Positions 1 through 64,000 of a stretch of 64,000 bases of DNA are shown here, in pieces. The DNA comes from a virus. Position 1 is the first letter of the stretch, and each line of letters begins with the position of its first letter. Under the pieces are notes generated by a model. That model was not told the DNA's origin. It saw nothing but the letters and a program-made list of their open reading frames with translations, and searched no databases. Location of the stretch: the IMG/VR virus record IMGVR_UViG_3300048033_000725, positions 1 to 64,000 of that record. The stretch is one strand, 5' to 3'. A program made the translations under genes and the position numbers.

Positions 1-192
1 ACAATTATGGCATCGGAAATACAATGCGTTTTTCCGTTCGTAGATATAACCACGTGCCTTCGTCTTACTAGATGTACTATCACCACAGATAGGGCATCTG
101 AAATTATATAGATTTTGCTCTTTACGGGCAAATTTGTCAAGTCTTGGACTCAACAAACTGACGTATTTGTGGTCAACGAATGCTGTCATCAT
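1..192 (-). CDS. 61: DNA primase gp61, N-terminal part (runs off window)
   Basis: The first 64 codons of a primase continue past base 1. T4 gp61 makes RNA primers with helicase gp41 at the replication fork. The visible part is the zinc-ribbon domain: CPIC at residues 33-36, GDS, the KARGY stretch and CHNC at residues 61-64 give the four cysteines of the CxxC...CxxC primase zinc finger. The start is the first of two adjacent ATG codons, with GAGAG about seven bases upstream. A consensus early promoter (233-261) sits just upstream, nested in the terminator of the preceding late operon. The catalytic TOPRIM region lies outside the window. Confidence 0.93.
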   Translation of the reverse strand, partial: MMTAFVDHKYVSLLSPRLDKFARKEQNLYNFRCPICGDSTSSKTKARGYIYERKNALYFRCHNC

Positions 193-206
193 GTACTCTC
201 ATCAAT

Positions 207-246
207 AAAAAAGGCGCTATACTCATTCTAAGAGTATAACACCTTT
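207..246 (-). terminator. Rho-independent terminator ending the late operon
   Basis: Read on the minus strand, AAAGGTGTTATACTC pairs with GAGTATAGCGCCTTT around a 7-base loop. The stem is 15 bp with two G-T wobbles, followed by a run of six T. It lies 27 bases after the 274-603 gene and closes the long late operon. The -10 box of the primase promoter is inside its 5' arm. Confidence 0.92.
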
Positions 247-261
247 ATGGAACATTGTCAA
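233..261 (-). promoter_or_regulatory. Early sigma-70-like promoter for gene 61
   Basis: The -35 TTGACA is at 256-261 and the -10 TATACT at 233-238, with a 17-bp spacer. The -10 lies in the 5' arm of the terminator hairpin, so a transcript starting a few bases downstream would begin in the loop and could not form the terminator. Confidence 0.82.
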
Positions 262-273
262 GGCAAATTTTAA

Positions 274-603
274 TTATTTGGATACAATATCTTTGAGTTC
301 TTTTACTTCATCTTTTATTATACTAACATTTTTTACGGTCTCTGTCAAGTCTTTATTTGCCTTATTCGTCATACTTGCAACCAACATGATAGTTCGTAAT
401 GCCCAAAACCACCATACTAACATTACAATACCCAACAGACCTGCGGCGCACCAAATAAGATTATCTAACGCAATCTGACTGCTATCCACATACATTACGA
501 CATGTGCAACCAACATATACACAATAGGAGATAATACGCCAAATATTATCCACTTACTGCTTTGTTTTATTATTCGATATATTTCTGCGTCATTGTCTGA
601 CAT
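274..603 (-). CDS. Small membrane protein with C-terminal coiled coil
   Basis: 109 aa, function not recognised. Two hydrophobic segments are visible, at roughly residues 17-40 and 47-75, the second with a WWFWAL run. A charged heptad-like tail (residues 80-109, rich in K, D, E, V, L) could form a coiled coil. It is the last gene of the late operon, just before a strong terminator. Size, late position and two membrane segments make a holin-related role possible, but nothing in the sequence proves it and the endolysin is far away at 22 kb. Confidence 0.7.
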   Translation of the reverse strand: MSDNDAEIYRIIKQSSKWIIFGVLSPIVYMLVAHVVMYVDSSQIALDNLIWCAAGLLGIVMLVWWFWALRTIMLVASMTNKANKDLTETVKNVSIIKDEVKELKDIVSK

Positions 604-630
604 TTTTTGAGTCCTTAATTTAACAAAAAA

Positions 631-870
631 TTAAAAACCCCCTTTTAATGCAATTGCAACAATGACTGAGATTGCGGCGGCGACAATAGTTGCTGTCGAG
701 GAGAAAATTAATTTTGTTGTCGATTGTTGTGTTTTGTGTATCGTATCAGATATCTCAATCAACTTATCTTCAACTTTGCCTAATCTAGTTTCTAGTGCTT
801 CATAACGCATAGCGCACATATCAACATGTACTTCAAGATTTTCTTTTTCTAACTTAGTGGATGATGCCAT
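631..870 (-). CDS. Small tail-anchored coiled-coil protein
   Basis: 79 aa. The N-terminal 50 residues look like an amphipathic coiled coil (RYEALETRLGKVEDKLIEI). The C-terminal 25 residues form a single membrane segment rich in A, I and V ending KGGF. This layout (soluble helix, then C-terminal anchor) resembles XhlA-type phage proteins found next to lysis genes, but I cannot assign the family firmly. It lies between the two-helix membrane protein at 274-603 and a conserved virion-region protein in the same late operon, so the two membrane proteins may act together. Confidence 0.7.
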   Translation of the reverse strand: MASSTKLEKENLEVHVDMCAMRYEALETRLGKVEDKLIEISDTIHKTQQSTTKLIFSSTATIVAAAISVIVAIALKGGF

Positions 871-901
871 TTTTAATATCCTAAATTTATGTTCAATCTA
901 A

Positions 902-1567
902 TTATCGCTTGCCGTATCTGAGATACATCATTGCGCCCGAACTGCTATCTTGTAAAATAACTGCATTCTTAGGATTCTTCAAACCATAAGAACGTATTTC
1001 TTCTGCGTTATCTGCTTCACCAACATAGTTGTACCATTTGTCATACTTCTTCTTGCCCATTCTGGCTTTCATAAAAGTAGCAGTAGGTACTTTAAATACT
1101 TTAGACCCTGCAAAATCCATAGGTCTGTCTACCATAGCAACATCACCTGTAGTTGTTGCGGCAGACATTTCTTCTTTCAAATAGTCTTCTTTTGCAGTGA
1201 ATTCAATATAGTTTAATTTAAATTCACTAGTATTTATAATTCCTTGGAGTTTCTCTTGTAGTTGTTCTTGACCCAATACATCTTCACGGTCTTCTTTAAG
1301 CAAATAAAGTGCCGCCGCAAATGACATGAGTTTAGACTTACCACCAGGCAATTTGGACATGATGAGTTTCAGATTTCTCACCATAACATGAAACGTAGTA
1401 AAAGAGTTCTTCTCTTCTTGCGTTTTAAGTGTATTACGTTTACGCAATGTTTTACCATTTTCGTCAATGATGCCTAACTCATATGCTTTCCATTCATCGA
1501 AAGGTTGAGATAGCATCTTAACGAACTGATACGCTATTACTGCGTCAAATACTCCTGTGATTGCCAT
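902..1567 (-). CDS. Conserved marine T4-like phage protein, unknown function
   Basis: 221 aa soluble protein. The N-terminus (FDAVIAYQFVKMLSQPFDEW) and the C-terminal SSSGAMMYLRY segment resemble a family I recall from marine T4-like phages, always without a known function. It has no membrane segment or signal peptide. It ends 31 bases before the 631-870 gene and follows 1571-1969 by three bases, so it is translated from the same late mRNA as the other virion-region genes. A structural or internal-head role is inferred from position only. Confidence 0.75.
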   Translation of the reverse strand: MAITGVFDAVIAYQFVKMLSQPFDEWKAYELGIIDENGKTLRKRNTLKTQEEKNSFTTFHVMVRNLKLIMSKLPGGKSKLMSFAAALYLLKEDREDVLGQEQLQEKLQGIINTSEFKLNYIEFTAKEDYLKEEMSAATTTGDVAMVDRPMDFAGSKVFKVPTATFMKARMGKKKYDKWYNYVGEADNAEEIRSYGLKNPKNAVILQDSSSGAMMYLRYGKR

Positions 1568-1570
1568 TTT

Positions 1571-1969
1571 TTATAACTCTCTTAATTTTTCTGCAATATC
1601 TGCATTGATTTTAATATTACTCTCTTTAATATCTATACCATGAATACCTCTTACAGTATTGGGCATAATATTAAGATAAAGTAAAAACGTCTTCACAATA
1701 TCCCATTGATAACTAGGCATCTTAGCGAATAAAATTCTCACAGCCGCTTCTGGACTAAACACATTTGACAGTACAATAATATGGTTCAAAACCAAACGTT
1801 CTTTAATTTCACCAGATTGCTGATATCTATTCAACAATCTTCTAATATACTTTACATGCTTCCAGTCATGGTCAAACGCATTTACACCTTCGACTTCAAT
1901 ATCTGGGCTGTCATAATGTTGCATAGCATAAAGAAGAATATTCTTCTCATTCAAATTATATATTTTCAT
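1571..1969 (-). CDS. Conserved phage protein, likely virion-associated
   Basis: 132 aa, mostly helical. The NILLYAMQHYDSP start, the central KYIRRLLNRYQ and the NHIIVLSNVFSPEAAVRIL stretch are typical of a small protein shared by marine T4-like phages. The function is not known to me. It is tightly packed between 902-1567 and the structural protein 1972-2679 in the late operon, with gaps of 2-3 bases implying coupled translation. No enzymatic motif was seen. Confidence 0.75.
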   Translation of the reverse strand: MKIYNLNEKNILLYAMQHYDSPDIEVEGVNAFDHDWKHVKYIRRLLNRYQQSGEIKERLVLNHIIVLSNVFSPEAAVRILFAKMPSYQWDIVKTFLLYLNIMPNTVRGIHGIDIKESNIKINADIAEKLREL

Positions 1970-1971
1970 TT

Positions 1972-2679
1972 TTAATAATTCGTTTCAGTCTCATACAAAA
2001 TTAAATCAAAGGCGGCAGTTACTTTAGCGCCACTGTCATTTGAATAACCTAATACCCTAGCGTCTAAATCAGTTTTCTCTGGTAAGGGTAGAGGTGTAGC
2101 AAACTCATACTGATAATTATTCTGATACAGGTTTGCAATATGCTGAATTCTAAATGGACCGTATCCACTATCACCGAAGTATCGTGCATAGAATTGTATC
2201 TGCATATCTTTATCTGCCGAAGCAGTAGCAACACCTTTCATCAGTAGTGCAGTATGATTCCTAGGTACAGTGTATATTGCCATCAATGTCTGAGACAAAC
2301 CAGCGTTAATTTGCATGACCAGTTGCGAATTTACGTTTACTTGGATAACACCAACATTAGTGGCATCAGCCATAAATCCACGAAAGATACGTTTAAATTC
2401 TACTGTACCTGTTGCACCGACTGCAATAGTCTCTGATACTGCGTCATAGTTCGCATCAAGACCAGAAACTGTAACTGACTTTCCTGCGTCTAAAGCACCA
2501 GAAACTGTTGCTACTCCAGCAGTATCAAATGCATCCCAAGGATAGATAGAACCATTATCCCAGACAGTTGCAGGCGTAGTTACGATACCAGTTCTGGCAC
2601 CGAATTTATGCACAATAGATGCCTTGGGGACTTTCCCCAAGGCAATCATCAACTTTTCGTCTGAGAGATAATGTGCCAT
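1972..2679 (-). CDS. Putative virion structural protein
   Basis: 235 aa beta-rich protein. The opening (a G-K-V-P-K-A-S-I-V-H-K-F-G pattern), the repeated glycine/threonine-rich strands at residues 70-110 and the ENYQYEF-like C-terminal part resemble structural proteins of marine myo- and podoviruses. No catalytic motif is seen. The start overlaps by one base the stop of 2679-2870, showing translational coupling. The role in the particle (decoration, fibre or internal) is unresolved. Confidence 0.75.
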   Translation of the reverse strand: MAHYLSDEKLMIALGKVPKASIVHKFGARTGIVTTPATVWDNGSIYPWDAFDTAGVATVSGALDAGKSVTVSGLDANYDAVSETIAVGATGTVEFKRIFRGFMADATNVGVIQVNVNSQLVMQINAGLSQTLMAIYTVPRNHTALLMKGVATASADKDMQIQFYARYFGDSGYGPFRIQHIANLYQNNYQYEFATPLPLPEKTDLDARVLGYSNDSGAKVTAAFDLILYETETNY

Positions 2680-2870
2680 CAGTCTTCCGAAGTATCTTCA
2701 GCAACTTCAACCTTAGGCGCTTTCTTGGGTGCCTTCTTAGGTGTTAGTGCTTCAATTTTTGCATCAAGACCTTTGTGAGATACAAGCAATTCACCTGTAT
2801 TCTCAACCCAACCTTTTGCTGTTGCTTTTGCTGTTTTTGTTGGCGCTGTCGCCCATCGTGGTAGTGACAT
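2679..2870 (-). CDS. Small basic protein, virion region
   Basis: 63 aa, starting MSLPRWATAPTKTAK. I chose the ATG at 2870 because GGAGAAA lies 5-11 bases upstream. The longer reading from 2894 would overlap the preceding gene's stop and lacks a ribosome site. The protein has a conserved WATAPT...GWVENTGELLVS segment, then a KKAPKKAPK basic stretch and an acidic tail. This pattern recurs beside structural genes in other marine phages, but its function is unknown. Confidence 0.72.
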   Translation of the reverse strand: MSLPRWATAPTKTAKATAKGWVENTGELLVSHKGLDAKIEALTPKKAPKKAPKVEVAEDTSED

Positions 2871-2880
2871 AGTTTTCTCC

Positions 2881-3435
2881 TTATTTGAAACCAAGTTCTT
2901 TTAATTTTTGAATTGTCGATGATGAAGTTGTATGATGTACACCAATTCCACCTTTCGCTTCCCACTCATTAATATTTTTGATGTAATCGTCAATTAGAAT
3001 ATTAGGCGTACCATTCGTTACTGCCCATTTCTGCTTGTCTTCTCTTGGTACGAGATGAACGCCTTTTATGTTCTTCATACCAAGATTTTTCTTCAGCCAT
3101 TCTTTCTTCTCGGGTTTGCTTGTGGGCATCCTCTTTGACGGAGTTGAAAGTATGTATGGGTTGTATTTTCCGATAAACTTCCATAGTGCCATAGCATCTG
3201 GCATTGGTCTTAATTTCGCCCAAAACTTATCTACTCCCTTGAGAATTTCCCACTTCTTATCTTTCTCATTGTGCTGACCTTTGTCTGCAAATTTAGCAGT
3301 CTCGCCAGCATCAGCCAAGGCTTTGTTTGCACCACCAATGAAATCGACTAGAACCATATCCATATCGCAATAGATTTGAGGCAATGTCTCATCTTTTGGT
3401 TTCGCCTCAAGCAAAAAGTCTTTAATCTTTTTCAC
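2881..3435 (-). CDS. HAD-superfamily 5'-nucleotidase-like protein with capsid-targeting N-terminus
   Basis: 184 aa. CDMDMVLVDF (residues 23-32) is the DxD nucleophile motif I of haloacid-dehalogenase phosphatases, LSTPSK is motif II and LIDDYIKNINEW is the acidic motif IV. The layout resembles phage 5'(3')-deoxyribonucleotidases. The N-terminus MKKIKDFLLE|AKPK closely resembles T4 capsid-targeting sequences such as that of internal protein III, with a gp21-like cleavage site L8-L9-E10|A11. I infer that it is packaged in the head and released with the DNA, unusual for a nucleotidase. It belongs to the late operon. Confidence 0.82.
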   Translation of the reverse strand: MKKIKDFLLEAKPKDETLPQIYCDMDMVLVDFIGGANKALADAGETAKFADKGQHNEKDKKWEILKGVDKFWAKLRPMPDAMALWKFIGKYNPYILSTPSKRMPTSKPEKKEWLKKNLGMKNIKGVHLVPREDKQKWAVTNGTPNILIDDYIKNINEWEAKGGIGVHHTTSSSTIQKLKELGFK

Positions 3436-3446
3436 GGTAGTATTCC

Positions 3447-3959
3447 CTATTCTTTATCTTCTGACGGATTCTTGATATAATCTCTCATACTATTTAGTTC
3501 GTGTGCAGAGACAGTAATCGCATTCATCCACCAAGATGGCAACCCATCTTCTGGGTTCATTGCTTGCAATTCAGCAAGAACATCTTGGGCATCTTCCATG
3601 ATAGTCTTGCATTTACGAATAGCAGAAGAAACATCAGTATGACCGTCTTCGGCAAGGTCAGGATTAATTGTGACAGTCTTGCTTTTCTTGGTCTTCAGTT
3701 TTTCATCAGTTTCGTCATCAGCCTCTTCGGCATTATACTTAGAGTTTGCTCTTCGTGCAATCGCCGCATCAGGATTACCTGGTTTCACCTTTTTAAAAAT
3801 AGGTGCGGCTTCTTCAAGAGGTTGTTCTTTCGGTGCTTCAGTAGGCTGTTCAACTTGCGCTTGCGCTTGCTCTACTGCTTTTTCTCTTTCAGTATTTTTG
3901 ATTTGAGCATATGCGTCTGCAACACTTTTGATTTGTTTTAAATGGTCTGGATTTGACAT
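3447..3959 (-). CDS. Putative internal-head or structural protein
   Basis: 170 aa. The N-terminal half is low-complexity (Q, E, A, P, K rich), followed by a conserved C-terminal domain containing GHTDVSSAIRKCKTIMEDA and GLPSWWMNAITVSAHELN. I recall this domain in other marine phages, without a function. PLEE|AAPIF near residue 50 fits the LxE|A prohead-protease pattern seen in neighbouring proteins, so the C-terminal domain may be released by cleavage. It lies between the HAD protein and the modular protein 3968-5482 in the late operon. Confidence 0.72.
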   Translation of the reverse strand: MSNPDHLKQIKSVADAYAQIKNTEREKAVEQAQAQVEQPTEAPKEQPLEEAAPIFKKVKPGNPDAAIARRANSKYNAEEADDETDEKLKTKKSKTVTINPDLAEDGHTDVSSAIRKCKTIMEDAQDVLAELQAMNPEDGLPSWWMNAITVSAHELNSMRDYIKNPSEDKE

Positions 3960-3967
3960 TGTTTTTC

Positions 3968-5482
3968 CTATTGAATGTACATATTTAATTCGTAAAACTT
4001 GTCATCCAAGTTTGCGATTTGAACCTGCAACGCTTTACGTTGTTCTTTACCGTTCTTAGTCAACTTGATTGAATAAGAATTCGTTTTGCCTTTTGAAGGT
4101 TTCTTTGGACCCATGGCAACCTTGCGGTCGTAATCATCTGGGTCAACTTCGTAACCTTTCTTTGCGGCGACTTCTACTGCATGTTGAATTGCAGAAGAAA
4201 ATGTTTTGTGCTTGATTTCGTAATTTGCTTCGTTAAGTTCAACTTCTTCATCAAGTCTATTCATAACATCAATGATTGCTTTGTCAAGTGCTTTTGTATC
4301 TACACCAGATTGCACGGCAAGTTTCAAAATCGCATGACGTTCTTTTTCTTGGACACGGTCAGAAGCAAGTGCGTTATTTTTAGTAATGCGCTTCTCAAAC
4401 TCCTTTGCTAGTGATTTAACATTTGTTTTTTCGTCCATTTTCTCATGGTAGCCTTTACCATCGCAGTGGTCGCAACCTTCACCCTTACACTTTGGGCATT
4501 CGACTTTTTCTTCATCTAGTGCCTCTTCTTTGAGAGGATAACCAATCAGTTTATCAGCCGCTTTTTGACCAGCAGGCTTCTTCAACTTAACAACCTTCAA
4601 AGTCTTTTTATCTTTGATTGACATTGGAGGACGTTCTGCGCTTACGATAGAAGACTTTGCGCCCTTTTCATCAGATGCCATTGAGACAACTTTATCATCG
4701 TCAGCAGTGTCAATAACAACATGAGTGATTTTCATTGCTTCATCTAAGTTCTCATCCAAGATATCAATGCCTGTAGTTTTAATGAACTTTTTCACAGCCG
4801 CATCATTTGGGAAAGTGAATTTGACTTCATCAAATCCATTTGGGTCTGTGCCAGTCACCTTGATTTTTGCTCTCAACTGCTTTAAAAGTTTCTTAAGGTC
4901 TGGGTCATCAGCATCAAGTCCACCATCATAATCAATCACAACTGCTTCGTCAAGTTCGACTTCTTCTGTCTTAATATCAGTTTTGATTGTGACGGGATAC
5001 TCTTTACCACCGAATGAGAATTTCTTCTTACCCGCTTTCTTGGCGGCTGCCGCGGCAACAACAAAGTCACCAGCATCTTCATCAGTGATTTCTTCAGGAA
5101 GTTCGATATCTTCATACATTTTAGATGAACGAATATTGACCTTAAATAGTTTTTCAGCCGTCTTGGTACCAAGATTATTTGCAACCATCATAATGATTAA
5201 ATCTCTTGGTTCCGTGTCTAAGCCATTAACAAACTTGACAAGGTCTTTCATCTTATTGGCTTTCATCATGTCAGCCGCTTTCATCATGTCTTTCTTGTCA
5301 ATACCGCCATTTGCCTTAGCATATGCTTCAAGTTCTTTTGCGACATTTTGAATACTTTCATTCATGGAACATGCACCCTCGGCGTGCATTTTACCACATG
5401 CTTCGCACATGACTTTACCTTCCATGATGCTCTCTGCAACATCAGCAAGTGCCTTTGTCAACGGGTCTCTGAATAGTGACAT
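3968..5482 (-). CDS. Modular internal-head protein, predicted prohead-protease polyprotein
   Basis: 504 aa made of short globular modules joined by acidic linkers. The linkers EVELDE|A (residue 179), NLDE|A (248), ALDE|E (324) and EVELNE|A (418) match the LxE cleavage pattern of T4-type prohead protease and the site in this phage's capsid protein. Modules include an N-terminal part with CEACG...GAC (residues 26-38), a DnaJ-like zinc ribbon CPKCKGEGCDHCDGKG (329-344) and a C-terminal ANYEIKHKTF domain that I recall as a stand-alone or fused module in other marine phages. No enzyme motif was seen. It is predicted to be processed inside the prohead. Confidence 0.75.
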   Translation of the reverse strand: MSLFRDPLTKALADVAESIMEGKVMCEACGKMHAEGACSMNESIQNVAKELEAYAKANGGIDKKDMMKAADMMKANKMKDLVKFVNGLDTEPRDLIIMMVANNLGTKTAEKLFKVNIRSSKMYEDIELPEEITDEDAGDFVVAAAAAKKAGKKKFSFGGKEYPVTIKTDIKTEEVELDEAVVIDYDGGLDADDPDLKKLLKQLRAKIKVTGTDPNGFDEVKFTFPNDAAVKKFIKTTGIDILDENLDEAMKITHVVIDTADDDKVVSMASDEKGAKSSIVSAERPPMSIKDKKTLKVVKLKKPAGQKAADKLIGYPLKEEALDEEKVECPKCKGEGCDHCDGKGYHEKMDEKTNVKSLAKEFEKRITKNNALASDRVQEKERHAILKLAVQSGVDTKALDKAIIDVMNRLDEEVELNEANYEIKHKTFSSAIQHAVEVAAKKGYEVDPDDYDRKVAMGPKKPSKGKTNSYSIKLTKNGKEQRKALQVQIANLDDKFYELNMYIQ

Positions 5483-5484
5483 TG

Positions 5485-5739
5485 TTAGTTCTCCTTAATT
5501 TGAATTTTTAAATCTGTCGTGCCTTTGATAATGCGATGATACTCAAATGCTTCTATGGATATTTCATCACCTACATTCAGATGAATAGGCAGTTCATTGT
5601 CTCTCTGAAACTTCCAACCTTCACCTTCAAGTATCGCAACTGTTCTATCTTCTCTATCTCTATGCCATACTAACTCTTCTGCTAGTACGTCTTTAGAGAA
5701 AGTTCTAATATCACTTTCGTCTTTGTACGGGTTTACCAA
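5485..5739 (-). CDS. Small cupin-like phage protein
   Basis: 84 aa. EELVWHRDREDRTV, GEGWKFQRDNELP and EAFEYHRIIKGTTDL give a compact beta fold resembling small cupins, with His in WHRD and YHRI as possible ligands. In other phages I recall this same unit as a C-terminal module of large virion proteins; here it is its own gene. Its start overlaps the stop of 5733-8963 by seven bases, so it is probably translated by re-initiation and may once have been fused to that protein. Its role is unknown. Confidence 0.7.
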   Translation of the reverse strand: MVNPYKDESDIRTFSKDVLAEELVWHRDREDRTVAILEGEGWKFQRDNELPIHLNVGDEISIEAFEYHRIIKGTTDLKIQIKEN

Positions 5740-8700
5740 AAATATTGCCCCCCGCCTTCCAGACCGAGTTCTTTCGCATACATAGGCAATCTACATGCCC
5801 AGTAACCAGGCGTAGTTTTATCTTTTTTAGTATCGCATTGGTGACGTGCCGCAAAACTCTTTGCCGCTTCTTTGTCATTTATCTTTGCTTTAAGACCAGA
5901 TGTATCACCAAAACTAACTTTGACCACATTACCCTTATCGTTTTTTACATAAACATAGAATTTCTTTGAACCGCCTCTTTTGGGGCTGTTTAGTTCAACG
6001 TCTTTCTCTTCGTCAATCCAACCTTCTACAAGAGGAATGTCAAGGGGAACAAACTCACCCTCATAACGCTCAAACTTGCCAATATCAGTATCGTCTATCA
6101 AGTATTTATCCATTCCCTCCAGGACAACATCCAAGTCTCTTGCAACATCAAAGAGTTCGTAATACATCTCTGAATGAGGGCGATACACGCTATGAAGAGG
6201 AATGTTGTTTTCTTTGGCGTAGAATACTGCTTCTGTCGCTAGAATTTTCCTTGCTGTTTTCGCTAGAATTCTAGGTTCTAATTTAGAACCGACCATACGA
6301 ATAAGTTCACCAGCGTAATAATCTAAGGAGTGTCTCTTAGTTTTTGGGTCTTCTTTTTCGATATAACGCAGAAGTCCTTGCGCCGCTTTTTCGTACTTAT
6401 TCTGTTGGAAGTATTTCGCAATAAGTTCTTTAACCCAAAGAGGGGCTTCTTCTAGTTCTTCACCAGGAGTTGCTTCTTTGTATGCCTTCACAAGTTCATC
6501 AGAACCGTACTCTAGTGCTTCTCTATAGTAAGCATCTTGTCTTACTTTCAGATTGTCATCTTTTGCTTGAAGGTCACCTGGATTGTATGCTCTTTGGCGA
6601 TACTCACCACGAACTTCTGCATCAGTTACACGTTCAATGTACTCAATATCATCCATACGCTTCAGTGTCATACGAATAGCAGAACGTACTTTTGCAACGC
6701 TAACTGAATACAAATAAAACTCAGGGAACCCTTTAATCTTTACTGCATAGGGAACAAAACGTACTTGAATATCTTTGTACGGGTCTTCATCACCTTGGTC
6801 AGGCAAATCGTTTGAAGTGACCTCGTTGATATGTTCTTGGCGAATGTCTTTAAGAGTTCTCTTTTCAAAACTCTCTTTGAATTCTTGGTGAACGTCATCT
6901 ACATCAACACCAGTGTGTTTTTTGATGTAGTTTCTTGCTTCTTTCCAATCCATACCTTCTTTTTCAGCAAGTGCCTTTACTGCACCAACAACAAGAGTTC
7001 TAATTGTCGGGTGAGTAATCCACTTCCAACCAAACTTAATTGCTTGAAGTGCATCTGCTTCTTTACCAGATTGCATGTATTTGTTTACAAGACTTGTGGC
7101 AGTCATAACGTCACGAACACGGAAACCTTCGTCAAGTTCAACTTCTTCACCACGCACTTTTGCGGCAAGGTCTGCATCTGCTTTGCCCCATGTACCTTTA
7201 CCTTTAGTAACAAAAGAATTAACTCTTGCAAACGCCCATTGCTGTGCAGTAGCGCCAGGTCTGTGTCCAGTCTTGTACGCCGCCATACCTCTATCGTAAA
7301 CTTTCTTTAGAATACTATATGATATACCAGTCTTTTCTGCTTTGTCAACAAGTCCTTTGATTTTTTCTTCATCAAGTTCACTGAACAATTCACCAAACAT
7401 TTGTTGATATTTCTTAGTGTGCTTAGATGGTTTTGTTTCTGCCGAAGCATCGCCAGGAGCAGGTCCACTCTTCTTCTTATTGAAGTGAGCGGCACGTTTT
7501 TCTTTCGTGGACTTTGACATGTCACCTGCGTAATACTTTTTTGGCTGGCTGCCCTCTCTGTCTTTAATGTCTGGGTCTTGTGCAACACCTTCATCAACAG
7601 GAACGTAACCATACCCACTGACAACTAGTTTTTGGTCGGGTGTTTTAAAGTCCCTCTTACGCATGACTGTTTTTGCAACCATGTCGAGTTCTTTATTCTT
7701 TGCATCCCACTTCAATACGAATGGCATGTTTACATCAGTTTTAATATCATTCAATACTGCTTCTGCGTCAGGTCCGAGTTGAGCAATCTTCTTGCCGTAC
7801 TGCGAATATGTCTGCTTGAACAGACGAACAAGTTCTGCAGGTGTAATCTGTTTCTTATTACGAGCATCATTTACACGGTCTAGGAAGTGCTTTGTAAACT
7901 CTACGTCAATGCCAACTTTCGCAAACAATTTATCTGCATGTTTTTCGATGGCATCTAGGTGTGCTTTTGTGACTTCACCTTCTTCTACAAGAACAACCTT
8001 TTCCCGCAACATATCGAATGAGAGACTTCTGTAGTCTCTAAATTCTTCTTCGAACAAGTCATTGATATTTTGTGGAGCCCAACTTTCGTCCAACTCCTCA
8101 TCAATATTCCACTCTTCTTCTTGCTCTTTAATCTTATCTTTGTGCATTTTCCATGCAGTAGCGTACATGACCTTTTCCCAGTCATCGCCATATCTGTCTT
8201 TGAATTCTGCCTTAGTTTCTGGCTTCTCTAACCACTTTTCGATATCAGCATCAGGTGGTGCTTTCTCTGAAATAAGTTCTTGTTCTTCGTTTAGCAACGC
8301 TTCACCAAACAGCAATTCAAACATTTCGTTGATTGCCGCCAGTTTCATACCTGTGCGAATTTTGTTAAATAGTACACGCTTATCTGTTGTACCTAGTGTA
8401 TCTGGTACACCCTTTGCAAATGTATCAAAATCACCGTCAGCGGCATGCTTGCGTAGTAGTGATGCAGACATAGCATCAGCCGTCATCTCCTTTGCTTCAT
8501 CACTGTCTGGGTCTGCACGATTACCAGCAGACTTGATTTCTACTCCATTTTCAAACTCATAAAACCCGTGACGACCTTCGACACCGTTATACTTGTTTAG
8601 AAGTTTATCAAACTCACCCACACGGTCACCACCGACAACCATGGTCACTCTTGTGTAACCCATGTCGTAAAGTTTAGATACAACGTCAAATGCTGTTTTG

Positions 8701-8963
8701 ATTGATTTGTCTGCAACGATATTCTTCGCATAACTGCGGAACATCTTACGCATAAACTTCACTTTGTCAGCAAAGGAGAGTGGATTCTTTTTGGGGTCTT
8801 GAGATTGTGACGGAAAGATTTTTAGGTCAGCACCTTGCGCTTTCGCAACCGAAGATGCCGCTTTAATCAACTTTTCGTGCCCAGTAGTTGGTGGGTTAAA
8901 TCTACCAAAAGAAAAGACAACACTCTTTTCCTTTGCTTCGCCCAAATCTTTATACTTTTTCAT
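5733..8963 (-). CDS. Giant modular internal-head protein with NMN-adenylyltransferase-like N-terminus
   Basis: 1076 aa. After a capsid-targeting-like start (MKKYKDLGE|A, cut after residue 9) comes a nucleotidylyltransferase domain: GRFNPPTTGH (20-29) is the NadR/NMNAT-type nucleotide-binding motif and SASLLR (166-171) fits its second motif. Modules follow, separated by candidate LxE sites at residues 226, 293, 327, 612, 714, 839 and 980. One is an EKAPPD...YATAWKM module (233-285). The last (981-1076) has KKFYVYVKNDKGNVVKVSFGD and PGYWACRLPMYAK, typical of a small DUF5872-like module. It is predicted to be cleaved by gp21 and packaged. The NMNAT part could rebuild NAD in the infected cell. 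Modules 3-7 have no recognised function. Confidence 0.8.
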   Translation of the reverse strand: MKKYKDLGEAKEKSVVFSFGRFNPPTTGHEKLIKAASSVAKAQGADLKIFPSQSQDPKKNPLSFADKVKFMRKMFRSYAKNIVADKSIKTAFDVVSKLYDMGYTRVTMVVGGDRVGEFDKLLNKYNGVEGRHGFYEFENGVEIKSAGNRADPDSDEAKEMTADAMSASLLRKHAADGDFDTFAKGVPDTLGTTDKRVLFNKIRTGMKLAAINEMFELLFGEALLNEEQELISEKAPPDADIEKWLEKPETKAEFKDRYGDDWEKVMYATAWKMHKDKIKEQEEEWNIDEELDESWAPQNINDLFEEEFRDYRSLSFDMLREKVVLVEEGEVTKAHLDAIEKHADKLFAKVGIDVEFTKHFLDRVNDARNKKQITPAELVRLFKQTYSQYGKKIAQLGPDAEAVLNDIKTDVNMPFVLKWDAKNKELDMVAKTVMRKRDFKTPDQKLVVSGYGYVPVDEGVAQDPDIKDREGSQPKKYYAGDMSKSTKEKRAAHFNKKKSGPAPGDASAETKPSKHTKKYQQMFGELFSELDEEKIKGLVDKAEKTGISYSILKKVYDRGMAAYKTGHRPGATAQQWAFARVNSFVTKGKGTWGKADADLAAKVRGEEVELDEGFRVRDVMTATSLVNKYMQSGKEADALQAIKFGWKWITHPTIRTLVVGAVKALAEKEGMDWKEARNYIKKHTGVDVDDVHQEFKESFEKRTLKDIRQEHINEVTSNDLPDQGDEDPYKDIQVRFVPYAVKIKGFPEFYLYSVSVAKVRSAIRMTLKRMDDIEYIERVTDAEVRGEYRQRAYNPGDLQAKDDNLKVRQDAYYREALEYGSDELVKAYKEATPGEELEEAPLWVKELIAKYFQQNKYEKAAQGLLRYIEKEDPKTKRHSLDYYAGELIRMVGSKLEPRILAKTARKILATEAVFYAKENNIPLHSVYRPHSEMYYELFDVARDLDVVLEGMDKYLIDDTDIGKFERYEGEFVPLDIPLVEGWIDEEKDVELNSPKRGGSKKFYVYVKNDKGNVVKVSFGDTSGLKAKINDKEAAKSFAARHQCDTKKDKTTPGYWACRLPMYAKELGLEGGGQYFW

Positions 8964-8987
8964 TTCCTAATTATCCTTTATCTATAT

Positions 8988-10244
8988 TCACTTAGTCCAA
9001 TTTTTTGCGGCAGTAAAGTTGTTGTACGAAAATGTCAGTCTGTCTACCAGTTTTACTGCATCGCCACCAACTTTGTCAACTGCTACAAACCCCTCAGGTT
9101 CAGTTACTTCATAACCGTTCGAGGTTCTATTGAACGTTTTAGTCATTTGTTTCACGCTTTCTAATTTACGAACAAGCATAACCTTTGCTTCGTTAATCAG
9201 AGAGTAAAATGCAAATACGGCAGTTAAAGTCTTTTTATATTTTTGCGTCAACCTCATATATTCATCACGCAACTGCGCTTTTTGGTCTTTCGCTTTCTGT
9301 GTCTTTACTTTTGCGATTTGCTTCTCATTAAAATATGTCTCTATGTATTTAGTATATTCAGCCGCGGCAGAAGCAGGTTTTACATTACTTTGTTGTCTAA
9401 TTTTGCTATTAATGTATGTCTTAATAGATGCACCAGCAATGCCTCCAGTCATAGATTCCTGCATTTTGAGGATTTCTTTAAATTCTTTTGAGTTAATCCC
9501 ATTGAATGCTTTGCCCGCTTTTGAGAGTAAAACATCAAGTTCTGTTGTCTCTTTTGAAGTCAGCGTAGCATTACCCGAAACGTCTTTGTATTCTGCATCC
9601 TGATACCAAAGACCAGACACTTTACCAAAACCAGATACGTCAATATTGAATGTCGCACTCATATCTTGTAGTGTGGGTCCACCCGAATATTTGGTGTGAA
9701 TGATGATACCCATCTTTGATTTGCTAATCTCTTTGCCTAAATCACTATCCGCAGGTACTGCGTAAACAATTGTGTTTGGTTGAAATGTGACTAGTTTTTC
9801 ACCTTCAATCGTTTCAGTCTTTAAGTCCTGTGAAGTATACATCAAGTCGCCTTGATATACATCGCCACCAAGTTTCAATTTCTGTAGATAATCAAATGAG
9901 ATTTTTAGTTTTGTTGACAGGTCGCCTGAAGTGTCTGCATCAATATCAGCATGTGACTTGTAAACTTTAGGGTTCTTATTGAAGATACCCTTCTTCGCAA
10001 CAAAGAATTGACCATCTTCTGGGTCAATACCAAAGAAGACTGCGGGCGCACCATCCCACTTTACAGTGACATTCACTTTACTTTTTGTGTCTCCACGGAG
10101 CATGTCACGCAATGAACGTAAGAAGTTAATCGCCGCACGACCGCCAGCAATACCATTGTTAAACAGTTCATCTTCAAGGTGTTCGAGGTGTAAATTTTTA
10201 CCTGCCGCCTCATCCAACTGTTGGTGCTGTAAAAAACTCTTCAT
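8988..10244 (-). CDS. Ligase-like KxDG protein with capsid-targeting N-terminus
   Basis: 418 aa. KWDG at residues 62-65 followed by AP-AVFFG resembles motif I of the ATP-dependent DNA/RNA ligase and capping superfamily. GDVYQGDLMY (127-136) is like motif III and the GIIIHTKYSG region could supply the later lysine motifs. Families like this are annotated only as a DUF in phages. The N-terminus MKSFLQHQQLDE|AAGKN carries an LDE|A site at residue 12, matching the phage's other predicted head-targeted proteins. Its start overlaps the stop of 10241-11200 by four bases. Ligase activity is unproven; I infer a nucleotidyltransferase fold. Confidence 0.72.
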   Translation of the reverse strand: MKSFLQHQQLDEAAGKNLHLEHLEDELFNNGIAGGRAAINFLRSLRDMLRGDTKSKVNVTVKWDGAPAVFFGIDPEDGQFFVAKKGIFNKNPKVYKSHADIDADTSGDLSTKLKISFDYLQKLKLGGDVYQGDLMYTSQDLKTETIEGEKLVTFQPNTIVYAVPADSDLGKEISKSKMGIIIHTKYSGGPTLQDMSATFNIDVSGFGKVSGLWYQDAEYKDVSGNATLTSKETTELDVLLSKAGKAFNGINSKEFKEILKMQESMTGGIAGASIKTYINSKIRQQSNVKPASAAAEYTKYIETYFNEKQIAKVKTQKAKDQKAQLRDEYMRLTQKYKKTLTAVFAFYSLINEAKVMLVRKLESVKQMTKTFNRTSNGYEVTEPEGFVAVDKVGGDAVKLVDRLTFSYNNFTAAKNWTK

Positions 10245-11200
10245 CGTTTAACTACCTTTACATTACGGTTGATACGAGATTTCTTAACTGCAAGAACACG
10301 CAAACCAGGGATTTTAGAACCCTTGCGTGAACTATCATTTCTAATCAAGAAATACACTTCGTATTCACCCTTCAATTCTCTTGGGCTTGTAATAATCTTT
10401 GTTACATCAATTATAACGCTTTCTGTGTCTGCGTCAATCTTATATTTACCATTAAATGTCTTTTCCAAAACAGCACCATTCGGCAGAATATCTGTACCGA
10501 ATACAACGTTCTTTACTTCTTTTGCGTCTGCTTTAACTGCTAGATTTGGGGTGAGTGTAAATACGGAACGAACTTTAGGGTGCGGTTCAACTTTGACATT
10601 ACCCGCTTTTTGTTCACGTTCAACGATTGCTTTCATATCTTTACCCCAATAAGAATCCGCAGATTCCCACATTTCTGCTTTATCTTTTTTGAGGGAGAGG
10701 GGGAACTTATTGCCGTCAATGTCTACGATATTTACGTCTGATTTTTTGCGGTCTTTAGTATCACCACCAACTGCTTCTGCACGAACAGCCATAGGAACAG
10801 TAAAATCTTTACCCTTCGCTTGGAATACTAGATTGAGTGGACCGTCAGCAAGGGCAGTGTTAATCATATTGATTAGAGTGTATTCGTTTTGAATACCTGC
10901 ACTTGCTTTGCCTTGTTTTGATTTTGGTGCCGCACCGATAGCAAATGAACCGATACGAACCATACCTACTGAGGATGAACCAAAGTCTTGGTCATATACT
11001 GCATCAAATGCAGAAAAGTGTTGTGCGATTTTCTCAAGCAACTCAACACGATTTTCATCAGTCAAAACTGAAAAACGCTTTGAACTGATTTTCTTAAAAT
11101 CTGTCAGACCGAGTTCTTTTAGGGAGTTCTGGAGTTCGCCAACATCGGCTGGCATAGCAACTGCCTGCTCCATAAACTGAGTGAATGTTTTTGCTACCAT
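10241..11200 (-). CDS. Putative PD-(D/E)xK-like nuclease, internal-head candidate
   Basis: 319 aa and first gene of the 11-kb late operon. AGIQNEYTLINMIN (E106), KKSDVNIVDIDG (D155) and FPLSLKKDKAEMWESAD (K171) form an E...D...xLK arrangement like restriction-type PD-(D/E)xK nucleases. The assignment comes from spacing and residue type only. The N-terminus MVAKTFTQFME|QAVAM loosely resembles a capsid-targeting peptide (F-M-E at residues 9-11). GAGGATAG precedes the ATG and a TATAAATA late promoter lies 44 bases upstream. It is translationally coupled to the ligase-like gene, so nuclease plus ligase-like enzyme may work as a pair. Confidence 0.65.
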   Translation of the reverse strand: MVAKTFTQFMEQAVAMPADVGELQNSLKELGLTDFKKISSKRFSVLTDENRVELLEKIAQHFSAFDAVYDQDFGSSSVGMVRIGSFAIGAAPKSKQGKASAGIQNEYTLINMINTALADGPLNLVFQAKGKDFTVPMAVRAEAVGGDTKDRKKSDVNIVDIDGNKFPLSLKKDKAEMWESADSYWGKDMKAIVEREQKAGNVKVEPHPKVRSVFTLTPNLAVKADAKEVKNVVFGTDILPNGAVLEKTFNGKYKIDADTESVIIDVTKIITSPRELKGEYEVYFLIRNDSSRKGSKIPGLRVLAVKKSRINRNVKVVKR

Positions 11201-11243
11201 CTTAGACTATCCTCAATATAGTTATTTTCAACTTATTCACTTA

Positions 11244-11251
11244 TATTTATA
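11244..11251 (-). promoter_or_regulatory. T4-type late promoter for the internal-protein operon
   Basis: TATAAATA on the minus strand, preceded by CTGTCT and 44 bases upstream of the ATG at 11200. It is the same octamer found before genes 23, 22 and 20 in this window. It would drive about ten genes down to the terminator at 207-246. Confidence 0.85.
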
Positions 11252-11278
11252 AGACAGAAGGATGATAGCAAAACTCAA

Positions 11279-11464
11279 TTAATTGTTTGAAAGTTGATTT
11301 TCTATTCTAGTAATCTCATCCTTTAGGCGCAATTTTTCAACTTTATTCAAATTGATTAATGCATCTGGTGCATTTTCTGCATCTAGGGCTTCAATAATTT
11401 TCCCAAGTTTAGTGTGTTTTGTTCTTAGGGAATCTAGGCGGTTCTGTAGTTTATCTGGATTCAT
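11279..11464 (-). CDS. Small YdcH/DUF465-like coiled-coil protein
   Basis: 61 aa. The C-terminal NLNKVEKLRLKDEITRIE pattern resembles the short helical-hairpin YdcH/DUF465 family (typical KxxKLxLKDEI). The whole protein reads as two helices. AGAGG is 6-10 bases before the ATG. It lies between a strong terminator (11482-11520) and the late promoter of the next operon. I see no promoter of its own, so expression may depend on read-through. The function is unknown. Confidence 0.7.
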   Translation of the reverse strand: MNPDKLQNRLDSLRTKHTKLGKIIEALDAENAPDALINLNKVEKLRLKDEITRIENQLSNN

Positions 11465-11481
11465 TAATTACCTCTTTTGAT

Positions 11482-11520
11482 TAAAAGGAGGGGGGACTGG
11501 CGACCAAACCAATCCCCCCT
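11482..11520 (-). terminator. Rho-independent terminator
   Basis: On the minus strand AGGGGGGATTGG pairs with CCAGTCCCCCCT around an 8-base loop, a 12-bp stem with one wobble, followed by CCTTTTAATC. It follows the 11535-11879 gene. Confidence 0.85.
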
Positions 11521-11534
11521 TAGTCATCGCTGTC

Positions 11535-11879
11535 TTAAAGGTAGAGAGGACCTGTCCAGCGAATTTCGTAAGCACCGAAGATATTTCCTCGTGCTTTGTT
11601 TCGAGCAGGAGCATTGTAGCCAGCGGCTTTTAGAATGTCTCCATACTGAAACTTCTTATCGTTATCAGTATTTACAATGAAACCCCAAACAGCACGGTCT
11701 TTGATAATCTTAATATATTTCTGACCAGGGCGAACTTCAATATTTTCGTAGAAGTTTTCTAACTGCTCTTTCATATAACCACACAACTCTTTTGTGCCGT
11801 TACGGGTAGCAAAGTTTTCATAATCTACTTTAATCATTTCAATCAAAGTGTTTACTGCTTTGTTCATTTGCTCATTCAT
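11535..11879 (-). CDS. Conserved small phage protein, unknown function
   Basis: 114 aa from the ATG at 11879, chosen because GAGAGA lies just upstream and a complete early promoter (11912-11940) sits 33 bases before it. A longer reading from 11921 would run through the promoter's transcription start. Conserved features are a basic KYIKIIKDRAVWGFIV strand and GDILKAAGYNAPARNKARGN, a pattern I recall in many phage and plasmid proteins of unknown role. It forms a one-gene early unit ending at the terminator 11482-11520. Confidence 0.78.
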   Translation of the reverse strand: MNEQMNKAVNTLIEMIKVDYENFATRNGTKELCGYMKEQLENFYENIEVRPGQKYIKIIKDRAVWGFIVNTDNDKKFQYGDILKAAGYNAPARNKARGNIFGAYEIRWTGPLYL

Positions 11880-11911
11880 AATGTATCTCTCTTTCTCAAC
11901 GTTATGTAAGT

Positions 11912-11940
11912 ATTGTAGCAAAGTGTTGGGAGAATGTCAA
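11912..11940 (-). promoter_or_regulatory. Early sigma-70-like promoter
   Basis: TTGACA at 11935-11940, 17-bp spacer, TACAAT at 11912-11917, directing the 11535-11879 gene. Confidence 0.85.
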
Positions 11941-11960
11941 TGGTTAATTTGGTGGTTTTC

Positions 11961-12374
11961 CTAAATATCTTGGAAGCACAATAGAGCAAGTTCACGCTCA
12001 ACTCTAAATGCTTCTTTCTCCCAAGGCAAGTCAGAATATGCAGTCTTTTCTGGAACACGACTTTTCTTCCACATCATCGCACCGATTTTGCTGTTGAAGC
12101 GCATTTCTTTTCGTGCATACTGCTTAACATGAACCATCTCATGGCAGACAGTGCTAACCAAATCGTAGAGACTTAATCCCTTACGGATTTCAAGGGAAAA
12201 TGTCCTGTTGTCTTCTTCCTCCATACAGTAACCATACGCATCAATCTTTGCAAGTTTTACATCAATACTTAGTGTTCTCATACGAGGCATCATATGCTTG
12301 ATACACCACGCAACTGCTTTTTCAACAATCTCACGTTCTGACTTAGTACCACCACGAACAAATACAACATTCAT
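11961..12374 (-). CDS. SprT-like zinc metallopeptidase-fold protein
   Basis: 137 aa. VCHEMVHVKQY contains the HExxH zinc motif, and PWEKEAFRVERELA near the C-terminus supplies the downstream acidic region common in small SprT-like proteins (a conserved W/P-E near the end). It resembles the WLM/SprT group implicated in cleaving DNA-protein crosslinks, but the substrate here is unknown. It follows the 12387-12635 gene by 12 bases and shares its early promoter. Catalytic residues look intact. Confidence 0.78.
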   Translation of the reverse strand: MNVVFVRGGTKSEREIVEKAVAWCIKHMMPRMRTLSIDVKLAKIDAYGYCMEEEDNRTFSLEIRKGLSLYDLVSTVCHEMVHVKQYARKEMRFNSKIGAMMWKKSRVPEKTAYSDLPWEKEAFRVERELALLCFQDI

Positions 12375-12386
12375 ACTGACTACCTC

Positions 12387-12635
12387 TTAAAACAACTGTT
12401 TCATGTTTTCGAAAACAACATTATACGCATTGACTTCATAGCAATAGTTCTCATAGAAGTCATCATCACATTCAAAACGAGCAAACTCTTTGTCCTGACT
12501 TGCGAGATATTCTTCCCAAGCACGGTCCATCGCTTGCATACCTTCAAGCAGGTCACCACGCCCGTGGGCAGTCATCACTTTGACTGCATCATCAAAAGTT
12601 GTCTCTTCTTGGTGGAAATGGGGAATGCGAAACAT
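12387..12635 (-). CDS. Conserved small acidic protein
   Basis: 82 aa, acidic. The C-terminal DDDFYENYCYEVNAYNVVFENMK motif is one I recall in small proteins of marine T4-like phages with no known function. It is the first gene of an early pair with the SprT-like protein. A promoter (12670-12698) ends 35 bases upstream, and a purine-rich GAGAGAAAGAGAGAG stretch provides the ribosome site. No membrane segment or enzyme motif was seen. Confidence 0.72.
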   Translation of the reverse strand: MFRIPHFHQEETTFDDAVKVMTAHGRGDLLEGMQAMDRAWEEYLASQDKEFARFECDDDFYENYCYEVNAYNVVFENMKQLF

Positions 12636-12669
12636 AGTTTTCTCTCTCTTTCTCTCAACTTACATATAC

Positions 12670-12698
12670 ATTGTACGTCAAGAATAAGGGATAGTCAA
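12670..12698 (-). promoter_or_regulatory. Early sigma-70-like promoter
   Basis: TTGACT at 12693-12698, 17-bp spacer, TACAAT at 12670-12675. It drives the 12387-12635 and SprT-like genes. Confidence 0.82.
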
Positions 12699-12793
12699 GG
12701 AAAACCTTGGTTCGTAAGTGGTTGATTTATATGGGATTACCAAAAAAGTTGAAATAATTTGGTAAGATGTTGTCGAAATATGGTGATTTTAGA

Positions 12794-12835
12794 CAAAAAA
12801 AAGGGGCGTTGCCCCGTGGAAGAGCAACACCCCTA
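12794..12835 (-). terminator. Strong rho-independent terminator
   Basis: On the minus strand AGGGGTGTTGCTC pairs with the GGGCAACGCCCCT arm (two or three wobbles), followed by eight T. It overlaps the TAG of the small late reading frame at 12833-12982. Confidence 0.92.
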
Positions 12836-12987
12836 GGTGTCTATCGAATGCGGTGAGAAACCCCCACTCACGACTACATGCGCCGCCTTTGCCCGCTTTC
12901 CTTTACTTGGATTTGATTTGTACAATAAATACGTCTCCAACACTTCCTTACGCTGATTAATTTGTACCTCAGCAATTCTTTTGACAC
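12833..12987 (-). pseudogene. Small late gene apparently broken by a one-base homopolymer slip
   Basis: A late promoter (13020-13027) and terminator (12794-12835) bracket this stretch, so something short is transcribed. GAGAG sits 5 bases before a GTG at 12985-12987, but that frame stops after 38 codons. The next frame, open from 12982 to the TAG at 12833-12835, reads as a believable basic protein (RIAEVQINQRKEVLETYLLY then KSNPSKGKRAKAAHVVVSGG), yet it has no start codon. One extra A in the AAAA run at 12979-12982 would join them into a 51-aa protein beginning M/V-S-K-R-I-A-E-V. It is either a sequencing or biological indel, or programmed slippage. Confidence 0.45.
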
Positions 12988-13019
12988 CTTAACTCTCACC
13001 CACACATTATCATTAATAT

Positions 13020-13027
13020 TATTTATA
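13020..13027 (-). promoter_or_regulatory. T4-type late promoter
   Basis: TATAAATA on the minus strand, just after the end of the 13033-13725 gene and about 33 bases before the GTG at 12987. It drives the small frame-disrupted unit that ends at the 12794-12835 terminator. Confidence 0.78.
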
Positions 13028-13032
13028 TGGCA

Positions 13033-13725
13033 TTACACCATTGTGACATGACTTTTTACCAAAAAGTTCTCATTATTACCAATATTTGTTAGTGCATATG
13101 GGTATGTCCACACTGACGGAAATACAACCAAACGACCAGCCTTTGCACTTACTGTATTCTGCACATCAAAAAACCCAATTTCAAAGTCATCATCTGTTGT
13201 GAGAAACCAAATGAATGTCAAGTAACGCTTCACCTGAGCAAGATTAGATACGTCAACACCGATATCTTTGTAATCGTTTTCATCACGAAACTGATACACA
13301 TAGAAGTCTTCAAGCACAGATTGTTCAGGAAACTGTGATTGGTGTGGGGCAACAGATTTCGCATACACAGGCATTGTTGCTTCAACAATCTGTCTCTGAG
13401 TATATGAAACCTTTTCCCACGATGCAGACTTTTCAATGTTGCATGATACAAAATTCTCTGTACCACTATCACGCACAATATGATTATCAGCATCTTCACG
13501 GAACAGTTTAATAATCTTATCGCAATACGACTGAGGAAGTGCATCATCAAATACTTTGATGTACTTGGTCAATCTAAAATCGACTTTAACCTCTTCTTCA
13601 TCAACTGTGTCTGCAAGGTCTTCTCCAGGAAGTTCGAATTTGTCTTCTGGTGATTGTGCATCTTCTATCGGCATCTCCAGAGAGATTGCCCCACCTTTTG
13701 CGCTTGCTAAACCATTACTCTTCAT
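13033..13725 (-). CDS. 2OG-Fe(II) oxygenase-fold protein with lost metal ligands
   Basis: 230 aa. Residues 50-230 follow the prolyl-4-hydroxylase-like fold: IKVFDDALPQSYCDKII entry helix, DFYVYQF strand, KRYLTFIWFLTTDDDFEIGFF and AKAGRLVVFPSVWTYPY. The usual HxD iron-binding pair would fall in KDIGVDV, where D158 is present but the His position is Gly156. The distal His after FPSVW is replaced by Tyr (208-210). K224 could still bind 2-oxoglutarate. It is therefore probably not a normal iron oxygenase. Its start overlaps the end of 13715-13909, downstream of gp41 and UvsX. Confidence 0.75.
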   Translation of the reverse strand: MKSNGLASAKGGAISLEMPIEDAQSPEDKFELPGEDLADTVDEEEVKVDFRLTKYIKVFDDALPQSYCDKIIKLFREDADNHIVRDSGTENFVSCNIEKSASWEKVSYTQRQIVEATMPVYAKSVAPHQSQFPEQSVLEDFYVYQFRDENDYKDIGVDVSNLAQVKRYLTFIWFLTTDDDFEIGFFDVQNTVSAKAGRLVVFPSVWTYPYALTNIGNNENFLVKSHVTMV

Positions 13726-13909
13726 TATATTCTCCTAGTGCCATGAATGGTGGTGTTCTACCTTGAAAACCACACCCATTTTTCTGATTATGTATAAACT
13801 TTTCTGCATCCCATAAACGAAGGTTCTTAGTAATTATCAGATTGGTATCATTCTCTACAATCCCATAAGTCCCGTCATTAAACCCCACAACATTATACAT
13901 TGATTCCAT
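13715..13909 (-). CDS. Small conserved protein downstream of gp41
   Basis: 64 aa starting MESMYNVVGFNDGTYGIV. The ATG at 13909 is preceded by GGGG about 10 bases upstream and lies inside the end of the helicase gene (17-base overlap). Longer in-frame readings would lie entirely within gp41 coding sequence. The beta-hairpin-like start and the KNLRLWDAEKFI segment look like a real protein, but I do not recognise it. Overlaps on both ends suggest translational coupling with the helicase and the 2OG-like protein. Confidence 0.62.
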   Translation of the reverse strand: MESMYNVVGFNDGTYGIVENDTNLIITKNLRLWDAEKFIHNQKNGCGFQGRTPPFMALGEYNEE

Positions 13910-15335
13910 CAAACTTTCGCCCCTTTGTCTTTCTAAGAGAATAACTCTCTTCAGCCATGCTTTCACCAAAACTACTATTGTCAAATGCTGGTCTATCGTC
14001 AGCCTTTTTACGCCCACCTCGACCAGTATCAACCAACTCATCTTGTGCGTCTTGCTCACAGTCATAAAGACGCATCTTGCTTCTGTCTACACCAACAACA
14101 AATCGCTTATGCATGTTTGGGTCACCATAACGGTTCTTCAACTGCTTAATCATAATCTGACCAAGTTCTTCAAGTTCTTCTGTGCTAATCAAGGCAAACA
14201 TAAAGTCAGCGGTGGCTGGCAGACCAAAGGATTCTGAGGTATCTTCAAGACCAACATCAGAGTTCGAAAACCCAGAGCGAGTTGTCTGAGTAGCAGACAC
14301 AATGGGAACACCAAACTCAACAGCCAGACCACGCAATTCTTCTGCAATAGACTTAATCATTGTATAAGAATTTGCATTTGCACCCGCTTTGATACGAGAT
14401 GAAGCACAAATATTCAGATAGTCAATGTAGATAATGTCAGGACGAAAGTTCTTCTTCAAGTTAAGTTCATTCAACAAGTGACGAAAGTGACCTGCGTGGG
14501 CAGAAGCAGTAGGAAACTCTTTAACAACAAGTTTACCTTGTGTCTTCTTCTGCAAACGATTGATTTTCTTATCGTACATATCTTTTGAAAGAACACCCAA
14601 ATCATCAAGTGCAACATCAAGCAAGTTTGCGTCAATACGTTCTGCAATCTTTTCCTCTGCCATCTCCATTGTAATATAGAGAACATTTTTACCGATGTTG
14701 AGATTTGCACCTGCACAGTGACACATGAACAAAGATTTACCAACACCAGTACCAGCAAGAGCAATATTCAATGTTTTGTTTGGTAGACCACCCTTTGTGA
14801 TATCGTTCAACAACTCAAGGTCAAACGGAATCTTTTCTTCTACACGGTGATAGAAGTCAAAACGCTCATCTGACTGTTCAAGAAAATCGTGACCAATATG
14901 ACTATCAAAAGAAACACCCAAAGCATCACTCAGAATTTTAGGGATAGAACCCTTTTCTTTATCTTTCGCATTGCCGTCAAGAATTTGGATACTTTCCATT
15001 ACTGCATTGTAAACCGCTTTCTCTTGACACCAGCCTTCTGTTTTTTCAAGGAGCCAGTCGAGATTTTCTTTTGTGTCTTGGGTTTGGAGGCAGGTTTCGA
15101 TACTTGTGATGGCACCGCTGTATTCTGCTTCCGAAAGATTTTTCTCACCCAATGCAATGACCACAGCCTCTTTTGTAGGTAGCGCATTGTAGCGAGAAAT
15201 ATAATCATTAACCTCACGATAAACGACCTTCTCAACATTCTGGTGAAAGAATTCCTCGTTGATGAATGGGATAACTTTTCTTGCATAGTCTTCATCAATG
15301 AATAGATGCTTTAGTATCTGTTGTTCCATGCTCAT
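13893..15335 (-). CDS. 41: Replicative DNA helicase gp41 (DnaB family)
   Basis: 480 aa, close to T4 gp41 (475 aa). It unwinds DNA at the fork and carries primase gp61, which is also encoded here. The N-terminal helical domain spans about 1-165. The RecA-like motor has Walker A GTGVGKS at 195-201, LYITMEMAEEKIAERI after it, IIYIDYLNIC as Walker B, and a QTTRSG stretch near the arginine-finger region. It begins inside the preceding gene (41-base overlap). An early promoter within that gene (15458-15486) can drive gp41 separately from uvsX. Confidence 0.96.
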   Translation of the reverse strand: MSMEQQILKHLFIDEDYARKVIPFINEEFFHQNVEKVVYREVNDYISRYNALPTKEAVVIALGEKNLSEAEYSGAITSIETCLQTQDTKENLDWLLEKTEGWCQEKAVYNAVMESIQILDGNAKDKEKGSIPKILSDALGVSFDSHIGHDFLEQSDERFDFYHRVEEKIPFDLELLNDITKGGLPNKTLNIALAGTGVGKSLFMCHCAGANLNIGKNVLYITMEMAEEKIAERIDANLLDVALDDLGVLSKDMYDKKINRLQKKTQGKLVVKEFPTASAHAGHFRHLLNELNLKKNFRPDIIYIDYLNICASSRIKAGANANSYTMIKSIAEELRGLAVEFGVPIVSATQTTRSGFSNSDVGLEDTSESFGLPATADFMFALISTEELEELGQIMIKQLKNRYGDPNMHKRFVVGVDRSKMRLYDCEQDAQDELVDTGRGGRKKADDRPAFDNSSFGESMAEESYSLRKTKGRKFDGINV

Positions 15336-15663
15336 TTTTTGATTTATGCTCCAGTTCGTTTTCCATAATATCTACAAGAATATCACCTAGCATATTCTCG
15401 AATTCATAATATTCTTCGTCTTCAACCTCTGCTTCATCCAGATGTGGAGGTAAAGTAATAATATCATAATCAAACGCCAATGTCAAGGGCGCATCTGGAC
15501 CAGCATCCTCTTCTGCTTCAGTGAAACCAACTTTACCATATCGAAACACTACATCAGCCCAATCACCCTGCAGGATTCTAATGTGCATTTCGTCACCCTC
15601 AGGTCCATAAACGAAATCATACAGCCCTTCAGTGTCGTAAACACCATCATCATACTTCCTCAT
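15295..15663 (-). CDS. Conserved acidic phage protein between uvsX and 41
   Basis: 122 aa, strongly acidic in the second half. [17 protein letters not shown] and [18 protein letters not shown] are conserved features I recall in the same position in marine T4-like phages. Function is unknown; one could suspect a recombination or helicase accessory, but nothing shows it. The start overlaps the end of uvsX by 14 bases. The gene contains a complete early promoter for gp41 within its codons. Confidence 0.75.
15458..15486 (-). promoter_or_regulatory. Intragenic early promoter for gene 41
   Basis: TTGACA at 15481-15486, 17-bp spacer, TATTAT at 15458-15463, entirely inside the 15295-15663 coding sequence and about 120 bases upstream of the helicase start. 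Confidence 0.7.
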
Positions 15664-16732
15664 TATCGACTACCTCATCAAGTTCTGCCATCTCTTCATC
15701 AAGTTCTTCTTCAGAAGGTTTACCATACAAGAATGTCTTACCAACATGCTTTTCTAGTTGTTGCAGTACATCGTCAGTGAAATACTTCTCTGGGTTCTGG
15801 TTGATTGATTTACCAAACTGCTTTGAACCATCTGGGAGTTCATATCGTGTTGATACTTTCTTAAAGATGCCTGCTTCTTCGGCAAGTTCAAGCAAACCGT
15901 AATAACGATTTAGACCTTCATCATATGTCAACAGAACTTCTACAAGTTTGTTTTCTTTCGTCAAACGTGACTTGTGGTTTGCAACTTTAATGATGTTACC
16001 AACAATCTCATTACCATCTTTCTCTTTCTTCTTTGACAAGAACAAGATATTAGATGCCGCATACTTCAGACCAGAACCACCAGACATTTCTTTCATTGGG
16101 ACATATGAACCAATGACTGCATATGTGTGATTGGTAATCAGCATGGGTACTTTTGCACGACCAAGTTTCAATGTGAGTGTGCGGAAGATGCCACGAATTT
16201 TAGGTGCCCGTGTCATATCACGCTTATCTGAACCACTTTCTGTGTCAGTCATTTCTTTGACTGTTGAAAGCATACCAAGACTATCAAGCACAATCAAAAT
16301 AGGTTGCCGTTGACTTTCTGGTTGCTCAAGGTACTTATCAAGTGTCTTAACTGCTTGAGTACCAAACTCCTCGATTGTTGCAACAGGCACCATTGCGATA
16401 CGTTTTGTATCAATACCACGTTCACTAATCATTTTCTTTGTCAAAGCACTTTCGGATTCAAAGTAAATCACACCACCATCTGGATGGTCATTCAAAAACT
16501 GCTGTACTGCACCTAGAACGAAAAAAGTTTTACCAGTTGCACTTTCGCCTGCAAAAGCAGTAATTTTATTGTTTGGAATCCCACCAAACAAACTTCCCGA
16601 TACAAGAGCATTAAGCACATAACTGCCAGTATCAATATATCCATCTACGTCTCCCGCTACGATTCCATCTTCTACAATTCCTGCGAATTCATTACCAATA
16701 GTCTTACCAAGACCGCTAAGAAAATCACTCAT
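15650..16732 (-). CDS. uvsX: UvsX RecA-like recombinase
   Basis: 360 aa (T4 UvsX is 391). It forms filaments on single-stranded DNA and drives strand exchange in recombination-dependent replication, with UvsY (encoded at 40353-40790) as loader. Walker A GESATGKT is at about 63-70, [10 protein letters not shown] is Walker B, and [15 protein letters not shown] resembles the DNA-binding loop region. GGAG lies 8 bases before the ATG. The gene has a perfect early promoter at 16769-16797. Confidence 0.96.
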
Positions 16733-16768
16733 ATAATATACTCCATTGTTTTGGTTAATATATGATAC

Positions 16769-16797
16769 ATTATACCCTATAACGTATCAAATGTCAA
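16769..16797 (-). promoter_or_regulatory. Perfect consensus early promoter for uvsX
   Basis: TTGACA at 16792-16797, 17-bp spacer, TATAAT at 16769-16774: both boxes exact. It lies in the 99-base gap before uvsX and is probably among the strongest early promoters here. Confidence 0.93.
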
Positions 16798-16831
16798 GTA
16801 AAATCTACATTGTTTTTAGATTTTTTTTTCA

Positions 16832-17290
16832 TCAACCTTCCATCTCTCGGATTGCCTGATTTATTTCGTCACTTGTAATGACACCCTCACGCAATAGTTT
16901 CTGTCTGTTTGCTTCATGCTTCAAAGCAATCTCTTCTTTGCTTCCGCCGAAGTATGCAACAGCGTGACCTTCTTCAATAAGAATGTCTGTTACTTTCGTA
17001 TCTTCAATTTCAAAGTCACCTAGAATACGTCCAAACTTACCTTTGGCGTCATACTCTTCTACGACTAGAACTTGCATACTACCAATTGGGAGTAAATCTT
17101 TAAGTTTTTGCTTTGAAGCCAATCCGAAAAGTTTTTCGACTTTATCTCTGGTTCGACTTTCAGGTGTGTCGATTCCCATAATTCGCACTCGCTCCTTATG
17201 GAGCCACACCCCGAAACCAAGGTCAATGTCAACATCAACAGTGTCCCCATCAACAATCCTTTTAATTTTGACATGATATTTGTATTCCAA
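16832..17290 (-). CDS. Staphylococcal-nuclease-family (thermonuclease) protein
   Basis: 152 aa. The OB-fold nuclease signature is complete: IVDGDTVDVDIDLG, RVRIMGIDTPESR with R36 and E44, and KGKFGRILGDF with R88, matching the catalytic Arg-Glu-Arg of micrococcal nuclease almost residue for residue. D16, D21 and D41 are in place for calcium. No signal peptide is present, so it should act in the cytoplasm, perhaps in host DNA degradation. It follows the membrane protein gene by one base. Confidence 0.9.
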   Translation of the reverse strand: MEYKYHVKIKRIVDGDTVDVDIDLGFGVWLHKERVRIMGIDTPESRTRDKVEKLFGLASKQKLKDLLPIGSMQVLVVEEYDAKGKFGRILGDFEIEDTKVTDILIEEGHAVAYFGGSKEEIALKHEANRQKLLREGVITSDEINQAIREMEG

Positions 17291-17291
17291 T

Positions 17292-18578
17292 TTACTGTTC
17301 CTTCTTTGCTCTCAGTTCTGGGTAGTTTCTATCGTCCTTAACATCAGTCGGATATGAAACAAAATTAAACTCCGCCGTCTTTTCATCATATTGGACTTCA
17401 ACATCAGCGTCTTTTACTTTGACGACCTTTTCTTCTGTAACCACAACTGTATCATTTTTAGACGGTGCTTCAACTGCTTCGTCCTGTCGTGTTCCAGACA
17501 TGCTTTGATTAACTTGTTTTGACGTTTCTCTATCTTCTTGTCTATCCCCATCTTTCCTCCTTACATGACCGTGATTAGATGCAATCAATAGCAAAACAGC
17601 AAGCGGGTCGAATACGAATATCAATAGCAATATTACAATTCTTACTGCATCATCTAGTTTTGCTTCAGCCTCTGCTCCATACATTAACTCAGAGATATAT
17701 TTGACTGGACCAAACTCTGCTTCCAGTTTTCTAAACTCTGTTTCAAACTCAAACTTTTGTTCTTGTAGTGTTAATACTTGTGTCTGTAACTGTCCGATTT
17801 GTTCTGCGTCTACAACTATTGTTCCGATTTCAGCCTGCAACCGTCGGTTTGCTTCCGCAAGCGAACTAATTTCAGAAAGTTGCAAGTCACGCAACTCTGC
17901 AATTCTACTCCTGGCTTCCGACACAATTCGTTCGGATGCTTGCGTCTCCCGTTCTCTGAATGCTTCAACCCTTCTGGCAGTACCAGACCCAAACTCGCCA
18001 TCTACTTTCGCTCCTACAAGTGCTTGTATTTTTCTTACATCATTCGCTTCAATATATTTGTCTAGCAAATTCAAGTTTTGCTGTGCATCTGCAATGTAAC
18101 TATTTTGTTCTTCAATAAGTTCTACATATCGTACATTGATATCATCAATCTGTTTCTCATTGTTTACAATTTGGGCGTTTTGTTTCTCATTGTTTACAGA
18201 ACCTGCTTCTTGCAGTGTTTGAATTCGTGTTTCTTTTTGAACAATTTCATCTTCAATTCTTTCGATGGTCGCCTGATTTTGGTCTGCTTTTGCTGTTTGT
18301 TCAATATGTGCTTTACTTAAAAAACCAAAAATACCCATGCTGGTAATCAACATGAGTACAACAACTGCGGCTGTCAAGTAGGTCTTTAACCACCAACTTA
18401 TGTCTTTCCAATTTCGGTACAACCAAGTTGCAGTGACAAGTTTCCCTATCTCAAGCACAGTACCCATAATCGCAACTGGAATTACAGAAGCCGCAAAGAT
18501 AGTTATTAGACCAATAATGGAATAGTATGCGGCGACTGCTGAAATAGAAATCGCAACTAAAAATACTAGTATCGTCAT
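17292..18578 (-). CDS. Membrane protein with long coiled coil and peptidoglycan-binding-like insert
   Basis: 428 aa from ATG 18578, chosen for GAGGAT 7-12 bases upstream. Three hydrophobic segments lie in residues 1-95, then about 200 residues of heptad-rich coiled coil, then a further membrane segment (IVILLLIFVFDPLAVLLLIA), then an acidic cytoplasmic tail. Embedded in the coil is ALVGAKVDGEFGSGTARRVE, which matches the helical peptidoglycan-binding repeat also visible in the endolysin of this phage. It resembles membrane proteins of unknown function in marine T4-like phages. An envelope-spanning role, perhaps in lysis timing or superinfection exclusion, is only inferred. Confidence 0.75.
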   Translation of the reverse strand: MTILVFLVAISISAVAAYYSIIGLITIFAASVIPVAIMGTVLEIGKLVTATWLYRNWKDISWWLKTYLTAAVVVLMLITSMGIFGFLSKAHIEQTAKADQNQATIERIEDEIVQKETRIQTLQEAGSVNNEKQNAQIVNNEKQIDDINVRYVELIEEQNSYIADAQQNLNLLDKYIEANDVRKIQALVGAKVDGEFGSGTARRVEAFRERETQASERIVSEARSRIAELRDLQLSEISSLAEANRRLQAEIGTIVVDAEQIGQLQTQVLTLQEQKFEFETEFRKLEAEFGPVKYISELMYGAEAEAKLDDAVRIVILLLIFVFDPLAVLLLIASNHGHVRRKDGDRQEDRETSKQVNQSMSGTRQDEAVEAPSKNDTVVVTEEKVVKVKDADVEVQYDEKTAEFNFVSYPTDVKDDRNYPELRAKKEQ

Positions 18579-18582
18579 TTTA

Positions 18583-18975
18583 TCATCCTCGAGTGATTGC
18601 AAGCAACTTGTCGATTTGTGCTTGAATTGCAGGACCTCTGTCTTCCCACTTGATATATTCTTTGTCTGCGGTTTTCAGAAGTTTTACGAGTAGAGGCATA
18701 ATAAGTTTTTCAACATCTTCAAGTTTTTCTTTTACATCTTGCTCAACTTCTAATTTACGCTGTTCAATTTCTTGAGATTGCCCAGCCATTGCATCAAGCA
18801 ACATATCAATCTTACCCTCAAGGCGAGAAACGCCTTCAGTGGTACCCGCAACTGCTTCTGCAACTGCGGATGCTGTTTCAGCATCTTGTTCTACTCTTTT
18901 AACTTCACTCTCATCAACTGCACTGAAACCAAAATCAATTGACGTATCTAAATATTCCTGAGGTATGTTTGACAT
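18583..18975 (-). CDS. Coiled-coil protein downstream of DNA polymerase
   Basis: 130 aa, mainly helical and acidic. The C-terminal EYIKWEDRGPAIQAQIDKLLAITRG resembles a small protein that recurs near polymerase genes in marine T4-like phages, where a similar ending (IKW...R...I.K...ITRG) is seen. Function unknown. The start overlaps the last base of gene 43, and the stop lies just before the membrane protein, so it may partner with that protein's coiled coil. Confidence 0.72.
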   Translation of the reverse strand: MSNIPQEYLDTSIDFGFSAVDESEVKRVEQDAETASAVAEAVAGTTEGVSRLEGKIDMLLDAMAGQSQEIEQRKLEVEQDVKEKLEDVEKLIMPLLVKLLKTADKEYIKWEDRGPAIQAQIDKLLAITRG

Positions 18976-21491
18976 TACCAGAAGTCCTCCAATGATAGAC
19001 CGGGACGCTCAGAATGCCAGCCGATTGCCGAAAGGATTGTCTGAAGTGGTTCGACATACGCTTTACTGAATTGCAAATCATAATCGACATACTTATGCAG
19101 ACCCATCTCTTTGGGCAATGAAGAAGGAAAAGAAACCACGTTCTGCATTGAAGGATTTGGTTCTTTCATATAGCAGAATTTAATCTTTTCGCCTTCTTGT
19201 ACGACTGGATATCTACGGTCCAGTTTTTGTTCTTTTAGCATATGGTTATAAGAAAGAGCGCCTCTAACATGAATAGGCGTACCCTTAGTAAAAATGGTTA
19301 TGCTACTCTTGTATTTAGACAACCCGTTAACCCCACGAGGAAATGCAATATCTTCTGGACCAAGAGTTTGAAATTCTTCTTTGAAGTTTGCAATAAAGTC
19401 TTGTACATCATGCTCAGTACCCTGCATGATAATTTTAAGAGCCTCTTTAATCTTGTCACGGCAGACTGAAGGCGTAGACGATTTTACTGCTTCGATGCCC
19501 ATGATTTTGAGTTTAGGTTCTTCAAAACGAACACCCTCAATATCCCAAGCGTTTAGAATGTACCTTTTCTTTGCAGTCCAGATGCCCTTATCAGCGATAA
19601 CCTCTCTCGCCATTTGCATCTTTTGGTCATATGCATTCACATAATCAGCAAGACTTTGATAACTTTTATCAATAAAAGGTTCAATTTTCTGTGTAGCAAC
19701 TTTGTCCAAGAAAGATACCACTTTGTTCTTGTAGTCGTTTTCCGATAAATCTCCTCGGTCCGTAAACACTTTATCAACCAACTTGTCAAAGCGGATGTAT
19801 ACCGAATCGGTATCCGAGGCAACAACGAAATCTTCATCTTTAGTCTCCAATAATTTATTCATGTATTCATTGATTGCTCTTTCAATCCAACGAATACTAA
19901 CTTGACCTGACATAGTAATTGCTTCTGCCATACGCAAATCGTAGTGACGGAAATATTGATTACCAATCGCACCATAAGCAGAGTTCAACTGAATTTTCTT
20001 TGCCATCTGCGTATTATTATATGTAGACACCTTATATTCAAGTTCTCTTCTTCGGTCTGCGTTTTTCTCAGTCTGAAGTTCAGATTGTGCTTCAAGCATC
20101 ATTTTCTTGTAACGCTTGCGGTCATCATACATTCTTTGCATCATCGCAGGCAAGAAACCCTGCTCATCAGTTCTAAACATAGCGCCATTTGCACAGATAG
20201 TTTTATCTGTAAGGTGTGATAAGTCAACTTCTTTGGCAAGAAGTTTATCAACAGACACATCCATACGCTCATCTTGTACGAGAGTTTCTGGAGAAATATT
20301 GTATTGCATAATCAAGTGAGGATATAGAGAGTTCAAGTCAAAACTCATCATCCACTTATGTTGACCTACTTGTGGGTCTTTTACATATGCACCAGCATAT
20401 TTTTCGTTCTTCGAAACAGATTTCTTGTCGGGTAGAACAATGTGATTATCACGCAAGTGGTTGAAAATAAGAGTATCCCACATACGCACCTGAGAAAACA
20501 CATCATTGATATTCACCTTGGCGTCATACGCAAGACCAACGACCATCTCAATAAGTTTCATCTTCTCTTCAAGTTTATCAACAAGTTCAACGTCTTTGAT
20601 GTTGTATTCAATATACTTTTGAAAGTCTGTCTTATACAATTGGTGAAGTGTTTCGACTTCTGAATAGTCAAGTTTACGTTCACCAAGTTCAACGTGAGCA
20701 ATATAGTCTAGGCGATAACTCTCTTGGTTCGTGTATGTAAACTTCTTATACAGTTCAATGTAATCAAGTACAGAGATGCCTGGCAGGTCATAGGTGTACA
20801 GAGTTCTACCCATCAGAGTGACTTTCCGTTCACCAACGATTTTCCACGGAGAAAGACGTTTAGCATCTTTCTCACCCATCACTTTACAGATACGATTGTA
20901 GAGATATGGAATATCAAAGAACTGGACGTTCCAGCCAGTCAGAATATCAGGCGCAACACCTTCCCACAAATCAAGGAACAGCCGACACATTTCATACTCA
21001 TCATCACACTTGATATAATCGACATTGGTATATGCGCTAGGGTCAAACTCACCACAGCCAAGAACAAAGTATTTACCTTTCGCCTTGAATGTGATTGCTG
21101 TTAGAGGTTCTTTTGCTTCATCTGGGTCTGGGAAACCATTCTCAGAACCCACCTCAATATCAATGTTTGCGATAACAAGGCGGTCTTTGGAATACTCAAT
21201 TACACCACGATATTCGTCAGAGATATAGCAATATGTGTAGTTTTGATAACCGTAGATATCAAAGCCTTCTACGTCTTGATACTGCTTAACCCAGTCACGG
21301 GTATCTCTGATACCACCAGGCTGAATGGGAGCAACATACTTACCGTCAAGTGTCGTATGCTTAGTGGGTTTCTTTGAAGGAATAAACAGAGTTGGTTTGT
21401 ACGGCAGACGATACTGCTTTCTTTCACCCCGGTCATATTCTCTTACCAGAAGGTTATCACCGACAACTTGTACGTTAGTATAAAATCTCAT
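18975..21491 (-). CDS. 43: DNA polymerase gp43 (family B)
   Basis: 838 aa (T4 gp43 is 898). The phage replicase has an N-terminal proofreading exonuclease: IANIDIEVG (Exo I), NVQFFDIPYLYNR (Exo II region) and a Y-x3-D-like motif near residue 298. The polymerase motifs follow: DLNSLYPHLI (A), NSAYGAIGN (B) and ASDTDSVYI (C), plus a KKRYIL segment. The C-terminus SLEDFW is a typical clamp-binding tail. The start overlaps the ferredoxin gene by 17 bases and a perfect early promoter lies inside that gene. Confidence 0.97.
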   Translation of the reverse strand: MRFYTNVQVVGDNLLVREYDRGERKQYRLPYKPTLFIPSKKPTKHTTLDGKYVAPIQPGGIRDTRDWVKQYQDVEGFDIYGYQNYTYCYISDEYRGVIEYSKDRLVIANIDIEVGSENGFPDPDEAKEPLTAITFKAKGKYFVLGCGEFDPSAYTNVDYIKCDDEYEMCRLFLDLWEGVAPDILTGWNVQFFDIPYLYNRICKVMGEKDAKRLSPWKIVGERKVTLMGRTLYTYDLPGISVLDYIELYKKFTYTNQESYRLDYIAHVELGERKLDYSEVETLHQLYKTDFQKYIEYNIKDVELVDKLEEKMKLIEMVVGLAYDAKVNINDVFSQVRMWDTLIFNHLRDNHIVLPDKKSVSKNEKYAGAYVKDPQVGQHKWMMSFDLNSLYPHLIMQYNISPETLVQDERMDVSVDKLLAKEVDLSHLTDKTICANGAMFRTDEQGFLPAMMQRMYDDRKRYKKMMLEAQSELQTEKNADRRRELEYKVSTYNNTQMAKKIQLNSAYGAIGNQYFRHYDLRMAEAITMSGQVSIRWIERAINEYMNKLLETKDEDFVVASDTDSVYIRFDKLVDKVFTDRGDLSENDYKNKVVSFLDKVATQKIEPFIDKSYQSLADYVNAYDQKMQMAREVIADKGIWTAKKRYILNAWDIEGVRFEEPKLKIMGIEAVKSSTPSVCRDKIKEALKIIMQGTEHDVQDFIANFKEEFQTLGPEDIAFPRGVNGLSKYKSSITIFTKGTPIHVRGALSYNHMLKEQKLDRRYPVVQEGEKIKFCYMKEPNPSMQNVVSFPSSLPKEMGLHKYVDYDLQFSKAYVEPLQTILSAIGWHSERPGLSLEDFW

Positions 21492-21768
21492 TATTAATAA
21501 TTCTCACAGTCTTATCTTGAAGGGTTTCGTCAACTACTACTTGGCAACTTAGACGACTATTATACTCCACATTGTCTGCAATGTCAAGGGTAAATTTTTC
21601 GTCATCTGAAGGAGGTTCGATTGGCGGGTCTATCTTAACGTGACATGTAGAGCATATATTCTCTCCACCACAGTCACCCATGACACCAAGGGCAAGCATA
21701 AGATTGTCTCCTATGCTTGCCTCTGCTTGTATTTTCTCACCATTTCTAATAATATAAAATGTCACCAT
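21475..21768 (-). CDS. 2Fe-2S ferredoxin, adrenodoxin type
   Basis: 97 aa. Four cluster cysteines: C33, C39, C42 (CGGENICSTC) and C75 (RLSCQV), with the x5-x2 spacing of bacterial/mitochondrial (adrenodoxin-like) ferredoxins. This differs from the plant type carried by cyanophages and fits a heterotrophic host. It could donate electrons to ribonucleotide reductase or a modifying enzyme; no partner is identifiable in the window. Its coding sequence contains a perfect early promoter for gene 43. The start shares one base with the stop of the Sm-like gene upstream. Confidence 0.9.
   Translation of the reverse strand: MVTFYIIRNGEKIQAEASIGDNLMLALGVMGDCGGENICSTCHVKIDPPIEPPSDDEKFTLDIADNVEYNSRLSCQVVVDETLQDKTVRIINNEILY
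21559..21587 (-). promoter_or_regulatory. Perfect intragenic early promoter for gene 43
   Basis: TTGACA at 21582-21587, 17-bp spacer, TATAAT at 21559-21564, inside the ferredoxin coding sequence and about 70 bases upstream of the polymerase ATG. Confidence 0.85.
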
Positions 21769-22055
21769 TAAATGATAAGTTCTTTCGTTGGCGGAGTAAT
21801 AAGTCCGCTACCGAAGTTGGCGTTATACTCTTTAACCAATTCATCAACAGGTTCACCTTTAAATACGATATTCGCACTATCAATAGATACACCTTCATCA
21901 GACTGCGTACCTTTAACATACGGCATCCACGGCATAATTGCAATTCCACCCTGTTGGTTTGGGATTAGACATGCAACTTTACTGTATTTGCCAAGTTTAG
22001 TTTCTTTTGTAATAAGTTCTTCACCTGTAGTCAGGCGTAGTAGTACAACACTCAT
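21768..22055 (-). CDS. Sm-like small beta-barrel protein (paralogue 1)
   Basis: 95 aa. The N-terminal VVLLRLTTGEELITKET strand pattern looks like an Sm/LSm or Hfq-like barrel, followed by AIMPWMPYV and a helix with VDELVKEYN. A second protein with the same plan (38470-38904) is encoded here; both have the PW(M/I)P core and the final P..(E/L)..Y helix. Such proteins are common and unexplained in T4-like marine phages. RNA binding is a guess from the fold. It precedes ferredoxin and polymerase. Confidence 0.65.
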   Translation of the reverse strand: MSVVLLRLTTGEELITKETKLGKYSKVACLIPNQQGGIAIMPWMPYVKGTQSDEGVSIDSANIVFKGEPVDELVKEYNANFGSGLITPPTKELII

Positions 22056-22064
22056 AATATTTCC

Positions 22065-22937
22065 TTAATCAAATAGTTTATCAAATGTGGCGGGACCTGC
22101 AATACCATCTGCTACAAGACCGTTTTCACCTTGCCACTTTTTCAATGCTCTTTCAGTGCCTGGACCAAAGTCGCCGTCTGCACTAATACCCAACGCTTCT
22201 TGCATCAACTTGACGCCTTCACCCTTAGAACCTTTGCGTAGTACACCAATGTCATCAAGAATATCTTGAATGTCATCATCGGTCTCCGTTTTCAAAACAG
22301 TATCCATACCCAAAATGCGTAGTGCATTACTATAACGCTTCTGTCGGTCTTCTAGTCCAATCGAACCACCATTGATTTTCTTGGTCATGCGCTTAACATC
22401 GTCTGTGTCTGCAATGGCGTTTAGTTTGTTTGTGTCCCAAAACCAACATGCACTTTCGATAGCGCCAGCAGGTGTTGCAACATATTCTGCCGCTTCTTCT
22501 GCCGTCATACCGATGCTTTTACCAAAGCGGGTGTAGTTCTCACGCCCTGTAAGTTGCTTTAGACCACGACCACGGAAACGCCAGCCATCACCTTCTTGTG
22601 TGTTGCCCATCTTGTACTTACGGAATTCATCCATGTAAACATAGTTAGCAATCATTTCGGGTTTGCGGTGATACTCATCTGCATCACGCTTTGGTGCTGG
22701 ACCAAAGTAACGTCCAAACACTGCACGAAGAGATTTTGCGCTATAGTTAAGATTTTCTTCTAGTCGTTTGAATCCACCACTTTCGTGGGCGCACTGACTT
22801 AGAAAGTGTGCTACACGGCGTTCAGTTGTAATGCCGTATTTTGGTAGCAGTTCGCATAGAGCATCATACCAGTTGTCTGGGTTATCTGAAATAATCTCCC
22901 CAAGATGCTCTTTAGTAAATTCGAATTGAAAACTCAT
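22065..22937 (-). CDS. Endolysin: GH19 chitinase/lysozyme with C-terminal peptidoglycan-binding domain
   Basis: 290 aa. The family-19 core has FLSQCAHESGGFKRLEENLNYSA, giving the two catalytic glutamates (E52 and about E60), then WRFRGRGLKQLTGRENY and SACWFWDTNKLN. Residues 230-290 form a PG_binding_1 domain (GEGVKLMQEALG, DGDFGPGTERALKKWQ, GIAGPATFDKLFD). It cleaves cell-wall glycan to release progeny. No signal peptide, so it needs a holin. AAGGTGAG precedes the ATG. The gene follows the Hsp20 terminator; I see no promoter of its own immediately upstream. Confidence 0.92.
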   Translation of the reverse strand: MSFQFEFTKEHLGEIISDNPDNWYDALCELLPKYGITTERRVAHFLSQCAHESGGFKRLEENLNYSAKSLRAVFGRYFGPAPKRDADEYHRKPEMIANYVYMDEFRKYKMGNTQEGDGWRFRGRGLKQLTGRENYTRFGKSIGMTAEEAAEYVATPAGAIESACWFWDTNKLNAIADTDDVKRMTKKINGGSIGLEDRQKRYSNALRILGMDTVLKTETDDDIQDILDDIGVLRKGSKGEGVKLMQEALGISADGDFGPGTERALKKWQGENGLVADGIAGPATFDKLFD

Positions 22938-22956
22938 TTTCTCACCTTTTCTTTAC

Positions 22957-22992
22957 ATTAAAAGAAAGGGTAGCAAGAACACTACCCTTCCC
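22957..22992 (-). terminator. Terminator after the hsp20 gene
   Basis: On the minus strand GAAGGGTAG pairs with CTACCCTTTC around an 8-9 base loop, followed by TTTT. Confidence 0.85.
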
Positions 22993-22997
22993 AATTC

Positions 22998-23423
22998 TTA
23001 ATCCAAAATAGCAATCTTCTTAGGCTTCTGTGCTTCTGGCACAAACTCCTCAAGTAGAATTCGAAGCATACCATCTTTTAGGTCTGCACTCTTAACTTCT
23101 ACATTATCTGCAATTTTGAATTTATGATTGAATCCACGTTTAGCAATTCCTCGATGAATCCATTGAACATTGTTAGCGTCATCTTCAAGAGGGTTTCCAG
23201 GATTACCAGATACCTCAAGAGTATTCTTAACAAGTTCAATATCAATAGAACCTTTGCTAAAGCCAGCAACTGCCATTTCAATCAAATACTGATTTTCGGT
23301 TTTGCTGACGTTGTATGGTGGGTATGTTACTTTTTTAGTTTGGGCACCCTTTTGAATACGTTCAATATCATCAAATAGGGTTCCGATACCGTCTACAAAA
23401 AACGGGTCTATTAGTCTTGTCAT
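22998..23423 (-). CDS. Small heat-shock protein Hsp20
   Basis: 141 aa. The alpha-crystallin domain covers about residues 37-130: PYNVSKTENQYLIEMAVAGF, IDIELVKNTLEVSGN, IHRGIAKRGFNHKFKIADNV and LKDGMLRILLEEF, ending EAQKPKKIAI, which resembles the I-x-I tail. It should be an ATP-independent chaperone holding unfolded proteins. It forms a single-gene unit with a T4-type late promoter (23483-23490) and a terminator, so it is expressed with capsid genes. That timing suggests help in particle assembly. GGAG lies 7 bases before the ATG. Confidence 0.93.
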   Translation of the reverse strand: MTRLIDPFFVDGIGTLFDDIERIQKGAQTKKVTYPPYNVSKTENQYLIEMAVAGFSKGSIDIELVKNTLEVSGNPGNPLEDDANNVQWIHRGIAKRGFNHKFKIADNVEVKSADLKDGMLRILLEEFVPEAQKPKKIAILD

Positions 23424-23482
23424 TTTGTTCTCCTTTAAAAAAAAGCAAGATTAGTTTATTGTACCCTTACGGCGTACAACAG

Positions 23483-23490
23483 TATTTATA
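23483..23490 (-). promoter_or_regulatory. T4-type late promoter for hsp20
   Basis: TATAAATA on the minus strand, overlapping the dut stop codon and 60 bases before the hsp20 ATG. Confidence 0.82.
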
Positions 23491-24004
23491 CACCAGTCGA
23501 ACCAAAACCACCATCTCGGTCAGTTTTTTGTGCTGGTGAATTTTGCAGAGGCATGATTGCAAAGTTTGGTTGATATACCAGTTCTGCTTGACAGATACGT
23601 TCACCATTTTCAATAGTGACTTGTGTATCTGAGATATTTGTAATCATTGCGAATACTGGGTCAACGTAATCTTCATCAATTACACCTTCTGCATTTGCAA
23701 GAACAAGTCCTTGCTTCAGTGACAAACCAGACCGTGCATGTAATCGTACACTACACTGGTTTGGAATGTCAAAGATTAGTCCTGTCGGTACTAGATACCG
23801 AGCGCCAGGATGAATGGCAAGTTTACCATTAACAGCAAACGATTCCAATTTTGCATTCATAGAACTGTAGCATTTAATTTCAGTATCTTCTGGAATATAT
23901 GCATGTAAGTCAAAACACGCACTGCCTGATGTTGCTACCACAGGGTCTTTTACGTCATCATTTAGTTTATAGTAACCAAGAGGTTGCTGTACAGTCAATT
24001 GCAT
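23486..24004 (-). CDS. dut: dUTPase
   Basis: 172 aa, slightly longer than typical trimeric dUTPases (about 150). All five motifs are visible: ATSGSACFDLHA (1), RLHARSGLSLKQGL (2), NAEGVIDEDY (3), ENGERICQAEL (4) and TDRDGGFGSTGV (5). It hydrolyses dUTP to dUMP, preventing uracil in DNA and feeding dTMP synthesis together with the dCMP deaminase at 33395-33808. It is the last gene of the clamp-loader operon and its stop codon lies in the hsp20 late promoter. Confidence 0.96.
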   Translation of the reverse strand: MQLTVQQPLGYYKLNDDVKDPVVATSGSACFDLHAYIPEDTEIKCYSSMNAKLESFAVNGKLAIHPGARYLVPTGLIFDIPNQCSVRLHARSGLSLKQGLVLANAEGVIDEDYVDPVFAMITNISDTQVTIENGERICQAELVYQPNFAIMPLQNSPAQKTDRDGGFGSTGV

Positions 24005-24007
24005 AAT

Positions 24008-24412
24008 TTAAGATGCCTTCTTTTTTCCAATGTTATATTTTGCCACAAGTTCCCAAGAATTTCGTTCTTTGTGCGGAAGAATTTTAATCTGAGATAGTGG
24101 TGCAATAGGTTCTGCAATCTTATCAGCATCAGTAACAGAAATCAATTTCCATTCGACAAGAAGATTTACAATCGTATTTCGCCGTGCAATATCACCCTCA
24201 GCGAAATTGCTAGGCTTGCCATCCAGACCAAAAAGTTCTTTGAAGTGTACGATATAATACTTACCTTTCTTGTGCAAAATATGACAAGACTGGTACAGTT
24301 TTTTATCTTTTCTCGAGGCGACACCAATTCTGGTTAGCGTCTCTCGCACCTTGAGAAAGTCATCTTCTTTCTCCAACTTCACCTCAACTAGGTCTTCTAC
24401 TACTACGTTCAT
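24008..24412 (-). CDS. regA: RegA translational repressor
   Basis: 134 aa (T4 RegA is 122). DDFLKVRETLTRIGVASRKDKKLYQSCHILHKKGKYYIVHFKELFGLDG matches T4 RegA almost along its length, in fragments such as LYQSCHIL and YYIVHFKE. RegA binds the start regions of early mRNAs and shuts off their translation. As in T4 it lies just downstream of genes 45, 44 and 62, and overlaps the end of 62 by four bases. Confidence 0.95.
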   Translation of the reverse strand: MNVVVEDLVEVKLEKEDDFLKVRETLTRIGVASRKDKKLYQSCHILHKKGKYYIVHFKELFGLDGKPSNFAEGDIARRNTIVNLLVEWKLISVTDADKIAEPIAPLSQIKILPHKERNSWELVAKYNIGKKKAS

Positions 24413-24804
24413 TTCATCAATCCACCTTTATTTAATTTATTTTTTATTTCATTAATATGTTCATTAGTCAGAATTTTCGCCGCCTCTTCAGCCTTTGAGC
24501 GACTATAACCGTAGAACTCCTGTATCATAGATAACTCTGCGTTTTTCTCTGGTTTAATCCATTTAGAAAACCGCTTACGCTTTCTAATAGTATTTAGCAG
24601 GAATTCATACTGTAGAATTTTATCTGCTCCAGAACGAAAGTTCATCTCATTTGCCATACCGACAGTATCTTCAAAATACGATAATGAACGGTTTGCAAGA
24701 AATGGTTCATAACCTTTTTCTGCAAGTTCGTCATTTTCAGTATCTCTCATAAGATTTGTCTTAGTGAGATTGATACTATTAACATATTCAAAAGGGTTAC
24801 TCAT
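24409..24804 (-). CDS. 62: Clamp loader small subunit gp62
   Basis: 131 aa, shorter than T4 gp62 (187), a reduction that I recall in marine relatives. It is helical throughout, with NPFEYVNSINLTKTNLM at the start and EEAAKILTNEHINEIKNKL at the end. Position between genes 44 and regA, plus the N-terminal NPFEYVN pattern, support the call; there is no enzymatic motif to test. It should complete the gp44/gp62 complex that loads clamp gp45. Confidence 0.85.
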   Translation of the reverse strand: MSNPFEYVNSINLTKTNLMRDTENDELAEKGYEPFLANRSLSYFEDTVGMANEMNFRSGADKILQYEFLLNTIRKRKRFSKWIKPEKNAELSMIQEFYGYSRSKAEEAAKILTNEHINEIKNKLNKGGLMK

Positions 24805-24815
24805 TATATATGCTC

Positions 24816-25754
24816 CTAGTTAAACTCACATTCAACCATGATTTCGGTTAGACATGCTACAAGATTAATTTCTTGGTCTGCAACAAATGCGGATTTGTAT
24901 TGATAATCTGCAAGTGTTACAACCAATTGGGGGATTGACCGTGACGCAACATGTGTTGACGCACCATCATATAGTTTGCGAAACAATTGGGCTGGGTCAT
25001 TATCCAGATTTAACGCAACCCATTTGCGAACCTCTTTGAAGTTTTTGGTCTTCAATTCTCGCACGAGGTCTTTGAAGTTTGCATCACTCGATACCTGCAA
25101 GATACCTTCATCAATGACACCACTCGCCCCATATCGCTGTAGTTCATTTAGAATACGGCGATTGTCTGGGAAGTGTCGATTGATTAGTTCAGCAACAACC
25201 TTATCATTCGCCTGTACTTCTTCTGTTTTAAGTACAGTCAAAACTCGCTTAAAGAATTGACCTGCAAGTTTTGGTTTCTCTGCATTATCAATTTTAAAAT
25301 CAATTACAGAACACCGACTGTGCAGAGGCGCAATGATACGGTTCTTAAAGTTGCATGTGAGAATAAAAGAACAGTTCTTAGAAAACTCTTCAATAAACCC
25401 ACGCAACGCTGGCTGAGTAGACTGTGGATTGAGATAGTCTGCCTCATCCAGAATAACAACTTTACGACCGCCACCAAGAGAAACAGTAGAAGCAAAGTTT
25501 TTGATATCGTTGCGGAGTGTATCAATACCACCGTTCATAGAACCGTTGATAACGATATAATCAGCACCGATTTGCTCACACAAGGCACGGGCAACAGTAG
25601 TCTTACCAGTACCTTGTGTGCCAGACAATAGAAGGTTTGGTAACTCTTCATTGTCTACAAACTCCTGAAATGTCTTTTTTAGACCTGCAGGAAGAATAGT
25701 ATCTTCAATTTTTGTCGGGCGATACTTCTCAACCCAAAGAAATTCATCACGCAT
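24816..25754 (-). CDS. 44: Clamp loader large subunit gp44
   Basis: 312 aa (T4 gp44 is 319). AAA+ ATPase: EKYRPTKIEDTILP start, Walker A GTQGTGKTT, Walker B VVILDEADYL, sensor 1 SFILTCNFKNRI and LHSRCSVIDF as the SRC arginine-finger motif. With gp62 it opens and loads the sliding clamp at the primer end. Its operon neighbours are clamp 45 upstream and gene 62 downstream. Confidence 0.97.
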   Translation of the reverse strand: MRDEFLWVEKYRPTKIEDTILPAGLKKTFQEFVDNEELPNLLLSGTQGTGKTTVARALCEQIGADYIVINGSMNGGIDTLRNDIKNFASTVSLGGGRKVVILDEADYLNPQSTQPALRGFIEEFSKNCSFILTCNFKNRIIAPLHSRCSVIDFKIDNAEKPKLAGQFFKRVLTVLKTEEVQANDKVVAELINRHFPDNRRILNELQRYGASGVIDEGILQVSSDANFKDLVRELKTKNFKEVRKWVALNLDNDPAQLFRKLYDGASTHVASRSIPQLVVTLADYQYKSAFVADQEINLVACLTEIMVECEFN

Positions 25755-25779
25755 AGTTCACCTCATAATATAATTTAGA

Positions 25780-26445
25780 TTAAGCAGTATAGGTCGAAGC
25801 AGATTCCGTGGTGATGAAATATGTCACCTTAGACCCAGTCCAACGACTAATACCCTTAGATGTAATTTCTACATCATAGTCACCTGCAATCATTTTGAGG
25901 TTTTCAGTACGGAAAATCATTTTGAAAACTGCGCTAGTCTCAGCACCAACTTCAACATCAAATGTGTTTGAAGTAGAGTTTTTACTATCGAATGCAGTCA
26001 AAGTGATTTCGCCATTTGAACCAACAACAGCAACCTCTGGTGCAGACAAAATAGATGCCGCACGAAGGACTTCTGCAATCTGACCCTGAGTTACACGGAA
26101 TTTGATTTCTGCGCTTTCCAAGAGAGGTGATAGGTCTTTGTCTGGTGGCGTGACAATCATTGATTTGTCAGTGTAGTAATATGTTGACTTGTTCTTACCC
26201 GAAGAAACAACAACAGAGTTTTCACCAAAATCGAATTCTGGGTTTTCAAACAAAGAGATTGTTGCGAGAAATTGGTTCAAGTCATAAATCGCAAATGGTA
26301 CATCAAAGGATTCTGAAACATCTGCTTGGGCAAGAATGTTTTTTTGACTACTCACTGTTCGCAATGCACCACCTTCAACTGCGATGCCTGTGTTGATGGT
26401 GGAAAAGTTCTTCAATACGCTCAAGGTATCATTACTGATTTTCAT
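25780..26445 (-). CDS. 45: Sliding clamp gp45
   Basis: 221 aa (T4 gp45 is 228). The start (MKISNDTLSVLKNFSTINTG) and the middle VTPPDKDL and AFDSKN segments are typical of T4-type clamps. The trimeric ring tethers gp43 and, with gp55, activates late transcription, so it links replication to the TATAAATA promoters seen here. The gene overlaps the end of the upstream hydrolase gene by four bases and starts the 45-44-62-regA block. Confidence 0.95.
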   Translation of the reverse strand: MKISNDTLSVLKNFSTINTGIAVEGGALRTVSSQKNILAQADVSESFDVPFAIYDLNQFLATISLFENPEFDFGENSVVVSSGKNKSTYYYTDKSMIVTPPDKDLSPLLESAEIKFRVTQGQIAEVLRAASILSAPEVAVVGSNGEITLTAFDSKNSTSNTFDVEVGAETSAVFKMIFRTENLKMIAGDYDVEITSKGISRWTGSKVTYFITTESASTYTA

Positions 26446-26873
26446 AGGGATTCTCCGTTCATAATTTTGTTTGCGTCTTCTAATGTAGATTTAATCCACT
26501 TAGCACACTCTTTTGCGGTAAATGCTTGCTTATCAACAGCAGGCAATCTATCATCTTGACCAATACCTCTAATCACAGATGCAGATAGCATCATAGCAGA
26601 GGACATAATCAAGGCAACATGTGGTAGACCGCTACCACCTTCAGCGTCATCATAATCGTGACCACGCTCAAAGTCTTCAATATGTCGTTTCAGACTATCA
26701 ATCATTTGTTGGTAGGGTAGACCCTTTTCCCAATTTCGATTGTCATATTTTTGGGCACCATATTCAAGTGCGGCGGCACCTGCCGCTAATGCCTCTAAGG
26801 GCAACTGTCGAAAGTAAGGTACACCAATTGCTTCACGCATTGCACCAGTTTCTGATTTATTCCAATTACTCAT
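26442..26873 (-). CDS. dATP/dGTP diphosphohydrolase-like (DUF5664-type) protein
   Basis: 143 aa, all-helical. EYGAQKYDNRNWEKG, the DSLKRHIEDFERG helix and DDAEGGSGLPHVALIMSSAM give the E/H/D metal-binding pattern of the small phage nucleotide diphosphohydrolase family. It probably trims a dNTP pool. No PurZ- or DatZ-like partner was seen, so I do not infer 2-aminoadenine DNA. The gene has its own early promoter (26898-26926) and overlaps gene 45 by four bases. Confidence 0.75.
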   Translation of the reverse strand: MSNWNKSETGAMREAIGVPYFRQLPLEALAAGAAALEYGAQKYDNRNWEKGLPYQQMIDSLKRHIEDFERGHDYDDAEGGSGLPHVALIMSSAMMLSASVIRGIGQDDRLPAVDKQAFTAKECAKWIKSTLEDANKIMNGESL

Positions 26874-26897
26874 TTTTTCTCCATAATCAATATAACC

Positions 26898-26926
26898 ATA
26901 ATAGCAGGTAATGGGAGGAATGTCAA
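26898..26926 (-). promoter_or_regulatory. Early sigma-70-like promoter for the hydrolase-45-44-62-regA block
   Basis: TTGACA at 26921-26926, 17-bp spacer, TATTAT at 26898-26903. Confidence 0.85.
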
Positions 26927-26944
26927 CCCTCCCTCCAATCGAAT

Positions 26945-28102
26945 TTAGAAGGGTGCATATTCTTCAACTGCACCTTCTTCTTCTGTGGTACCGACTTCAC
27001 CATCGACCTTAGTGTAAAGGTCGAGAAATGAGGTCTTAGTTTCTTCATCAAAGCGGTTCACACACAGTTCAATGGCTTTCATTTTGTCACCAAAGATTGA
27101 GTATGCTTTCACAATGTGAACCAGACGGCGGGTTGCGATAATCTCATCAACGCCACCCTCATAGAAGGTCTTGCGAATGATATCAGCCCAATCGACCAAC
27201 TTACCGATGAAGCCATCATCTTCAAGGTTCAGACTATCGAAAACCTTCTTCAGGATTTTCTTTTCAACTGTATTGCTGGCATATTCTTGCTCAACAGTAA
27301 TCGGGAAACGCTCAAGGAACGCTTCATCAAGGATTTGAGCGGCGATGAAACGACCGTCATCAGAACCCTTACCTTTAGTGTTGGCAGTAGCAACAATGTT
27401 GAAACCAGGAGCAGGTTCGACAATCTCACCAGTCTTTTTATTGATGTAAGGCTTGCCTTCTGCAATCGCCTGAATGGCAAGCAACTTGTTACCACCACGG
27501 TCGATTTCATCAAGAACTAGAACAGCACCACGGCGCATCGCATTCAGTACAGGACCTTCACGATAGACCACGTTACCATTGACTAGTGTATTGCCACCAA
27601 TCAAATCGTCTTCATCAGTTTCGATAGAGACAGACACTTTAATCATTTCACGCCCAGAAGCGGCACATGCCTGTTCAACCATGAACGTCTTACCGTTACC
27701 AGACAGACCAGTAACCATGACAGGATAGAACATCTTAGAAACAAGAATGTTTTTCAAATCATTGAAGAAGCCGAAAGGCACATAGAGAGGGTCTTTCGCA
27801 GGAACGAAATTCTCAGTAACAGTCTGGGTCATAGTCGCAGGTTTCATTGGGATAACTGCGGCAGCCGCCATAGCAGGTGCTTCTACTACTGGAGCAGGAG
27901 TTGCAGTCTGTGGTTGATTAACCATCGGGAGGCGATACTGACCACGCCCGACACGGTTTTCGTTCTTGGTGAAGATAAAGCGTGGGCGCTTGGCACCAAT
28001 CTCTTCAGCAAGGTCGCAGATTTCTTGCTTGGTAACAACAGCACCGAATTTTTCGAATGCAGTTTCAACGAAGCGGGTTTGTTCAGAAGTAAGATTTTTC
28101 AT
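26945..28102 (-). CDS. MoxR/CobS-like AAA+ ATPase
   Basis: 385 aa from ATG 28102, chosen for AGAGG nine bases upstream rather than the weak GTG at 28138. A small N-terminal helical domain is followed by an AAA+ core: GLSGNGKTF (Walker A), GAVLVLDEIDRG (Walker B), FNIVATANTKG (sensor 1) and ILDEAFLERFP. It belongs to the MoxR/CobS group that remodels partners carrying VWA domains. The adjacent 28355-30541 product has exactly such a domain. In cyanophages similar genes are labelled cobS, but cobalt chelation is not shown. Confidence 0.88.
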   Translation of the reverse strand: MKNLTSEQTRFVETAFEKFGAVVTKQEICDLAEEIGAKRPRFIFTKNENRVGRGQYRLPMVNQPQTATPAPVVEAPAMAAAAVIPMKPATMTQTVTENFVPAKDPLYVPFGFFNDLKNILVSKMFYPVMVTGLSGNGKTFMVEQACAASGREMIKVSVSIETDEDDLIGGNTLVNGNVVYREGPVLNAMRRGAVLVLDEIDRGGNKLLAIQAIAEGKPYINKKTGEIVEPAPGFNIVATANTKGKGSDDGRFIAAQILDEAFLERFPITVEQEYASNTVEKKILKKVFDSLNLEDDGFIGKLVDWADIIRKTFYEGGVDEIIATRRLVHIVKAYSIFGDKMKAIELCVNRFDEETKTSFLDLYTKVDGEVGTTEEEGAVEEYAPF

Positions 28103-28159
28103 AATATAGCCTCTTTCAGAGTTTTCACATTGGGACACTTTCGCCCCATCAACATATAC

Positions 28160-28188
28160 ATTATAGGCTATCTAGCCTAAGAAGTCAA
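28160..28188 (-). promoter_or_regulatory. Early sigma-70-like promoter for the MoxR/CobS-like gene
   Basis: TTGACT at 28183-28188, 17-bp spacer, TATAAT at 28160-28165. The -35 contains the TGA stop codon of the 28185-28358 gene. Confidence 0.88.
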
Positions 28189-28358
28189 GGATTATTTTGG
28201 TTCTTTTGGTGGTTTTTTTGGTTTTTTTCATCAATGAGCATATCGAAAATCAGTTTCGTATTTTCAATCTGTTCTCGGTTGCCGTTTCGAACTGCCATCA
28301 TATGATTATCATATGCCATACGAAGGTCTGGGTCGAGGTCTTTTCTTTCTACCATCAT
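28185..28358 (-). CDS. Small acidic/basic peptide between the VWA and MoxR genes
   Basis: 57 aa, starting MMVERKDLDPDLRMAYDNHM and ending in a K/N/Q-rich tail. The ATG overlaps the TGA of the VWA gene (ATGA), with GGAG ten bases upstream, and its own TGA falls in the -35 box of the next promoter. Helical prediction is likely for residues 10-45. No family recognised. The conserved coupling suggests it works with the VWA/MoxR pair. Confidence 0.68.
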   Translation of the reverse strand: MMVERKDLDPDLRMAYDNHMMAVRNGNREQIENTKLIFDMLIDEKNQKNHQKNQNNP

Positions 28359-30541
28359 GCCGCAATCTCCATCAAGCGGTTCAACAATACACGGTTCGCT
28401 GTTTTGCTTTTAGAGTTTTTCATAAACGCAGTACGCAGTTTTGCTTTACTTGCACCAGCATCAACTTGAAGACCATCATCATTGGTCATCATATCGTCAC
28501 CACCAGGGATTAAGAAGTAAGACTGGAAGCCAGCATTTTTCACTTCAAGGAACTTGTTGGTACGAATGCTTTTCACTACGTCTTGGTCATAGATACCGTA
28601 GCGGGCAGCCTGACCACGAATTTCACGAGGCTTGTTATCCATCACAAAGAACCCGATTGTGTTTACGCCGCAACGGTCACCAATAATTTCGATTAGAGTG
28701 TTAGACAGTGTTCGGTCTTTAACCTGATATTGCTGTTTAGTGACAGTATCTTGAACAACCGTCTGGGTGCGATAAGAACCACAGTAAACACCAGCGGTTG
28801 CTTTTTCACCGGCATACTCGACAACAGCCTCCGTACCGTGACTGTCGCCATCAGTTAGAACGACCAGATTAGCAATCTGAATGCGTGATGCCTCAACAAA
28901 CTTTTTAATCACTGAAGGCATACAAAGCAATGCATCATCAAGAGGTGTACCACCCAGACCCAAAGGCTGTGGGATAAAGAATGAATAGTAACGACCATTT
29001 TCAAGACATTCACGCATTGCCATCATACCGAGGCAAGCATCGTTAAAATCAGAGAGTTTCATTTTGCTATCAAACAAGGTCATCAAAGCAAACTCACGGT
29101 CACCAGGAACAAGGGTACCAACTGGGTTTTGAAGCAACTTTTCTTTAATCGCCTTGTAGTCTTGTGTTTCACCATAACCATAGTAGTGGTCACTGAAAGC
29201 ATAGACTTCAAATGGGATTTTAACTTTTTTGCAGAACATTACGAGGTTCAGCAACTGGTCGATTGTTGAAGACATGTTTGGTGCCATAGAACCAGACCAA
29301 TCAAGTAGCATTACGAACCCGTGGTTCTTGCCACCTTGAATTGTAGTAACACGCTTAAAGAGGTCATCATTATACTTGTATGAGAAGATTTTCGCCATAT
29401 CAAGTTCACCAGATTTTGCAGTGGTTGCCCGCTTGAATTCGTCTGCCTTTTTACGCATTTCGAATTCTTTGACCATGTAGTTCACGACCTTCTGGTTTGA
29501 AGCACGCCACTCAGTCCACTTGGCTGTGATAGTGTTTTTGATTGATGGGTTGTCTTGCCAAATTTTTCGGTATTGCTTATTCACCTCAGCAAAGGGAACG
29601 ACAAAATCTTTGGCATCAACAGTACCCATTGTCAAATACTGATATTCTTTACCAGTGTTTTTGATAAGAGAACCTTCGTTTTGACGGAATGCTTTATCAG
29701 TCTGACTTTCAACAACCTCTTCAGGAGAAGTTGGTTCATCATTATAATCATCAAGGTCATAGTCATCATCTTCATAATCACCGTAACCTGCACCGTCTTC
29801 ATCACCGTCTTCATCAGAAGCAGTGCCTTGACCATTCATATCAAAATCTTCTTGGTCACCCTCATCATCACCGTTCGCATCAGAACCGTCAGTTTGAGTA
29901 TCTTCATTTTCTTGGGCGTCATCATTTTGAGCGCCTTTAAGAAGTTCCTCAACTTCATCTTCTAATTGCTCTTCAGCCTGTTCGATTTGCTGACCGTAAA
30001 GAGTTTCGGCAATCTCAACAACATCATCCCAAGTCTCAGCATTGGCAATTTTTTCAACCCACTCAGCCTCTTTACCCTCAAACTTGAGATTTACAAGAGT
30101 ACCGAGTTTAAAGTGAAGATTGATACGGTCAATGAAAGCCATTTGAGTGATATCAGTACCAGCGATGCCGAAGAAATCACGCTGGAGCAAATCTGCATAC
30201 CCCTCACGATATGCTTTCGCAAGACCGGGGTATTTTGCTTTAATCTTCTTTTCAATCCGAGCGTCTTCAATGACGTTCAGGTAGCCTTTCATTACACCAG
30301 ACTGGTCATTAACAACGGCATCATGCCACCCATCTTCTGGAGTCCAGAGGGCGTGCCCAACTTCGTGGCTTGTCATCAAATCATAGAGATTGACGTTCAG
30401 ACCGTCTTCTAAATTAGGAAGAGTAAGAACACGATTTTTAACATCAAACATCGCAGTTGGGACGTTTTGATGCTGTACAGTAATATTCTCTGTCGCCATT
30501 AGTTTGGCGAGTTGAGATTTTGTATTTGCTAGTTTGTTCAT
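28355..30541 (-). CDS. VWA-domain protein with N-terminal HExxH (CobT-like partner of MoxR)
   Basis: 728 aa from ATG 30541, chosen for GAGTGAGA nearby rather than 30562. Residues 59-63 form HEVGH within a TSHEVGHALW motif, as in zinc peptidases. An extremely acidic D/E/Q/N stretch lies at about 210-285. The VWA domain follows with MIDAS DWSGSM, a downstream threonine and VVLTDGDSHG. This order (acidic linker, then VWA) is that of CobT-type chelatase subunits that pair with CobS/MoxR ATPases. Its natural partner is the ATPase at 26945-28102. The substrate is unknown. Two early promoters lie upstream. Confidence 0.85.
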   Translation of the reverse strand: MNKLANTKSQLAKLMATENITVQHQNVPTAMFDVKNRVLTLPNLEDGLNVNLYDLMTSHEVGHALWTPEDGWHDAVVNDQSGVMKGYLNVIEDARIEKKIKAKYPGLAKAYREGYADLLQRDFFGIAGTDITQMAFIDRINLHFKLGTLVNLKFEGKEAEWVEKIANAETWDDVVEIAETLYGQQIEQAEEQLEDEVEELLKGAQNDDAQENEDTQTDGSDANGDDEGDQEDFDMNGQGTASDEDGDEDGAGYGDYEDDDYDLDDYNDEPTSPEEVVESQTDKAFRQNEGSLIKNTGKEYQYLTMGTVDAKDFVVPFAEVNKQYRKIWQDNPSIKNTITAKWTEWRASNQKVVNYMVKEFEMRKKADEFKRATTAKSGELDMAKIFSYKYNDDLFKRVTTIQGGKNHGFVMLLDWSGSMAPNMSSTIDQLLNLVMFCKKVKIPFEVYAFSDHYYGYGETQDYKAIKEKLLQNPVGTLVPGDREFALMTLFDSKMKLSDFNDACLGMMAMRECLENGRYYSFFIPQPLGLGGTPLDDALLCMPSVIKKFVEASRIQIANLVVLTDGDSHGTEAVVEYAGEKATAGVYCGSYRTQTVVQDTVTKQQYQVKDRTLSNTLIEIIGDRCGVNTIGFFVMDNKPREIRGQAARYGIYDQDVVKSIRTNKFLEVKNAGFQSYFLIPGGDDMMTNDDGLQVDAGASKAKLRTAFMKNSKSKTANRVLLNRLMEIAA

Positions 30542-30573
30542 AATGTATCTCACTCTTTTCACTCTATATATGC

Positions 30574-30602
30574 ATTCTACATGGCATAAACAAAGAAGTC
30601 AA
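30574..30602 (-). promoter_or_regulatory. Early promoter 1 for the VWA gene
   Basis: TTGACT at 30597-30602, 17-bp spacer, TAGAAT at 30574-30579, preceded by the AT-rich AAAATAATCC also found before the 28160-28188 promoter. Confidence 0.8.
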
Positions 30603-30662
30603 GGATTATTTTGGTATTTTTCAAACTTTTTTTGGAAGCAGAAAAACCCCATCAACACTACT

Positions 30663-30691
30663 AATATAGTGCATGATGAGGCATTTGTCAA
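30663..30691 (-). promoter_or_regulatory. Early promoter 2 (tandem, upstream) for the VWA gene
   Basis: TTGACA at 30686-30691, 17-bp spacer, TATATT at 30663-30668. It lies 61 bases upstream of promoter 1, in the gap after the CmoA-like gene. Confidence 0.75.
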
Positions 30692-30698
30692 GGGTGTG

Positions 30699-30716
30699 AA
30701 CCAAATTAATTTGGTT
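30699..30716. repeat. Perfect 18-bp palindrome
   Basis: AACCAAATTAATTTGGTT is its own reverse complement. It overlaps the stop of the CmoA-like gene and sits 8 bp upstream of a -35 box, so it could be an operator or a weak hairpin. No T-run follows on the minus strand. Confidence 0.7.
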
Positions 30717-31399
30717 TATTTGATAGCGATTGCACCCACGAACAAGTGGTTCTGCCAGAACGTCTGAACACTTTCGAAACCAGCAATCTCAAGCATTTCA
30801 TTAAGTTCAGACCATGTGTTGGGTTTGAGCATGTGTCGTAGTGTTTGCTCTTTATCCATGATATCTTCGGCTTCGAAACTCTCACGCTTGAAATCGTAGT
30901 ACATGAAAGTAAGCATGTCTTGTACCTTTGAGGAACAGGAATATGTCTTTTCACCAAAAATAAATGCACCACCTGGATTCAGTGCTTCGTACACTTGGTT
31001 AAGTGTTTCTTGTCGGTCTGCACGAGGCATGAACTGCAAAGTGAAGATTGAAGTAATCAGAGATGCATTGTACATATCTGCATTACGAATATCTTCACTT
31101 TGCAACTCAAGGTCATCGGTCTCATATTCCATCATACGCTTCTGCATATCTTCATAGAAACCAGCCGCACATTCAATACCAACGTAATGTGCGTCTGGTG
31201 CGAAAGTACGATTTTGGTCAATCATTGCACCAAGTGTCTTACCTGTCGAACAACCCAAGTCATATACATGTGTGTGGTCTTCAACAAAGTATTGTGACAT
31301 TTTTACAATATCATCGTGTAGTGTAGAATAGTGACGAATTGATTTGTCAATGTGGTTATCGAAACCCTCATCACGGTGTGCAAAAGTAAAATCAGCCAT
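30716..31399 (-). CDS. CmoA-like carboxy-SAM synthase family protein
   Basis: 227 aa. A Rossmann SAM-binding fold with VYDLGCSTGK (motif I, residues 45-53), IFTLQFM (118-124), ALNPGGAFIFGEK (139-151), YYDFKRE and a C-terminal FWQNHLFVGAIAIK. Hand alignment to E. coli CmoA runs from residue 13 to the end with the same motif order, much closer than to ordinary methyltransferases. CmoA makes carboxy-SAM for tRNA cmo5U. Here the gene overlaps the DNA cytosine methyltransferase by eight bases, so DNA is a plausible target pathway. Caution: E. coli Arg199, which holds the carboxylate, aligns with Glu184, with Arg188 one helical turn away. Confidence 0.8.
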   Translation of the reverse strand: MADFTFAHRDEGFDNHIDKSIRHYSTLHDDIVKMSQYFVEDHTHVYDLGCSTGKTLGAMIDQNRTFAPDAHYVGIECAAGFYEDMQKRMMEYETDDLELQSEDIRNADMYNASLITSIFTLQFMPRADRQETLNQVYEALNPGGAFIFGEKTYSCSSKVQDMLTFMYYDFKRESFEAEDIMDKEQTLRHMLKPNTWSELNEMLEIAGFESVQTFWQNHLFVGAIAIK

Positions 31400-32531
31400 T
31401 ATTAAATTCCTTTAGAATGTTCTCATATATTGAAGTAGCAACTGCTTTATACATCAATGGTGCAACTGCACGACCAAGACGCTCAACTTGAGCATCAAAT
31501 TCACCTGTTAGAATATAATCTTCTGGGAAACCCATCAGACGTTTACATTCTTTGATTGTCAATTTACGATTTGCTTCTGGGTGAAACACACCAGACATAC
31601 CACGCTTCTGACCTTGCTGAGTTAGAGTTGGAGAAGGCATATCAGGACACGGACGTATCATATTGAAACAACTTGCCTTCGGGTTCCAATCTCTAAACTG
31701 TGGGTCACTTGGTTTTGTGTGCTTTGGTGGGTTGAACGGAAGAGGTTCAATAAACTTCTTCTGGTATGAACCCTCGACAAAATCAAGCAACATCTGAACT
31801 TCTTCTTCATCATTTTCAATATCAGCAAGTGCTTCACGCATACTAATATGCTTTTCTATAGTCGGTTGAGGGAATACATTATGCAAATTCAACCAAGAGA
31901 TACCAACTTTATCGCATACATCTTCACGAACACAAATAAAGATTGTGCGTTCTCTTGCTTGAGGTACACCATAATTTGCACCATTCAAAACTTCATAAGT
32001 TACATTATAACCAATCTCTTCGAATGCATTGATAAACGCATTTAATTTACCTTTCGCTTCACCGAAAGTAATGCCCTTAACATTTTCTGCAACGATAACT
32101 TTTGGCTGTACACCTTCAGCAATGCGAATAAATTCATAAAAGAGGTCTTCGATTGCGACTTGCTTTTTACCGTCTGAGTAGTTCTTCTCTTTACCCCAAC
32201 CCTTTTCTCGCTTTCCTGCGACTGAGAAAGCAGAGCAAGGAGGTGAACCGTCAAGTATGTCGAGTTCGCCTTTAGCAACTCCCGCCATATTAAGAAAGTC
32301 TTCTGGTGTGTATTTTTTGATATCATCGACAAGTACCTTTGTGTCAGGGAAGTTTGCAGTATATGTCTCCACTGCCGCCTCTACAAACTCATTAATCAAA
32401 AGTATGTTCGAACCAGCCAAACGATAACCAAGAGACGAACCGCCGCCCCCTGCAAAGCAACTAATTGTAGTAAATTTTTTCTGAGATGATAGTGCTTTCA
32501 CATCATCAACAGTATATTTTTCATATCTCAT
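31392..32531 (-). CDS. DNA cytosine-C5 methyltransferase with atypical motif X (possible carboxymethyltransferase)
   Basis: 379 aa. All catalytic motifs are present: SCFAGGGGSSLGYRLAG (I), GSPPCSAFS with nucleophile C99 (IV), AENVKGI (VI) and YGVPQARERTIFI (VIII). Motif X should read G-N-(A/S)-V; here it is RLGRAVAPLM, with Arg354 replacing the conserved Asn. In an engineered bacterial enzyme, a basic residue at this Asn position allowed use of carboxy-SAM in place of SAM. Together with the overlapping CmoA-like gene this suggests cytosine carboxymethylation. The recognition sequence is unknown. It has an early promoter (32561-32589). Confidence 0.93.
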   Translation of the reverse strand: MRYEKYTVDDVKALSSQKKFTTISCFAGGGGSSLGYRLAGSNILLINEFVEAAVETYTANFPDTKVLVDDIKKYTPEDFLNMAGVAKGELDILDGSPPCSAFSVAGKREKGWGKEKNYSDGKKQVAIEDLFYEFIRIAEGVQPKVIVAENVKGITFGEAKGKLNAFINAFEEIGYNVTYEVLNGANYGVPQARERTIFICVREDVCDKVGISWLNLHNVFPQPTIEKHISMREALADIENDEEEVQMLLDFVEGSYQKKFIEPLPFNPPKHTKPSDPQFRDWNPKASCFNMIRPCPDMPSPTLTQQGQKRGMSGVFHPEANRKLTIKECKRLMGFPEDYILTGEFDAQVERLGRAVAPLMYKAVATSIYENILKEFNNG

Positions 32532-32560
32532 ATCAACACTTTTCTGCGGTTATTTTAAGT

Positions 32561-32589
32561 ATTATCGCACACTTTTATGCGGTTGTCAA
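32561..32589 (-). promoter_or_regulatory. Early promoter for the cytosine methyltransferase/CmoA-like pair
   Basis: TTGACA at 32584-32589, 17-bp spacer, GATAAT at 32561-32566. The -35 contains the TGA stop codon of the upstream PP-loop gene. Confidence 0.82.
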
Positions 32590-33398
32590 GTAAAAAGTGA
32601 AGATGAGGGCGAATAATTTACATAGTCCCGAACCAAATCCATAGTGCGACCTCTATTGCGATAATTCAACTCATTGTCTTCAAGCAACTTTTCAAAGTAT
32701 TCTGGAATACCTGCGACAAGTTGAAGGTTTGCATGTTTACGTTTCTTGGGCAGTTCGTTGAATTCTTCATATGCTTCAATGATTGGTGCTTTCTGATATG
32801 GCTTGTTAAAGAAGTCATGGTCATACTGCATCATCCAGTCTTTCACACTTTCACGCACATAAGGTGCGACTAAGTTTGCCTCAATCTCTTCGCATAACTG
32901 CTCTTGCTGTCTAATGCCTGCTGGATTGTCTGCACCGAAGTAGTCATTGCGAAACTTGTCGAACAACTCTTTCGTATGTTTAAAATGAATATTCGCACGT
33001 TTAGATACGCCATACCACCCATCTGCCGCAACACCCGAAAGTACATGCTTCTCTTTAATATGCGGATAAACATACAAGAAAGGGAATGTACATTCAACGT
33101 GAGTTTTTTTCTTACAATCGTAATATCGCATCAACCGCAAAAAGTCATCTTTAACATTACTCACTGGAACATCAATTTCATGGTGGTCCCAACCAAAAAT
33201 CTCCGCCGCTTCTTTTGCGGCAATACTGTCTGGAGTTTCTTGACCATTCACATACATTGTATATGTATGAACATTCTTACCCAAACGCATTGCAGAAAAT
33301 GCACATGTTAAACTATCAACACCACCAGACATTAACACGGCAACATCCTTGCTTGGTGCTTCTTCATCTACAATCTGTGTGATTAGTTTATCAATCAT
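32586..33398 (-). CDS. Asparagine-synthase-like PP-loop ATPase
   Basis: 270 aa. VLMSGGVDSL (residues 21-30) is the PP-loop that adenylates a carboxylate or carbonyl. VLSGVAADGWYG resembles the AsnB LSGEGADELFGG motif, and the C-terminal LVAPYVRESVKDWM and KAPIIEAYEEFNELPKKRK follow the AsnB synthase-domain plan. There is no glutaminase domain and no QueC zinc cysteines. It forms amides by activating a carboxylate; the substrate is unknown. Lying beside a predicted carboxymethyltransferase, it could amidate or conjugate the new carboxylate on DNA. Start ATG overlaps the deaminase TGA. Confidence 0.85.
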   Translation of the reverse strand: MIDKLITQIVDEEAPSKDVAVLMSGGVDSLTCAFSAMRLGKNVHTYTMYVNGQETPDSIAAKEAAEIFGWDHHEIDVPVSNVKDDFLRLMRYYDCKKKTHVECTFPFLYVYPHIKEKHVLSGVAADGWYGVSKRANIHFKHTKELFDKFRNDYFGADNPAGIRQQEQLCEEIEANLVAPYVRESVKDWMMQYDHDFFNKPYQKAPIIEAYEEFNELPKKRKHANLQLVAGIPEYFEKLLEDNELNYRNRGRTMDLVRDYVNYSPSSSLFT

Positions 33399-33808
33399 AT
33401 CTTACTCACCTGTACGCCACTTTTAAGTAAAAAGTTAATCCCATCTCTACTTTTATAGTGGTCCCTATAATATATTGTTTTTATGCCTGACTGATATATC
33501 AGTTTTGCACAATCAATGCATGGAGATGCAGTACAGAACAATATTGCACCATCTGCGCTTTCTGTGCTTTTCGCAATCTTTGTGATTGCATTCGCCTCAG
33601 CATGTAATACTTCTCTCTTAGTAACTAAACCAGATTTCGTTTCTTCTTCACATACGTTAGTCCAACCAGCGGGCATTCCATTATAACCAATACTAACAAT
33701 CTTATCATCTTTTACAACCACACACCCAACTTTAAGACGTACCGCAGAAGATAACTGTGCGTATACTTCTGCGGCATCCATATGGGCTTTAATGAACTTC
33801 TGCTTCAT
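33395..33808 (-). CDS. cd: dCMP deaminase
   Basis: 137 aa from ATG 33808, which has GAGGATAG upstream; longer readings lie inside the previous gene. Zinc motifs LHAEANAI (His and catalytic Glu) and CTASPCIDCAKLI (two Cys) are intact, and GYNGMPAGW is typical of phage dCMP deaminases. It converts dCMP to dUMP for thymidylate synthesis, working with dUTPase. It overlaps the preceding gene by 20 bases and the PP-loop gene by four. Confidence 0.94.
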   Translation of the reverse strand: MKQKFIKAHMDAAEVYAQLSSAVRLKVGCVVVKDDKIVSIGYNGMPAGWTNVCEEETKSGLVTKREVLHAEANAITKIAKSTESADGAILFCTASPCIDCAKLIYQSGIKTIYYRDHYKSRDGINFLLKSGVQVSKI

Positions 33809-34175
33809 CACTATCCTCAATTTGCATTTGCTCAAGTGCCTCTGGTGGCATTTCTTCATACAAGTCTTGGTTCTTATGCCAAACATTGAATACATCTTGA
33901 ACGTTAGCGTGGCGAGTTGTTTCCATATCGGCAACTTCTTCGTAGATTTTCTTTTCAAACTCACCGAATGTTGGGTTCATCCACATATGAAGTTCATTGC
34001 CAGTTTCCATATCAGTCACTTCAACAAATACGATTTCTTGCGTCTCTAAAACAAACACGGCTGTCATAGCATCGTCAAACTGTAGCACCCAGGAATCGCC
34101 AAAATCTTCAAACATAAATGGTCCGCCCTCAACAATGCGTAACCCTGTTGCTTCAATCAAGTCATTAAATTTCAT
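33789..34175 (-). CDS. Acidic phage protein, unknown function
   Basis: 128 aa, strongly acidic C-terminus. The N-terminal MKFNDLIEATGLRIVEGGPF is followed by a beta-rich region (WVLQFDDAMTAVFVLETQEIVFVEV) and helices (FGEFEKKIYEEVADM). No family recognised. The first residues (LIE|A at 6-9) look like the head-targeting sites elsewhere in this phage, but the gene is in an early operon, so this may be chance. It is located between the deformylase-like gene and dCMP deaminase. Confidence 0.7.
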   Translation of the reverse strand: MKFNDLIEATGLRIVEGGPFMFEDFGDSWVLQFDDAMTAVFVLETQEIVFVEVTDMETGNELHMWMNPTFGEFEKKIYEEVADMETTRHANVQDVFNVWHKNQDLYEEMPPEALEQMQIEDSDEAEVH

Positions 34176-34187
34176 ACTATTGTCTCC

Positions 34188-34871
34188 TTAAATAAGTCTA
34201 TTAATTGCGTATGTTTTACCAAGTCTCTTATTGCGTTTTCTCAGCGCAATGTTTCTCTGAAGTGGAGAAGCAAATTTCCAAAAAGGCTTGCCTCTACTTA
34301 ATGCGTAGTTTTGCACAAAGTATCTCGACCATTCGTGCTTCACTCTTTCTTTGTTTTCCTGATTATATACATCATAGTAAATAATATCAGCAAACACTGG
34401 ACGCTCAATTTTCAAATATAGTGCTGGATAACTACCAGAAATCTCATCACCCTTATGACCCTCTTCAGACAAAGAAACAATCTTCGAATTTATGAACGTT
34501 TCATACTCTGGTTCATCGTCTGCACGTTCTTCTTTTGCTTTAGGGTTAACGATAATAAAGAAGTCATAATTAACACCAACTTGTGATGCATGGATTGTCG
34601 GTGCGTTTCTATCTTTAGAAAACTTGAAAAGAACTTCTGCTAAAACTGAAGCCTCAAGAACAAAAGTGAATCCATCGTTCATCTTCAGAACTGGTGGTTT
34701 GTCAAATGGATAGTGGGCGCACAACTTAAATGGCGTCATATTCATCTTATCTAAATCTGTCTTAAACTTAAAGTATTTCACCAACTTAGAAACATCAGGT
34801 ACTTGCTCAACAGCCCTAATCATTTCAGCGACTTCCTGTCGGTCTGATTTCACTTGTTCTAATTCACTCAT
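34188..34871 (-). CDS. Peptide-deformylase-like protein with lost metal ligands
   Basis: 227 aa. The deformylase fold can be traced: IHASQVGVNYDFFIIV (motif 1 region, normally GxGLAAxQ), FINSKIVSLSEEG, then EISGSYPALYLKIERP where EGCLSxPG is expected, and KHEWSRYFV where HExDH is expected. The metal-binding Cys is Ser145 and the second His is Arg183, while H179 and E180 remain. It is therefore probably not an active deformylase and may serve another, perhaps regulatory, role. Its start overlaps the end of gene 46 by four bases. Confidence 0.72.
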   Translation of the reverse strand: MSELEQVKSDRQEVAEMIRAVEQVPDVSKLVKYFKFKTDLDKMNMTPFKLCAHYPFDKPPVLKMNDGFTFVLEASVLAEVLFKFSKDRNAPTIHASQVGVNYDFFIIVNPKAKEERADDEPEYETFINSKIVSLSEEGHKGDEISGSYPALYLKIERPVFADIIYYDVYNQENKERVKHEWSRYFVQNYALSRGKPFWKFASPLQRNIALRKRNKRLGKTYAINRLI

Positions 34872-36577
34872 TTTGCAATCCTCGAATAATTTTTTACTTT
34901 CTCAAATTGAATGACGCTATGGAATTTGTCAAACAATTGGTCACCCTTGTGTGAGATAACAAACACATTAGTATCATTACTTATGGTGTTCAAAATCTTC
35001 ATAAACTCATCAGTGCCACCACCGTCAAGAGAACTATCAAATACTTCATCAAGAACCAAAAGATTTGTATTGATAGAATTCTTCATTTTTGCAACGGCAC
35101 GCCATGTAAACAATAGAGACAAGTCAATACGCATTTTCTCACCTTCAGAGAAACTATCGTATGAAAAGTCATCTCTGTGGCGTGATTTGATTGTTTCGTT
35201 GAATGCTTCATCAAGTTCAAACTGAACAAAGAAGTCCATGCTTGACAAATACTTGTTTACGAGTTTGTTAATAATTGGCAGATATTGACGAATGATTTTT
35301 GTCTTAATACCAGTGTCTTTCAATAACGTTGCCGCATAGTTATTTACATACTGTTGTCCAATCAACTTTTCTTTTGCTGTAGAAAGAACCTTAATTGCAT
35401 CTGTTAGTTCTGCAATCTTATCTTCATCTGCAACACTATCTTGTTTCAAGAGGTTTGACAACTGTTTTTGCATTTGAGTAATGTACTTCTGCAACCCATT
35501 AATACTAGATTGCTCAACAGAAATATCACTATTCATGGAACTAATTTCACGTTGAATATCTGATATTGCATCAAGGCGTTCTTGTGTCTCAGCAAGTTTA
35601 TCTTTTAGTTGAGGCAATGCACCTTCAACTTCAACAATCTTATCACCATATTCAGATACTTTACCAACCTTAAAGTTGTCATCAATATGTTGGTCACATG
35701 TTGGGCAATGCTCATTCTCTTCGTAAAAATCAATCTCTTCTTTATACTTTTTGATTGTTCGGTTGAGTTTTGTACGCATAGAACCGAGGTCAGACTGAAG
35801 TTTTTCAGTCTTCGCTTTGTCTATAATTTGTTGCTGTAAGGCACCAATTTGCTCTGACAACTCTTCGACTTTTGCTTCATGTGTTGCAATCGCCGCTTCT
35901 GACTTTGTAATCTCAACTTGACTTTCTTTACGTTTCGTTTCATTATCTGTCTTCAATGTCTCTAGGTATTCGTTTTGTAAACGATACTTTTCTTTGCTAA
36001 TGTCCAATTGATATTGACATTGCTCCAAGTCTGTTTTGAGTTTGTTTTGTTTTGTTTTCAGCAAAGAGTTCATAATACTGAAAATCTCAATATCAAGCAA
36101 GTTCTCAATAACTTCTCTTCGATTTGAGGCAGACAACTGCATGAAAGGTGTGAATGATGCACTACCCAAAATAACAACTTGAGTAAATGCTTTATAATTC
36201 AATTTCAGAATTGTCTTCTCAAGCATCTCTTGTTGGTCACGAATATTTGCATTCTCATCAATCGTACTGCCATTAAGTTCGATTTCAAAGATGTTCTTTT
36301 TGATACCTCTGCGAACAAGATAATCTTTTCGCCCAATACTAAATTCTACCTCAACAAGTGCGCCGCCACCATTGATACTATTAATCAACTGACCTTTACT
36401 AATCTTACGAAAAGGTTTGCCGAATAGCGCAAAGGTCAACGCATCTAAGATGGTTGACTTACCAGCACCGTTGTTACCAACAATCAATGTGTTTGGCGAA
36501 CGGTCTAGTTGTACTTCAGTAAAGTGATTACCTGTCGAAAGAAAATTCTTCCATCTTATAGTCTTAAATATAATCAT
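34868..36577 (-). CDS. 46: Recombination nuclease large subunit gp46 (SbcC/Rad50-like)
   Basis: 569 aa (T4 gp46 is 560). N-terminal Walker A GNNGAGKST, long coiled-coil arms interrupted by a zinc hook HCPTCDQH (near residue 300), then the signature FSEGEKMRIDLS and Walker B LLVLDEVFDSSLDG. With gp47 it resects DNA ends for recombination-dependent replication. It overlaps gene 47 by four bases at the start and the deformylase-like gene by four at the end. Confidence 0.97.
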   Translation of the reverse strand: MIIFKTIRWKNFLSTGNHFTEVQLDRSPNTLIVGNNGAGKSTILDALTFALFGKPFRKISKGQLINSINGGGALVEVEFSIGRKDYLVRRGIKKNIFEIELNGSTIDENANIRDQQEMLEKTILKLNYKAFTQVVILGSASFTPFMQLSASNRREVIENLLDIEIFSIMNSLLKTKQNKLKTDLEQCQYQLDISKEKYRLQNEYLETLKTDNETKRKESQVEITKSEAAIATHEAKVEELSEQIGALQQQIIDKAKTEKLQSDLGSMRTKLNRTIKKYKEEIDFYEENEHCPTCDQHIDDNFKVGKVSEYGDKIVEVEGALPQLKDKLAETQERLDAISDIQREISSMNSDISVEQSSINGLQKYITQMQKQLSNLLKQDSVADEDKIAELTDAIKVLSTAKEKLIGQQYVNNYAATLLKDTGIKTKIIRQYLPIINKLVNKYLSSMDFFVQFELDEAFNETIKSRHRDDFSYDSFSEGEKMRIDLSLLFTWRAVAKMKNSINTNLLVLDEVFDSSLDGGGTDEFMKILNTISNDTNVFVISHKGDQLFDKFHSVIQFEKVKNYSRIAK

Positions 36578-37650
36578 ACTGTTTCAATCGCCATTGCTTC
36601 TTGGTATAGGTTTCTCATCAAAGAATTCAACTTCTTCTTATCAGCGTCAATTTCAAGGCTGTCAATGTACTTTTCTAAGATAGTCAATGTATCGTCAACC
36701 TCACTTACAATGTCATCATCATCTAGTTCATCCATGTTCCCATGGTCTTCAGAAATAGAAATCTGGGCAGGGTCAGTCTGATGTAACTGGTCTACAAACA
36801 TGTCAAACCAATACGGGTTATTCTTAGACTGAACTACTACCTTGATGTTCTTACCAGTATACTCTAAAAGTTTCTCTTTGTCAAGTTCTAATTCGGAGAA
36901 TTCTGCAACGGTACTATCGTTGTAGAAGACTTTATGGAACATTCTGTACGGATTTCTGATAAATTCAAGGTTACGAGTATCAGTATCAAAGACATGAAAC
37001 CCACGGTAATCATTATAGTCTGACCACGTAAGTTCATAAGGGTTGCCCAAATAATAAATACGCCCATCATCACTTTTATGATGATAGTGACCTGTAAATA
37101 CTGTGTCATAACGATTGAACAGAGACTTATCCATTCCGTGGTCATTTTCAAAACCTTTCATCATAGCAAACCCAGACAACTCTAGGTGACCCATGAGAAT
37201 ATCTGTTTTCGCTGTTTCGATAAATTTGAGACTGTCTGCGTAGTTACCAGAGCAAATCCACGGTAGCATCGCAATAGGGGTACCATCAAACTCAACAACT
37301 CTTGCATCTGGATATGTGATAATATTGTCATAGTCTGACAACAACAAATCAGGAGAGTTGACTTCGTTTGTGTTCTTGTAGTAAGTATCGTGGTTACCAA
37401 TCAAGGTATGTACTTTGATATTGCGTTCACGCAAAGGTTCAAACCACATCTTCTTCGCACGTTCAAGTGTATAGAAGTTTACATACTTACGTCTATCAAA
37501 TGTATCACCAAGGTCGATAATAGTATCAATGTTATTATCATCAATGTATGGTATGACAATATTTGTGTAGAACTGTTCGTAGTAATCTAAAAAAGCCTGA
37601 CTGTCATTCCTAGCACCAAAGTGCTGGTCCGTAATCAACAACAATTTCAT
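36574..37650 (-). CDS. 47: Recombination nuclease small subunit gp47 (SbcD/Mre11-like)
   Basis: 358 aa (T4 gp47 is 339). All phosphoesterase motifs are present: LLITDQHFGARND, IIDLGDTFDRRKYV, LIGNHDTYYK, MGHLELSG and FTGHYHH. The manganese-dependent nuclease works with gp46. The gene overlaps gene 55 by one base and 46 by four, and is transcribed from the promoter in front of 55. Confidence 0.97.
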   Translation of the reverse strand: MKLLLITDQHFGARNDSQAFLDYYEQFYTNIVIPYIDDNNIDTIIDLGDTFDRRKYVNFYTLERAKKMWFEPLRERNIKVHTLIGNHDTYYKNTNEVNSPDLLLSDYDNIITYPDARVVEFDGTPIAMLPWICSGNYADSLKFIETAKTDILMGHLELSGFAMMKGFENDHGMDKSLFNRYDTVFTGHYHHKSDDGRIYYLGNPYELTWSDYNDYRGFHVFDTDTRNLEFIRNPYRMFHKVFYNDSTVAEFSELELDKEKLLEYTGKNIKVVVQSKNNPYWFDMFVDQLHQTDPAQISISEDHGNMDELDDDDIVSEVDDTLTILEKYIDSLEIDADKKKLNSLMRNLYQEAMAIETV

Positions 37651-38240
37651 TAAGCATCTCCGTTTTCATCATCAATTCTGTTTTCTGCTTCTTTTTCTTC
37701 TAGCAGTTTTTCAATACCTCGTGCTTTACGCTTTTCATTTTTCTTACGCTTCGTTTCTTCATAGTCCCCAATAAAGGATTCCATATGACCGTTTGAAATG
37801 TAGTGAATTTCTTCTAGGTCATCACTATGCTCACTCAATTCAGCAAGTTCACCGAAAATGCTTGCTTTTTCTGTTGCTTTGTATTTAATATAAGTCTGAC
37901 GTTTTTCTTTTTGAATACGTCTAATGTACGCATAGTAAATAATTTGCGTAAAATATGCAAATGGATTATTTGATTTTTCTGGATTGAAGTTGTCAATATA
38001 TGCGAGTGCATTTTCAATACCGTCACTAATCATATCATCTTTATATGTGTAATTCATAAAGTTTGGTCGATATGAAAGTCTTTGTGCGATTAGAAGAAAA
38101 CACTGTCCAATATACTCTGTCACTCTAGGACGAGGTTCGCCTGATGCTTCAGCCTCAAGAACACTGTTACGATACTCAGTTAGCGCCTCGAGAAATTTCT
38201 TATTGTCAACGTAATGATTGCTTGTAGATTTCTTTGTCAT
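37650..38240 (-). CDS. 55: Late sigma factor gp55
   Basis: 196 aa (T4 gp55 is 185). PNFMNYTYKDDMISDGIENALAYIDNFNPEK and NPFAYFTQIIYYAYIRRIQKEKR match the sigma region 2 of T4 gp55. It directs host RNA polymerase to TATAAATA promoters, of which nine good copies occur in this window, with clamp gp45 as activator. It is first in the 55-47-46-deaminase-PP-loop operon and has an early promoter (38311-38339). Confidence 0.95.
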   Translation of the reverse strand: MTKKSTSNHYVDNKKFLEALTEYRNSVLEAEASGEPRPRVTEYIGQCFLLIAQRLSYRPNFMNYTYKDDMISDGIENALAYIDNFNPEKSNNPFAYFTQIIYYAYIRRIQKEKRQTYIKYKATEKASIFGELAELSEHSDDLEEIHYISNGHMESFIGDYEETKRKKNEKRKARGIEKLLEEKEAENRIDDENGDA

Positions 38241-38310
38241 GTATTTCCCTTATTAAATGTCCTGTTTCAGATATGTTATCTGCTCTTGGAAGCATGTCTA
38301 ATTAAGTACC

Positions 38311-38339
38311 ATCATACTACATGTTGATACGTTTGTCAA
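38311..38339 (-). promoter_or_regulatory. Early promoter for gene 55 operon
   Basis: TTGACA at 38334-38339, 17-bp spacer, TATGAT at 38311-38316, 71 bases before the gene 55 start. Confidence 0.85.
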
Positions 38340-38385
38340 GGGAATAATAGGATTATTTTATTTTGGTGAATATAACAGAAAGCCC

Positions 38386-38414
38386 TTGACAAATATCAAA
38401 TACCCTGTTATTAT
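38386..38414 (+). promoter_or_regulatory. Plus-strand (antisense) sigma-70-like promoter
   Basis: TTGACA at 38386-38391, 17-bp spacer, TATTAT at 38409-38414, on the strand opposite to every gene here. It faces away from the gene 55 promoter and toward the 38470-38904 gene and uvsW, so a transcript would be antisense to them. Only a 16-codon reading frame (from 38420) follows. Confidence 0.65.
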
Positions 38415-38469
38415 ACAGATGTTGCCAATGAAATACATAGAAGTATTTAATGCTTTTAGTGCTTTGTGA

Positions 38470-38904
38470 CTAATGAAATGTCTTGCCTTTGCTTTGAGCA
38501 ACTGCATCCATTTCTTCCATCAAGTCAAGTTCTTCGTCCGAAGGACCCCTCAGTTCATCAAGTTTATCACTTGAAGATTTGAAGTCAAAGTCATCGTCAT
38601 CTGACGCCCACTTCTTCTGTATGTTTATATAGTATTCTTGAAAAGAGGGTAGTGGATTCACAACTGTCACTACTGTGTCGTAGTAGATTGGAATGAACTC
38701 ATCTGAGGTAAATGGAATCCAGGGAGTGACACTCATAAGAGATGTTTCTGCACTTCTACCTGAAATAACATTAACTTGAAATACGTTTTTACCAAACACA
38801 ACAGCATTTCCATTTGCATCTTCACCTTCAAACATTTCACATATCACATCTTCCATGCTTACAAGTTTGATAATTTTGACACCGTTTGATTTTGTAATTT
38901 TCAT
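38470..38904 (-). CDS. Sm-like small beta-barrel protein (paralogue 2)
   Basis: 144 aa. GVKIIKLVSMEDVICEM, a VFQVNV strand, SLMSVTPWIPFTSDE and VNPLPSFQEYYINI follow the same plan as the 95-aa protein at 21768-22055, with an added acidic tail (DDDDFDF, SDEELDLMEEMD). The fold resembles Sm/LSm barrels; function is unknown. It overlaps uvsW by four bases. The plus-strand promoter at 38386-38414 could make antisense RNA against it. Confidence 0.68.
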   Translation of the reverse strand: MKITKSNGVKIIKLVSMEDVICEMFEGEDANGNAVVFGKNVFQVNVISGRSAETSLMSVTPWIPFTSDEFIPIYYDTVVTVVNPLPSFQEYYINIQKKWASDDDDFDFKSSSDKLDELRGPSDEELDLMEEMDAVAQSKGKTFH

Positions 38905-40352
38905 ATGTCTATCTTATACATCTTTACTTTGAACTTTTCTTCATTGTATATTTTCATACGTTCTAAGAAGTGTTCTAGTGTGAAGTTCCTTTTGCTTTTC
39001 CATTTTAAATCGTCAACAATATCATATAAAGTTGCCGAACTTTTTGTATCACTCTTTCGCAGTCCTCTACCAATAGACTGAAGATTTCTTACTCTCGACT
39101 TCGATGGTGAAGCAAAGATAATGTTATGCAGGTTGCGAATATTTACACCCGTAGAGAATGTACCGTAACTTGCAATGATAATAGCATTCTCCGATTGCTC
39201 TGTAATTCTTCTGATTTCTTCACGGTCTGTAGAATCCGTACCACCATGTACAAAGAATACTTTTCTTTCTTGTCCTACACGATTATTTATATCATCAAAA
39301 AGTACCCGCCCATGCTTTTCAACATATTGAAACAGTAATAGTGTATTACCTTCTTGGCTGATTGTCAAGTTTCTTATGAACCTATTTCTCTTTTCATGTC
39401 GTACAATGAAGTCCATCTCTTGCTGATATGTCATCTTCACTGCGTCTTTACGTTCTTGGTCACTGTAACTAAGTGCGAGAGTTTTGATTTGAAACTCTGC
39501 TAGTTGCTTATTATCTATAAGTTCTTTTGTAGTGGTTACTTTCTTCACAGGACCAAATAGACCTTCAAGCACAAGTTTGTGTGTCAATGTACCATCTAGT
39601 GTACCCGTCAAACCAAAACGATATTTTGTATCTGTCATCTTTTCCAAGATGCTTGTGAGAGATTTTGCTTTAAACAAATGCGCTTCATCACCAATAATAA
39701 CATCGAATTGGTCAAAATATTCTTTACGCATTTTGTAGATAGATTGCCAAGTAGAAACAATAATCTGCTTATCTGATACTTTGTCTAATCCAGCCATTAC
39801 TTTATGACAATGATTATCTGCGTCCCAACCATAGTCGGCAAAGTCAGAAACCAACTGGTGTACGAGTGAAGTGGTAGGAACAATAACAAGTGTCTTTGCG
39901 CTGTACCAACGAACAAGTAAATAGATGATTAGTGACTTACCAGATGCTGTGGGTGACAATAGTAGACACCTGCGGTTTCTTACTGCATGAATAAACGCTT
40001 TGAATTGATAGTCTCTTGGACTGAATGGTAGAGACAATTCATCAGCAAATTCTTTTGCTTCAATCGCAGAAAATTCATCCGCCGCTTCAACCGAACTATC
40101 GTACTCAATTTGGTAGTCTCTGCTTTCTGCAAATTTTACGAGATACGGCAGTAGACCGAGATAAAGTCTTTTTGTCATCACATTGTATAGACGTATCTTG
40201 CCATCCCACATCTTATTGCGAAATGATGGCATGAACTGGTGACCAGGTACAAGAAACGTAAAGTAATCTTGTATCTCATACGCTGTACCTGCGTCACACG
40301 AAATTTTAATATGAACTTCGTCTATCTGTGAGACAAAAAGAGTTTCACTCAT
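38901..40352 (-). CDS. uvsW: UvsW RNA-DNA/DNA helicase
   Basis: 483 aa (T4 UvsW is about 500). An N-terminal substrate-binding domain spans 1-110, then an SF2 core: RDYQFKAF (Q motif region), LLSPTASGKSLI (I), VIGDEAHLFK (II, DEAH), FGLTGTLDGT (III), ASYGTFSTGVNI (V) and QSIGRGLRKS (VI). It unwinds branched DNA and R-loops, switching replication from origin- to recombination-driven. It follows uvsY without a gap. Confidence 0.96.
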   Translation of the reverse strand: MSETLFVSQIDEVHIKISCDAGTAYEIQDYFTFLVPGHQFMPSFRNKMWDGKIRLYNVMTKRLYLGLLPYLVKFAESRDYQIEYDSSVEAADEFSAIEAKEFADELSLPFSPRDYQFKAFIHAVRNRRCLLLSPTASGKSLIIYLLVRWYSAKTLVIVPTTSLVHQLVSDFADYGWDADNHCHKVMAGLDKVSDKQIIVSTWQSIYKMRKEYFDQFDVIIGDEAHLFKAKSLTSILEKMTDTKYRFGLTGTLDGTLTHKLVLEGLFGPVKKVTTTKELIDNKQLAEFQIKTLALSYSDQERKDAVKMTYQQEMDFIVRHEKRNRFIRNLTISQEGNTLLLFQYVEKHGRVLFDDINNRVGQERKVFFVHGGTDSTDREEIRRITEQSENAIIIASYGTFSTGVNIRNLHNIIFASPSKSRVRNLQSIGRGLRKSDTKSSATLYDIVDDLKWKSKRNFTLEHFLERMKIYNEEKFKVKMYKIDI

Positions 40353-40790
40353 TTAGATTGCGCCGTTGGTGAATTTTCGCCAGTCGATGGCTGATTTGAT
40401 TAAAAAGCCACGGTCACGCAATGATTTAATAATTGCGTCACAGAAATCAACTTTTTCTTTTTGGTGAGCGATTTTTAATGTTCTCTCAATCACTTGTCTG
40501 TCACTATCTACATGCCGTGGGATATCTGCCCGAAGAACTTTTTTAGGGAAAGGCTCCCAGCCATATTCCCGCAAGTCTTCTTCTGCCAACTCGCCTGCAT
40601 AGAATTCGTATTTGATTGATTGGAATATTTTTAAGTCTGCTTCTAGTTTGCGTAGAAGGAGTTTTTCTGTTGTGTAGATTTTGTAGTATTTTTGATGAAG
40701 TCTAGGGATTTTAAGTGCCTCTTCATCAAGCATGTCATCAACAAAATTCACATCTTCTTTCCAAAGATTTTGTATATCTTCAAGTTTCAT
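40353..40790 (-). CDS. uvsY: UvsY recombination mediator
   Basis: 145 aa (T4 UvsY is 137). MKLEDIQNLWKEDV at the start and FCDAIIKSLRDRGFLIKSAIDWRKF at the end match UvsY. It loads UvsX on gp32-covered single strands. As in T4 the gene lies near uvsW and downstream of the capsid block. A near-palindrome and a TATAAATT/ACTAAATA stretch lie in the 52-base gap upstream and end of the tube-like gene, suggesting late or mixed control. Confidence 0.93.
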   Translation of the reverse strand: MKLEDIQNLWKEDVNFVDDMLDEEALKIPRLHQKYYKIYTTEKLLLRKLEADLKIFQSIKYEFYAGELAEEDLREYGWEPFPKKVLRADIPRHVDSDRQVIERTLKIAHQKEKVDFCDAIIKSLRDRGFLIKSAIDWRKFTNGAI

Positions 40791-40821
40791 TCAATGTACC
40801 TCAATATTGTAATCATTCTAT

Positions 40822-40839
40822 ACAAGTATATATGCTTGT
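40822..40839. repeat. Near-palindrome before uvsY
   Basis: ACAAGTATATATGCTTGT, dyad with 5-bp matching arms (ACAAG/CTTGT) and an AT centre, 32 bases before the uvsY start. It could be an operator. Confidence 0.5.
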
Positions 40840-40842
40840 AAT

Positions 40843-41331
40843 TTATAGTCTATTTAGTTCGTATGCTCTAAATCTAAATGATGCTGAACCAAGAACAGTG
40901 TCGGCGTTTCCTGCATTCGAAAACTGTAAGTCTGCATTTGATGTTGGGAATATATCAATAAACGTAACTTCAAGAATAGGGTTGCCCGAATTTGACAGTA
41001 TAGTAAGTGTTGCGTCCTTATACTGTTCTTCACCCTTAAACTGAGAAAAGTTATCTGGGAATGCAAGTTTCGTCATCCAATCGTGAATTTCTTGCCAGTT
41101 GCGTAGTTCTTCATCAACAATATACTCTATAGATAATTCACCATAAGTTATCTTGTCGCCAGGAACAGGTCTGTCAATGAGCGGTGATGGTTGCACTGCT
41201 TCTCCAAGTGTCATTGACGGTATATTGCAATCCGTGACAAAGAATTCAAACGTAGGAAGACCTTGAATTCCAAATTTGAAATTGTTAATCTTTGCCTCGC
41301 TCAGATTTTGTGGTTGATTTTGAACACTCAT
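40843..41331 (-). CDS. Tail-tube-like virion protein (gp19 paralogue)
   Basis: 162 aa, similar in size to the tail tube protein gp19 (173 aa at 47276-47797). Shared features include an opening FKFGIQGLPTFEFFVTDCNIPSMTLGE, a central WQEIHDWM and a beta-rich ending SASFRFRAYEL. Such gp19 paralogues occur near uvsY in marine T4-like phages and may form a baseplate or tail-terminator ring. The start overlaps the 41328-41540 gene by four bases and both follow a late promoter. Confidence 0.75.
   Translation of the reverse strand: MSVQNQPQNLSEAKINNFKFGIQGLPTFEFFVTDCNIPSMTLGEAVQPSPLIDRPVPGDKITYGELSIEYIVDEELRNWQEIHDWMTKLAFPDNFSQFKGEEQYKDATLTILSNSGNPILEVTFIDIFPTSNADLQFSNAGNADTVLGSASFRFRAYELNRL
40851..40858 (-). 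promoter_or_regulatory. Possible variant late promoter for uvsY
   Basis: ACTAAATA on the minus strand, the same variant octamer seen before gp18 and gp13, with TATAAATT ten bases further on (40841-40848). It overlaps the end of the tube-like gene, 61 bases before uvsY. Confidence 0.4.
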
Positions 41332-41540
41332 TTCTTATTCCTAATGTTTTCTTTTAAGTCCATGACCTTTTCAGTTTCGATAATATTGATAATCGTTTCG
41401 GTAAGGTCAATTTCTTTTTTGACCCACCACATCTTTTGCTGTAACTTTTCAAGTTCTGTTTGATAAAATTCTAGTTCTTGTTCTTTACGCAATTTAGTAT
41501 CAATTAAATCTTGTATCAAGATTATCTTGCCGTCATTCAT
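41328..41540 (-). CDS. Small coiled-coil protein (uvsY.-1/-2-like position)
   Basis: 70 aa. Continuous heptad pattern from RKEQELEFYQTELEKLQQKM to LTETIINIIETEKV. Position after gene 23 and before the tube paralogue corresponds to small uvsY-adjacent genes of T4, but similarity is too low to name it. It is the first gene after a late promoter (41570-41577). The function is unknown; possibly a tail-assembly factor for the coupled tube-like protein. Confidence 0.72.
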   Translation of the reverse strand: MNDGKIILIQDLIDTKLRKEQELEFYQTELEKLQQKMWWVKKEIDLTETIINIIETEKVMDLKENIRNKK

Positions 41541-41569
41541 TGAACCCTCATTTACTTAGACTTCAATAC

Positions 41570-41577
41570 TATTTATA
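41570..41577 (-). promoter_or_regulatory. T4-type late promoter
   Basis: TATAAATA on the minus strand, directly after the gene 23 terminator and 30 bases before the 41540 start. It drives the coiled-coil, tube-like and perhaps uvsY genes. Confidence 0.88.
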
Positions 41578-41582
41578 AGAAC

Positions 41583-41610
41583 AAAAAAGGGCGCCCCGAA
41601 GGACGCCCTG
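41583..41610 (-). terminator. Terminator of gene 23
   Basis: On the minus strand AGGGCGTCC-TTCG-GGGCGCCCT, a GC-rich stem capped by a TTCG tetraloop, followed by TTTTTT. Confidence 0.95.
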
Positions 41611-41652
41611 AAGTGCGAGGGTAGTGAACCTACCTCTTATTGTAACTCTAGT

Positions 41653-42909
41653 TTACAGCAAGTTGCTTACTGAGAAACCACGGTAGTATGTGTTAGTACG
41701 GGCGTTAAGAGCGCCTGCGCCAGCAGTAGTACCTTGAGCAAATGGGTTCGCAACCATGCCGTAGCGAGTTTTGAAACCGATTTTTGGTTGGAAAGTGTTC
41801 TCACCAACTGCACGAACCATCTGAAGTGGTACGTATGGGCAGTAGAAGATACCAGCATCGTATGCGCTGTCGCCTTTATAACCTGTAACAACAAAGTCGT
41901 TACCTGCATATGGGTCAACGTATACTTTAGTGCGACCGTTCAGTACACCAGCAAATGTGTTGCCAGTTGTGTCTACGTTCAGGTTGGTGTTCAACGCTGG
42001 GTTGTAGTCCATGATACCTGCGGCTGCCAAAGCAGATGCAACATCAGAAGAAACAATGATAAAGTTACCTTTACCACGGCGTGTTTCTTTTGCGATTGTG
42101 TTTGCTTCACGCTCGATTTGGAACATCAAACCTTTGTAACGCTCAACTGACCAACGACCATCGGCATCAGCGGCAACGTCAAACGCACCAGCAGTTGCAC
42201 CGAGTTTCGCAGAACGGTAGATTGTACGCATTACTTCGCGGTTGATTTCAGCAAGAATTTCGCCAGACAAGATGTTGGCAAGTTCTGTTTCTGCGTCAAG
42301 ACCGTGAACTGCTTTCAAGTCTTGTGCAAGTTCAACAGTGTATTCTGCTTTCAGCGCACGGGTTTTGGCTTCAACAGAAATCTTCTCTACAGAGAATTGC
42401 ATTTCGTTGAAAGTACCTTCACCAGCGGAACCGAGACCTTCACCAGCGGCTGTAGTCATACCAGTACCAGCAGTGTACTCAGTACCAACGCCATCTGGGT
42501 CAGCAACCATTGGGTCAGTACCTGCATGAGTACCAGCACCAGAGAAATCTGTGTCGGCTTCATTGTAGAATACTTCGTTGCCTGCGCCATCTTTGGCACG
42601 CATTGCAAAGATAAGACCTGTTGGTGCAGTCATTGGCTGAACACCAGCAACATCATATGCAATCAACTGAGGCATAGAACGGCGAACAAGTGAAATCAGG
42701 ACTGGGTCAAAGTTAGAAACGTTGGCAGTACCGTTCAGAGGGGCGGCTTCGAAAAGACCCATCTGCTCACGCTGTTCATTAATTGCCTTTTCTTGGTTCT
42801 CAAGAAGGACGGCAGTTACCGCTTTTTTATACGGGTCTTGGATAGCAGGCGCATCGGCATGCTCCAGGATTGGTTCCCATTTTTTCTGGGATTGTTCAGA
42901 AAGATACAT
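41653..42909 (-). CDS. 23: Major capsid protein gp23
   Basis: 418 aa, shorter than T4 gp23 (521) as in marine relatives. The start (KKWEPILEHADAPAIQDPYKK) and PLNGTANVSNFDPVLISLVRRSMPQLIAYDVAGVQPM segments are diagnostic. The expected gp21 cleavage removes the first 54 residues at GLFE|AAP (L52-F53-E54), which defines this phage's protease site as LxE|A. GGAG precedes the ATG. The gene has its own late promoter (42984-42991) and a strong terminator, consistent with very high expression. Confidence 0.97.
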   Translation of the reverse strand: MYLSEQSQKKWEPILEHADAPAIQDPYKKAVTAVLLENQEKAINEQREQMGLFEAAPLNGTANVSNFDPVLISLVRRSMPQLIAYDVAGVQPMTAPTGLIFAMRAKDGAGNEVFYNEADTDFSGAGTHAGTDPMVADPDGVGTEYTAGTGMTTAAGEGLGSAGEGTFNEMQFSVEKISVEAKTRALKAEYTVELAQDLKAVHGLDAETELANILSGEILAEINREVMRTIYRSAKLGATAGAFDVAADADGRWSVERYKGLMFQIEREANTIAKETRRGKGNFIIVSSDVASALAAAGIMDYNPALNTNLNVDTTGNTFAGVLNGRTKVYVDPYAGNDFVVTGYKGDSAYDAGIFYCPYVPLQMVRAVGENTFQPKIGFKTRYGMVANPFAQGTTAGAGALNARTNTYYRGFSVSNLL

Positions 42910-42983
42910 ATCTTTTCTCCTTAAAGTTTATTGTTAAGTCAAACTGTTAATATAAACATTCAAAAGTGTCATATTCATATTAT

Positions 42984-42991
42984 TATTTATA
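42984..42991 (-). promoter_or_regulatory. T4-type late promoter for gene 23
   Basis: TATAAATA on the minus strand, 75 bases before the capsid start. Confidence 0.92.
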
Positions 42992-42996
42992 TGACA

Positions 42997-44064
42997 TTAC
43001 TTTTTCATGCTTGAAAGTGTTCTAGCATAAATACTCATACTTTCGCTAAGTGATTCCGCTTGCGGAGCATCCACACTATCTTCTTTTTCTGCGCCAGTTG
43101 CCCTTACTTTAGGGAAATATGATTCCTTGATAGTTTCTAACTTCTCACGGTACTGGTCAATTGTTTCGAACTCTACGCCTTCAGCCAAAGACTTTACTTT
43201 CTCTGCTTGTGTGTCAGTCAGACCAACCACTGCTTCTGAAAGTGCATTCTCTGCTTTAATAGCATCAAGTTCTTTCTTCATAGCAACGTTCTTTTCAAAC
43301 TCTTCATTGAGTTTTGCTTCCAAGTCTTCAGATTTAGTTGCAAGTTCTTCAACTAGGTCTGCTTTCTCTTCTGGAACGTCAATATAATTTTCTACGAACA
43401 GATTTTTCAATCCACCCATAAATTCTTCGGCAATCTCTGTACGGATGCCACGCTCAATTGCAAGTGCGTTATCTTTAACCCACTCTTCAACAACGTAGTT
43501 CAGATAACCATCAACTTTTTCTGCAAGTTCGCCACGGGCTTCTTCCAGTTTAGTTTCAAACTCAGCCTGTGCGGCTTCTTGAATGGCATCCAGTTGTTCT
43601 GCAACTTTTGCTTTAACTGCGGCTTCGAAAATCGTAGTCGCTTTTTCTTTAAATTCTTCTGACAATTCAGCATCAGAACCAGCAAGAAGTGCATCAACGT
43701 CTTCTGCAACGTCAACAGTAAGTTCTACTTCTTCCTTTTTCATTTTCTTTTTAGACGCATAAAGTTTCTGCTCTTCTGCTTCTTCAGCATCGTCATCATC
43801 TTCGTCTTCGTCTTCTGCGTCATCATCGCCATCTTCGTCTTCTGCGTCATCGTCTTCTTCTTCAGACTTGACAGACTTTTTGGCTTCTTCAATTTCTTCA
43901 GCCGCTTCTTCAGCAACTACTTCAGTTGCTTCTTCAGCAACATCTTCCGCAACAACTTCTTCAGTCGTATCTTCGGATTCTTGAATTGCTTCAAGGTCCT
44001 CAGAAATTACTTCTTCTGTTGTTACTTCTTCTTCATTGATTTGCTCTGCAAATTTCTTTAGCAT
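42997..44064 (-). CDS. 22: Prohead core scaffold gp22
   Basis: 355 aa, larger than T4 gp22 (269) mainly through a very acidic N-terminal region (E/D/A/V-rich, residues 10-125). The rest is helical, with PEEKADLVEELATKSEDLEAKL and the LSEAVVGLTDTQAEKVKSLAEGVEFET part typical of T4-like scaffolds. It forms the prohead core and is degraded by gp21. It lies between protease 21 and capsid 23 in T4 order, with a late promoter at 44102-44109. Confidence 0.92.
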   Translation of the reverse strand: MLKKFAEQINEEEVTTEEVISEDLEAIQESEDTTEEVVAEDVAEEATEVVAEEAAEEIEEAKKSVKSEEEDDDAEDEDGDDDAEDEDEDDDDAEEAEEQKLYASKKKMKKEEVELTVDVAEDVDALLAGSDAELSEEFKEKATTIFEAAVKAKVAEQLDAIQEAAQAEFETKLEEARGELAEKVDGYLNYVVEEWVKDNALAIERGIRTEIAEEFMGGLKNLFVENYIDVPEEKADLVEELATKSEDLEAKLNEEFEKNVAMKKELDAIKAENALSEAVVGLTDTQAEKVKSLAEGVEFETIDQYREKLETIKESYFPKVRATGAEKEDSVDAPQAESLSESMSIYARTLSSMKK

Positions 44065-44101
44065 GAGATTAATCTCCTTTTATGAAAGTTATTATCATAT
44101 G

Positions 44102-44109
44102 TATTTATA
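44102..44109 (-). promoter_or_regulatory. T4-type late promoter for gene 22
   Basis: TATAAATA on the minus strand, 38 bases before the scaffold start, overlapping the region just after the gene 21 stop. Confidence 0.9.
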
Positions 44110-44112
44110 CAC

Positions 44113-44757
44113 TTACAATTTTTGAATGAAGTCAGAGAATAACCTAATCTTTACTTCTTCAAGTTGGAATGATGAAGCAGATTTAATTTGCTTTTCATAT
44201 TCTCCGATGGTGCTTTCTCGCAATACACCGTTATCCCAAATCCACTCTTTACCCTCCATGATACCGTCTACAAACGCATCTGGTGCAGACGGGTCTGCAA
44301 CAATGTCGGCGGCGGTGGCAAGATAGAAATCTTGTTGCACAATATTTGTGCCGTTAGATTGTTTAAGCGAACCCATACCACGAGAAGATACTCCCAAACG
44401 GGCACCTTCTTGCATAAGGTTCTTCACGATTTTGCCCATTGGCGTATCCATGATTTTTGCTTTACCGATAAAGTTGTCACCATCACGGTATAGTTCTTTA
44501 ATCATGTGAGATACACGGTCTAAATTGATAGTAGGACCATCAGGATGTCCTAGTTCACCGAATGCTCTGTTACTAGTAATGTACGCATCAGTATAACGCT
44601 TTACTTCTTTTTCAAGAACGTCTGCGGGATATACACGCCCATTCCTATTCTTTTTATTCGCCTGCATAAAGACGCCAGAGATATAAAACTGTTTTTCGCC
44701 AGCGACTTCTTCAGTGATATATTCTACGTCTTCAACTGTTTCTGCAATAAGTTTCAT
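44113..44757 (-). CDS. 21: Prohead core protease gp21
   Basis: 214 aa (T4 gp21 is 212). Herpesvirus-assemblin-type serine protease: NRNGRVYPADVL, FGELGHPDGPTINLDRVSHMI with the catalytic His, and LGVSSRGMGSLK with the catalytic Ser. It matures the head by cutting gp22, gp23 and internal proteins after Glu in (L/I)xE. The predicted sites in gp23 and in the 0.3-11 kb operon proteins match. The start overlaps gene 68 by four bases. Confidence 0.96.
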   Translation of the reverse strand: MKLIAETVEDVEYITEEVAGEKQFYISGVFMQANKKNRNGRVYPADVLEKEVKRYTDAYITSNRAFGELGHPDGPTINLDRVSHMIKELYRDGDNFIGKAKIMDTPMGKIVKNLMQEGARLGVSSRGMGSLKQSNGTNIVQQDFYLATAADIVADPSAPDAFVDGIMEGKEWIWDNGVLRESTIGEYEKQIKSASSFQLEEVKIRLFSDFIQKL

Positions 44758-45176
44758 TTGTTGAAGCCCCTTGTTTGTCTTTTTCTATTAGTCAATTTAC
44801 GTTTGATACCAGCCCTACTAGATTTTGCCGCTCTCTTTCGTGCCGCTTTTTTCTGAGCAATTTTGCGATTGCGTCTTTCAGAAGCAGACATTCTTACAAC
44901 GTTTTGACTTCCATCACCTTTACTTCTGTATTTAGAATCCGTTGCAACGATTTTACGTCTCTGTACAACTCCACCACGAATACGATTAACACGCTTTACT
45001 CTTGCTTCGTCAACCTCTTCATCACCGTCTTCAATCTCTTCAAGCATATCATTTGCGATTAACTCTTTGAATTCTTTAAATAGTTCATCTACCTTACTAT
45101 TTATAACGGATTCAAACACTTTATTTGTTTCAAGTGCATCACCCTTTTCAATAGCGTCAATCAAATGTTTGCTCAT
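44754..45176 (-). CDS. 68: Prohead core protein gp68-like, very basic C-terminus
   Basis: 140 aa from ATG 45176, which forms an ATGA overlap with the upstream stop and has GGGGTG upstream; the longer reading from 45191 is disfavoured. The N-terminal half resembles a gp67-like helix (LIDAIEKGDALETNKVFESVINSKVDELF). The C-terminal half is R/K-rich (RIRGGVVQRRK, ASERRNRKIAQKKAARKR), as in marine gp68-like proteins. It is probably a scaffold component linking core and DNA or shell. Confidence 0.78.
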   Translation of the reverse strand: MSKHLIDAIEKGDALETNKVFESVINSKVDELFKEFKELIANDMLEEIEDGDEEVDEARVKRVNRIRGGVVQRRKIVATDSKYRSKGDGSQNVVRMSASERRNRKIAQKKAARKRAAKSSRAGIKRKLTNRKRQTRGFNK

Positions 45177-45550
45177 TTTACTGCACCCCAAGAGAAGTCA
45201 ACTGCTTTCTGGAAGTTTGCCTTACTCTTACCTAGCATGTCCGTAAACTTAGACTTATTTTTATCGTTAAGTGCATCAATAACTTTTAAAATAACATTTG
45301 CTGTCTGCATATCAACTTTAACAGATTTACCATCTTTAAGTTTAACGCTCATTGCTTGTTTATTTTTAGCAATGGATTTGATTGTGTCGATAGCATCTTC
45401 ATCAATCATAAATGAATCCGCTTCGGTGTCAAGAACATCTTCTACGTCAATGTTGTCAATTTCAAACTCAACATCTTTATCTTGAATGCGTAGGTGACCG
45501 TCTTCCGATTCGGAAACCAATGATGCCTTTAACTCTCTAAAGGTTTTCAT
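45173..45550 (-). CDS. Prohead-core-region protein, possible internal protein
   Basis: 125 aa. The N-terminus MKTFRELKASLVSESEDG resembles T4 capsid-targeting peptides (the MKTYQEF type), with a possible VSE|S cut after residue 14. The rest is acidic then helical (VEDVLDTEADSFMIDEDAIDTIKSIAKNK). It lies between gene 67- and 68-like genes in the head cluster, so a core or internal-protein role is likely. Family not recognised. Confidence 0.72.
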   Translation of the reverse strand: MKTFRELKASLVSESEDGHLRIQDKDVEFEIDNIDVEDVLDTEADSFMIDEDAIDTIKSIAKNKQAMSVKLKDGKSVKVDMQTANVILKVIDALNDKNKSKFTDMLGKSKANFQKAVDFSWGAVK

Positions 45551-45551
45551 A

Positions 45552-45719
45552 CTAATCTTCCTTTTCAGTTGGAACAGTCAGCATGTTAGATGCAACATCT
45601 CTTTTCATATTCTCAATTTTTTCGAATGCCTTCTTAGACAAAACTGAGTTTACTGTATCTTGCAACTGTAATGCGTCTGTTGTTTCTGCGTTCTTAATAA
45701 TGTCAAGTGTCGTATTCAT
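45552..45719 (-). CDS. 67: Prohead core protein gp67-like
   Basis: 55 aa. MNTTLDIIKNAETTDALQLQ begins a helix followed by VLSKKAFEKIENMKRDVASN, which resembles the gp67/PIP pattern (short amphipathic protein with ...KR.E.A...). T4 gp67 is 80 aa. It starts two bases after the portal gene stop, exactly where gene 67 lies in T4, and ends one base before the next gene. Confidence 0.75.
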   Translation of the reverse strand: MNTTLDIIKNAETTDALQLQDTVNSVLSKKAFEKIENMKRDVASNMLTVPTEKED

Positions 45720-45721
45720 TT

Positions 45722-47206
45722 TTAAAAGCCCTCATCTTCAATTTCAATTTCGCCGCTCTTTATCTCTTTAGCAATCTGAGCATCCAATTCTTCGATTTCT
45801 TCATCAGTATATTTTAGAATATCTTTCATAACTTGTTGACGAGAAAAATACTTTCCTACATACTGGTCATACTCTGAAACAAGCGCAAGTCTTTCACGCA
45901 TAATCTCTTGGTTTTTAATCTCCGTGAAGTATGTATCTGCCCTAAAATCGTAATAGATTCCATCTTTAATTTCATCCCACTCTTCGGGTGAAATGACACC
46001 TTTCAAAATCAACTGTTTTTTCAGCAAATCGTCAAACAAGTGTGAGAAACGAATTCTAATCTTTTTGATGAATTTGTTGAACTTGATTTCGTCTCTTGTA
46101 ATCTCTTCACTTCGTCCAATAGAGAATTGATTTTCTGAATCCAAACGAGATGAAGGTACATTAAGTGACTTATATAATTTATTTTTGAAGTAGTTTACAT
46201 CTTCCATTTCGCCTAAGTTTGCGCCACCGGCAAGTGTAGTAACTTCAGTACCTCTACCACCCTCACGGCGTGGCATCCAAAAATCTTCAAGCATTGACAT
46301 GTGTTTTCTGTCACCGTCAATTTCTCCAGTAGAAGCATTGTAAACAATTTTGTTTTTGTAGCGTGCCATGATATCACGCAAATATGCTTCTGCTTTACCC
46401 TTAGGTAAGTTACCAACATCTACATAGAAAATGCGGCGCTCTGGCGCTCTTGATAGTCTGTAAATAACAACTGCATCTTCAACTGCACGGAGTTGGTTCA
46501 GTGGTTTGATTGCTTTATGTAAATATGATTGCACTTGTTTACCTGATGGGTCTAGTAGACCAGAAGTAACATATGATACCGAATCCTTAGATATCTTTAC
46601 ACCACTTCCTGCACCTTCTAAACCATTTTCATTAAATACAAAATATTCTTCATACTCTTTATATGTTTCTACGTTGGTTTCTTCGTCTTTTTCTTTTATA
46701 GGTTTACGAACCTTTTTAATCTGTCTTGGGTCGATATATCGTAATTCCTTCAGTCCAGCCGAAGGTTCATTTACGTCAATTACGTTGTGATAATGAAGTC
46801 GACCATCAATATACCAACGCTTAAAAATGTCTGCGCCATAATTCCCGAAGTCGAGAAGTCGCAAAACATTACTAAATTCTTCTGTGATACGCTTCTTAAC
46901 AGAAGCACCGTAATCTAAATTGTCAGTAATAACCTCTACAGGCGTTTCTGTTCCTTCTTGCACAACTGCTTCATTGATAATATCATCAATTGCAGTTTCA
47001 CATTCAGGTGTTGCCGCCATATCACGATAACGATTAATTAAATCTGTTTCGTTTTTGGACACACCTTCCAAGTCAATATATTGACCGAAAACACCACCTT
47101 CCGATACCTGAACAGCCCCATCGTCATTTGTCGGTGGGACAAACGAGGGGGTATCCTGATTATCTTCAGAAGCACGGTTTATTTCGAATCCGAATAACTT
47201 TGCCAT
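45722..47206 (-). CDS. 20: Portal vertex protein gp20
   Basis: 494 aa (T4 gp20 is 524). Landmarks of the T4-like portal are clear: NRYRDMAATPECETAIDDIINEAVV, RLHYHNVIDV, LRYIDPRQIKKVRK, YRLSRAPERRIFYVDVGNLPK, MLEDFWMPRREGGRGTEVTTL and FNKFIKKIRIRFSHLF. It forms the dodecameric DNA channel at the head vertex, on which the scaffold assembles and terminase docks. Late promoter at 47252-47259. Confidence 0.97.
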   Translation of the reverse strand: MAKLFGFEINRASEDNQDTPSFVPPTNDDGAVQVSEGGVFGQYIDLEGVSKNETDLINRYRDMAATPECETAIDDIINEAVVQEGTETPVEVITDNLDYGASVKKRITEEFSNVLRLLDFGNYGADIFKRWYIDGRLHYHNVIDVNEPSAGLKELRYIDPRQIKKVRKPIKEKDEETNVETYKEYEEYFVFNENGLEGAGSGVKISKDSVSYVTSGLLDPSGKQVQSYLHKAIKPLNQLRAVEDAVVIYRLSRAPERRIFYVDVGNLPKGKAEAYLRDIMARYKNKIVYNASTGEIDGDRKHMSMLEDFWMPRREGGRGTEVTTLAGGANLGEMEDVNYFKNKLYKSLNVPSSRLDSENQFSIGRSEEITRDEIKFNKFIKKIRIRFSHLFDDLLKKQLILKGVISPEEWDEIKDGIYYDFRADTYFTEIKNQEIMRERLALVSEYDQYVGKYFSRQQVMKDILKYTDEEIEELDAQIAKEIKSGEIEIEDEGF

Positions 47207-47234
47207 AAATTAAAATCCTATCTAATGTTCATAA

Positions 47235-47269
47235 TGAGGGAGCCTACAATATATTTATAGACCCCCTCA
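47235..47269 (-). terminator. Hairpin after gene 19 with a late promoter in its loop
   Basis: On the minus strand TGAGGGGGTCTA pairs with TAGGCTCCCTCA (12 bp including wobbles) around an AT-rich loop that contains TATAAATA. No T-run follows, so it may be an attenuator or processing site rather than a full terminator. Confidence 0.55.
47252..47259 (-). promoter_or_regulatory. T4-type late promoter for gene 20
   Basis: TATAAATA on the minus strand, 46 bases before the portal start, in the hairpin at 47235-47269. Confidence 0.9.
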
Positions 47270-47275
47270 GAACGA

Positions 47276-47797
47276 TTAGATTACCGCATTGCTTACGTCT
47301 GTCCAGTAATCATACTGGAATGTGACTGTAAACTCTTCGATAGTGTCGTTTGAATACCAAGCAACATCAATCGGTGAAAGGTCTACTGGGAAGATACCAA
47401 TAAATTGATATGTCTTCAGTACGTCCCCACCTTTACCAAACTGTTTGATAGAACCTTCTGACTTCTGAAGAAGTGGTGAAGGTGTACCAATGTTTGCGAC
47501 ATGCGAGTTGATAGAACTCATCCAACGCTCCAGACCATTGCGTACTGCAAAGTCTTCGTCATTGATTACAGTAACAGTCCATTCAGCGAATGTTCTGTTT
47601 CCTGCGATTTTCATGGTGCGACCGAAGTATGGTACTTCGATAACACCGAGTGTGTCTCCTGGCAACTGAGATGCTTTTGCCATGAATGTGAATTTATCAG
47701 AACCACCAAATGGGTTTGTGATTTCACATTCAAACAGATTGCTTCTTGCGCCGCCACCGGTAAGTTCACTTCTGAACCCGTCAATTGTAAAAGCCAT
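47276..47797 (-). CDS. 19: Tail tube protein gp19
   Basis: 173 aa (T4 gp19 is 163). GGGARSNLFECEITNPFGG, FMAKASQLPGDTLGVIEVPYFGR and AEWTVTVINDEDFAVRNGLERWM are the usual T4-like tube features. Hexamers of this protein stack to form the inner tube through which DNA passes. AGGAG lies about eight bases before the ATG. It is co-oriented and coupled in order with sheath gene 18, as in T4. Confidence 0.95.
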   Translation of the reverse strand: MAFTIDGFRSELTGGGARSNLFECEITNPFGGSDKFTFMAKASQLPGDTLGVIEVPYFGRTMKIAGNRTFAEWTVTVINDEDFAVRNGLERWMSSINSHVANIGTPSPLLQKSEGSIKQFGKGGDVLKTYQFIGIFPVDLSPIDVAWYSNDTIEEFTVTFQYDYWTDVSNAVI

Positions 47798-47824
47798 GTT
47801 TTTTTCTCCTAGTTATCTGTGTTA

Positions 47825-49696
47825 TTAAAATTGACCTACAACTTCAGAGAAGTCTACGCCTGTTCTAACTGCAACAAAGTTCAACTGGATAAAGTTGATT
47901 GAACGAGCAGGCTTGATGTAGATATCACCAATGAATTCGTTTCTATCAATTACTTCGCCAGTGTTGTTGCTCTCATCACATACAACTCGGAAGTCATAAA
48001 TACCGCGGCGACCCTGTACATCACGCAAGAACGGTTCAACAAGATTGCGGAACTGTGAGCGGGTGAATTGGTCGTTAAACTCAAACAGTGAGTATTTAGC
48101 GGCAGTTGCGATTGCTTTCTCAAGCACGATAAACAAACGTCTTACGTTAATTCTATCAAATGCGCTTGGTTTGGCAAGTAGCGTCTTATCACCGAACAAG
48201 ATTGTACCTTCGCCTGGGAATGTAAGAATTGGGTTAACACCGTTCTTGTACAATTCGTCACGGAAAGTTTTGCTTGGGGACCATGCAGTTTTAACAACGT
48301 TCTTAATCTGACCGCGGTTAAATCCAGCAGGAGACCACCATGCGTCTCTTGTATCTGTTGCACGAACAACTAGACCAGCAACGTCACCATTAAATGGAAC
48401 CCAACGATATACGTCATTGTATTTGTCGTACTGGTATTTCCAGTTACCGTCAAGCATTGCGTATGAAGTCGATGGCAGAGTGTTGCGGAAGGCTACGATA
48501 TCTGCGGCTTCACTACCTGCGTTATTTACACAGTCAGCAAACTCAGGCGACAAGAAGACAACACAATCAAGTCTTGCTTCGGCAATCGAAATCAAGTGAA
48601 GTGCAATTGTTTGGTTAGCATCAGCACCCAAAATCAGGGATACATCAACTTCTTCAGCATTTGAAAACAGGTCGTAACCAGAGATGATTTGTGCATCTGT
48701 AGCGGCATCGCCGTTTGCGCCACCACCAAGTGACCAAGTACCTGCAACAGTAATTGCTGTGCTGTTATAGTCAACACCGTCAGCGGCAGCAACATCCCAG
48801 TCGTTGGCGCCCATATCGTGGTCCATCCAACGAACCCAGTTAGAACGTCTTGCGATTACTTGTTTGTATGCGTTAGTAGAACCATCTGCATTCAAAGCGG
48901 CTGGCGCTTTAGAAACAAATGCAAACTTCTCAATAACTTCACCTTTAGTACCTGTAAGTTCACCATCTTCGTCAATGACTGCAATGTGAAGTTCATCGTT
49001 AGATGCTCCACGCTTTTCTGCGTATGGTGATGTACCTGGCGCACCATCAAAAGATGTTGCATATTCCCACTGGAATGTTACTTCTGCGGCAGTCAAATCT
49101 GCTTCAAAAGCACTGTTCAGTGTTGCACCAGTATTATCTACTGCGGTTACAATCTTAGTTTCGCCACCATTAATGACAAGTGAACCTACTGCAAGATGGT
49201 CATCTGCATCAGTAAGTGTAAGTGCTGTACCGACAGTATCTACTGTATGTGTGCTTTCAAAAGCGGCGGCAGATGCACAGATAGACACTTTCAGAGTGTT
49301 ACCAATTTTACCTGCGAATTTCGCCGCAAAATACAAATCAGCAACAGTGTTTTGTCCGCCTTCCCAATTTGATTCCCAATCGTCATCGTTTTCGATGAGT
49401 ACGCCAGACCCTGCGGTCGTTGCGTTCAATTGGTTGTCTTGAGCAACACGAACTACTTGAAGGTTGTTACCGTATGCTAAGAAGTTAGCACCAGTATAAA
49501 AATGGATTGCTGTTTCATTGGTTGGTTTACCAAACATATTGGCAAGCGAATCCTCGTTTCCGAGCAACTTGCGTTCCATGATTGGACCCCACCCAAAATT
49601 GCCAGCAAGACAACCACCAGTCGCCGCAACGGCTGGTACTACGGTAGTTAAGTCAATTTCTGTGACATTAACACCTGGACTTAGTTGAAATGGCAT
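47825..49696 (-). CDS. 18: Tail sheath protein gp18
   Basis: 623 aa (T4 gp18 is 659). The opening SPGVNVTEIDLTTVVPAV is the sheath signature, and the C-terminal half holds NVRRLFIVLEKAIATAAKYSLFEFND, LVEPFLRDVQGRRGIYDFRV and IDRNEFIGDIYIKPARSINFIQLNFVAV. It contracts to drive the tube through the envelope. The middle (residues 90-300) is a variable insertion domain. GGAGAATG precedes the ATG and a variant late promoter lies 75 bases upstream. Confidence 0.97.
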   Translation of the reverse strand: MPFQLSPGVNVTEIDLTTVVPAVAATGGCLAGNFGWGPIMERKLLGNEDSLANMFGKPTNETAIHFYTGANFLAYGNNLQVVRVAQDNQLNATTAGSGVLIENDDDWESNWEGGQNTVADLYFAAKFAGKIGNTLKVSICASAAAFESTHTVDTVGTALTLTDADDHLAVGSLVINGGETKIVTAVDNTGATLNSAFEADLTAAEVTFQWEYATSFDGAPGTSPYAEKRGASNDELHIAVIDEDGELTGTKGEVIEKFAFVSKAPAALNADGSTNAYKQVIARRSNWVRWMDHDMGANDWDVAAADGVDYNSTAITVAGTWSLGGGANGDAATDAQIISGYDLFSNAEEVDVSLILGADANQTIALHLISIAEARLDCVVFLSPEFADCVNNAGSEAADIVAFRNTLPSTSYAMLDGNWKYQYDKYNDVYRWVPFNGDVAGLVVRATDTRDAWWSPAGFNRGQIKNVVKTAWSPSKTFRDELYKNGVNPILTFPGEGTILFGDKTLLAKPSAFDRINVRRLFIVLEKAIATAAKYSLFEFNDQFTRSQFRNLVEPFLRDVQGRRGIYDFRVVCDESNNTGEVIDRNEFIGDIYIKPARSINFIQLNFVAVRTGVDFSEVVGQF

Positions 49697-49770
49697 ATTT
49701 CATTCTCCTTTGTTTAAAATTCAAATTGTTTTGAAGAATATGGGTTAATCAAATTCTTGTTTAACAATAT

Positions 49771-49778
49771 TATTTAGT
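49771..49778 (-). promoter_or_regulatory. Probable variant late promoter for gene 18
   Basis: ACTAAATA on the minus strand, in the 100-base gap between genes 17 and 18, at the same distance (75 bases) from the start as the gene 23 promoter. It differs from TATAAATA at its first two positions. Confidence 0.55.
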
Positions 49779-49796
49779 ATTCTTCAGTTTTACAGA

Positions 49797-51434
49797 TTAC
49801 CAATCATTTCCCCATCTAAGTGCTTTTTCAGTGGACCAGAGTGTACCACTATTATCAACATATGTTGTATCGGATGCACTTACGCCATCATCAATAAATC
49901 CGAACGGGGTTAATTCTTCATCAATCATCTCACGGTTATATTCTTCTAGTTTTCGTCTGAAATCCATATTTGTAAGTTCTTTGAAATACTTCTGAGAAGT
50001 CATCCATGAAAATAGAACAAGACACATAACTAAGTCATCATGCGAACCGCTCTCTGCTTCATAAGACTGCGCCTTACTTACAAATGTGTTTAATTCAGAT
50101 ATAATATCAAAATCATTCAAAATCAATTGGTCAGACACAATTAAATCTTTTAGTGTCTGACACCCAACACGTTTTACATACTTAGACGTTTTAACGCCCA
50201 TAGTTACATTCTTACCGAAACCTGCACCGATTTGTTGACCCGCTCTACCCATTTGGGCAACACTCATCAAATTTTCATACTCCAAATCAGAATGCAGAAT
50301 ATCTGCTACTTGTTGACCTACATCATTAACCTCAACAAGAACGTATGCTTCATTGTATTTAGTCCCGGCTGTTTTTACAACTTGCGGATAAAGCAGTGGC
50401 GATATGTTTTTGTTTCTATATTTTGCAACTATCTTATACGGCAGAACTGATATATCAACAACAACAAATGCAGAATAATCTGCTCCTGTGCCTCGAGAAG
50501 TATCAACTACTATTGCATAGGAATGTTCAGGTTGTGGTTCTTCATATATTGAAGTGCCTTCTTTATTATATTTAGCCGTTTCGTATGTTAGAGTCCTGAG
50601 TTTTGAACCTGGGATTAGAGTGTTCGATGAACCAATAAATTCACACTCAAATTCTACCCTAAATTGGTCTTCAGATGTGTTTGCAATCTGTTCATTTTTC
50701 CACTTCTCATCACGCCCTGGTATGTCTGACCAGTGAACATCAACTCTCTTATATGAGTTGCGCCCCTTCTCACTATCAGCCCATAACTTGTAGAACATGT
50801 TAAGACCGTTTGGTGTAGAGGTTATCAAAACTTTTGTGGTCTTACCACTTGAAATTGTGGGGTATACAGAAGCAAAGAATTCGTCTTGCAAATTTGCAGG
50901 AATAAATGCAAATTCGTCTAAGTAAATCAAGTTAAATGAACCACCACGAATAGCAGAAGAAGATGTAGCAGAACTTAGAATTTTTGAACCATTCTCTAGT
51001 TCAATGTTACCCTTGTTCCACTCTACAACACCTTGTTGCATCCACTTGGGTAGTGCTTCATACGCACGTTGAATACGGGAAAGAATTTCTCTCGCCTGTG
51101 CGAGTTTGTGTGCTAGAATAGCAATATTGTATTCTTCATTAAAAAGAACTGCATGTAATAGAAGTGCGGCAATCGTAGTAGTCTTACCAGACTGTCGAGG
51201 CATCTTACATATAACAAATCTGTTTTCTTGTACTTTACTGATGATATCCCTCTGAAACTCATATGGTTCAAAAGGTATGAAACCTTCGTCTACGTTGACA
51301 ATCTTTACATAATGTGTGATAAAGTATTGTGGGTCATTCGCACATGTAACCCATTCGTTGATTTGTTCTTGTGTAAACTCACTTTCAACGTTTGCTCTTT
51401 TTAGATTAGGATTGCCTAGATAGTTTTCACTCAT
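49797..51434 (-). CDS. 17: Large terminase gp17
   Basis: 545 aa (T4 gp17 is 610). ATPase domain: KMPRQSGKTTTIA (Walker A), FNLIYLDEFAFIP (Walker B with catalytic Glu) and LITSTPNG (coupling motif III). The nuclease domain has VVDTSRGTGADYSAFVV, VEVNDVG and SHDDLVMCLVL acidic residues. It packages DNA into the prohead through gp20 and cuts the concatemer. Overlaps gene 16 by eight bases. Confidence 0.97.
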   Translation of the reverse strand: MSENYLGNPNLKRANVESEFTQEQINEWVTCANDPQYFITHYVKIVNVDEGFIPFEPYEFQRDIISKVQENRFVICKMPRQSGKTTTIAALLLHAVLFNEEYNIAILAHKLAQAREILSRIQRAYEALPKWMQQGVVEWNKGNIELENGSKILSSATSSSAIRGGSFNLIYLDEFAFIPANLQDEFFASVYPTISSGKTTKVLITSTPNGLNMFYKLWADSEKGRNSYKRVDVHWSDIPGRDEKWKNEQIANTSEDQFRVEFECEFIGSSNTLIPGSKLRTLTYETAKYNKEGTSIYEEPQPEHSYAIVVDTSRGTGADYSAFVVVDISVLPYKIVAKYRNKNISPLLYPQVVKTAGTKYNEAYVLVEVNDVGQQVADILHSDLEYENLMSVAQMGRAGQQIGAGFGKNVTMGVKTSKYVKRVGCQTLKDLIVSDQLILNDFDIISELNTFVSKAQSYEAESGSHDDLVMCLVLFSWMTSQKYFKELTNMDFRRKLEEYNREMIDEELTPFGFIDDGVSASDTTYVDNSGTLWSTEKALRWGNDW

Positions 51435-51861
51435 TATCTTCTACTCTTGCGCCTTTTGCAAGTTGAAGCAATTGTTGCTGTAACTCTTTTGTACTACCTA
51501 CAAATACGGTATTATTTTGAACCGCTTTTGCTGGTCCAGAATATTCTTCTTTATCTAGTTCTTTTTTCTGCTTATGTACATCAAGCAATTCTTTGTTTGC
51601 TTCAACCATAGTCTTAATCAACGTAGACGCAACTTCATATGCACGAGGCTGTTCGCTCTCCTTTGCAAGTTGCAAGATACCATTAACTGCCTCTTCACCC
51701 TTTTCAATGAGTTTAGCAATATTGTCTTTTGCTTTAGAGAAGTCTTCATCAGCATCACTACCAGAAACAACTACAGGTGCAAATACTTCTTGTTCTGCTT
51801 CAATAATTTCTGAATTGATATTCAACGCATCTTCTAATTTTTCTTCTACAGTCTTTTTCAT
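51427..51861 (-). CDS. 16: Small terminase gp16
   Basis: 144 aa (T4 gp16 is 164). Helical throughout: KTVEEKLEDALNI start, a central VNGILQLAKESEQPRAYEVASTLIKTMVEANKELLDVHKQKK and a C-terminal TKELQQQLLQLAKG. This coiled-coil core is typical of T4-like small terminases that form rings and regulate gp17. Position immediately before 17 and after 15 fits T4 order. Confidence 0.93.
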   Translation of the reverse strand: MKKTVEEKLEDALNINSEIIEAEQEVFAPVVVSGSDADEDFSKAKDNIAKLIEKGEEAVNGILQLAKESEQPRAYEVASTLIKTMVEANKELLDVHKQKKELDKEEYSGPAKAVQNNTVFVGSTKELQQQLLQLAKGARVEDNE

Positions 51862-51880
51862 TCTATAGCAATCCTATATT

Positions 51881-52645
51881 TTATGGAGCCCCACCAGGAG
51901 TTACATCTTCAGTGAAACCAAAGTCGCCAGTCGTAAGTCCGTCTGGGTCATTATTTTGTAAGTCCGTTTTGGTACCTTCAAATTGACCATCGCCACTTGG
52001 AGTTTCACCAATTGCACTAACAATAGAACTTTGAACAAGTTGACCATCACGAACTGCTCCGTAAATATTACTCTTTACAGTGAAGCCTAATGTCCATATC
52101 AATGAACGTCTTGATAAAAAGTCACCCTCATAAACGTCTTCTTGTGTCAAACTATTTAGAATGACTGGAATATCTCTTGTTATATCCAAATCAGGGAATT
52201 CTTTAATCGTCACATTGAAATGCGGTGTGAAGTACGGTAAAATCTGCTCAAGAATTTGCGTACCATCTTCTGCATTTTTTGTCATAATATACAAAGAAAA
52301 ATCAAAAGTATATGGTACAGGAGCAAAGGTAAATTTTACGCTTTCGCCATCTTTTTGATTTGTAATTCTCTGACTTGAATTAATCTTTCTTTCTGCATCA
52401 TATGTCATGGTGTCCATTTCAAACGCCATGCGTGGGAGAGTTATTGCAGTTTCTTGTTCAAAAGTATCTACATCAAGTCGTGCAAGAAACTTCTGCTTTG
52501 GACCATAAGAAACAGGAACTTTTCTTCTCTCAATTTCTGCACCAGCACTGTCAAATCGTCTAACGTATATATCGTTAAATAGATTACCAAAAACGATAAC
52601 CATCTTTCTGATAGAAGCGTGGTAGAATGTATGTCCTAATGCCAT
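51881..52645 (-). CDS. 15: Proximal tail sheath stabiliser gp15
   Basis: 254 aa (T4 gp15 is 272). FYHASIRKMVIVFGNLFNDIYVRR and the KVPVSYGPKQKFLARL segment, then LPRMAFEMDTMTYDAERK and RITNQKDG, are hallmarks of this tail terminator. It caps the finished tail and contacts neck proteins 13 and 14. The last 45 residues (G/D/T-rich) are variable. Confidence 0.95.
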   Translation of the reverse strand: MALGHTFYHASIRKMVIVFGNLFNDIYVRRFDSAGAEIERRKVPVSYGPKQKFLARLDVDTFEQETAITLPRMAFEMDTMTYDAERKINSSQRITNQKDGESVKFTFAPVPYTFDFSLYIMTKNAEDGTQILEQILPYFTPHFNVTIKEFPDLDITRDIPVILNSLTQEDVYEGDFLSRRSLIWTLGFTVKSNIYGAVRDGQLVQSSIVSAIGETPSGDGQFEGTKTDLQNNDPDGLTTGDFGFTEDVTPGGAP

Positions 52646-52648
52646 AAT

Positions 52649-53512
52649 TTAGTATTCCTCACTGAATGGGTTGTCTTCGGTAAAGTCAATGATACTGTCT
52701 GCACTTGCTTTGAAAGCATCATTATCTGCTTCATCTGCGGCAGGCATAACCATAGTCTCTTTGACGCCAAGAACATAAGATGCACCTGAAGTGTCGCCGT
52801 TCACTGTGCCACCAGTGTTGAAGTTACCATTAATTGTTTTGATTGTAAGAATTTTGTCTGTTGGATTCCAATCAGATACTATCGCCTTTGCAGTAAAGTC
52901 TGCCAGAGTAGCACCTTGATACACTTCTTCACTTATCGTAAAGTCACCAGTACCATCACCCAATGTTAATTGAATTGTGTATTGAAGTTCTGTTACTTCA
53001 TTATCTATTTCTTCAACACCAGTATTAATAGTTTCACCATTGTATTCAAACAATTCTGTAGATAGTCTGTAGATGTAAGTTTTACCGATTTGATAATATA
53101 CTTCTTCATCTTCAACAAATTTAATTTCTAGTAGATTATCTGTTAGTGGAAAGTATAAAAGGTCGCCTTCTCTTGGTTTTGTGAATGACATACCTGCGGT
53201 TGTTGCGTCTTCTGCAAACCGTGTAACTGCTACAATAAAGTTCTGTGTATCTCTAATCTCTACACCGAACTTAGACAGAAGGTCTCCGTCACCAGCAAAC
53301 CCATCAACACCTTGCACATACATTTCAATAGTAAACTCCTCTTCAAAAGAAGAGTTTCGTACTTCATTGAAAATGTCATCAACGTGTGTATACTGCCGAG
53401 GAATATACCTAATGTCAGCACCGTAAATTTGAATTGCTTCAACTACGAGGTCATTAGTTAGTGACTGTTCTTCAATGTTTGTGTAGAAGTTGAAATACTG
53501 GTTAGTTGCCAT
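52649..53512 (-). CDS. 14: Neck protein gp14
   Basis: 287 aa (T4 gp14 is 256). NQYFNFYTNIEEQSLTNDLVVEAIQIYGADIRYIPR is the diagnostic N-terminus. The middle carries an added glycine/threonine-rich beta segment (TLGDGTGDFTISEE, GNFNTGGTVNGDTSG). It joins head and tail with gp13 and gp15. Six bases separate it from gene 13. Confidence 0.95.
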   Translation of the reverse strand: MATNQYFNFYTNIEEQSLTNDLVVEAIQIYGADIRYIPRQYTHVDDIFNEVRNSSFEEEFTIEMYVQGVDGFAGDGDLLSKFGVEIRDTQNFIVAVTRFAEDATTAGMSFTKPREGDLLYFPLTDNLLEIKFVEDEEVYYQIGKTYIYRLSTELFEYNGETINTGVEEIDNEVTELQYTIQLTLGDGTGDFTISEEVYQGATLADFTAKAIVSDWNPTDKILTIKTINGNFNTGGTVNGDTSGASYVLGVKETMVMPAADEADNDAFKASADSIIDFTEDNPFSEEY

Positions 53513-53518
53513 GTCATG

Positions 53519-54262
53519 TTATCCCGTGTAAAAATCAACGGGCAACTCATGCATCAAACTCATCTGTTCTTCAAGTTCAGCAATTTCTTGCTTTGCTTCG
53601 TCCAGAATAGCACGACCATTCATTGTGACACCACCAGGCAAAGAAATGCCTTCATACTTAGAAACATTCATACCCCATTGCTCTTTGATTAGTGCAGTTG
53701 TATATTCTCTAAGGAATCTGTCACCCCAAACTTGTGAGTGTAGAGTAGGGTCAATAATTTTATAGCATTCTATGATGATGTAATCATCAACAGCAAGATT
53801 ATCCGACCAATTCATGTCAATATGAACACGGTCAGTATGTCTTTCGTAACGAATTGGGTTGACACCGTTGAACAAATCATCTAACATAGTTAAATGTGAG
53901 CGCATTGTTACATACTCTGAAGATGATACTGAAGTAAAATCGAAAACATCATTTAAGTGCATTTGATATCGAACATCAAACATACTTGAAGAAGAAGATG
54001 CATTGTCAATACTCAAGACACGCAAAACACTTGTCACAGTATCGTCTACTGTAATGTATTCGTTGTCAATATCGTCTTGTGTGATTTGATGTTTTACATA
54101 TGTGCGAGTGATAGCATCAGAGTGATAGTCCTGAAAATATTCAAGAGCATCATCTACTCTATCCTCAACTTGAGCATCAGATACGTTAATTTGAATAACG
54201 CCCTTACCTAATTTTCTTAGGCAATATTCTTTAAAATCTGCTCTGCTGGTTGGTGTTGCCAT
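53519..54262 (-). CDS. 13: Neck protein gp13
   Basis: 247 aa (T4 gp13 is 309). TSRADFKEYCLRKLGKGVIQINVSDAQVEDRVDDALEYFQDYH is the typical start, and WGMNVSKYEGISLPGGVTMNG the typical C-terminal part. It binds the portal to close the filled head. It begins the 13-14-15-16-17 run and has a variant late promoter 37 bases upstream. Confidence 0.95.
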   Translation of the reverse strand: MATPTSRADFKEYCLRKLGKGVIQINVSDAQVEDRVDDALEYFQDYHSDAITRTYVKHQITQDDIDNEYITVDDTVTSVLRVLSIDNASSSSSMFDVRYQMHLNDVFDFTSVSSSEYVTMRSHLTMLDDLFNGVNPIRYERHTDRVHIDMNWSDNLAVDDYIIIECYKIIDPTLHSQVWGDRFLREYTTALIKEQWGMNVSKYEGISLPGGVTMNGRAILDEAKQEIAELEEQMSLMHELPVDFYTG

Positions 54263-54298
54263 AGTCCTTATACCCTTTGAAATGCTGTTCTATAATAC

Positions 54299-54306
54299 TA
54301 TTTAGT
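54299..54306 (-). promoter_or_regulatory. Probable variant late promoter for genes 13-17
   Basis: ACTAAATA on the minus strand, 37 bases before gene 13 and directly after the hairpin at 54333-54356. Same variant octamer as before gene 18. Confidence 0.55.
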
Positions 54307-54332
54307 TCACAAAGAACTACCAGCGACAAGTA

Positions 54333-54356
54333 AGTGTGGGGGTTGCCCCCCACACT
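54333..54356 (-). terminator. Hairpin terminator after the giant virion gene
   Basis: Perfect 10-bp stem AGTGTGGGGG/CCCCCACACT with a 4-base GCAA loop in the minus-strand RNA. The minus strand lacks a clean T-run (TACTTG follows), while the plus strand has CTTTTGCTTTT, so it may act in both directions. Confidence 0.7.
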
Positions 54357-54368
54357 CTTTTGCTTTTC

Positions 54369-57300
54369 TTAGGCTTGACTTTCTGACCAGGATAGTTTAC
54401 CAGTTACGAAGAATGGGTTACTACCTGAAATGTCGGATGTTGACTGTGGCTGAACTGCAAGAGTTAGCAAGTCAGGTCCGTTCGGGAAGATACCATCACC
54501 ACCTAGAATTGAGTTACCAAGTTCAAGTAGTTCTTCAAGTGCAATGTCAAGTGAACCAGCAGAACCTTTTACAGAGTAAATGGTCGTACCGCCATCTAGG
54601 GTATCACCGTGGTCGTGGTCAATAATCTGTGACAACGATGGTGATTCCGCACCTTGGAAATCTGCTTTCGATGGAATCGCATTAAGGATTAGGAAAATCT
54701 CAACGTCTTTCGAAGTTGTGATACCTGCTTGACGCAATCTCAACTGCATTCTGTTAATGATTTCACGCTCACCAACTGCACCAGTCAAAGCAGAATCCAC
54801 TGAAGGTGAAAGTCTGAGAGACACAAGCGGAATTGGTTGGTCAAGTTCAATTGGTGTAACTTCACCGTTAAGCAGTGTCGAAGCACTCGCAATGTTTGCA
54901 GTACCTGGTTCTGTGTTTGTCGCAGGGTAAGATGTAAACACTTTAGAAGTTGCACCGTCAAGTTTAACTTGTGTTACATATGTACCTTCAGGCAAGATTG
55001 TCGAACCACTAACTGTAATCTGAGAACCTACAACTGTTGCAGTAGCGTTTGCTTCTGTACATGGAATTCCATATACGAATACTCGGCTACCATTCAGTGT
55101 AATAACATCGAATGTTGATTCCGCATTTGAAGCAAAACTTCTGCTTGCGCCGTTGGTAAATGCGAACGGTTTAGAGTTACGAGAGAACAAGTACGCTTTA
55201 TCGTCATCAAATCTACCATCCATGATGATTGAAGTACCGAAGTGGAACAGTGTAGGCGCAGTAGTTGCGGCTGGACCGTTTTCAATCTCATAGCGCCCTG
55301 GAAGGTTACCAGAACGGAAGTAGGATTCGCCAAGTCTGTTGTTGTGAACAAACTCATGCATGTAGCGGATATGTCCTTCACGGTCTTTGAAACCGAAGCG
55401 AACTTTACCAGCACCGTACCAAGAGTAGTCAGCATAACACATATGCAACTTGGTTGTATCAAGTTTAAATCCTGATGGACCTTGACCATTAGCAGTATCA
55501 ATATTCCAGTCTCTTTGCGGTACTCTACGGTCAATTGTCTTAGTGACTTTAATGCCCTTAGAAGTAATACCACGATATGCAGGCTGTACAACCATTCTCA
55601 AGTCAGAAGATACTTCAACAATCTTGTAAGACTGTCCGCGGATAACTACTTTATCACCCTTGGTAACTTGAGTTGTGAATGATGTATCATTACCTTGAAT
55701 TACCTGAGAGTTTCTTGTTGCTGTAACAGAACCCGCCAACTGCAATGTAGATGAACGTACAACACATGCTAGTTCAGAACCATCGTACTCAAAGAAGAAT
55801 CCGTTTTGGTCATCAAACATACCTGCACGAACATAACTATCTTGCCAGCCATTTCTCACATATGTTGGGAATCCAGATGCTTTTGCTTCATCAGGAACCT
55901 CAGACATTTGGTATGAGAATGAGAATGGAGACGGAGTTTCACTCACCGCAAATGTACCATTGTATGGGTTATTTGACAGTGGTCCAGTTTCAGCACCTGC
56001 AATAGTAACAAGGTCACCAACTTTTAGGTTATGTTGTTCTTGCGTATTAACTGTTGCCGTATCTGTCTCAGACTTAATCAAAGACCTCAAAACACGAGGT
56101 GGGTTGAAGTTGATTGCCAGAGAGTTCTGAATGCCTTTACCAGACTGGTATCTGAAGTATTTACGAGATTGACGAACAATCTTACTATCAGGAGAAGTAC
56201 CTGCCGTAATATCGACACCACCATCAAATGATTTATGCAGTGAGTATCCATCAGGACGAAGCATAATCTGAGTAGTGAAGTAGTATGGTGATGCAACTGC
56301 AACTGTTTCTTCTGGTGCATCAAATACACGAAGTTTTTCGTCTGTTTGAATGTCACGAACAGTTAGTGCATAAACATAGTCATTACCTTTTACATAAATT
56401 TGGTCAAAACGCTTGAATGTAGTCAAGAATGATGTACCAGAACCTGTAATTTCAATGCTACCGGCTTCAAATGTAATCAGACCGGCACCAGTAATCGACT
56501 TAATCAAAGACCGTGCTTTGAGTGAGTGTGTACCAGTTTGTGCTGATAGACCTGTTTCGATATTATTAACAGCAGAATCCGCAGATACAGCAAGTTTGAT
56601 TGTATTCGTTCCTGTGCTAATCACGTTAAAGACATTATCTGTCTCATCAGTTAGCATAGAAGTTCCATCTGGTGTGTATGTAACAACTTCACCAGTAATC
56701 AAGTTATGCTCAAATCCTAGGTCAATTTCGCCAGTAAGTACATCAATGTCTGTGCTGTCGAATGTATATTCACGGGACGGGATTTTAAAGTCTGTTGCAA
56801 GAATAAACTCATTTGGATTTGGAGTTTCTTCAATGATTGCAAATACGCCATCATAAGCACCTCTAAGTGAATCCACAACAAATTCTTGTTCACCCACAAC
56901 ACCAGTGCTGTCAAGTATAACTGAACCAGTAGCACCTGTGACAATAAAGCGGATTTCCCACCAATTGGTCATACTACCAACTCTGCGGTTGATACGAGAT
57001 GTTGGGTCAAACTCTACGTTCACGCCAAGGCTACCACCACTATCAACAAGAAGTGCTGATACATCTTTTGTAGTCCAGTTCTGGTCATTTCTGAATGTAG
57101 TTGTATCGGCACCACCATTACGACCGATGAAATATTCAGTACCATCGCCAGTAAATGTAATCTTAACATATTCACGGGTTTCGTTGAAGTCACCACGATA
57201 CTGAACATCAATAATAGATGCTCCAGTTGGGGTAATTCCCAATGGTGTTTCAAAGTTGATAAACTCTGTAATTGTTGAGTTATTTGCTCGACCGACTGTT

Positions 57301-60300
57301 GCAGTTGTAGCAGATGCGGTTGTATCAACAACTTGAGAAAGTGATAGACGGGAATCGTTTACACGGTTCAAGTTATATGCAGTGTTGTTTACTGCACCAC
57401 CAATTGCGTTTGATACAATATGACTTTCGAAATAGATGAAGTTAGCATCTGCACCGCCAGTATACTTAGTGGAATCTGGAGCATTTACTGAGATAGCAAT
57501 GTCATCATCTGTAGTAGCACTTGCAGTCCAAGTAATTGTACGAATATCTGGGTCAGTAGCATCGTCAATTACCATGCTATATTCTGTAGTTGCTTCTGTC
57601 CAAGCACCACCAGAACCGTACCAGATAGTAGGTCTGTCGCCTGTAGCAACACTAGTCAATCCACTAATCGCAACTGAATATGCTTGACCCTCGTACATAC
57701 GCACTGTTGGGTTGACTTCATTCTCACCGATATTGCGACCATTAGCAGTATATGTGCCGTCAGATTCCAGAACAACTTCATACGCAACTGTAGCAGGTTC
57801 GTTGTTACCAGAAGACAAGTATGTTGCTTCAGACTGAGAGATAATTTTGTGGTTGTTCACATAAATTGTATTATACAGGTCGTTTTCTGTATTATACTGA
57901 ACACTGAAATTATCTGGGAATGCTGTGATATCATCAGTATTTGGAGCAACATTCAGAGTAATTCTGAATGTGTCTGGTGAAACAACAGCAAGTGTTGCGG
58001 CGAAGGAATCGGCTTCAATAGTCTGTTCAACACCTGCACTGTCAGCAAATTTAAATCTCTGACCAGCGGCATAATCTGTAGCATCAACTGTAATAGTTGC
58101 GTCTTGACCACCAGTAATTCCATGACCTACTTGATATACAGTATTTCTATCTGCATTAAGGTCTGCAACAAACATGTAGTATACGTCAGAATTATTTTCA
58201 GCAATACCTGTACGTGTGGAGTTACTTGTGAAGTATGAAAACTCATCAGACGCAGTACCCATGTCGAAGTTGTGTCTGAATGTACCATCACCCATTACAC
58301 TGTAACCGTTTACAGTTCCAGTTTGAGTTCTTAGTACATTACTTCTGACTGGTTTAATTACACCAAAACGAGAGTTTCTCATATCGGTACGGCTTGAGAA
58401 AGTATCTTTAGTCAAGTCACCAGCGCCACCCGAGGCTCCGTCAGATTTACCTTGGAAACACAAAACTCTTGAAGGATTAACGCCACCACGACCGAAGCCA
58501 CCTGGATATAGCGCCAAGTCAGCACCAGAATTTTCATATTGTGCGGCTTTGAACAATGCTCTCTGTGCTTCGGTAAGTTCTAGTCTAAAGTAGAATGAAC
58601 CGTAGCCACTGGAAATGTAAGTGCTGGATTCGTTCAGGTCATATCGAATTTGACCGGTACTACCGTAAGTGGACGAATTCTGTAGAAGAGCATCTGTAAC
58701 ATCTCGGCGACCGAAAAGTTCAGTATTAGATTCCGAATCAACACCATCGCCTTCGGGGTCAGTCGGTCCAGTACCAAATGTGATAGACGCATTACCAGAT
58801 GGGTCATATATTGTTACAGTGTTGAGTTCGTTGGATGCCTCAAGGTCTCCACCTGCTTCACCCATGTAATCCAACCAAACTTTTGCACCGCCAGCAATTA
58901 GGTCTTCAAGATAACCAGTCCAGCCACCAAATGCTTCTGACACATTCAGCCTTTGTTGGTTTTCGCCATTCATGTTGCCACGAAGATGGACTGAAGTAAC
59001 TTTATATTGGTTTGCAGTTACAGGAGATGCTGGACCACCGACACCCTCATCAGCGGTAGAGTAAGTAGTATTGTAGTAACTTGCGTCATTATATGGGGCA
59101 TTATATTCAGTATAGATTTGGTCATTTCGTGACCATGCTTTCCAAGCCTTATATACAAGACCAAGACGTGGAGAACCTTTATCTCCAGTAATTGCAGAAA
59201 GAGTTAGTTCACTACCAAGAGCGGCATTCGTATGAAGTTTGATTGTGTTGGCATCCACAACTTCTGCAAAGTAAACAGTACCATCATTCATTCCACCGTC
59301 TGAAGCACCTTTAAATGGTGAGTTGAACAGCAAAGCAGATTTGTTCGGAATGTCATGTGAAGGCCATGAAATAGTATTTGTGTCTGTATCGACCGAAGAA
59401 GTCTGTAAGTAAAGTGAATGTGTTGATTGGTGGTCCCATGTTACAACAGCATTCTGTCTTACGTTACCACGACCCGTATCTGACCCCGCAACAATATCAA
59501 AGTTCGTGATAAAGTTTGCGTCAGTATCAAGGTATGGACGACCATCAGGTGCAGTTGCTTGTGGGTCATTAATAATCAAAGACTTAGGTCCAATTGTGTT
59601 ACGAAGATATACTTTCGTACCAATTGCAAAACCGTGTGTCTCAGAAGTTACAACGTCAATCTTAGACGGAGAACCGCCATCTGTCTGTGCGCCATCAATG
59701 ACGGAAACTGGGAGAGGACTTCCTTCAAAGAATTTAGCAGGCACGATTGTAGTATAACCACCAGAAATGTCTCCAGTAGAAGATGCAGGAACATCCAATT
59801 CGAAGAAGAATGTGTTCTGACCATCAACACCCGAGATAGTAAAGAAACCCTCTGCTTGATAGTCATCAAGACCTTGAACAGAAACTGGGTTGCCAAGTTC
59901 AAGTGAGTGAGGAATTGAAGTTGTAACTTTAACCTGCTTAGAACCAGCAACTGCGTCAACAGCAATAATACCATCAATTGGTTTATCACCAGAAGAAGAG
60001 TATACTGTTGGAATGTTGTTTACTGATTGAAGTGTTTCCCACTTAGTTGACTGTAGACCATATTCAAAGTCAGTATCAATCAAGTTACCTGGGTTAGATA
60101 CACGAATTTTACCAACAGCATCAAGCAAATCTTCAGCAACAGTCATAACTTCGGAATCTTTGTTTACAAAGACCTGAATAGTATCACCACCGTTAATATC
60201 GTCATCGCTTGCGGTATCATAATCGAGGTTGATTGTTGTCATTTCAGTTAATTCACTGAATGACCAAGAACCCTTATAGTTTTGTGAATTGAATTGGTAT

Positions 60301-60428
60301 AGTGTTTTCGCCGCAGTTACATCAGTAATGAGAAGAACTTTCTCCTTACTGTGGTGCCCTTTGAACGACACTGTACCAGCATCTTTGTCAAACGTGACAT
60401 ATGCCGATGGAATTAAATGTCTTGCCAT
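54369..60428 (-). CDS. Giant virion structural protein (fibre/whisker region)
   Basis: 2019 aa, in the place where T4 has short fibre and whisker genes upstream of gene 13. It is beta-rich and repetitive: units of the form HxLxxGxxVxIxG...GxFxIxxV...FxFxL recur near residues 175-230, 265-285, 1255-1310 and 1480-1540, as in host-contact proteins. A domain near 1075-1180 (DVQYRGDFNETREYVKITF, TNWWEIRFIV) is also present in the 991-aa protein at 61011. The C-terminal 300 residues (RLRQAGITTSKDVEIFLILN, GDTLDGGTTIYSVKGSAGSL) look globular. Late promoter 60475-60482. Confidence 0.85.
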   Translation of the reverse strand: MARHLIPSAYVTFDKDAGTVSFKGHHSKEKVLLITDVTAAKTLYQFNSQNYKGSWSFSELTEMTTINLDYDTASDDDINGGDTIQVFVNKDSEVMTVAEDLLDAVGKIRVSNPGNLIDTDFEYGLQSTKWETLQSVNNIPTVYSSSGDKPIDGIIAVDAVAGSKQVKVTTSIPHSLELGNPVSVQGLDDYQAEGFFTISGVDGQNTFFFELDVPASSTGDISGGYTTIVPAKFFEGSPLPVSVIDGAQTDGGSPSKIDVVTSETHGFAIGTKVYLRNTIGPKSLIINDPQATAPDGRPYLDTDANFITNFDIVAGSDTGRGNVRQNAVVTWDHQSTHSLYLQTSSVDTDTNTISWPSHDIPNKSALLFNSPFKGASDGGMNDGTVYFAEVVDANTIKLHTNAALGSELTLSAITGDKGSPRLGLVYKAWKAWSRNDQIYTEYNAPYNDASYYNTTYSTADEGVGGPASPVTANQYKVTSVHLRGNMNGENQQRLNVSEAFGGWTGYLEDLIAGGAKVWLDYMGEAGGDLEASNELNTVTIYDPSGNASITFGTGPTDPEGDGVDSESNTELFGRRDVTDALLQNSSTYGSTGQIRYDLNESSTYISSGYGSFYFRLELTEAQRALFKAAQYENSGADLALYPGGFGRGGVNPSRVLCFQGKSDGASGGAGDLTKDTFSSRTDMRNSRFGVIKPVRSNVLRTQTGTVNGYSVMGDGTFRHNFDMGTASDEFSYFTSNSTRTGIAENNSDVYYMFVADLNADRNTVYQVGHGITGGQDATITVDATDYAAGQRFKFADSAGVEQTIEADSFAATLAVVSPDTFRITLNVAPNTDDITAFPDNFSVQYNTENDLYNTIYVNNHKIISQSEATYLSSGNNEPATVAYEVVLESDGTYTANGRNIGENEVNPTVRMYEGQAYSVAISGLTSVATGDRPTIWYGSGGAWTEATTEYSMVIDDATDPDIRTITWTASATTDDDIAISVNAPDSTKYTGGADANFIYFESHIVSNAIGGAVNNTAYNLNRVNDSRLSLSQVVDTTASATTATVGRANNSTITEFINFETPLGITPTGASIIDVQYRGDFNETREYVKITFTGDGTEYFIGRNGGADTTTFRNDQNWTTKDVSALLVDSGGSLGVNVEFDPTSRINRRVGSMTNWWEIRFIVTGATGSVILDSTGVVGEQEFVVDSLRGAYDGVFAIIEETPNPNEFILATDFKIPSREYTFDSTDIDVLTGEIDLGFEHNLITGEVVTYTPDGTSMLTDETDNVFNVISTGTNTIKLAVSADSAVNNIETGLSAQTGTHSLKARSLIKSITGAGLITFEAGSIEITGSGTSFLTTFKRFDQIYVKGNDYVYALTVRDIQTDEKLRVFDAPEETVAVASPYYFTTQIMLRPDGYSLHKSFDGGVDITAGTSPDSKIVRQSRKYFRYQSGKGIQNSLAINFNPPRVLRSLIKSETDTATVNTQEQHNLKVGDLVTIAGAETGPLSNNPYNGTFAVSETPSPFSFSYQMSEVPDEAKASGFPTYVRNGWQDSYVRAGMFDDQNGFFFEYDGSELACVVRSSTLQLAGSVTATRNSQVIQGNDTSFTTQVTKGDKVVIRGQSYKIVEVSSDLRMVVQPAYRGITSKGIKVTKTIDRRVPQRDWNIDTANGQGPSGFKLDTTKLHMCYADYSWYGAGKVRFGFKDREGHIRYMHEFVHNNRLGESYFRSGNLPGRYEIENGPAATTAPTLFHFGTSIIMDGRFDDDKAYLFSRNSKPFAFTNGASRSFASNAESTFDVITLNGSRVFVYGIPCTEANATATVVGSQITVSGSTILPEGTYVTQVKLDGATSKVFTSYPATNTEPGTANIASASTLLNGEVTPIELDQPIPLVSLRLSPSVDSALTGAVGEREIINRMQLRLRQAGITTSKDVEIFLILNAIPSKADFQGAESPSLSQIIDHDHGDTLDGGTTIYSVKGSAGSLDIALEELLELGNSILGGDGIFPNGPDLLTLAVQPQSTSDISGSNPFFVTGKLSWSESQA

Positions 60429-60474
60429 TTCTTGTTTTCTCCCAAAATTTACATTAAGATTTGTTTATCAAATA

Positions 60475-60482
60475 TATTTATA
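60475..60482 (-). promoter_or_regulatory. T4-type late promoter for the giant virion gene
   Basis: TATAAATA on the minus strand, 47 bases before the start at 60428. Confidence 0.88.
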
Positions 60483-60490
60483 CGACAAAA

Positions 60491-60733
60491 TTATCCGCCG
60501 AAGCCGATATGATATGCCGTAATATAGTCTCTAATATCTTCATCCTGAATTCTCAATGTACCTCGAATGTTGATATCTGTTGCCAGTTTGCTTGATTGTA
60601 CTGCCGCATCAGCAATACGCTGTGTTGTGATTGCTTGGTCAGCATCAAGGACGTTGACTACGTTAATTAAGTCGTTTGTTCTAGTTACCCACTGAGTAAT
60701 AGAGTTTGAATTGTTTAATGTTGCGATTGCCAT
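60491..60733 (-). CDS. Small virion-region protein
   Basis: 80 aa. ATLNNSNSITQWVTRTNDLINVVN followed by ITTQRIADAAVQSSKLATDI and a beta ending RGTLRIQDEDI. The asparagine-rich start and helical middle resemble short proteins between fibre genes in marine T4-like phages, possibly trimerising linkers of a fibre. No catalytic motif was seen. A late promoter lies 23 bases upstream. Confidence 0.72.
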   Translation of the reverse strand: MAIATLNNSNSITQWVTRTNDLINVVNVLDADQAITTQRIADAAVQSSKLATDINIRGTLRIQDEDIRDYITAYHIGFGG

Positions 60734-60750
60734 TGGTTTCCCCTATGCTT

Positions 60751-61011
60751 TTATTTATTTATAAGTTGAGTGAGTAAAGATTTGATATCTTTTATGTCAT
60801 CTTCCAAACTATTTAGTCTTTTCGTATTCGCTGCCTGTTCTTCACGAAGTCTTTTCTTTTCCAAGTATTCGTTGATTTCTTGGTCACTTAGGGACACTAA
60901 TACAGCCTTTGAGTATGGGTCACGAACATAGTTGGGATTATCCTGAACCCCCAAGAAAACATCGTCTTCTTGGGGTTTGATTTCAGTTGGCATCAAATTT
61001 TTATCTGGCAT
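60751..61011 (-). CDS. Small virion-region protein with C-terminal coiled coil
   Basis: 86 aa. PDKNLMPTEIKPQEDD, then DNPNYVRDPYSKAVLVSL, a conserved-looking core, then a heptad coil (TKRLNSLEDDIKDIKSLLTQL). Its ATG shares a base with the 991-aa gene's stop codon, so translation is coupled. Its last codons are the late promoter of the next gene. The function is unknown; possibly an adaptor or fibre chaperone. Confidence 0.72.
   Translation of the reverse strand: MPDKNLMPTEIKPQEDDVFLGVQDNPNYVRDPYSKAVLVSLSDQEINEYLEKKRLREEQAANTKRLNSLEDDIKDIKSLLTQLINK
60756..60763 (-). promoter_or_regulatory. T4-type late promoter
   Basis: TATAAATA on the minus strand, overlapping the last codons of the 60751-61011 gene and 23 bases before the next start. 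Confidence 0.8.
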
Positions 61012-64000
61012 TAAGTGCTACCTGTTAAAATTCTCAAATCTTGTGCATAAGGTACTCTTGCTTTACTATCCGTAAACAAACATACTTTTACTGCAAATGT
61101 TACAAAGTTACCAAATTCAACACCGTTAGCATTTGTGTATGATACAGTCCCGCCCGCTGGCTTCCATTCATAGTCAAAGGTATCACCTTCATATTCTGAG
61201 AATGTCTGCTTTTGTTGTAGGTCCATACGAACATATGGTGTATCATCAAAATCACTGTCATCACCAGCAGAGATAATTTTATAGTAAACTTCAATCTCTG
61301 AACCACGTGGGCGATAGCAACGCATTCTGACATTAATATTGTCGGATGCAACTCTATCTTCAGGAATTGTTACTTGTTTTGTAACATATCTTGCAAGAGC
61401 ATTACCATCAACTGCACTTGTTTCGCCTGAAACAACAAATATTGGTGCCACTTGTGCGCCCGTTGCCGCAATTGTCAGTGTAGGTGTTTCGTAGTAACCG
61501 ACACCACCATTCGTTACACGAATACCGATGAAGTCTCCACTATTATATAGTCCATCAAATTCTGTACCATCTGAGATAACACCTTCTGCCTGGAAGCCAC
61601 TACCTACGCCAGTCATAATTATGCCGCCATTGTCAGTAGTCGGAACGTTTGCTGGGTCATAACCAGTACCTACTTTCTGGAGTATAATTTCTTCTGAAGA
61701 AATATCACCATCATTAATAAGTTGGTCAATCAACAACGCTCTTGCAGGTTCAATATCAATTGCAGGTGATACATCAACATTGGTAGAAGTTAGTGTGTAC
61801 TTGAAGTAGAATGTTCCTGCCTCAGGTCCTGCACCCATTTCTCTATTTGCAAATACGTTCTCATCTGGAATGTATTCTTTCCAATCAGCATCAATCGCCT
61901 GTTCTGGTTCAAGTTGCTCATCTTCGGCATTTACCAAAGTTGTACCTTTATAGTAGAACTTAATATCTGTCGCATCACTTGGGTCAATAGTCTCAACAAT
62001 TGATTTAAACACTTGCCAAGGATACATATCCTCAGTTTCGTATTGACCAAGAATTGCTTCACCAACAACAGAAGTATCAAAGTTTGCTTTGTACAGTCTG
62101 AACATCAAATCCTGGGTTTGCTCTGCGGTCCATGTTGAAGCGTTTTGTGACTTAAACAAAGAACCAGCATATGGCTGTTCTGTAATTCTATTAGAAGAAC
62201 CTAAGATTTCAGCCCCCATTTCAGTGATATATGTCTCATAATTGTTAGAGTTCGACAAAAGAACAACTGCATATTCACCAGGCTCCAAGTAGACTGGAGA
62301 TGGGAATGCAACTTCTGTTGGTGCAGAGAGGACACTTTCAGCATCGAAAGGATTCTCTGGCAGAACAACATCAGCAGGCGGAATATCTACCTTACCGAAC
62401 GGGACAATCAATGCACTGTCTGGGTAACCATTGTTTGTTGGGCGAATTTGAACAGATACAGGAATTGCTTCATCTTTAGTTTTAAAGAACAAGTCAATCT
62501 TTGTAATGTAAACACCATTTGGGTGTTTCTGTGCATCGACCAAGATTGTTTCTGCAACTGGGTCATACCAACCAACAACTCTGCTTGAACGGCGGCGAGA
62601 AGTAATTCTACTTGTTGCCGAACGTACAGTTCTTGTTTGCGTAACAGTCTCACGAATAAGCGCAGGTACACGGGTTGTAATCGTAGTATTCTGCATAATT
62701 TTCTTCTGACCTGTTGCACGATAAGTTGCATCAGCCGAAGTTGTACAATCTCTTGGGTCAGCCTTATTTGGGTCATCAAGAATTCGGAATACACGTTCAC
62801 CAGTTTTGAAGCGCAATCCATCTTCACCCTCATTAGGCAACTCAAACACACCAGCAAGGCGACCAGAACCGTCAGTCTTCAACGCATCACCAGGAGCCGC
62901 TCTTGTCAAACCAGACAAACGGGCAGTTGGTGGTCTACGAGTGATTGTCGCACCATTAGCGTCTTGCACAGAGGATACTGTTCCTACAATTTCCAAAGTC
63001 CTAGAGTTGTCAGCAACAATCTGGTCAATCTCTGCTTGAGAACCTGGGTTTTGTTCAGTAATGATATCATCAACTGTACGCTTAATGTCATATGTCGCTT
63101 CAAATTGGAATTTGATTTCATAATAATTTGTCATTGGTCCAGGACCATAGTTCACACGACCAGTCGGGTTAATCCAAATACGGAGATACTGCTTACCTTT
63201 TCTAGTATATACGCCAGCAAGAACATTACGCCCATTTGGATATGTAGCAGTCCAGTTAGTATCTGTTTGGAAAACAGAACCCGCACGAACACCAGAGAAG
63301 CGACCTGCCAAGAAGCGGTTTGTGCTAAAGCGCCACCACCAGCGGCGTCTCCACCAACGTCTAAACCAACGTCTGCGTACATTCGGGAATCTAACAACAA
63401 TGTATTCGCTAGAAGCATTCAGGTCTCCACGAACTTGAATACCAGTTACCTTGAGTGTTTTCGCACTAATATCATTACCATTTTCATCAGGACCCAAAAT
63501 GTCTGTAATATTATACGTCTTAATGATACGTCTTCTATGTCTACGACCAACGGCAGGAGACCATTTACCTGATACTGTTGCAGACTGAATAACAGTACGT
63601 TTAACAATACGAGTTGAGAATGTATCTTCTGAAGTTAGTCCTTCAACAACGAGTTTACCTGTCGAACCATCGTGACCAGATACGATATTACCACGACCCA
63701 AAGTTGTAGATGGGTCATCAACATCGTATACTAAGACTTCTTCTTTTTCTAAGAAACGTCTTTCCTGTGGAAGCGCATCATTAGGGAATGTCAACTGAGT
63801 ACCAACAATGTCAAGTGTATTTGCTGGCTTACAATATGCGGCAACAGATGTGTTGTCGAACCAAGGGAAAACTGTAGTGTTTGGCTTCATGCCTGCCACT
63901 GTAAAGAATACTTCTTTTGCTCTCATCCATGGGATGATAGTCAAGTCAACAACCTTGTTACCCAAAGAACGTTTAACAGTCTTCATACCCCAACGTGTAC
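61011..64000 (-). CDS. Large virion structural protein, 5' end outside window
   Basis: At least 995 codons. The first ATG in view is at 63986, but the frame stays open to the window edge (T-R-W-G precedes it) and no ribosome site fits that ATG, so the true start is probably upstream. It begins with VVDLTIIPWMRAKEVFFTVAGMKPN, a domain I recall in large fibre or baseplate proteins of marine T4-like phages, and ends FAVKVCLFTDSKARVPYAQDLR. Residues 204-220 (from ATG 63986) form an extraordinary Arg/Trp-rich run. A domain around 180-310 is shared with the 2019-aa protein. Confidence 0.85.
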   Translation of the reverse strand, partial: TRWGMKTVKRSLGNKVVDLTIIPWMRAKEVFFTVAGMKPNTTVFPWFDNTSVAAYCKPANTLDIVGTQLTFPNDALPQERRFLEKEEVLVYDVDDPSTTLGRGNIVSGHDGSTGKLVVEGLTSEDTFSTRIVKRTVIQSATVSGKWSPAVGRRHRRRIIKTYNITDILGPDENGNDISAKTLKVTGIQVRGDLNASSEYIVVRFPNVRRRWFRRWWRRRWWWRFSTNRFLAGRFSGVRAGSVFQTDTNWTATYPNGRNVLAGVYTRKGKQYLRIWINPTGRVNYGPGPMTNYYEIKFQFEATYDIKRTVDDIITEQNPGSQAEIDQIVADNSRTLEIVGTVSSVQDANGATITRRPPTARLSGLTRAAPGDALKTDGSGRLAGVFELPNEGEDGLRFKTGERVFRILDDPNKADPRDCTTSADATYRATGQKKIMQNTTITTRVPALIRETVTQTRTVRSATSRITSRRRSSRVVGWYDPVAETILVDAQKHPNGVYITKIDLFFKTKDEAIPVSVQIRPTNNGYPDSALIVPFGKVDIPPADVVLPENPFDAESVLSAPTEVAFPSPVYLEPGEYAVVLLSNSNNYETYITEMGAEILGSSNRITEQPYAGSLFKSQNASTWTAEQTQDLMFRLYKANFDTSVVGEAILGQYETEDMYPWQVFKSIVETIDPSDATDIKFYYKGTTLVNAEDEQLEPEQAIDADWKEYIPDENVFANREMGAGPEAGTFYFKYTLTSTNVDVSPAIDIEPARALLIDQLINDGDISSEEIILQKVGTGYDPANVPTTDNGGIIMTGVGSGFQAEGVISDGTEFDGLYNSGDFIGIRVTNGGVGYYETPTLTIAATGAQVAPIFVVSGETSAVDGNALARYVTKQVTIPEDRVASDNINVRMRCYRPRGSEIEVYYKIISAGDDSDFDDTPYVRMDLQQKQTFSEYEGDTFDYEWKPAGGTVSYTNANGVEFGNFVTFAVKVCLFTDSKARVPYAQDLRILTGST

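Follow-up and report, generated by a model that had tools for sequence, protein, structure and literature searches.

A CmoA-CmoX-CmoY cassette in a T4-like phage, predicted to hypermodify cytosine by way of carboxy-SAM

What does a phage do with a cytosine-C5 methyltransferase that carries Arg at the place in motif X usually held by Asn, and whose gene adjoins a carboxy-SAM synthase-like gene? Such a pair lies in the 64,000-nucleotide stretch of viral DNA analysed here (the window), which is taken from an IMG/VR virus record of 69,036 bases, itself a fragment. The original prediction saw in it a dedicated DNA carboxymethyltransferase served by its own carboxy-SAM synthase. This chemistry is supported by homologues from Synechococcus phage S-B43 (PMC12783734) and by the conserved Cys, Arg and cofactor contacts, but an enzyme system of this kind was already published in December 2025. 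In S-B43, CmoA produces carboxy-SAM, and CmoX, a homologue of C5-methyltransferases, uses carboxy-SAM and not SAM to form 5-carboxymethylcytosine (5cxmC) at GC sites (Yang et al., Nat Commun, December 2025, PMC12783734). The structure of this enzyme (SpCmoX; PDB 8YF3, 1.9 Å) has R350, replacing N304 of HhaI, in contact with the carboxymethyl group (PMC12783734). A third protein, CmoY, ligates glycine to 5cxmC, and the virion DNA of S-B43 contains the glycyl product, while free 5cxmC is absent from it (PMC12783734). We consider it very probable that the window carries a complete CmoA-CmoX-CmoY DNA hypermodification cassette of a T4-like phage, with steps analogous to those in S-B43. The genes concerned are the following.

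30716..31399, minus strand: CmoA, predicted carboxy-SAM synthase (SAM + prephenate), 227 aa (TIGR00740; PDB 1im8/4gek; S-B43 CmoA)
31392..32531, minus strand: CmoX, predicted DNA cytosine-C5 carboxymethyltransferase, 379 aa (PF00145; best PDB match 8YF3; C99 nucleophile, R354 in motif X)
31461..31481, minus strand: part of cmoX that encodes residues 351-357 in motif X (R-L-G-R354-A-V-A); the R354 codon, computed from the ORF, is 31470-31472
32586..33398, minus strand: CmoY, 270 aa, predicted ATP-dependent amide ligase with an asparagine-synthetase fold and no glutaminase domain (PF00733; S-B43 CmoY)
33395..33964, minus strand: dCMP deaminase-like gene (PF00383, E 3.7e-22)

The cmoX ORF is complete, with an ATG start, and PF00145 covers residues 20-369 (E 5.6e-59). 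We confirmed the motifs that had been described as intact, namely motif I (FAGGGGS), IV (DGSPPC, with C99), VI (AENV, with E149) and VIII (QARER), as well as the unusual motif X, G353-R354-A355-V356, which is read as LGRAVAP. As the residue equivalent to R354 is Arg in all relatives of 91–94% identity (L006, L007, L008 and L086), it is not a sequencing error. The dN/dS values are 0.04–0.11 for CmoX against these four relatives, and 0.06–0.10 for CmoA and 0.04–0.05 for CmoY against four close relatives, which indicates strong purifying selection on each of the three.

Among solved structures, CmoX of the window matches SpCmoX best by far (8YF3, E 3.7e-110, 371 bits), the next match being M.HaeIII with 91 bits. 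R354 and C99 align with R350 and C98 of SpCmoX, gap-free nearby, and the adenine/ribose contacts F25, E47, F48 and D69 correspond to F26, E48, F49 and D70, which are invariant in the alignment. Thus, every published carboxy-SAM (Cx-SAM) contact is retained at an overall identity of about 51%. The target-recognition region has diverged from that of SpCmoX, so that GC specificity of the SpCmoX type cannot be assumed for the window enzyme. A depletion of the GC dinucleotide, as a footprint of modification, was not seen in the window, where its odds are 1.03, a value uninformative on specificity.

An Arg in motif X could also be a tolerated change in an ordinary 5-methylcytosine methyltransferase, with the CmoA-like neighbor being an unrelated methyltransferase. 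Residues other than Asn do occur at this site in phages devoid of CmoA, i.e., Leu in Melnitz phages and Met in Cellulophaga, Parabacteroides and Flavobacterium phages. Yet, wild-type SpCmoX with the same Arg takes carboxy-SAM only (PMC12783734), the best solved-structure relatives of the neighboring protein are CmoA proteins, and CmoA is tracked by Arg, not by Leu, Met or Asn. In the co-occurrence check that had been proposed for the locus, CmoA was present in all six complete phage genomes with Arg (S-B43, S-CRM01, Mcat8, Dickeya AD1, Erwinia Yoloswag and Streptomyces TurkishDelight) and in none of 11 with Leu, Met or Asn (Fisher 8e-5, a p-value that serves as a guide only, as the genomes were hand-picked from the hit list). 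A similar picture emerged for the stretches fetched from IMG/VR: loci with SPPC and Arg had CmoA in 62 of 91 cases and CmoY in 48 of 91, while neither gene was found in the fetched stretches of the 10 non-Arg loci (0/10 for each). The 29 Arg loci lacking CmoA in the fetched stretch are mostly short fragments, and L045, the longest contig among them (40.9 kb), encodes CmoA elsewhere. The original prediction had named Arg being common without CmoA as grounds for its own refutation, and the outcome of this check favors the prediction. Based on the homology with CmoX and the association of Arg with CmoA, we reject an ordinary 5-methylcytosine methyltransferase, a reading that we find barely credible. 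An apparent Lys at the motif X site in L100-L103 turned out to be an artefact of pairwise alignment, as the multiple alignment gives Met.

As for the predicted carboxy-SAM synthase, the CmoA-like neighbor of the original prediction was recovered with TIGR00740 (E 1.5e-37), although its 129.6 bits fall below the curated cut-off of 193.3 of this model for bacterial CmoA; the best non-CmoA NCBIfam family reached only 1e-6. The protein matches the CmoA structures 1im8/4gek (E about 1e-26) and is 56% identical to the assayed CmoA of S-B43. A C-terminal Arg of E. coli CmoA, which we take to be R199, a contact of carboxy-SAM, aligns with Glu in the window protein as well as in the CmoA of S-CRM01 and the assayed one of S-B43; judging by this alignment, the mode of carboxylate binding may be a different one in phage CmoA. 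No match to CmoB was found in the 69-kb record, a fragment, and no tRNA genes were found in the window. Since no CmoB homologue was found in this record, the carboxy-SAM does not seem to be made for tRNA, at least not along the usual route encoded by phages, and we rejected a CmoA serving tRNA via a phage CmoB.

Carboxy-SAM might, in turn, come mainly from the host, with an active CmoX and a phage CmoA that is a mere booster or inactive. In E. coli, SpCmoX was functional with no CmoA other than that of the host (PMC12783734), and CmoA is missing from the accessible surroundings of some Arg loci. However, phage cmoA is under purifying selection and its start overlaps the end of cmoX by 8 bp, as befits a working partner. 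Both features argue against such a division of labor, which we regard as highly improbable.

The original prediction rightly recognized CmoX and CmoA, but missed the ligase gene, cmoY, located 54 bp upstream of cmoX. The encoded protein matches PF00733 (E 7.7e-17) and is 48.7% identical to S-B43 CmoY. It possesses the ATP loop SGGVDS, equals SpCmoY in length and architecture, including the lack of a glutaminase domain, and shares with it the blocks KKTHxECTFPFLYV, ADGxYGVSK and FRxxYF. The presence of CmoY changes the expected end product, which would be an amide, probably glycyl-5cxmC (+115 Da, m/z 343.1), and not the free 5cxmC (+58 Da, m/z 286.1) that had been predicted. Because the carboxyl group is probably capped by CmoY, mass spectrometry aimed at +58 Da and not also at +115 Da could come back empty.

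The capping amine could also be one other than glycine. In this case, CmoA and CmoX would act as proposed while CmoY joins another amino acid or a small amine, and the hypermodified cytosine would be akin to the glycyl form without being identical to it. The published CmoY network comprises several clusters with distinct active sites (PMC12783734); the ligase families are diverse among relatives, with aligned homologues being 31–92% identical to the window protein, and identity to S-B43 CmoY itself is only about 49%. The length, architecture and conserved blocks shared with SpCmoY speak against a different amine, which we hold to be possible, though not the likelier outcome.

For the cassette working as in S-B43, the following steps can be proposed, with the activity, the donor and the glycine transferred by analogy from the S-B43 experiments. 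CmoA would convert SAM and host prephenate into carboxy-SAM. C99 of CmoX would attack C6 of cytosine, and the carboxymethyl group would be passed to C5, with R354, in the usual place of the motif X Asn, holding the carboxylate of carboxy-SAM. CmoY would then adenylate the carboxyl group and join an amine, most likely glycine, to yield 5-glycylcarboxymethylcytosine. The modification probably protects phage DNA against host restriction.

Similar to S-B43, the window encodes CmoX, CmoA and CmoY in one cluster (51, 56 and 49% identity, respectively), and its CmoX retains the catalytic Cys, the Arg and the cofactor contacts of the S-B43 enzyme. The gene order differs, being Y-X-A in the window and A-Y-X in S-B43, and the window has an additional dCMP deaminase-like gene upstream of cmoY, overlapping it by 4 bp. 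This gene precedes cmoY in the five closest relatives (L006, L007, L008, L086 and L087) and is absent in the more distant L009 and L010. Besides the diverged recognition region, the phage itself is different: its capsid protein is nearest (65%) to that of Methylophilales phage Melnitz, and the T4-like surroundings of the cassette include genes for the major head protein, a late sigma factor, an SbcC-like nuclease subunit, a helicase and a DNA polymerase.

Melnitz, the closest phage by capsid, offers a natural contrast. Its HhaI-like methyltransferase is 43% identical to the window CmoX and retains the SPPC motif, yet has Leu in motif X, and CmoA was not found in the whole 141-kb genome. S-CRM01 (NC_015569), in turn, resembles the window in the Arg of motif X, the cmoA-cmoX overlap and a neighborhood with the same core genes of T4-like phages, but differs from it in that no CmoY was found in its whole 178-kb genome; free 5cxmC is therefore possible in S-CRM01. 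The engineered M.MpeI N374K, as cited in PMC12783734, is comparable in that a basic residue at the motif X Asn lets a C5-methyltransferase use carboxy-SAM; going by that citation, it is an engineered enzyme with Lys and a CG target, whereas CmoX of the window is natural, has Arg and is accompanied by a dedicated CmoA.

Several Arg-type loci show further arrangements. In L014, L016, L017, L019, L020, L021 and L022, two different cmoX genes, both with Arg, stand in tandem and are followed, on contigs that extend far enough, by a single cmoA; perhaps, the pair serves two recognition sequences. The CmoX of Dickeya AD1 (L140:456-2585) and Erwinia Yoloswag (L141:483-2591) contains an insertion of more than 300 aa placed exactly between SPP and the catalytic Cys. 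The insertion begins with Cys and ends with HN before the Cys, and by these sequence features resembles an intein inserted into the active site. In Streptomyces phage TurkishDelight (L142:2326-7354), the row consists of two ParB genes, cmoX (Arg), a ligase gene of the glutamine-amidotransferase type and cmoA, and resembles the ammonia-using CmoY class of PMC12783734.

We also found CmoA close to a C5-methyltransferase with the motif X GGVI, i.e., with Gly at the Asn site, in Staphylococcus phages vB-SscS-F1 (L152:2298-4816), which also has a CmoY homologue, and SPbeta-like (L153:4947-6646). When these two phages, chosen for the very reason that they bear CmoA, are added to the complete genomes, CmoA accompanies 2 of 13 non-Arg enzymes (Fisher 0.001). 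The methyltransferase of Psychrobacillus phage Perkons, 49% identical, carries Asn, as is usual, in a genome that lacks CmoA. The Gly-type enzyme with CmoA, set against Asn without CmoA in Perkons, hints that the use of carboxy-SAM may have been reached here independently. On these comparisons, the Gly-type enzyme of Staphylococcus phages is possibly a non-Arg carboxymethyltransferase, a candidate second solution that would escape the published Arg-based search.

Taken as a system, the window locus is already explained and not new, being a complete cassette in another T4-like phage. Its cmoX may even be among the 5,615 published CmoX candidates, as these were collected from IMG/VR and other sets (PMC12783734). 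It is conceivable, but we deem it rather unlikely, that glycine is not the amine joined by CmoY of the window and/or that CmoX recognizes a sequence different from GC, which would amount to an undescribed cytosine hypermodification within the CmoX pathway. What the cassette does illustrate is the close coupling of the Arg signature to CmoA.

Follow-up and report, generated by a model that had tools for sequence, protein, structure and literature searches.

An Arg/Trp-rich tract, probably on a beta-hairpin, in a module inserted into the VrlC-type baseplate protein of a T4-like phage

A protein assigned by homology to the VrlC/DUF4815-type baseplate proteins of T4-like phages carries a 17-residue tract made almost entirely of arginine and tryptophan. 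The tract is kept in related contigs and lies within a jelly-roll-like module that is itself part of an insertion of about 310 residues; in an AlphaFold2 model it falls on a long beta-hairpin. We tentatively read it as a cationic and aromatic finger that may engage the host surface at adsorption. The window, as used below, is the whole stretch of DNA analysed, 64,000 nucleotides corresponding to positions 1 to 64,000 of IMG/VR record IMGVR_UViG_3300048033_000725. The features considered are the following.

61011..64000, minus strand: gene for the VrlC/DUF4815-type baseplate protein, C-terminal part, beginning near residue 1313 of 2308 (open frame, DUF4815, phrog_358)
62868..63806, minus strand: insertion of about 310 residues (residues about 1378–1690), from the alignment, limits approximate
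63081..63572, minus strand: jelly-roll-like module that contains the tract, modelled over 164 residues and also found in the neighbouring gene
63306..63401, minus strand: long beta-hairpin, predicted from the model
63327–63377, minus strand: Arg/Trp tract RRRWFRRWWRRRWWWRF, residues 1521–1537 of 2308 (model residues 66–82)
56868..57314, minus strand: paralogous module without the tract, in the gene for a 2019-residue virion protein (54369–60428), from tblastn and hhalign

The tract and the protein that carries it

The initial annotation had pointed to a 17-residue Arg/Trp run in a coding frame of a virion protein. The run was found exactly at 63327–63377 on the minus strand, where 15 of the 17 residues are R or W, as an internal part of a single uninterrupted open frame and not as a free short peptide. 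Its composition, described there as extraordinary, proved to be so: given the composition of the protein itself (R 5.8%, W 1.2%), about 1e-12 stretches this rich would be expected; no 17-residue stretch exceeded 8/17 R/W when the protein was shuffled 2000 times; and the best stretch in the other open frames of the window (at least 200 codons) reached 6/17. Outside the window, the R/W pattern was matched inside an open frame of at least 150 codons in seven of at least 120 loci, and similar runs, among the matches listed, lay mostly in short, probably non-coding frames; our guess is that these represent off-frame reading of Gly-rich genes.

The same annotation held this composition to be typical of membrane-active peptides, a claim that stands in part. 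The tract is close in composition to designed Arg/Trp cell-penetrating and antimicrobial peptides, including the designed cell-penetrating peptide (R/W)9, RRWWRRWRR (PMC4134252), with which it also nearly shares the local order (RRWWRR...). These peptides are short and free, whereas the tract lies inside a virion protein of 2308 residues. The hydrophobic-moment test of the linear tract gave no peak at 100 degrees or at 160–180 degrees (best angle 74–85 degrees), and a linear amphipathic helix or strand was rejected.

The open frame comprises 991 codons within the window and 2308 codons in the 69,036-base parent record, where the gene runs beyond the window to position 67937. The full 2308-residue protein contains DUF4815 (PF16075; E 2.8e-57, 194.8 bits, cut-off 30), and its within-window part matches phrog_358 (E 5.1e-132). 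Homologues are present in 1514 phage records, under names that include VrlC and structural protein, and the conserved C-terminal block is common to the annotated VrlC of P-SSM4, HTVC008M and Mosig. Directly upstream lies a gene for a baseplate wedge subunit (phrog_438, E 7e-88), and the window also encodes a major head protein (phrog_138), a portal (phrog_213), sheath, terminase and DNA polymerase; cyanophage terminases are at best about 57% identical to its large terminase. According to one study, VrlC appears to stand in for T4 gp7 and is counted among the components of two-layered baseplates (PMC7029224); another likewise ties it to double-layered baseplates (PMC6630229). DUF4815 and phrog_358, the wedge neighbour and this published placement make it a baseplate protein rather than a fibre, and the term ‘fibre-like’, first applied to it, should be dropped.

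Some other features of the phage were recorded. A second Arg-rich stretch of the same protein, GRRHRRR (63528–63548), is largely conserved in eight relatives, and a third, NRRTRNRRR (as read in contig L002), lies past the end of the window and is weaker in some relatives. In distant VrlC homologues (open frames of L012, L010 and L009) the linker that leads into the DPLAQ block contains long poly-proline runs; in the phage carrying the tract this linker is Arg/Thr-rich. Positions 22065–22937 probably encode an endolysin, with domains of the glycoside hydrolase 19 and peptidoglycan-binding types.

Conservation of the tract among relatives

Relatives were collected from IMG/VR by pattern-based scans that were not exhaustive. 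The first scan gave 13 loci, among them five contigs that are 76–90% identical to the window protein and in which the tract is identical or nearly so; two loci, L006 and L007, are identical across the tract stretch. A scan with the paralogous module added one more distant contig and a further scan two others. In these three the domain is 61–65% identical to that of the window, and the tract reads PR(T/V)WRGRLWRWRRWWRW (variants PRTWRGRLWRWRRWWRW or PRVWRGRLWRWRRWWRW), with unchanged length and 8/17 letters as in the window. In all eight IMG/VR relatives whose contigs extend into this part of the gene, the tract is in frame and free of indels, so the proposed refutation, a local frameshift in relatives, failed.

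Each of the five distinct tracts contains 7–9 Arg, 5–7 Trp and no D, E or K, and six positions are invariant in all of them (W69, R72, W74, R75, R77 and W80, in model numbering). Of the 10 pairs formed by five of the closer sequences, 9 show synonymous changes within the tract. By this comparison of sequences, the tract is really present and is kept by evolution. Since the distant tracts have been rewritten and are still Arg/Trp tracts of equal length, its length and composition are more constant than its exact letters. Two candidate explanations were rejected: a frameshift or misread frame, because the frame is kept in eight related contigs, and an overlapping gene, because the +1 and +2 frames contain stops or differ in their letters among relatives.

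The inserted module and its predicted structure

The protein shares with VrlC of other T4-like phages (Prochlorococcus phage P-SSM4, Pelagibacter phages HTVC008M and Mosig, and Rhizobium phages) DUF4815 and PHROG 358, the C-terminal block (DPxAxxFxVD ... GSLFKSQNASTW) and the adjacent baseplate wedge gene, and differs from them in its insertion of about 310 residues bearing the Arg/Trp module. When ten non-carrier VrlC homologues were aligned, nine had only a short segment at the insertion site, and the tenth (L156) had another, longer insert. Scanning with the C-terminal block gave at least 600 stretches from at least 590 relatives, of which 80 were kept and which, with the earlier loci, made up 101 VrlC open frames. 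The module profile matched 12 of these frames and, at E 0.1, none of the remaining 89. The 12 belong to the window and to the five contigs of the first scan, several loci representing one contig twice; the three distant contigs were fetched later. Five non-carrier contigs searched over their whole length gave no match to the module, and no VrlC module lacking the tract was found.

In databases, the module matched no Pfam family, and its best PHROG was a weak one (phrog_12842, E 0.022). It had no match at E 0.1 in 50,697 phage records and no relative in genome_contigs, and a PDB sequence search returned nothing meaningful (best E 0.15 and E 0.066). A relative does exist in the same phage. The neighbouring 2019-residue virion protein contains a paralogous module (tblastn E about 1e-7 among the loci retrieved; hhalign probability 96, E 4.3e-9) that is common to both proteins at the profile level, with an RGDxN...EY core, and has a short turn where the VrlC module has the tract: in all eight paralogue rows aligned, a gap stands opposite the tract, at the turn of the predicted hairpin. 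In one distant contig, the neighbouring large virion protein has two copies of the module (L246:5912–6361 and L246:7469–7861), which indicates that the module is reused. As to how the tract arose, we considered an inverted poly-proline run; poly-proline runs are present in other VrlC proteins, and the paralogous modules have only a short turn at the site.

A first model, built from a shallow alignment of five close rows, was unusable (pLDDT 44). A second AlphaFold2 run, with eight tract-bearing and eight paralogue rows, gave a model with pLDDT 79.7 and pTM 0.74, its four other models averaging pLDDT 55.6–67.7. DSSP assigns strands to residues 58–72 and 75–89 of this model, with a turn at 73–74 and a pLDDT of 63–75 over the block. 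Modelling of the domain, suggested in the initial annotation as a check, thus places the tract on a long predicted hairpin of 15+15 residues whose turn the tract contains, and the tract is probably its distal half or tip, protruding from the module. In the register of the model, W69 and W80 lie on one face and R72, R75 and R77 on the other, with W74 at the tip. Aromatic residues occupy 4–5 of the seven positions of face A and 1–2 of the eight of face B (column shuffles, p 0.04), and the Arg residues are split between the faces with p 0.10, both values depending on the register taken from this model; the two-face pattern of aromatics and Arg on the modelled hairpin is weak.

A Foldseek search of the PDB gave no match at E 0.001 (best E 0.05), and a fold comparison, covering the families present in its fold lists, gave generic beta-sandwich or jelly-roll-like matches with a best Z of 6.5, under the caution line of 8 for that tool. 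One unnamed viral model in BFVD, A0A516LX26_2, matched the module with E 9.2e-4, probability 1.00 and TM 0.64.

Possible roles of the hairpin

The reading that we favour, while granting it somewhat less than even chances, takes the hairpin for an exposed finger, both cationic and aromatic, that would engage the surface of the outer membrane, and specifically lipopolysaccharide (LPS), at adsorption. The jelly-roll-like module and its hairpin would occupy a loop of VrlC, presumably in several copies per baseplate, with Arg and Trp facing outward. At adsorption the finger would meet the anionic outer-membrane surface, Arg contacting LPS phosphates or acidic sugars and Trp the lipid/sugar interface, and this contact may help the baseplate to dock ahead of contraction. 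Given a T4-like baseplate, the contacted surface is most likely the outer membrane of the host, and we infer the presence of LPS from the T4-like type. Length and chemistry are kept while the letters change, which fits contact with a chemically defined surface better than it fits an exact interface between proteins. The short turn of the paralogue at the tract position and the 15+15-residue hairpin in the model support a finger, as do the baseplate family and its wedge neighbour and the (R/W)9-like composition, and the pLDDT of the hairpin and the weak face split count against it.

Trp-rich protein surfaces are usually buried, and a Trp-rich finger left exposed at all times would be sticky, a point in favour of burial. 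A serious rival reading, if a somewhat less probable one, is that the role is structural: by cation-pi packing on an adjacent subunit or on the neighbouring virion protein, the Arg and Trp side chains of the hairpin would staple the baseplate together without disulfides. The six invariant positions and the reuse of the module family in the neighbouring virion protein agree with this. Between clades, however, the tract changes faster (8/17 identical) than the domain (65%) with its composition kept, unlike a precise interface. Returning to the exposed finger, a stronger version in which, ahead of tail contraction, it would grasp lipid A and perturb the outer membrane beneath the baseplate, as an antimicrobial-peptide-like hairpin of uncultured T4-like phages, seems to us doubtful, with perhaps one chance in a few.

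Carbohydrate binding, in which Trp of the beta-sandwich-like module would stack on host surface sugars and Arg would read acidic groups, is less probable still. The fold modelled for the module is compatible with it, and a study of two Bacillus phages describes lectin-like and carbohydrate-binding folds in tail-fibre/VrlC proteins (PMC11406892). The fold searches of the PDB gave no significant match, though, which speaks against this role. So does the density of the tract, binding sites being typically far sparser in Arg and Trp. Binding of phage DNA by an Arg-rich finger during ejection or assembly is very unlikely: acidic residues are absent from all five tracts, which speaks for it, but a wedge-type baseplate protein lies outside the DNA path, and DNA binding needs no excess of Trp. 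Least credible of all, to the point of being nearly dismissed, is an unselected tract, arising by chance from low-complexity DNA, through a frameshift or from a gene that overlaps in a different frame. Local G+C is 61% against 40% across the window, and the comparable runs listed lie mostly in short frames, but frame and length are kept in the eight contigs, the changes include synonymous ones, and the other frames are broken or differ.

The protein family is already known; the inserted module with its Arg/Trp hairpin is without a precedent that we could find, as the open-access literature searched described neither a tract of this kind in a virion protein of a phage nor a module with an Arg/Trp hairpin. 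The way in which the baseplate of a contractile phage takes hold of the outer membrane has been worked out in few cases, and a conserved, compositionally extreme hairpin is a concrete candidate for a lipid- or LPS-engaging baseplate part that is open to testing. Were the hairpin structural instead, it would represent an unusual way of stapling a virion; as an exposed finger, it may be a natural counterpart to the designed Arg/Trp membrane-active peptides.
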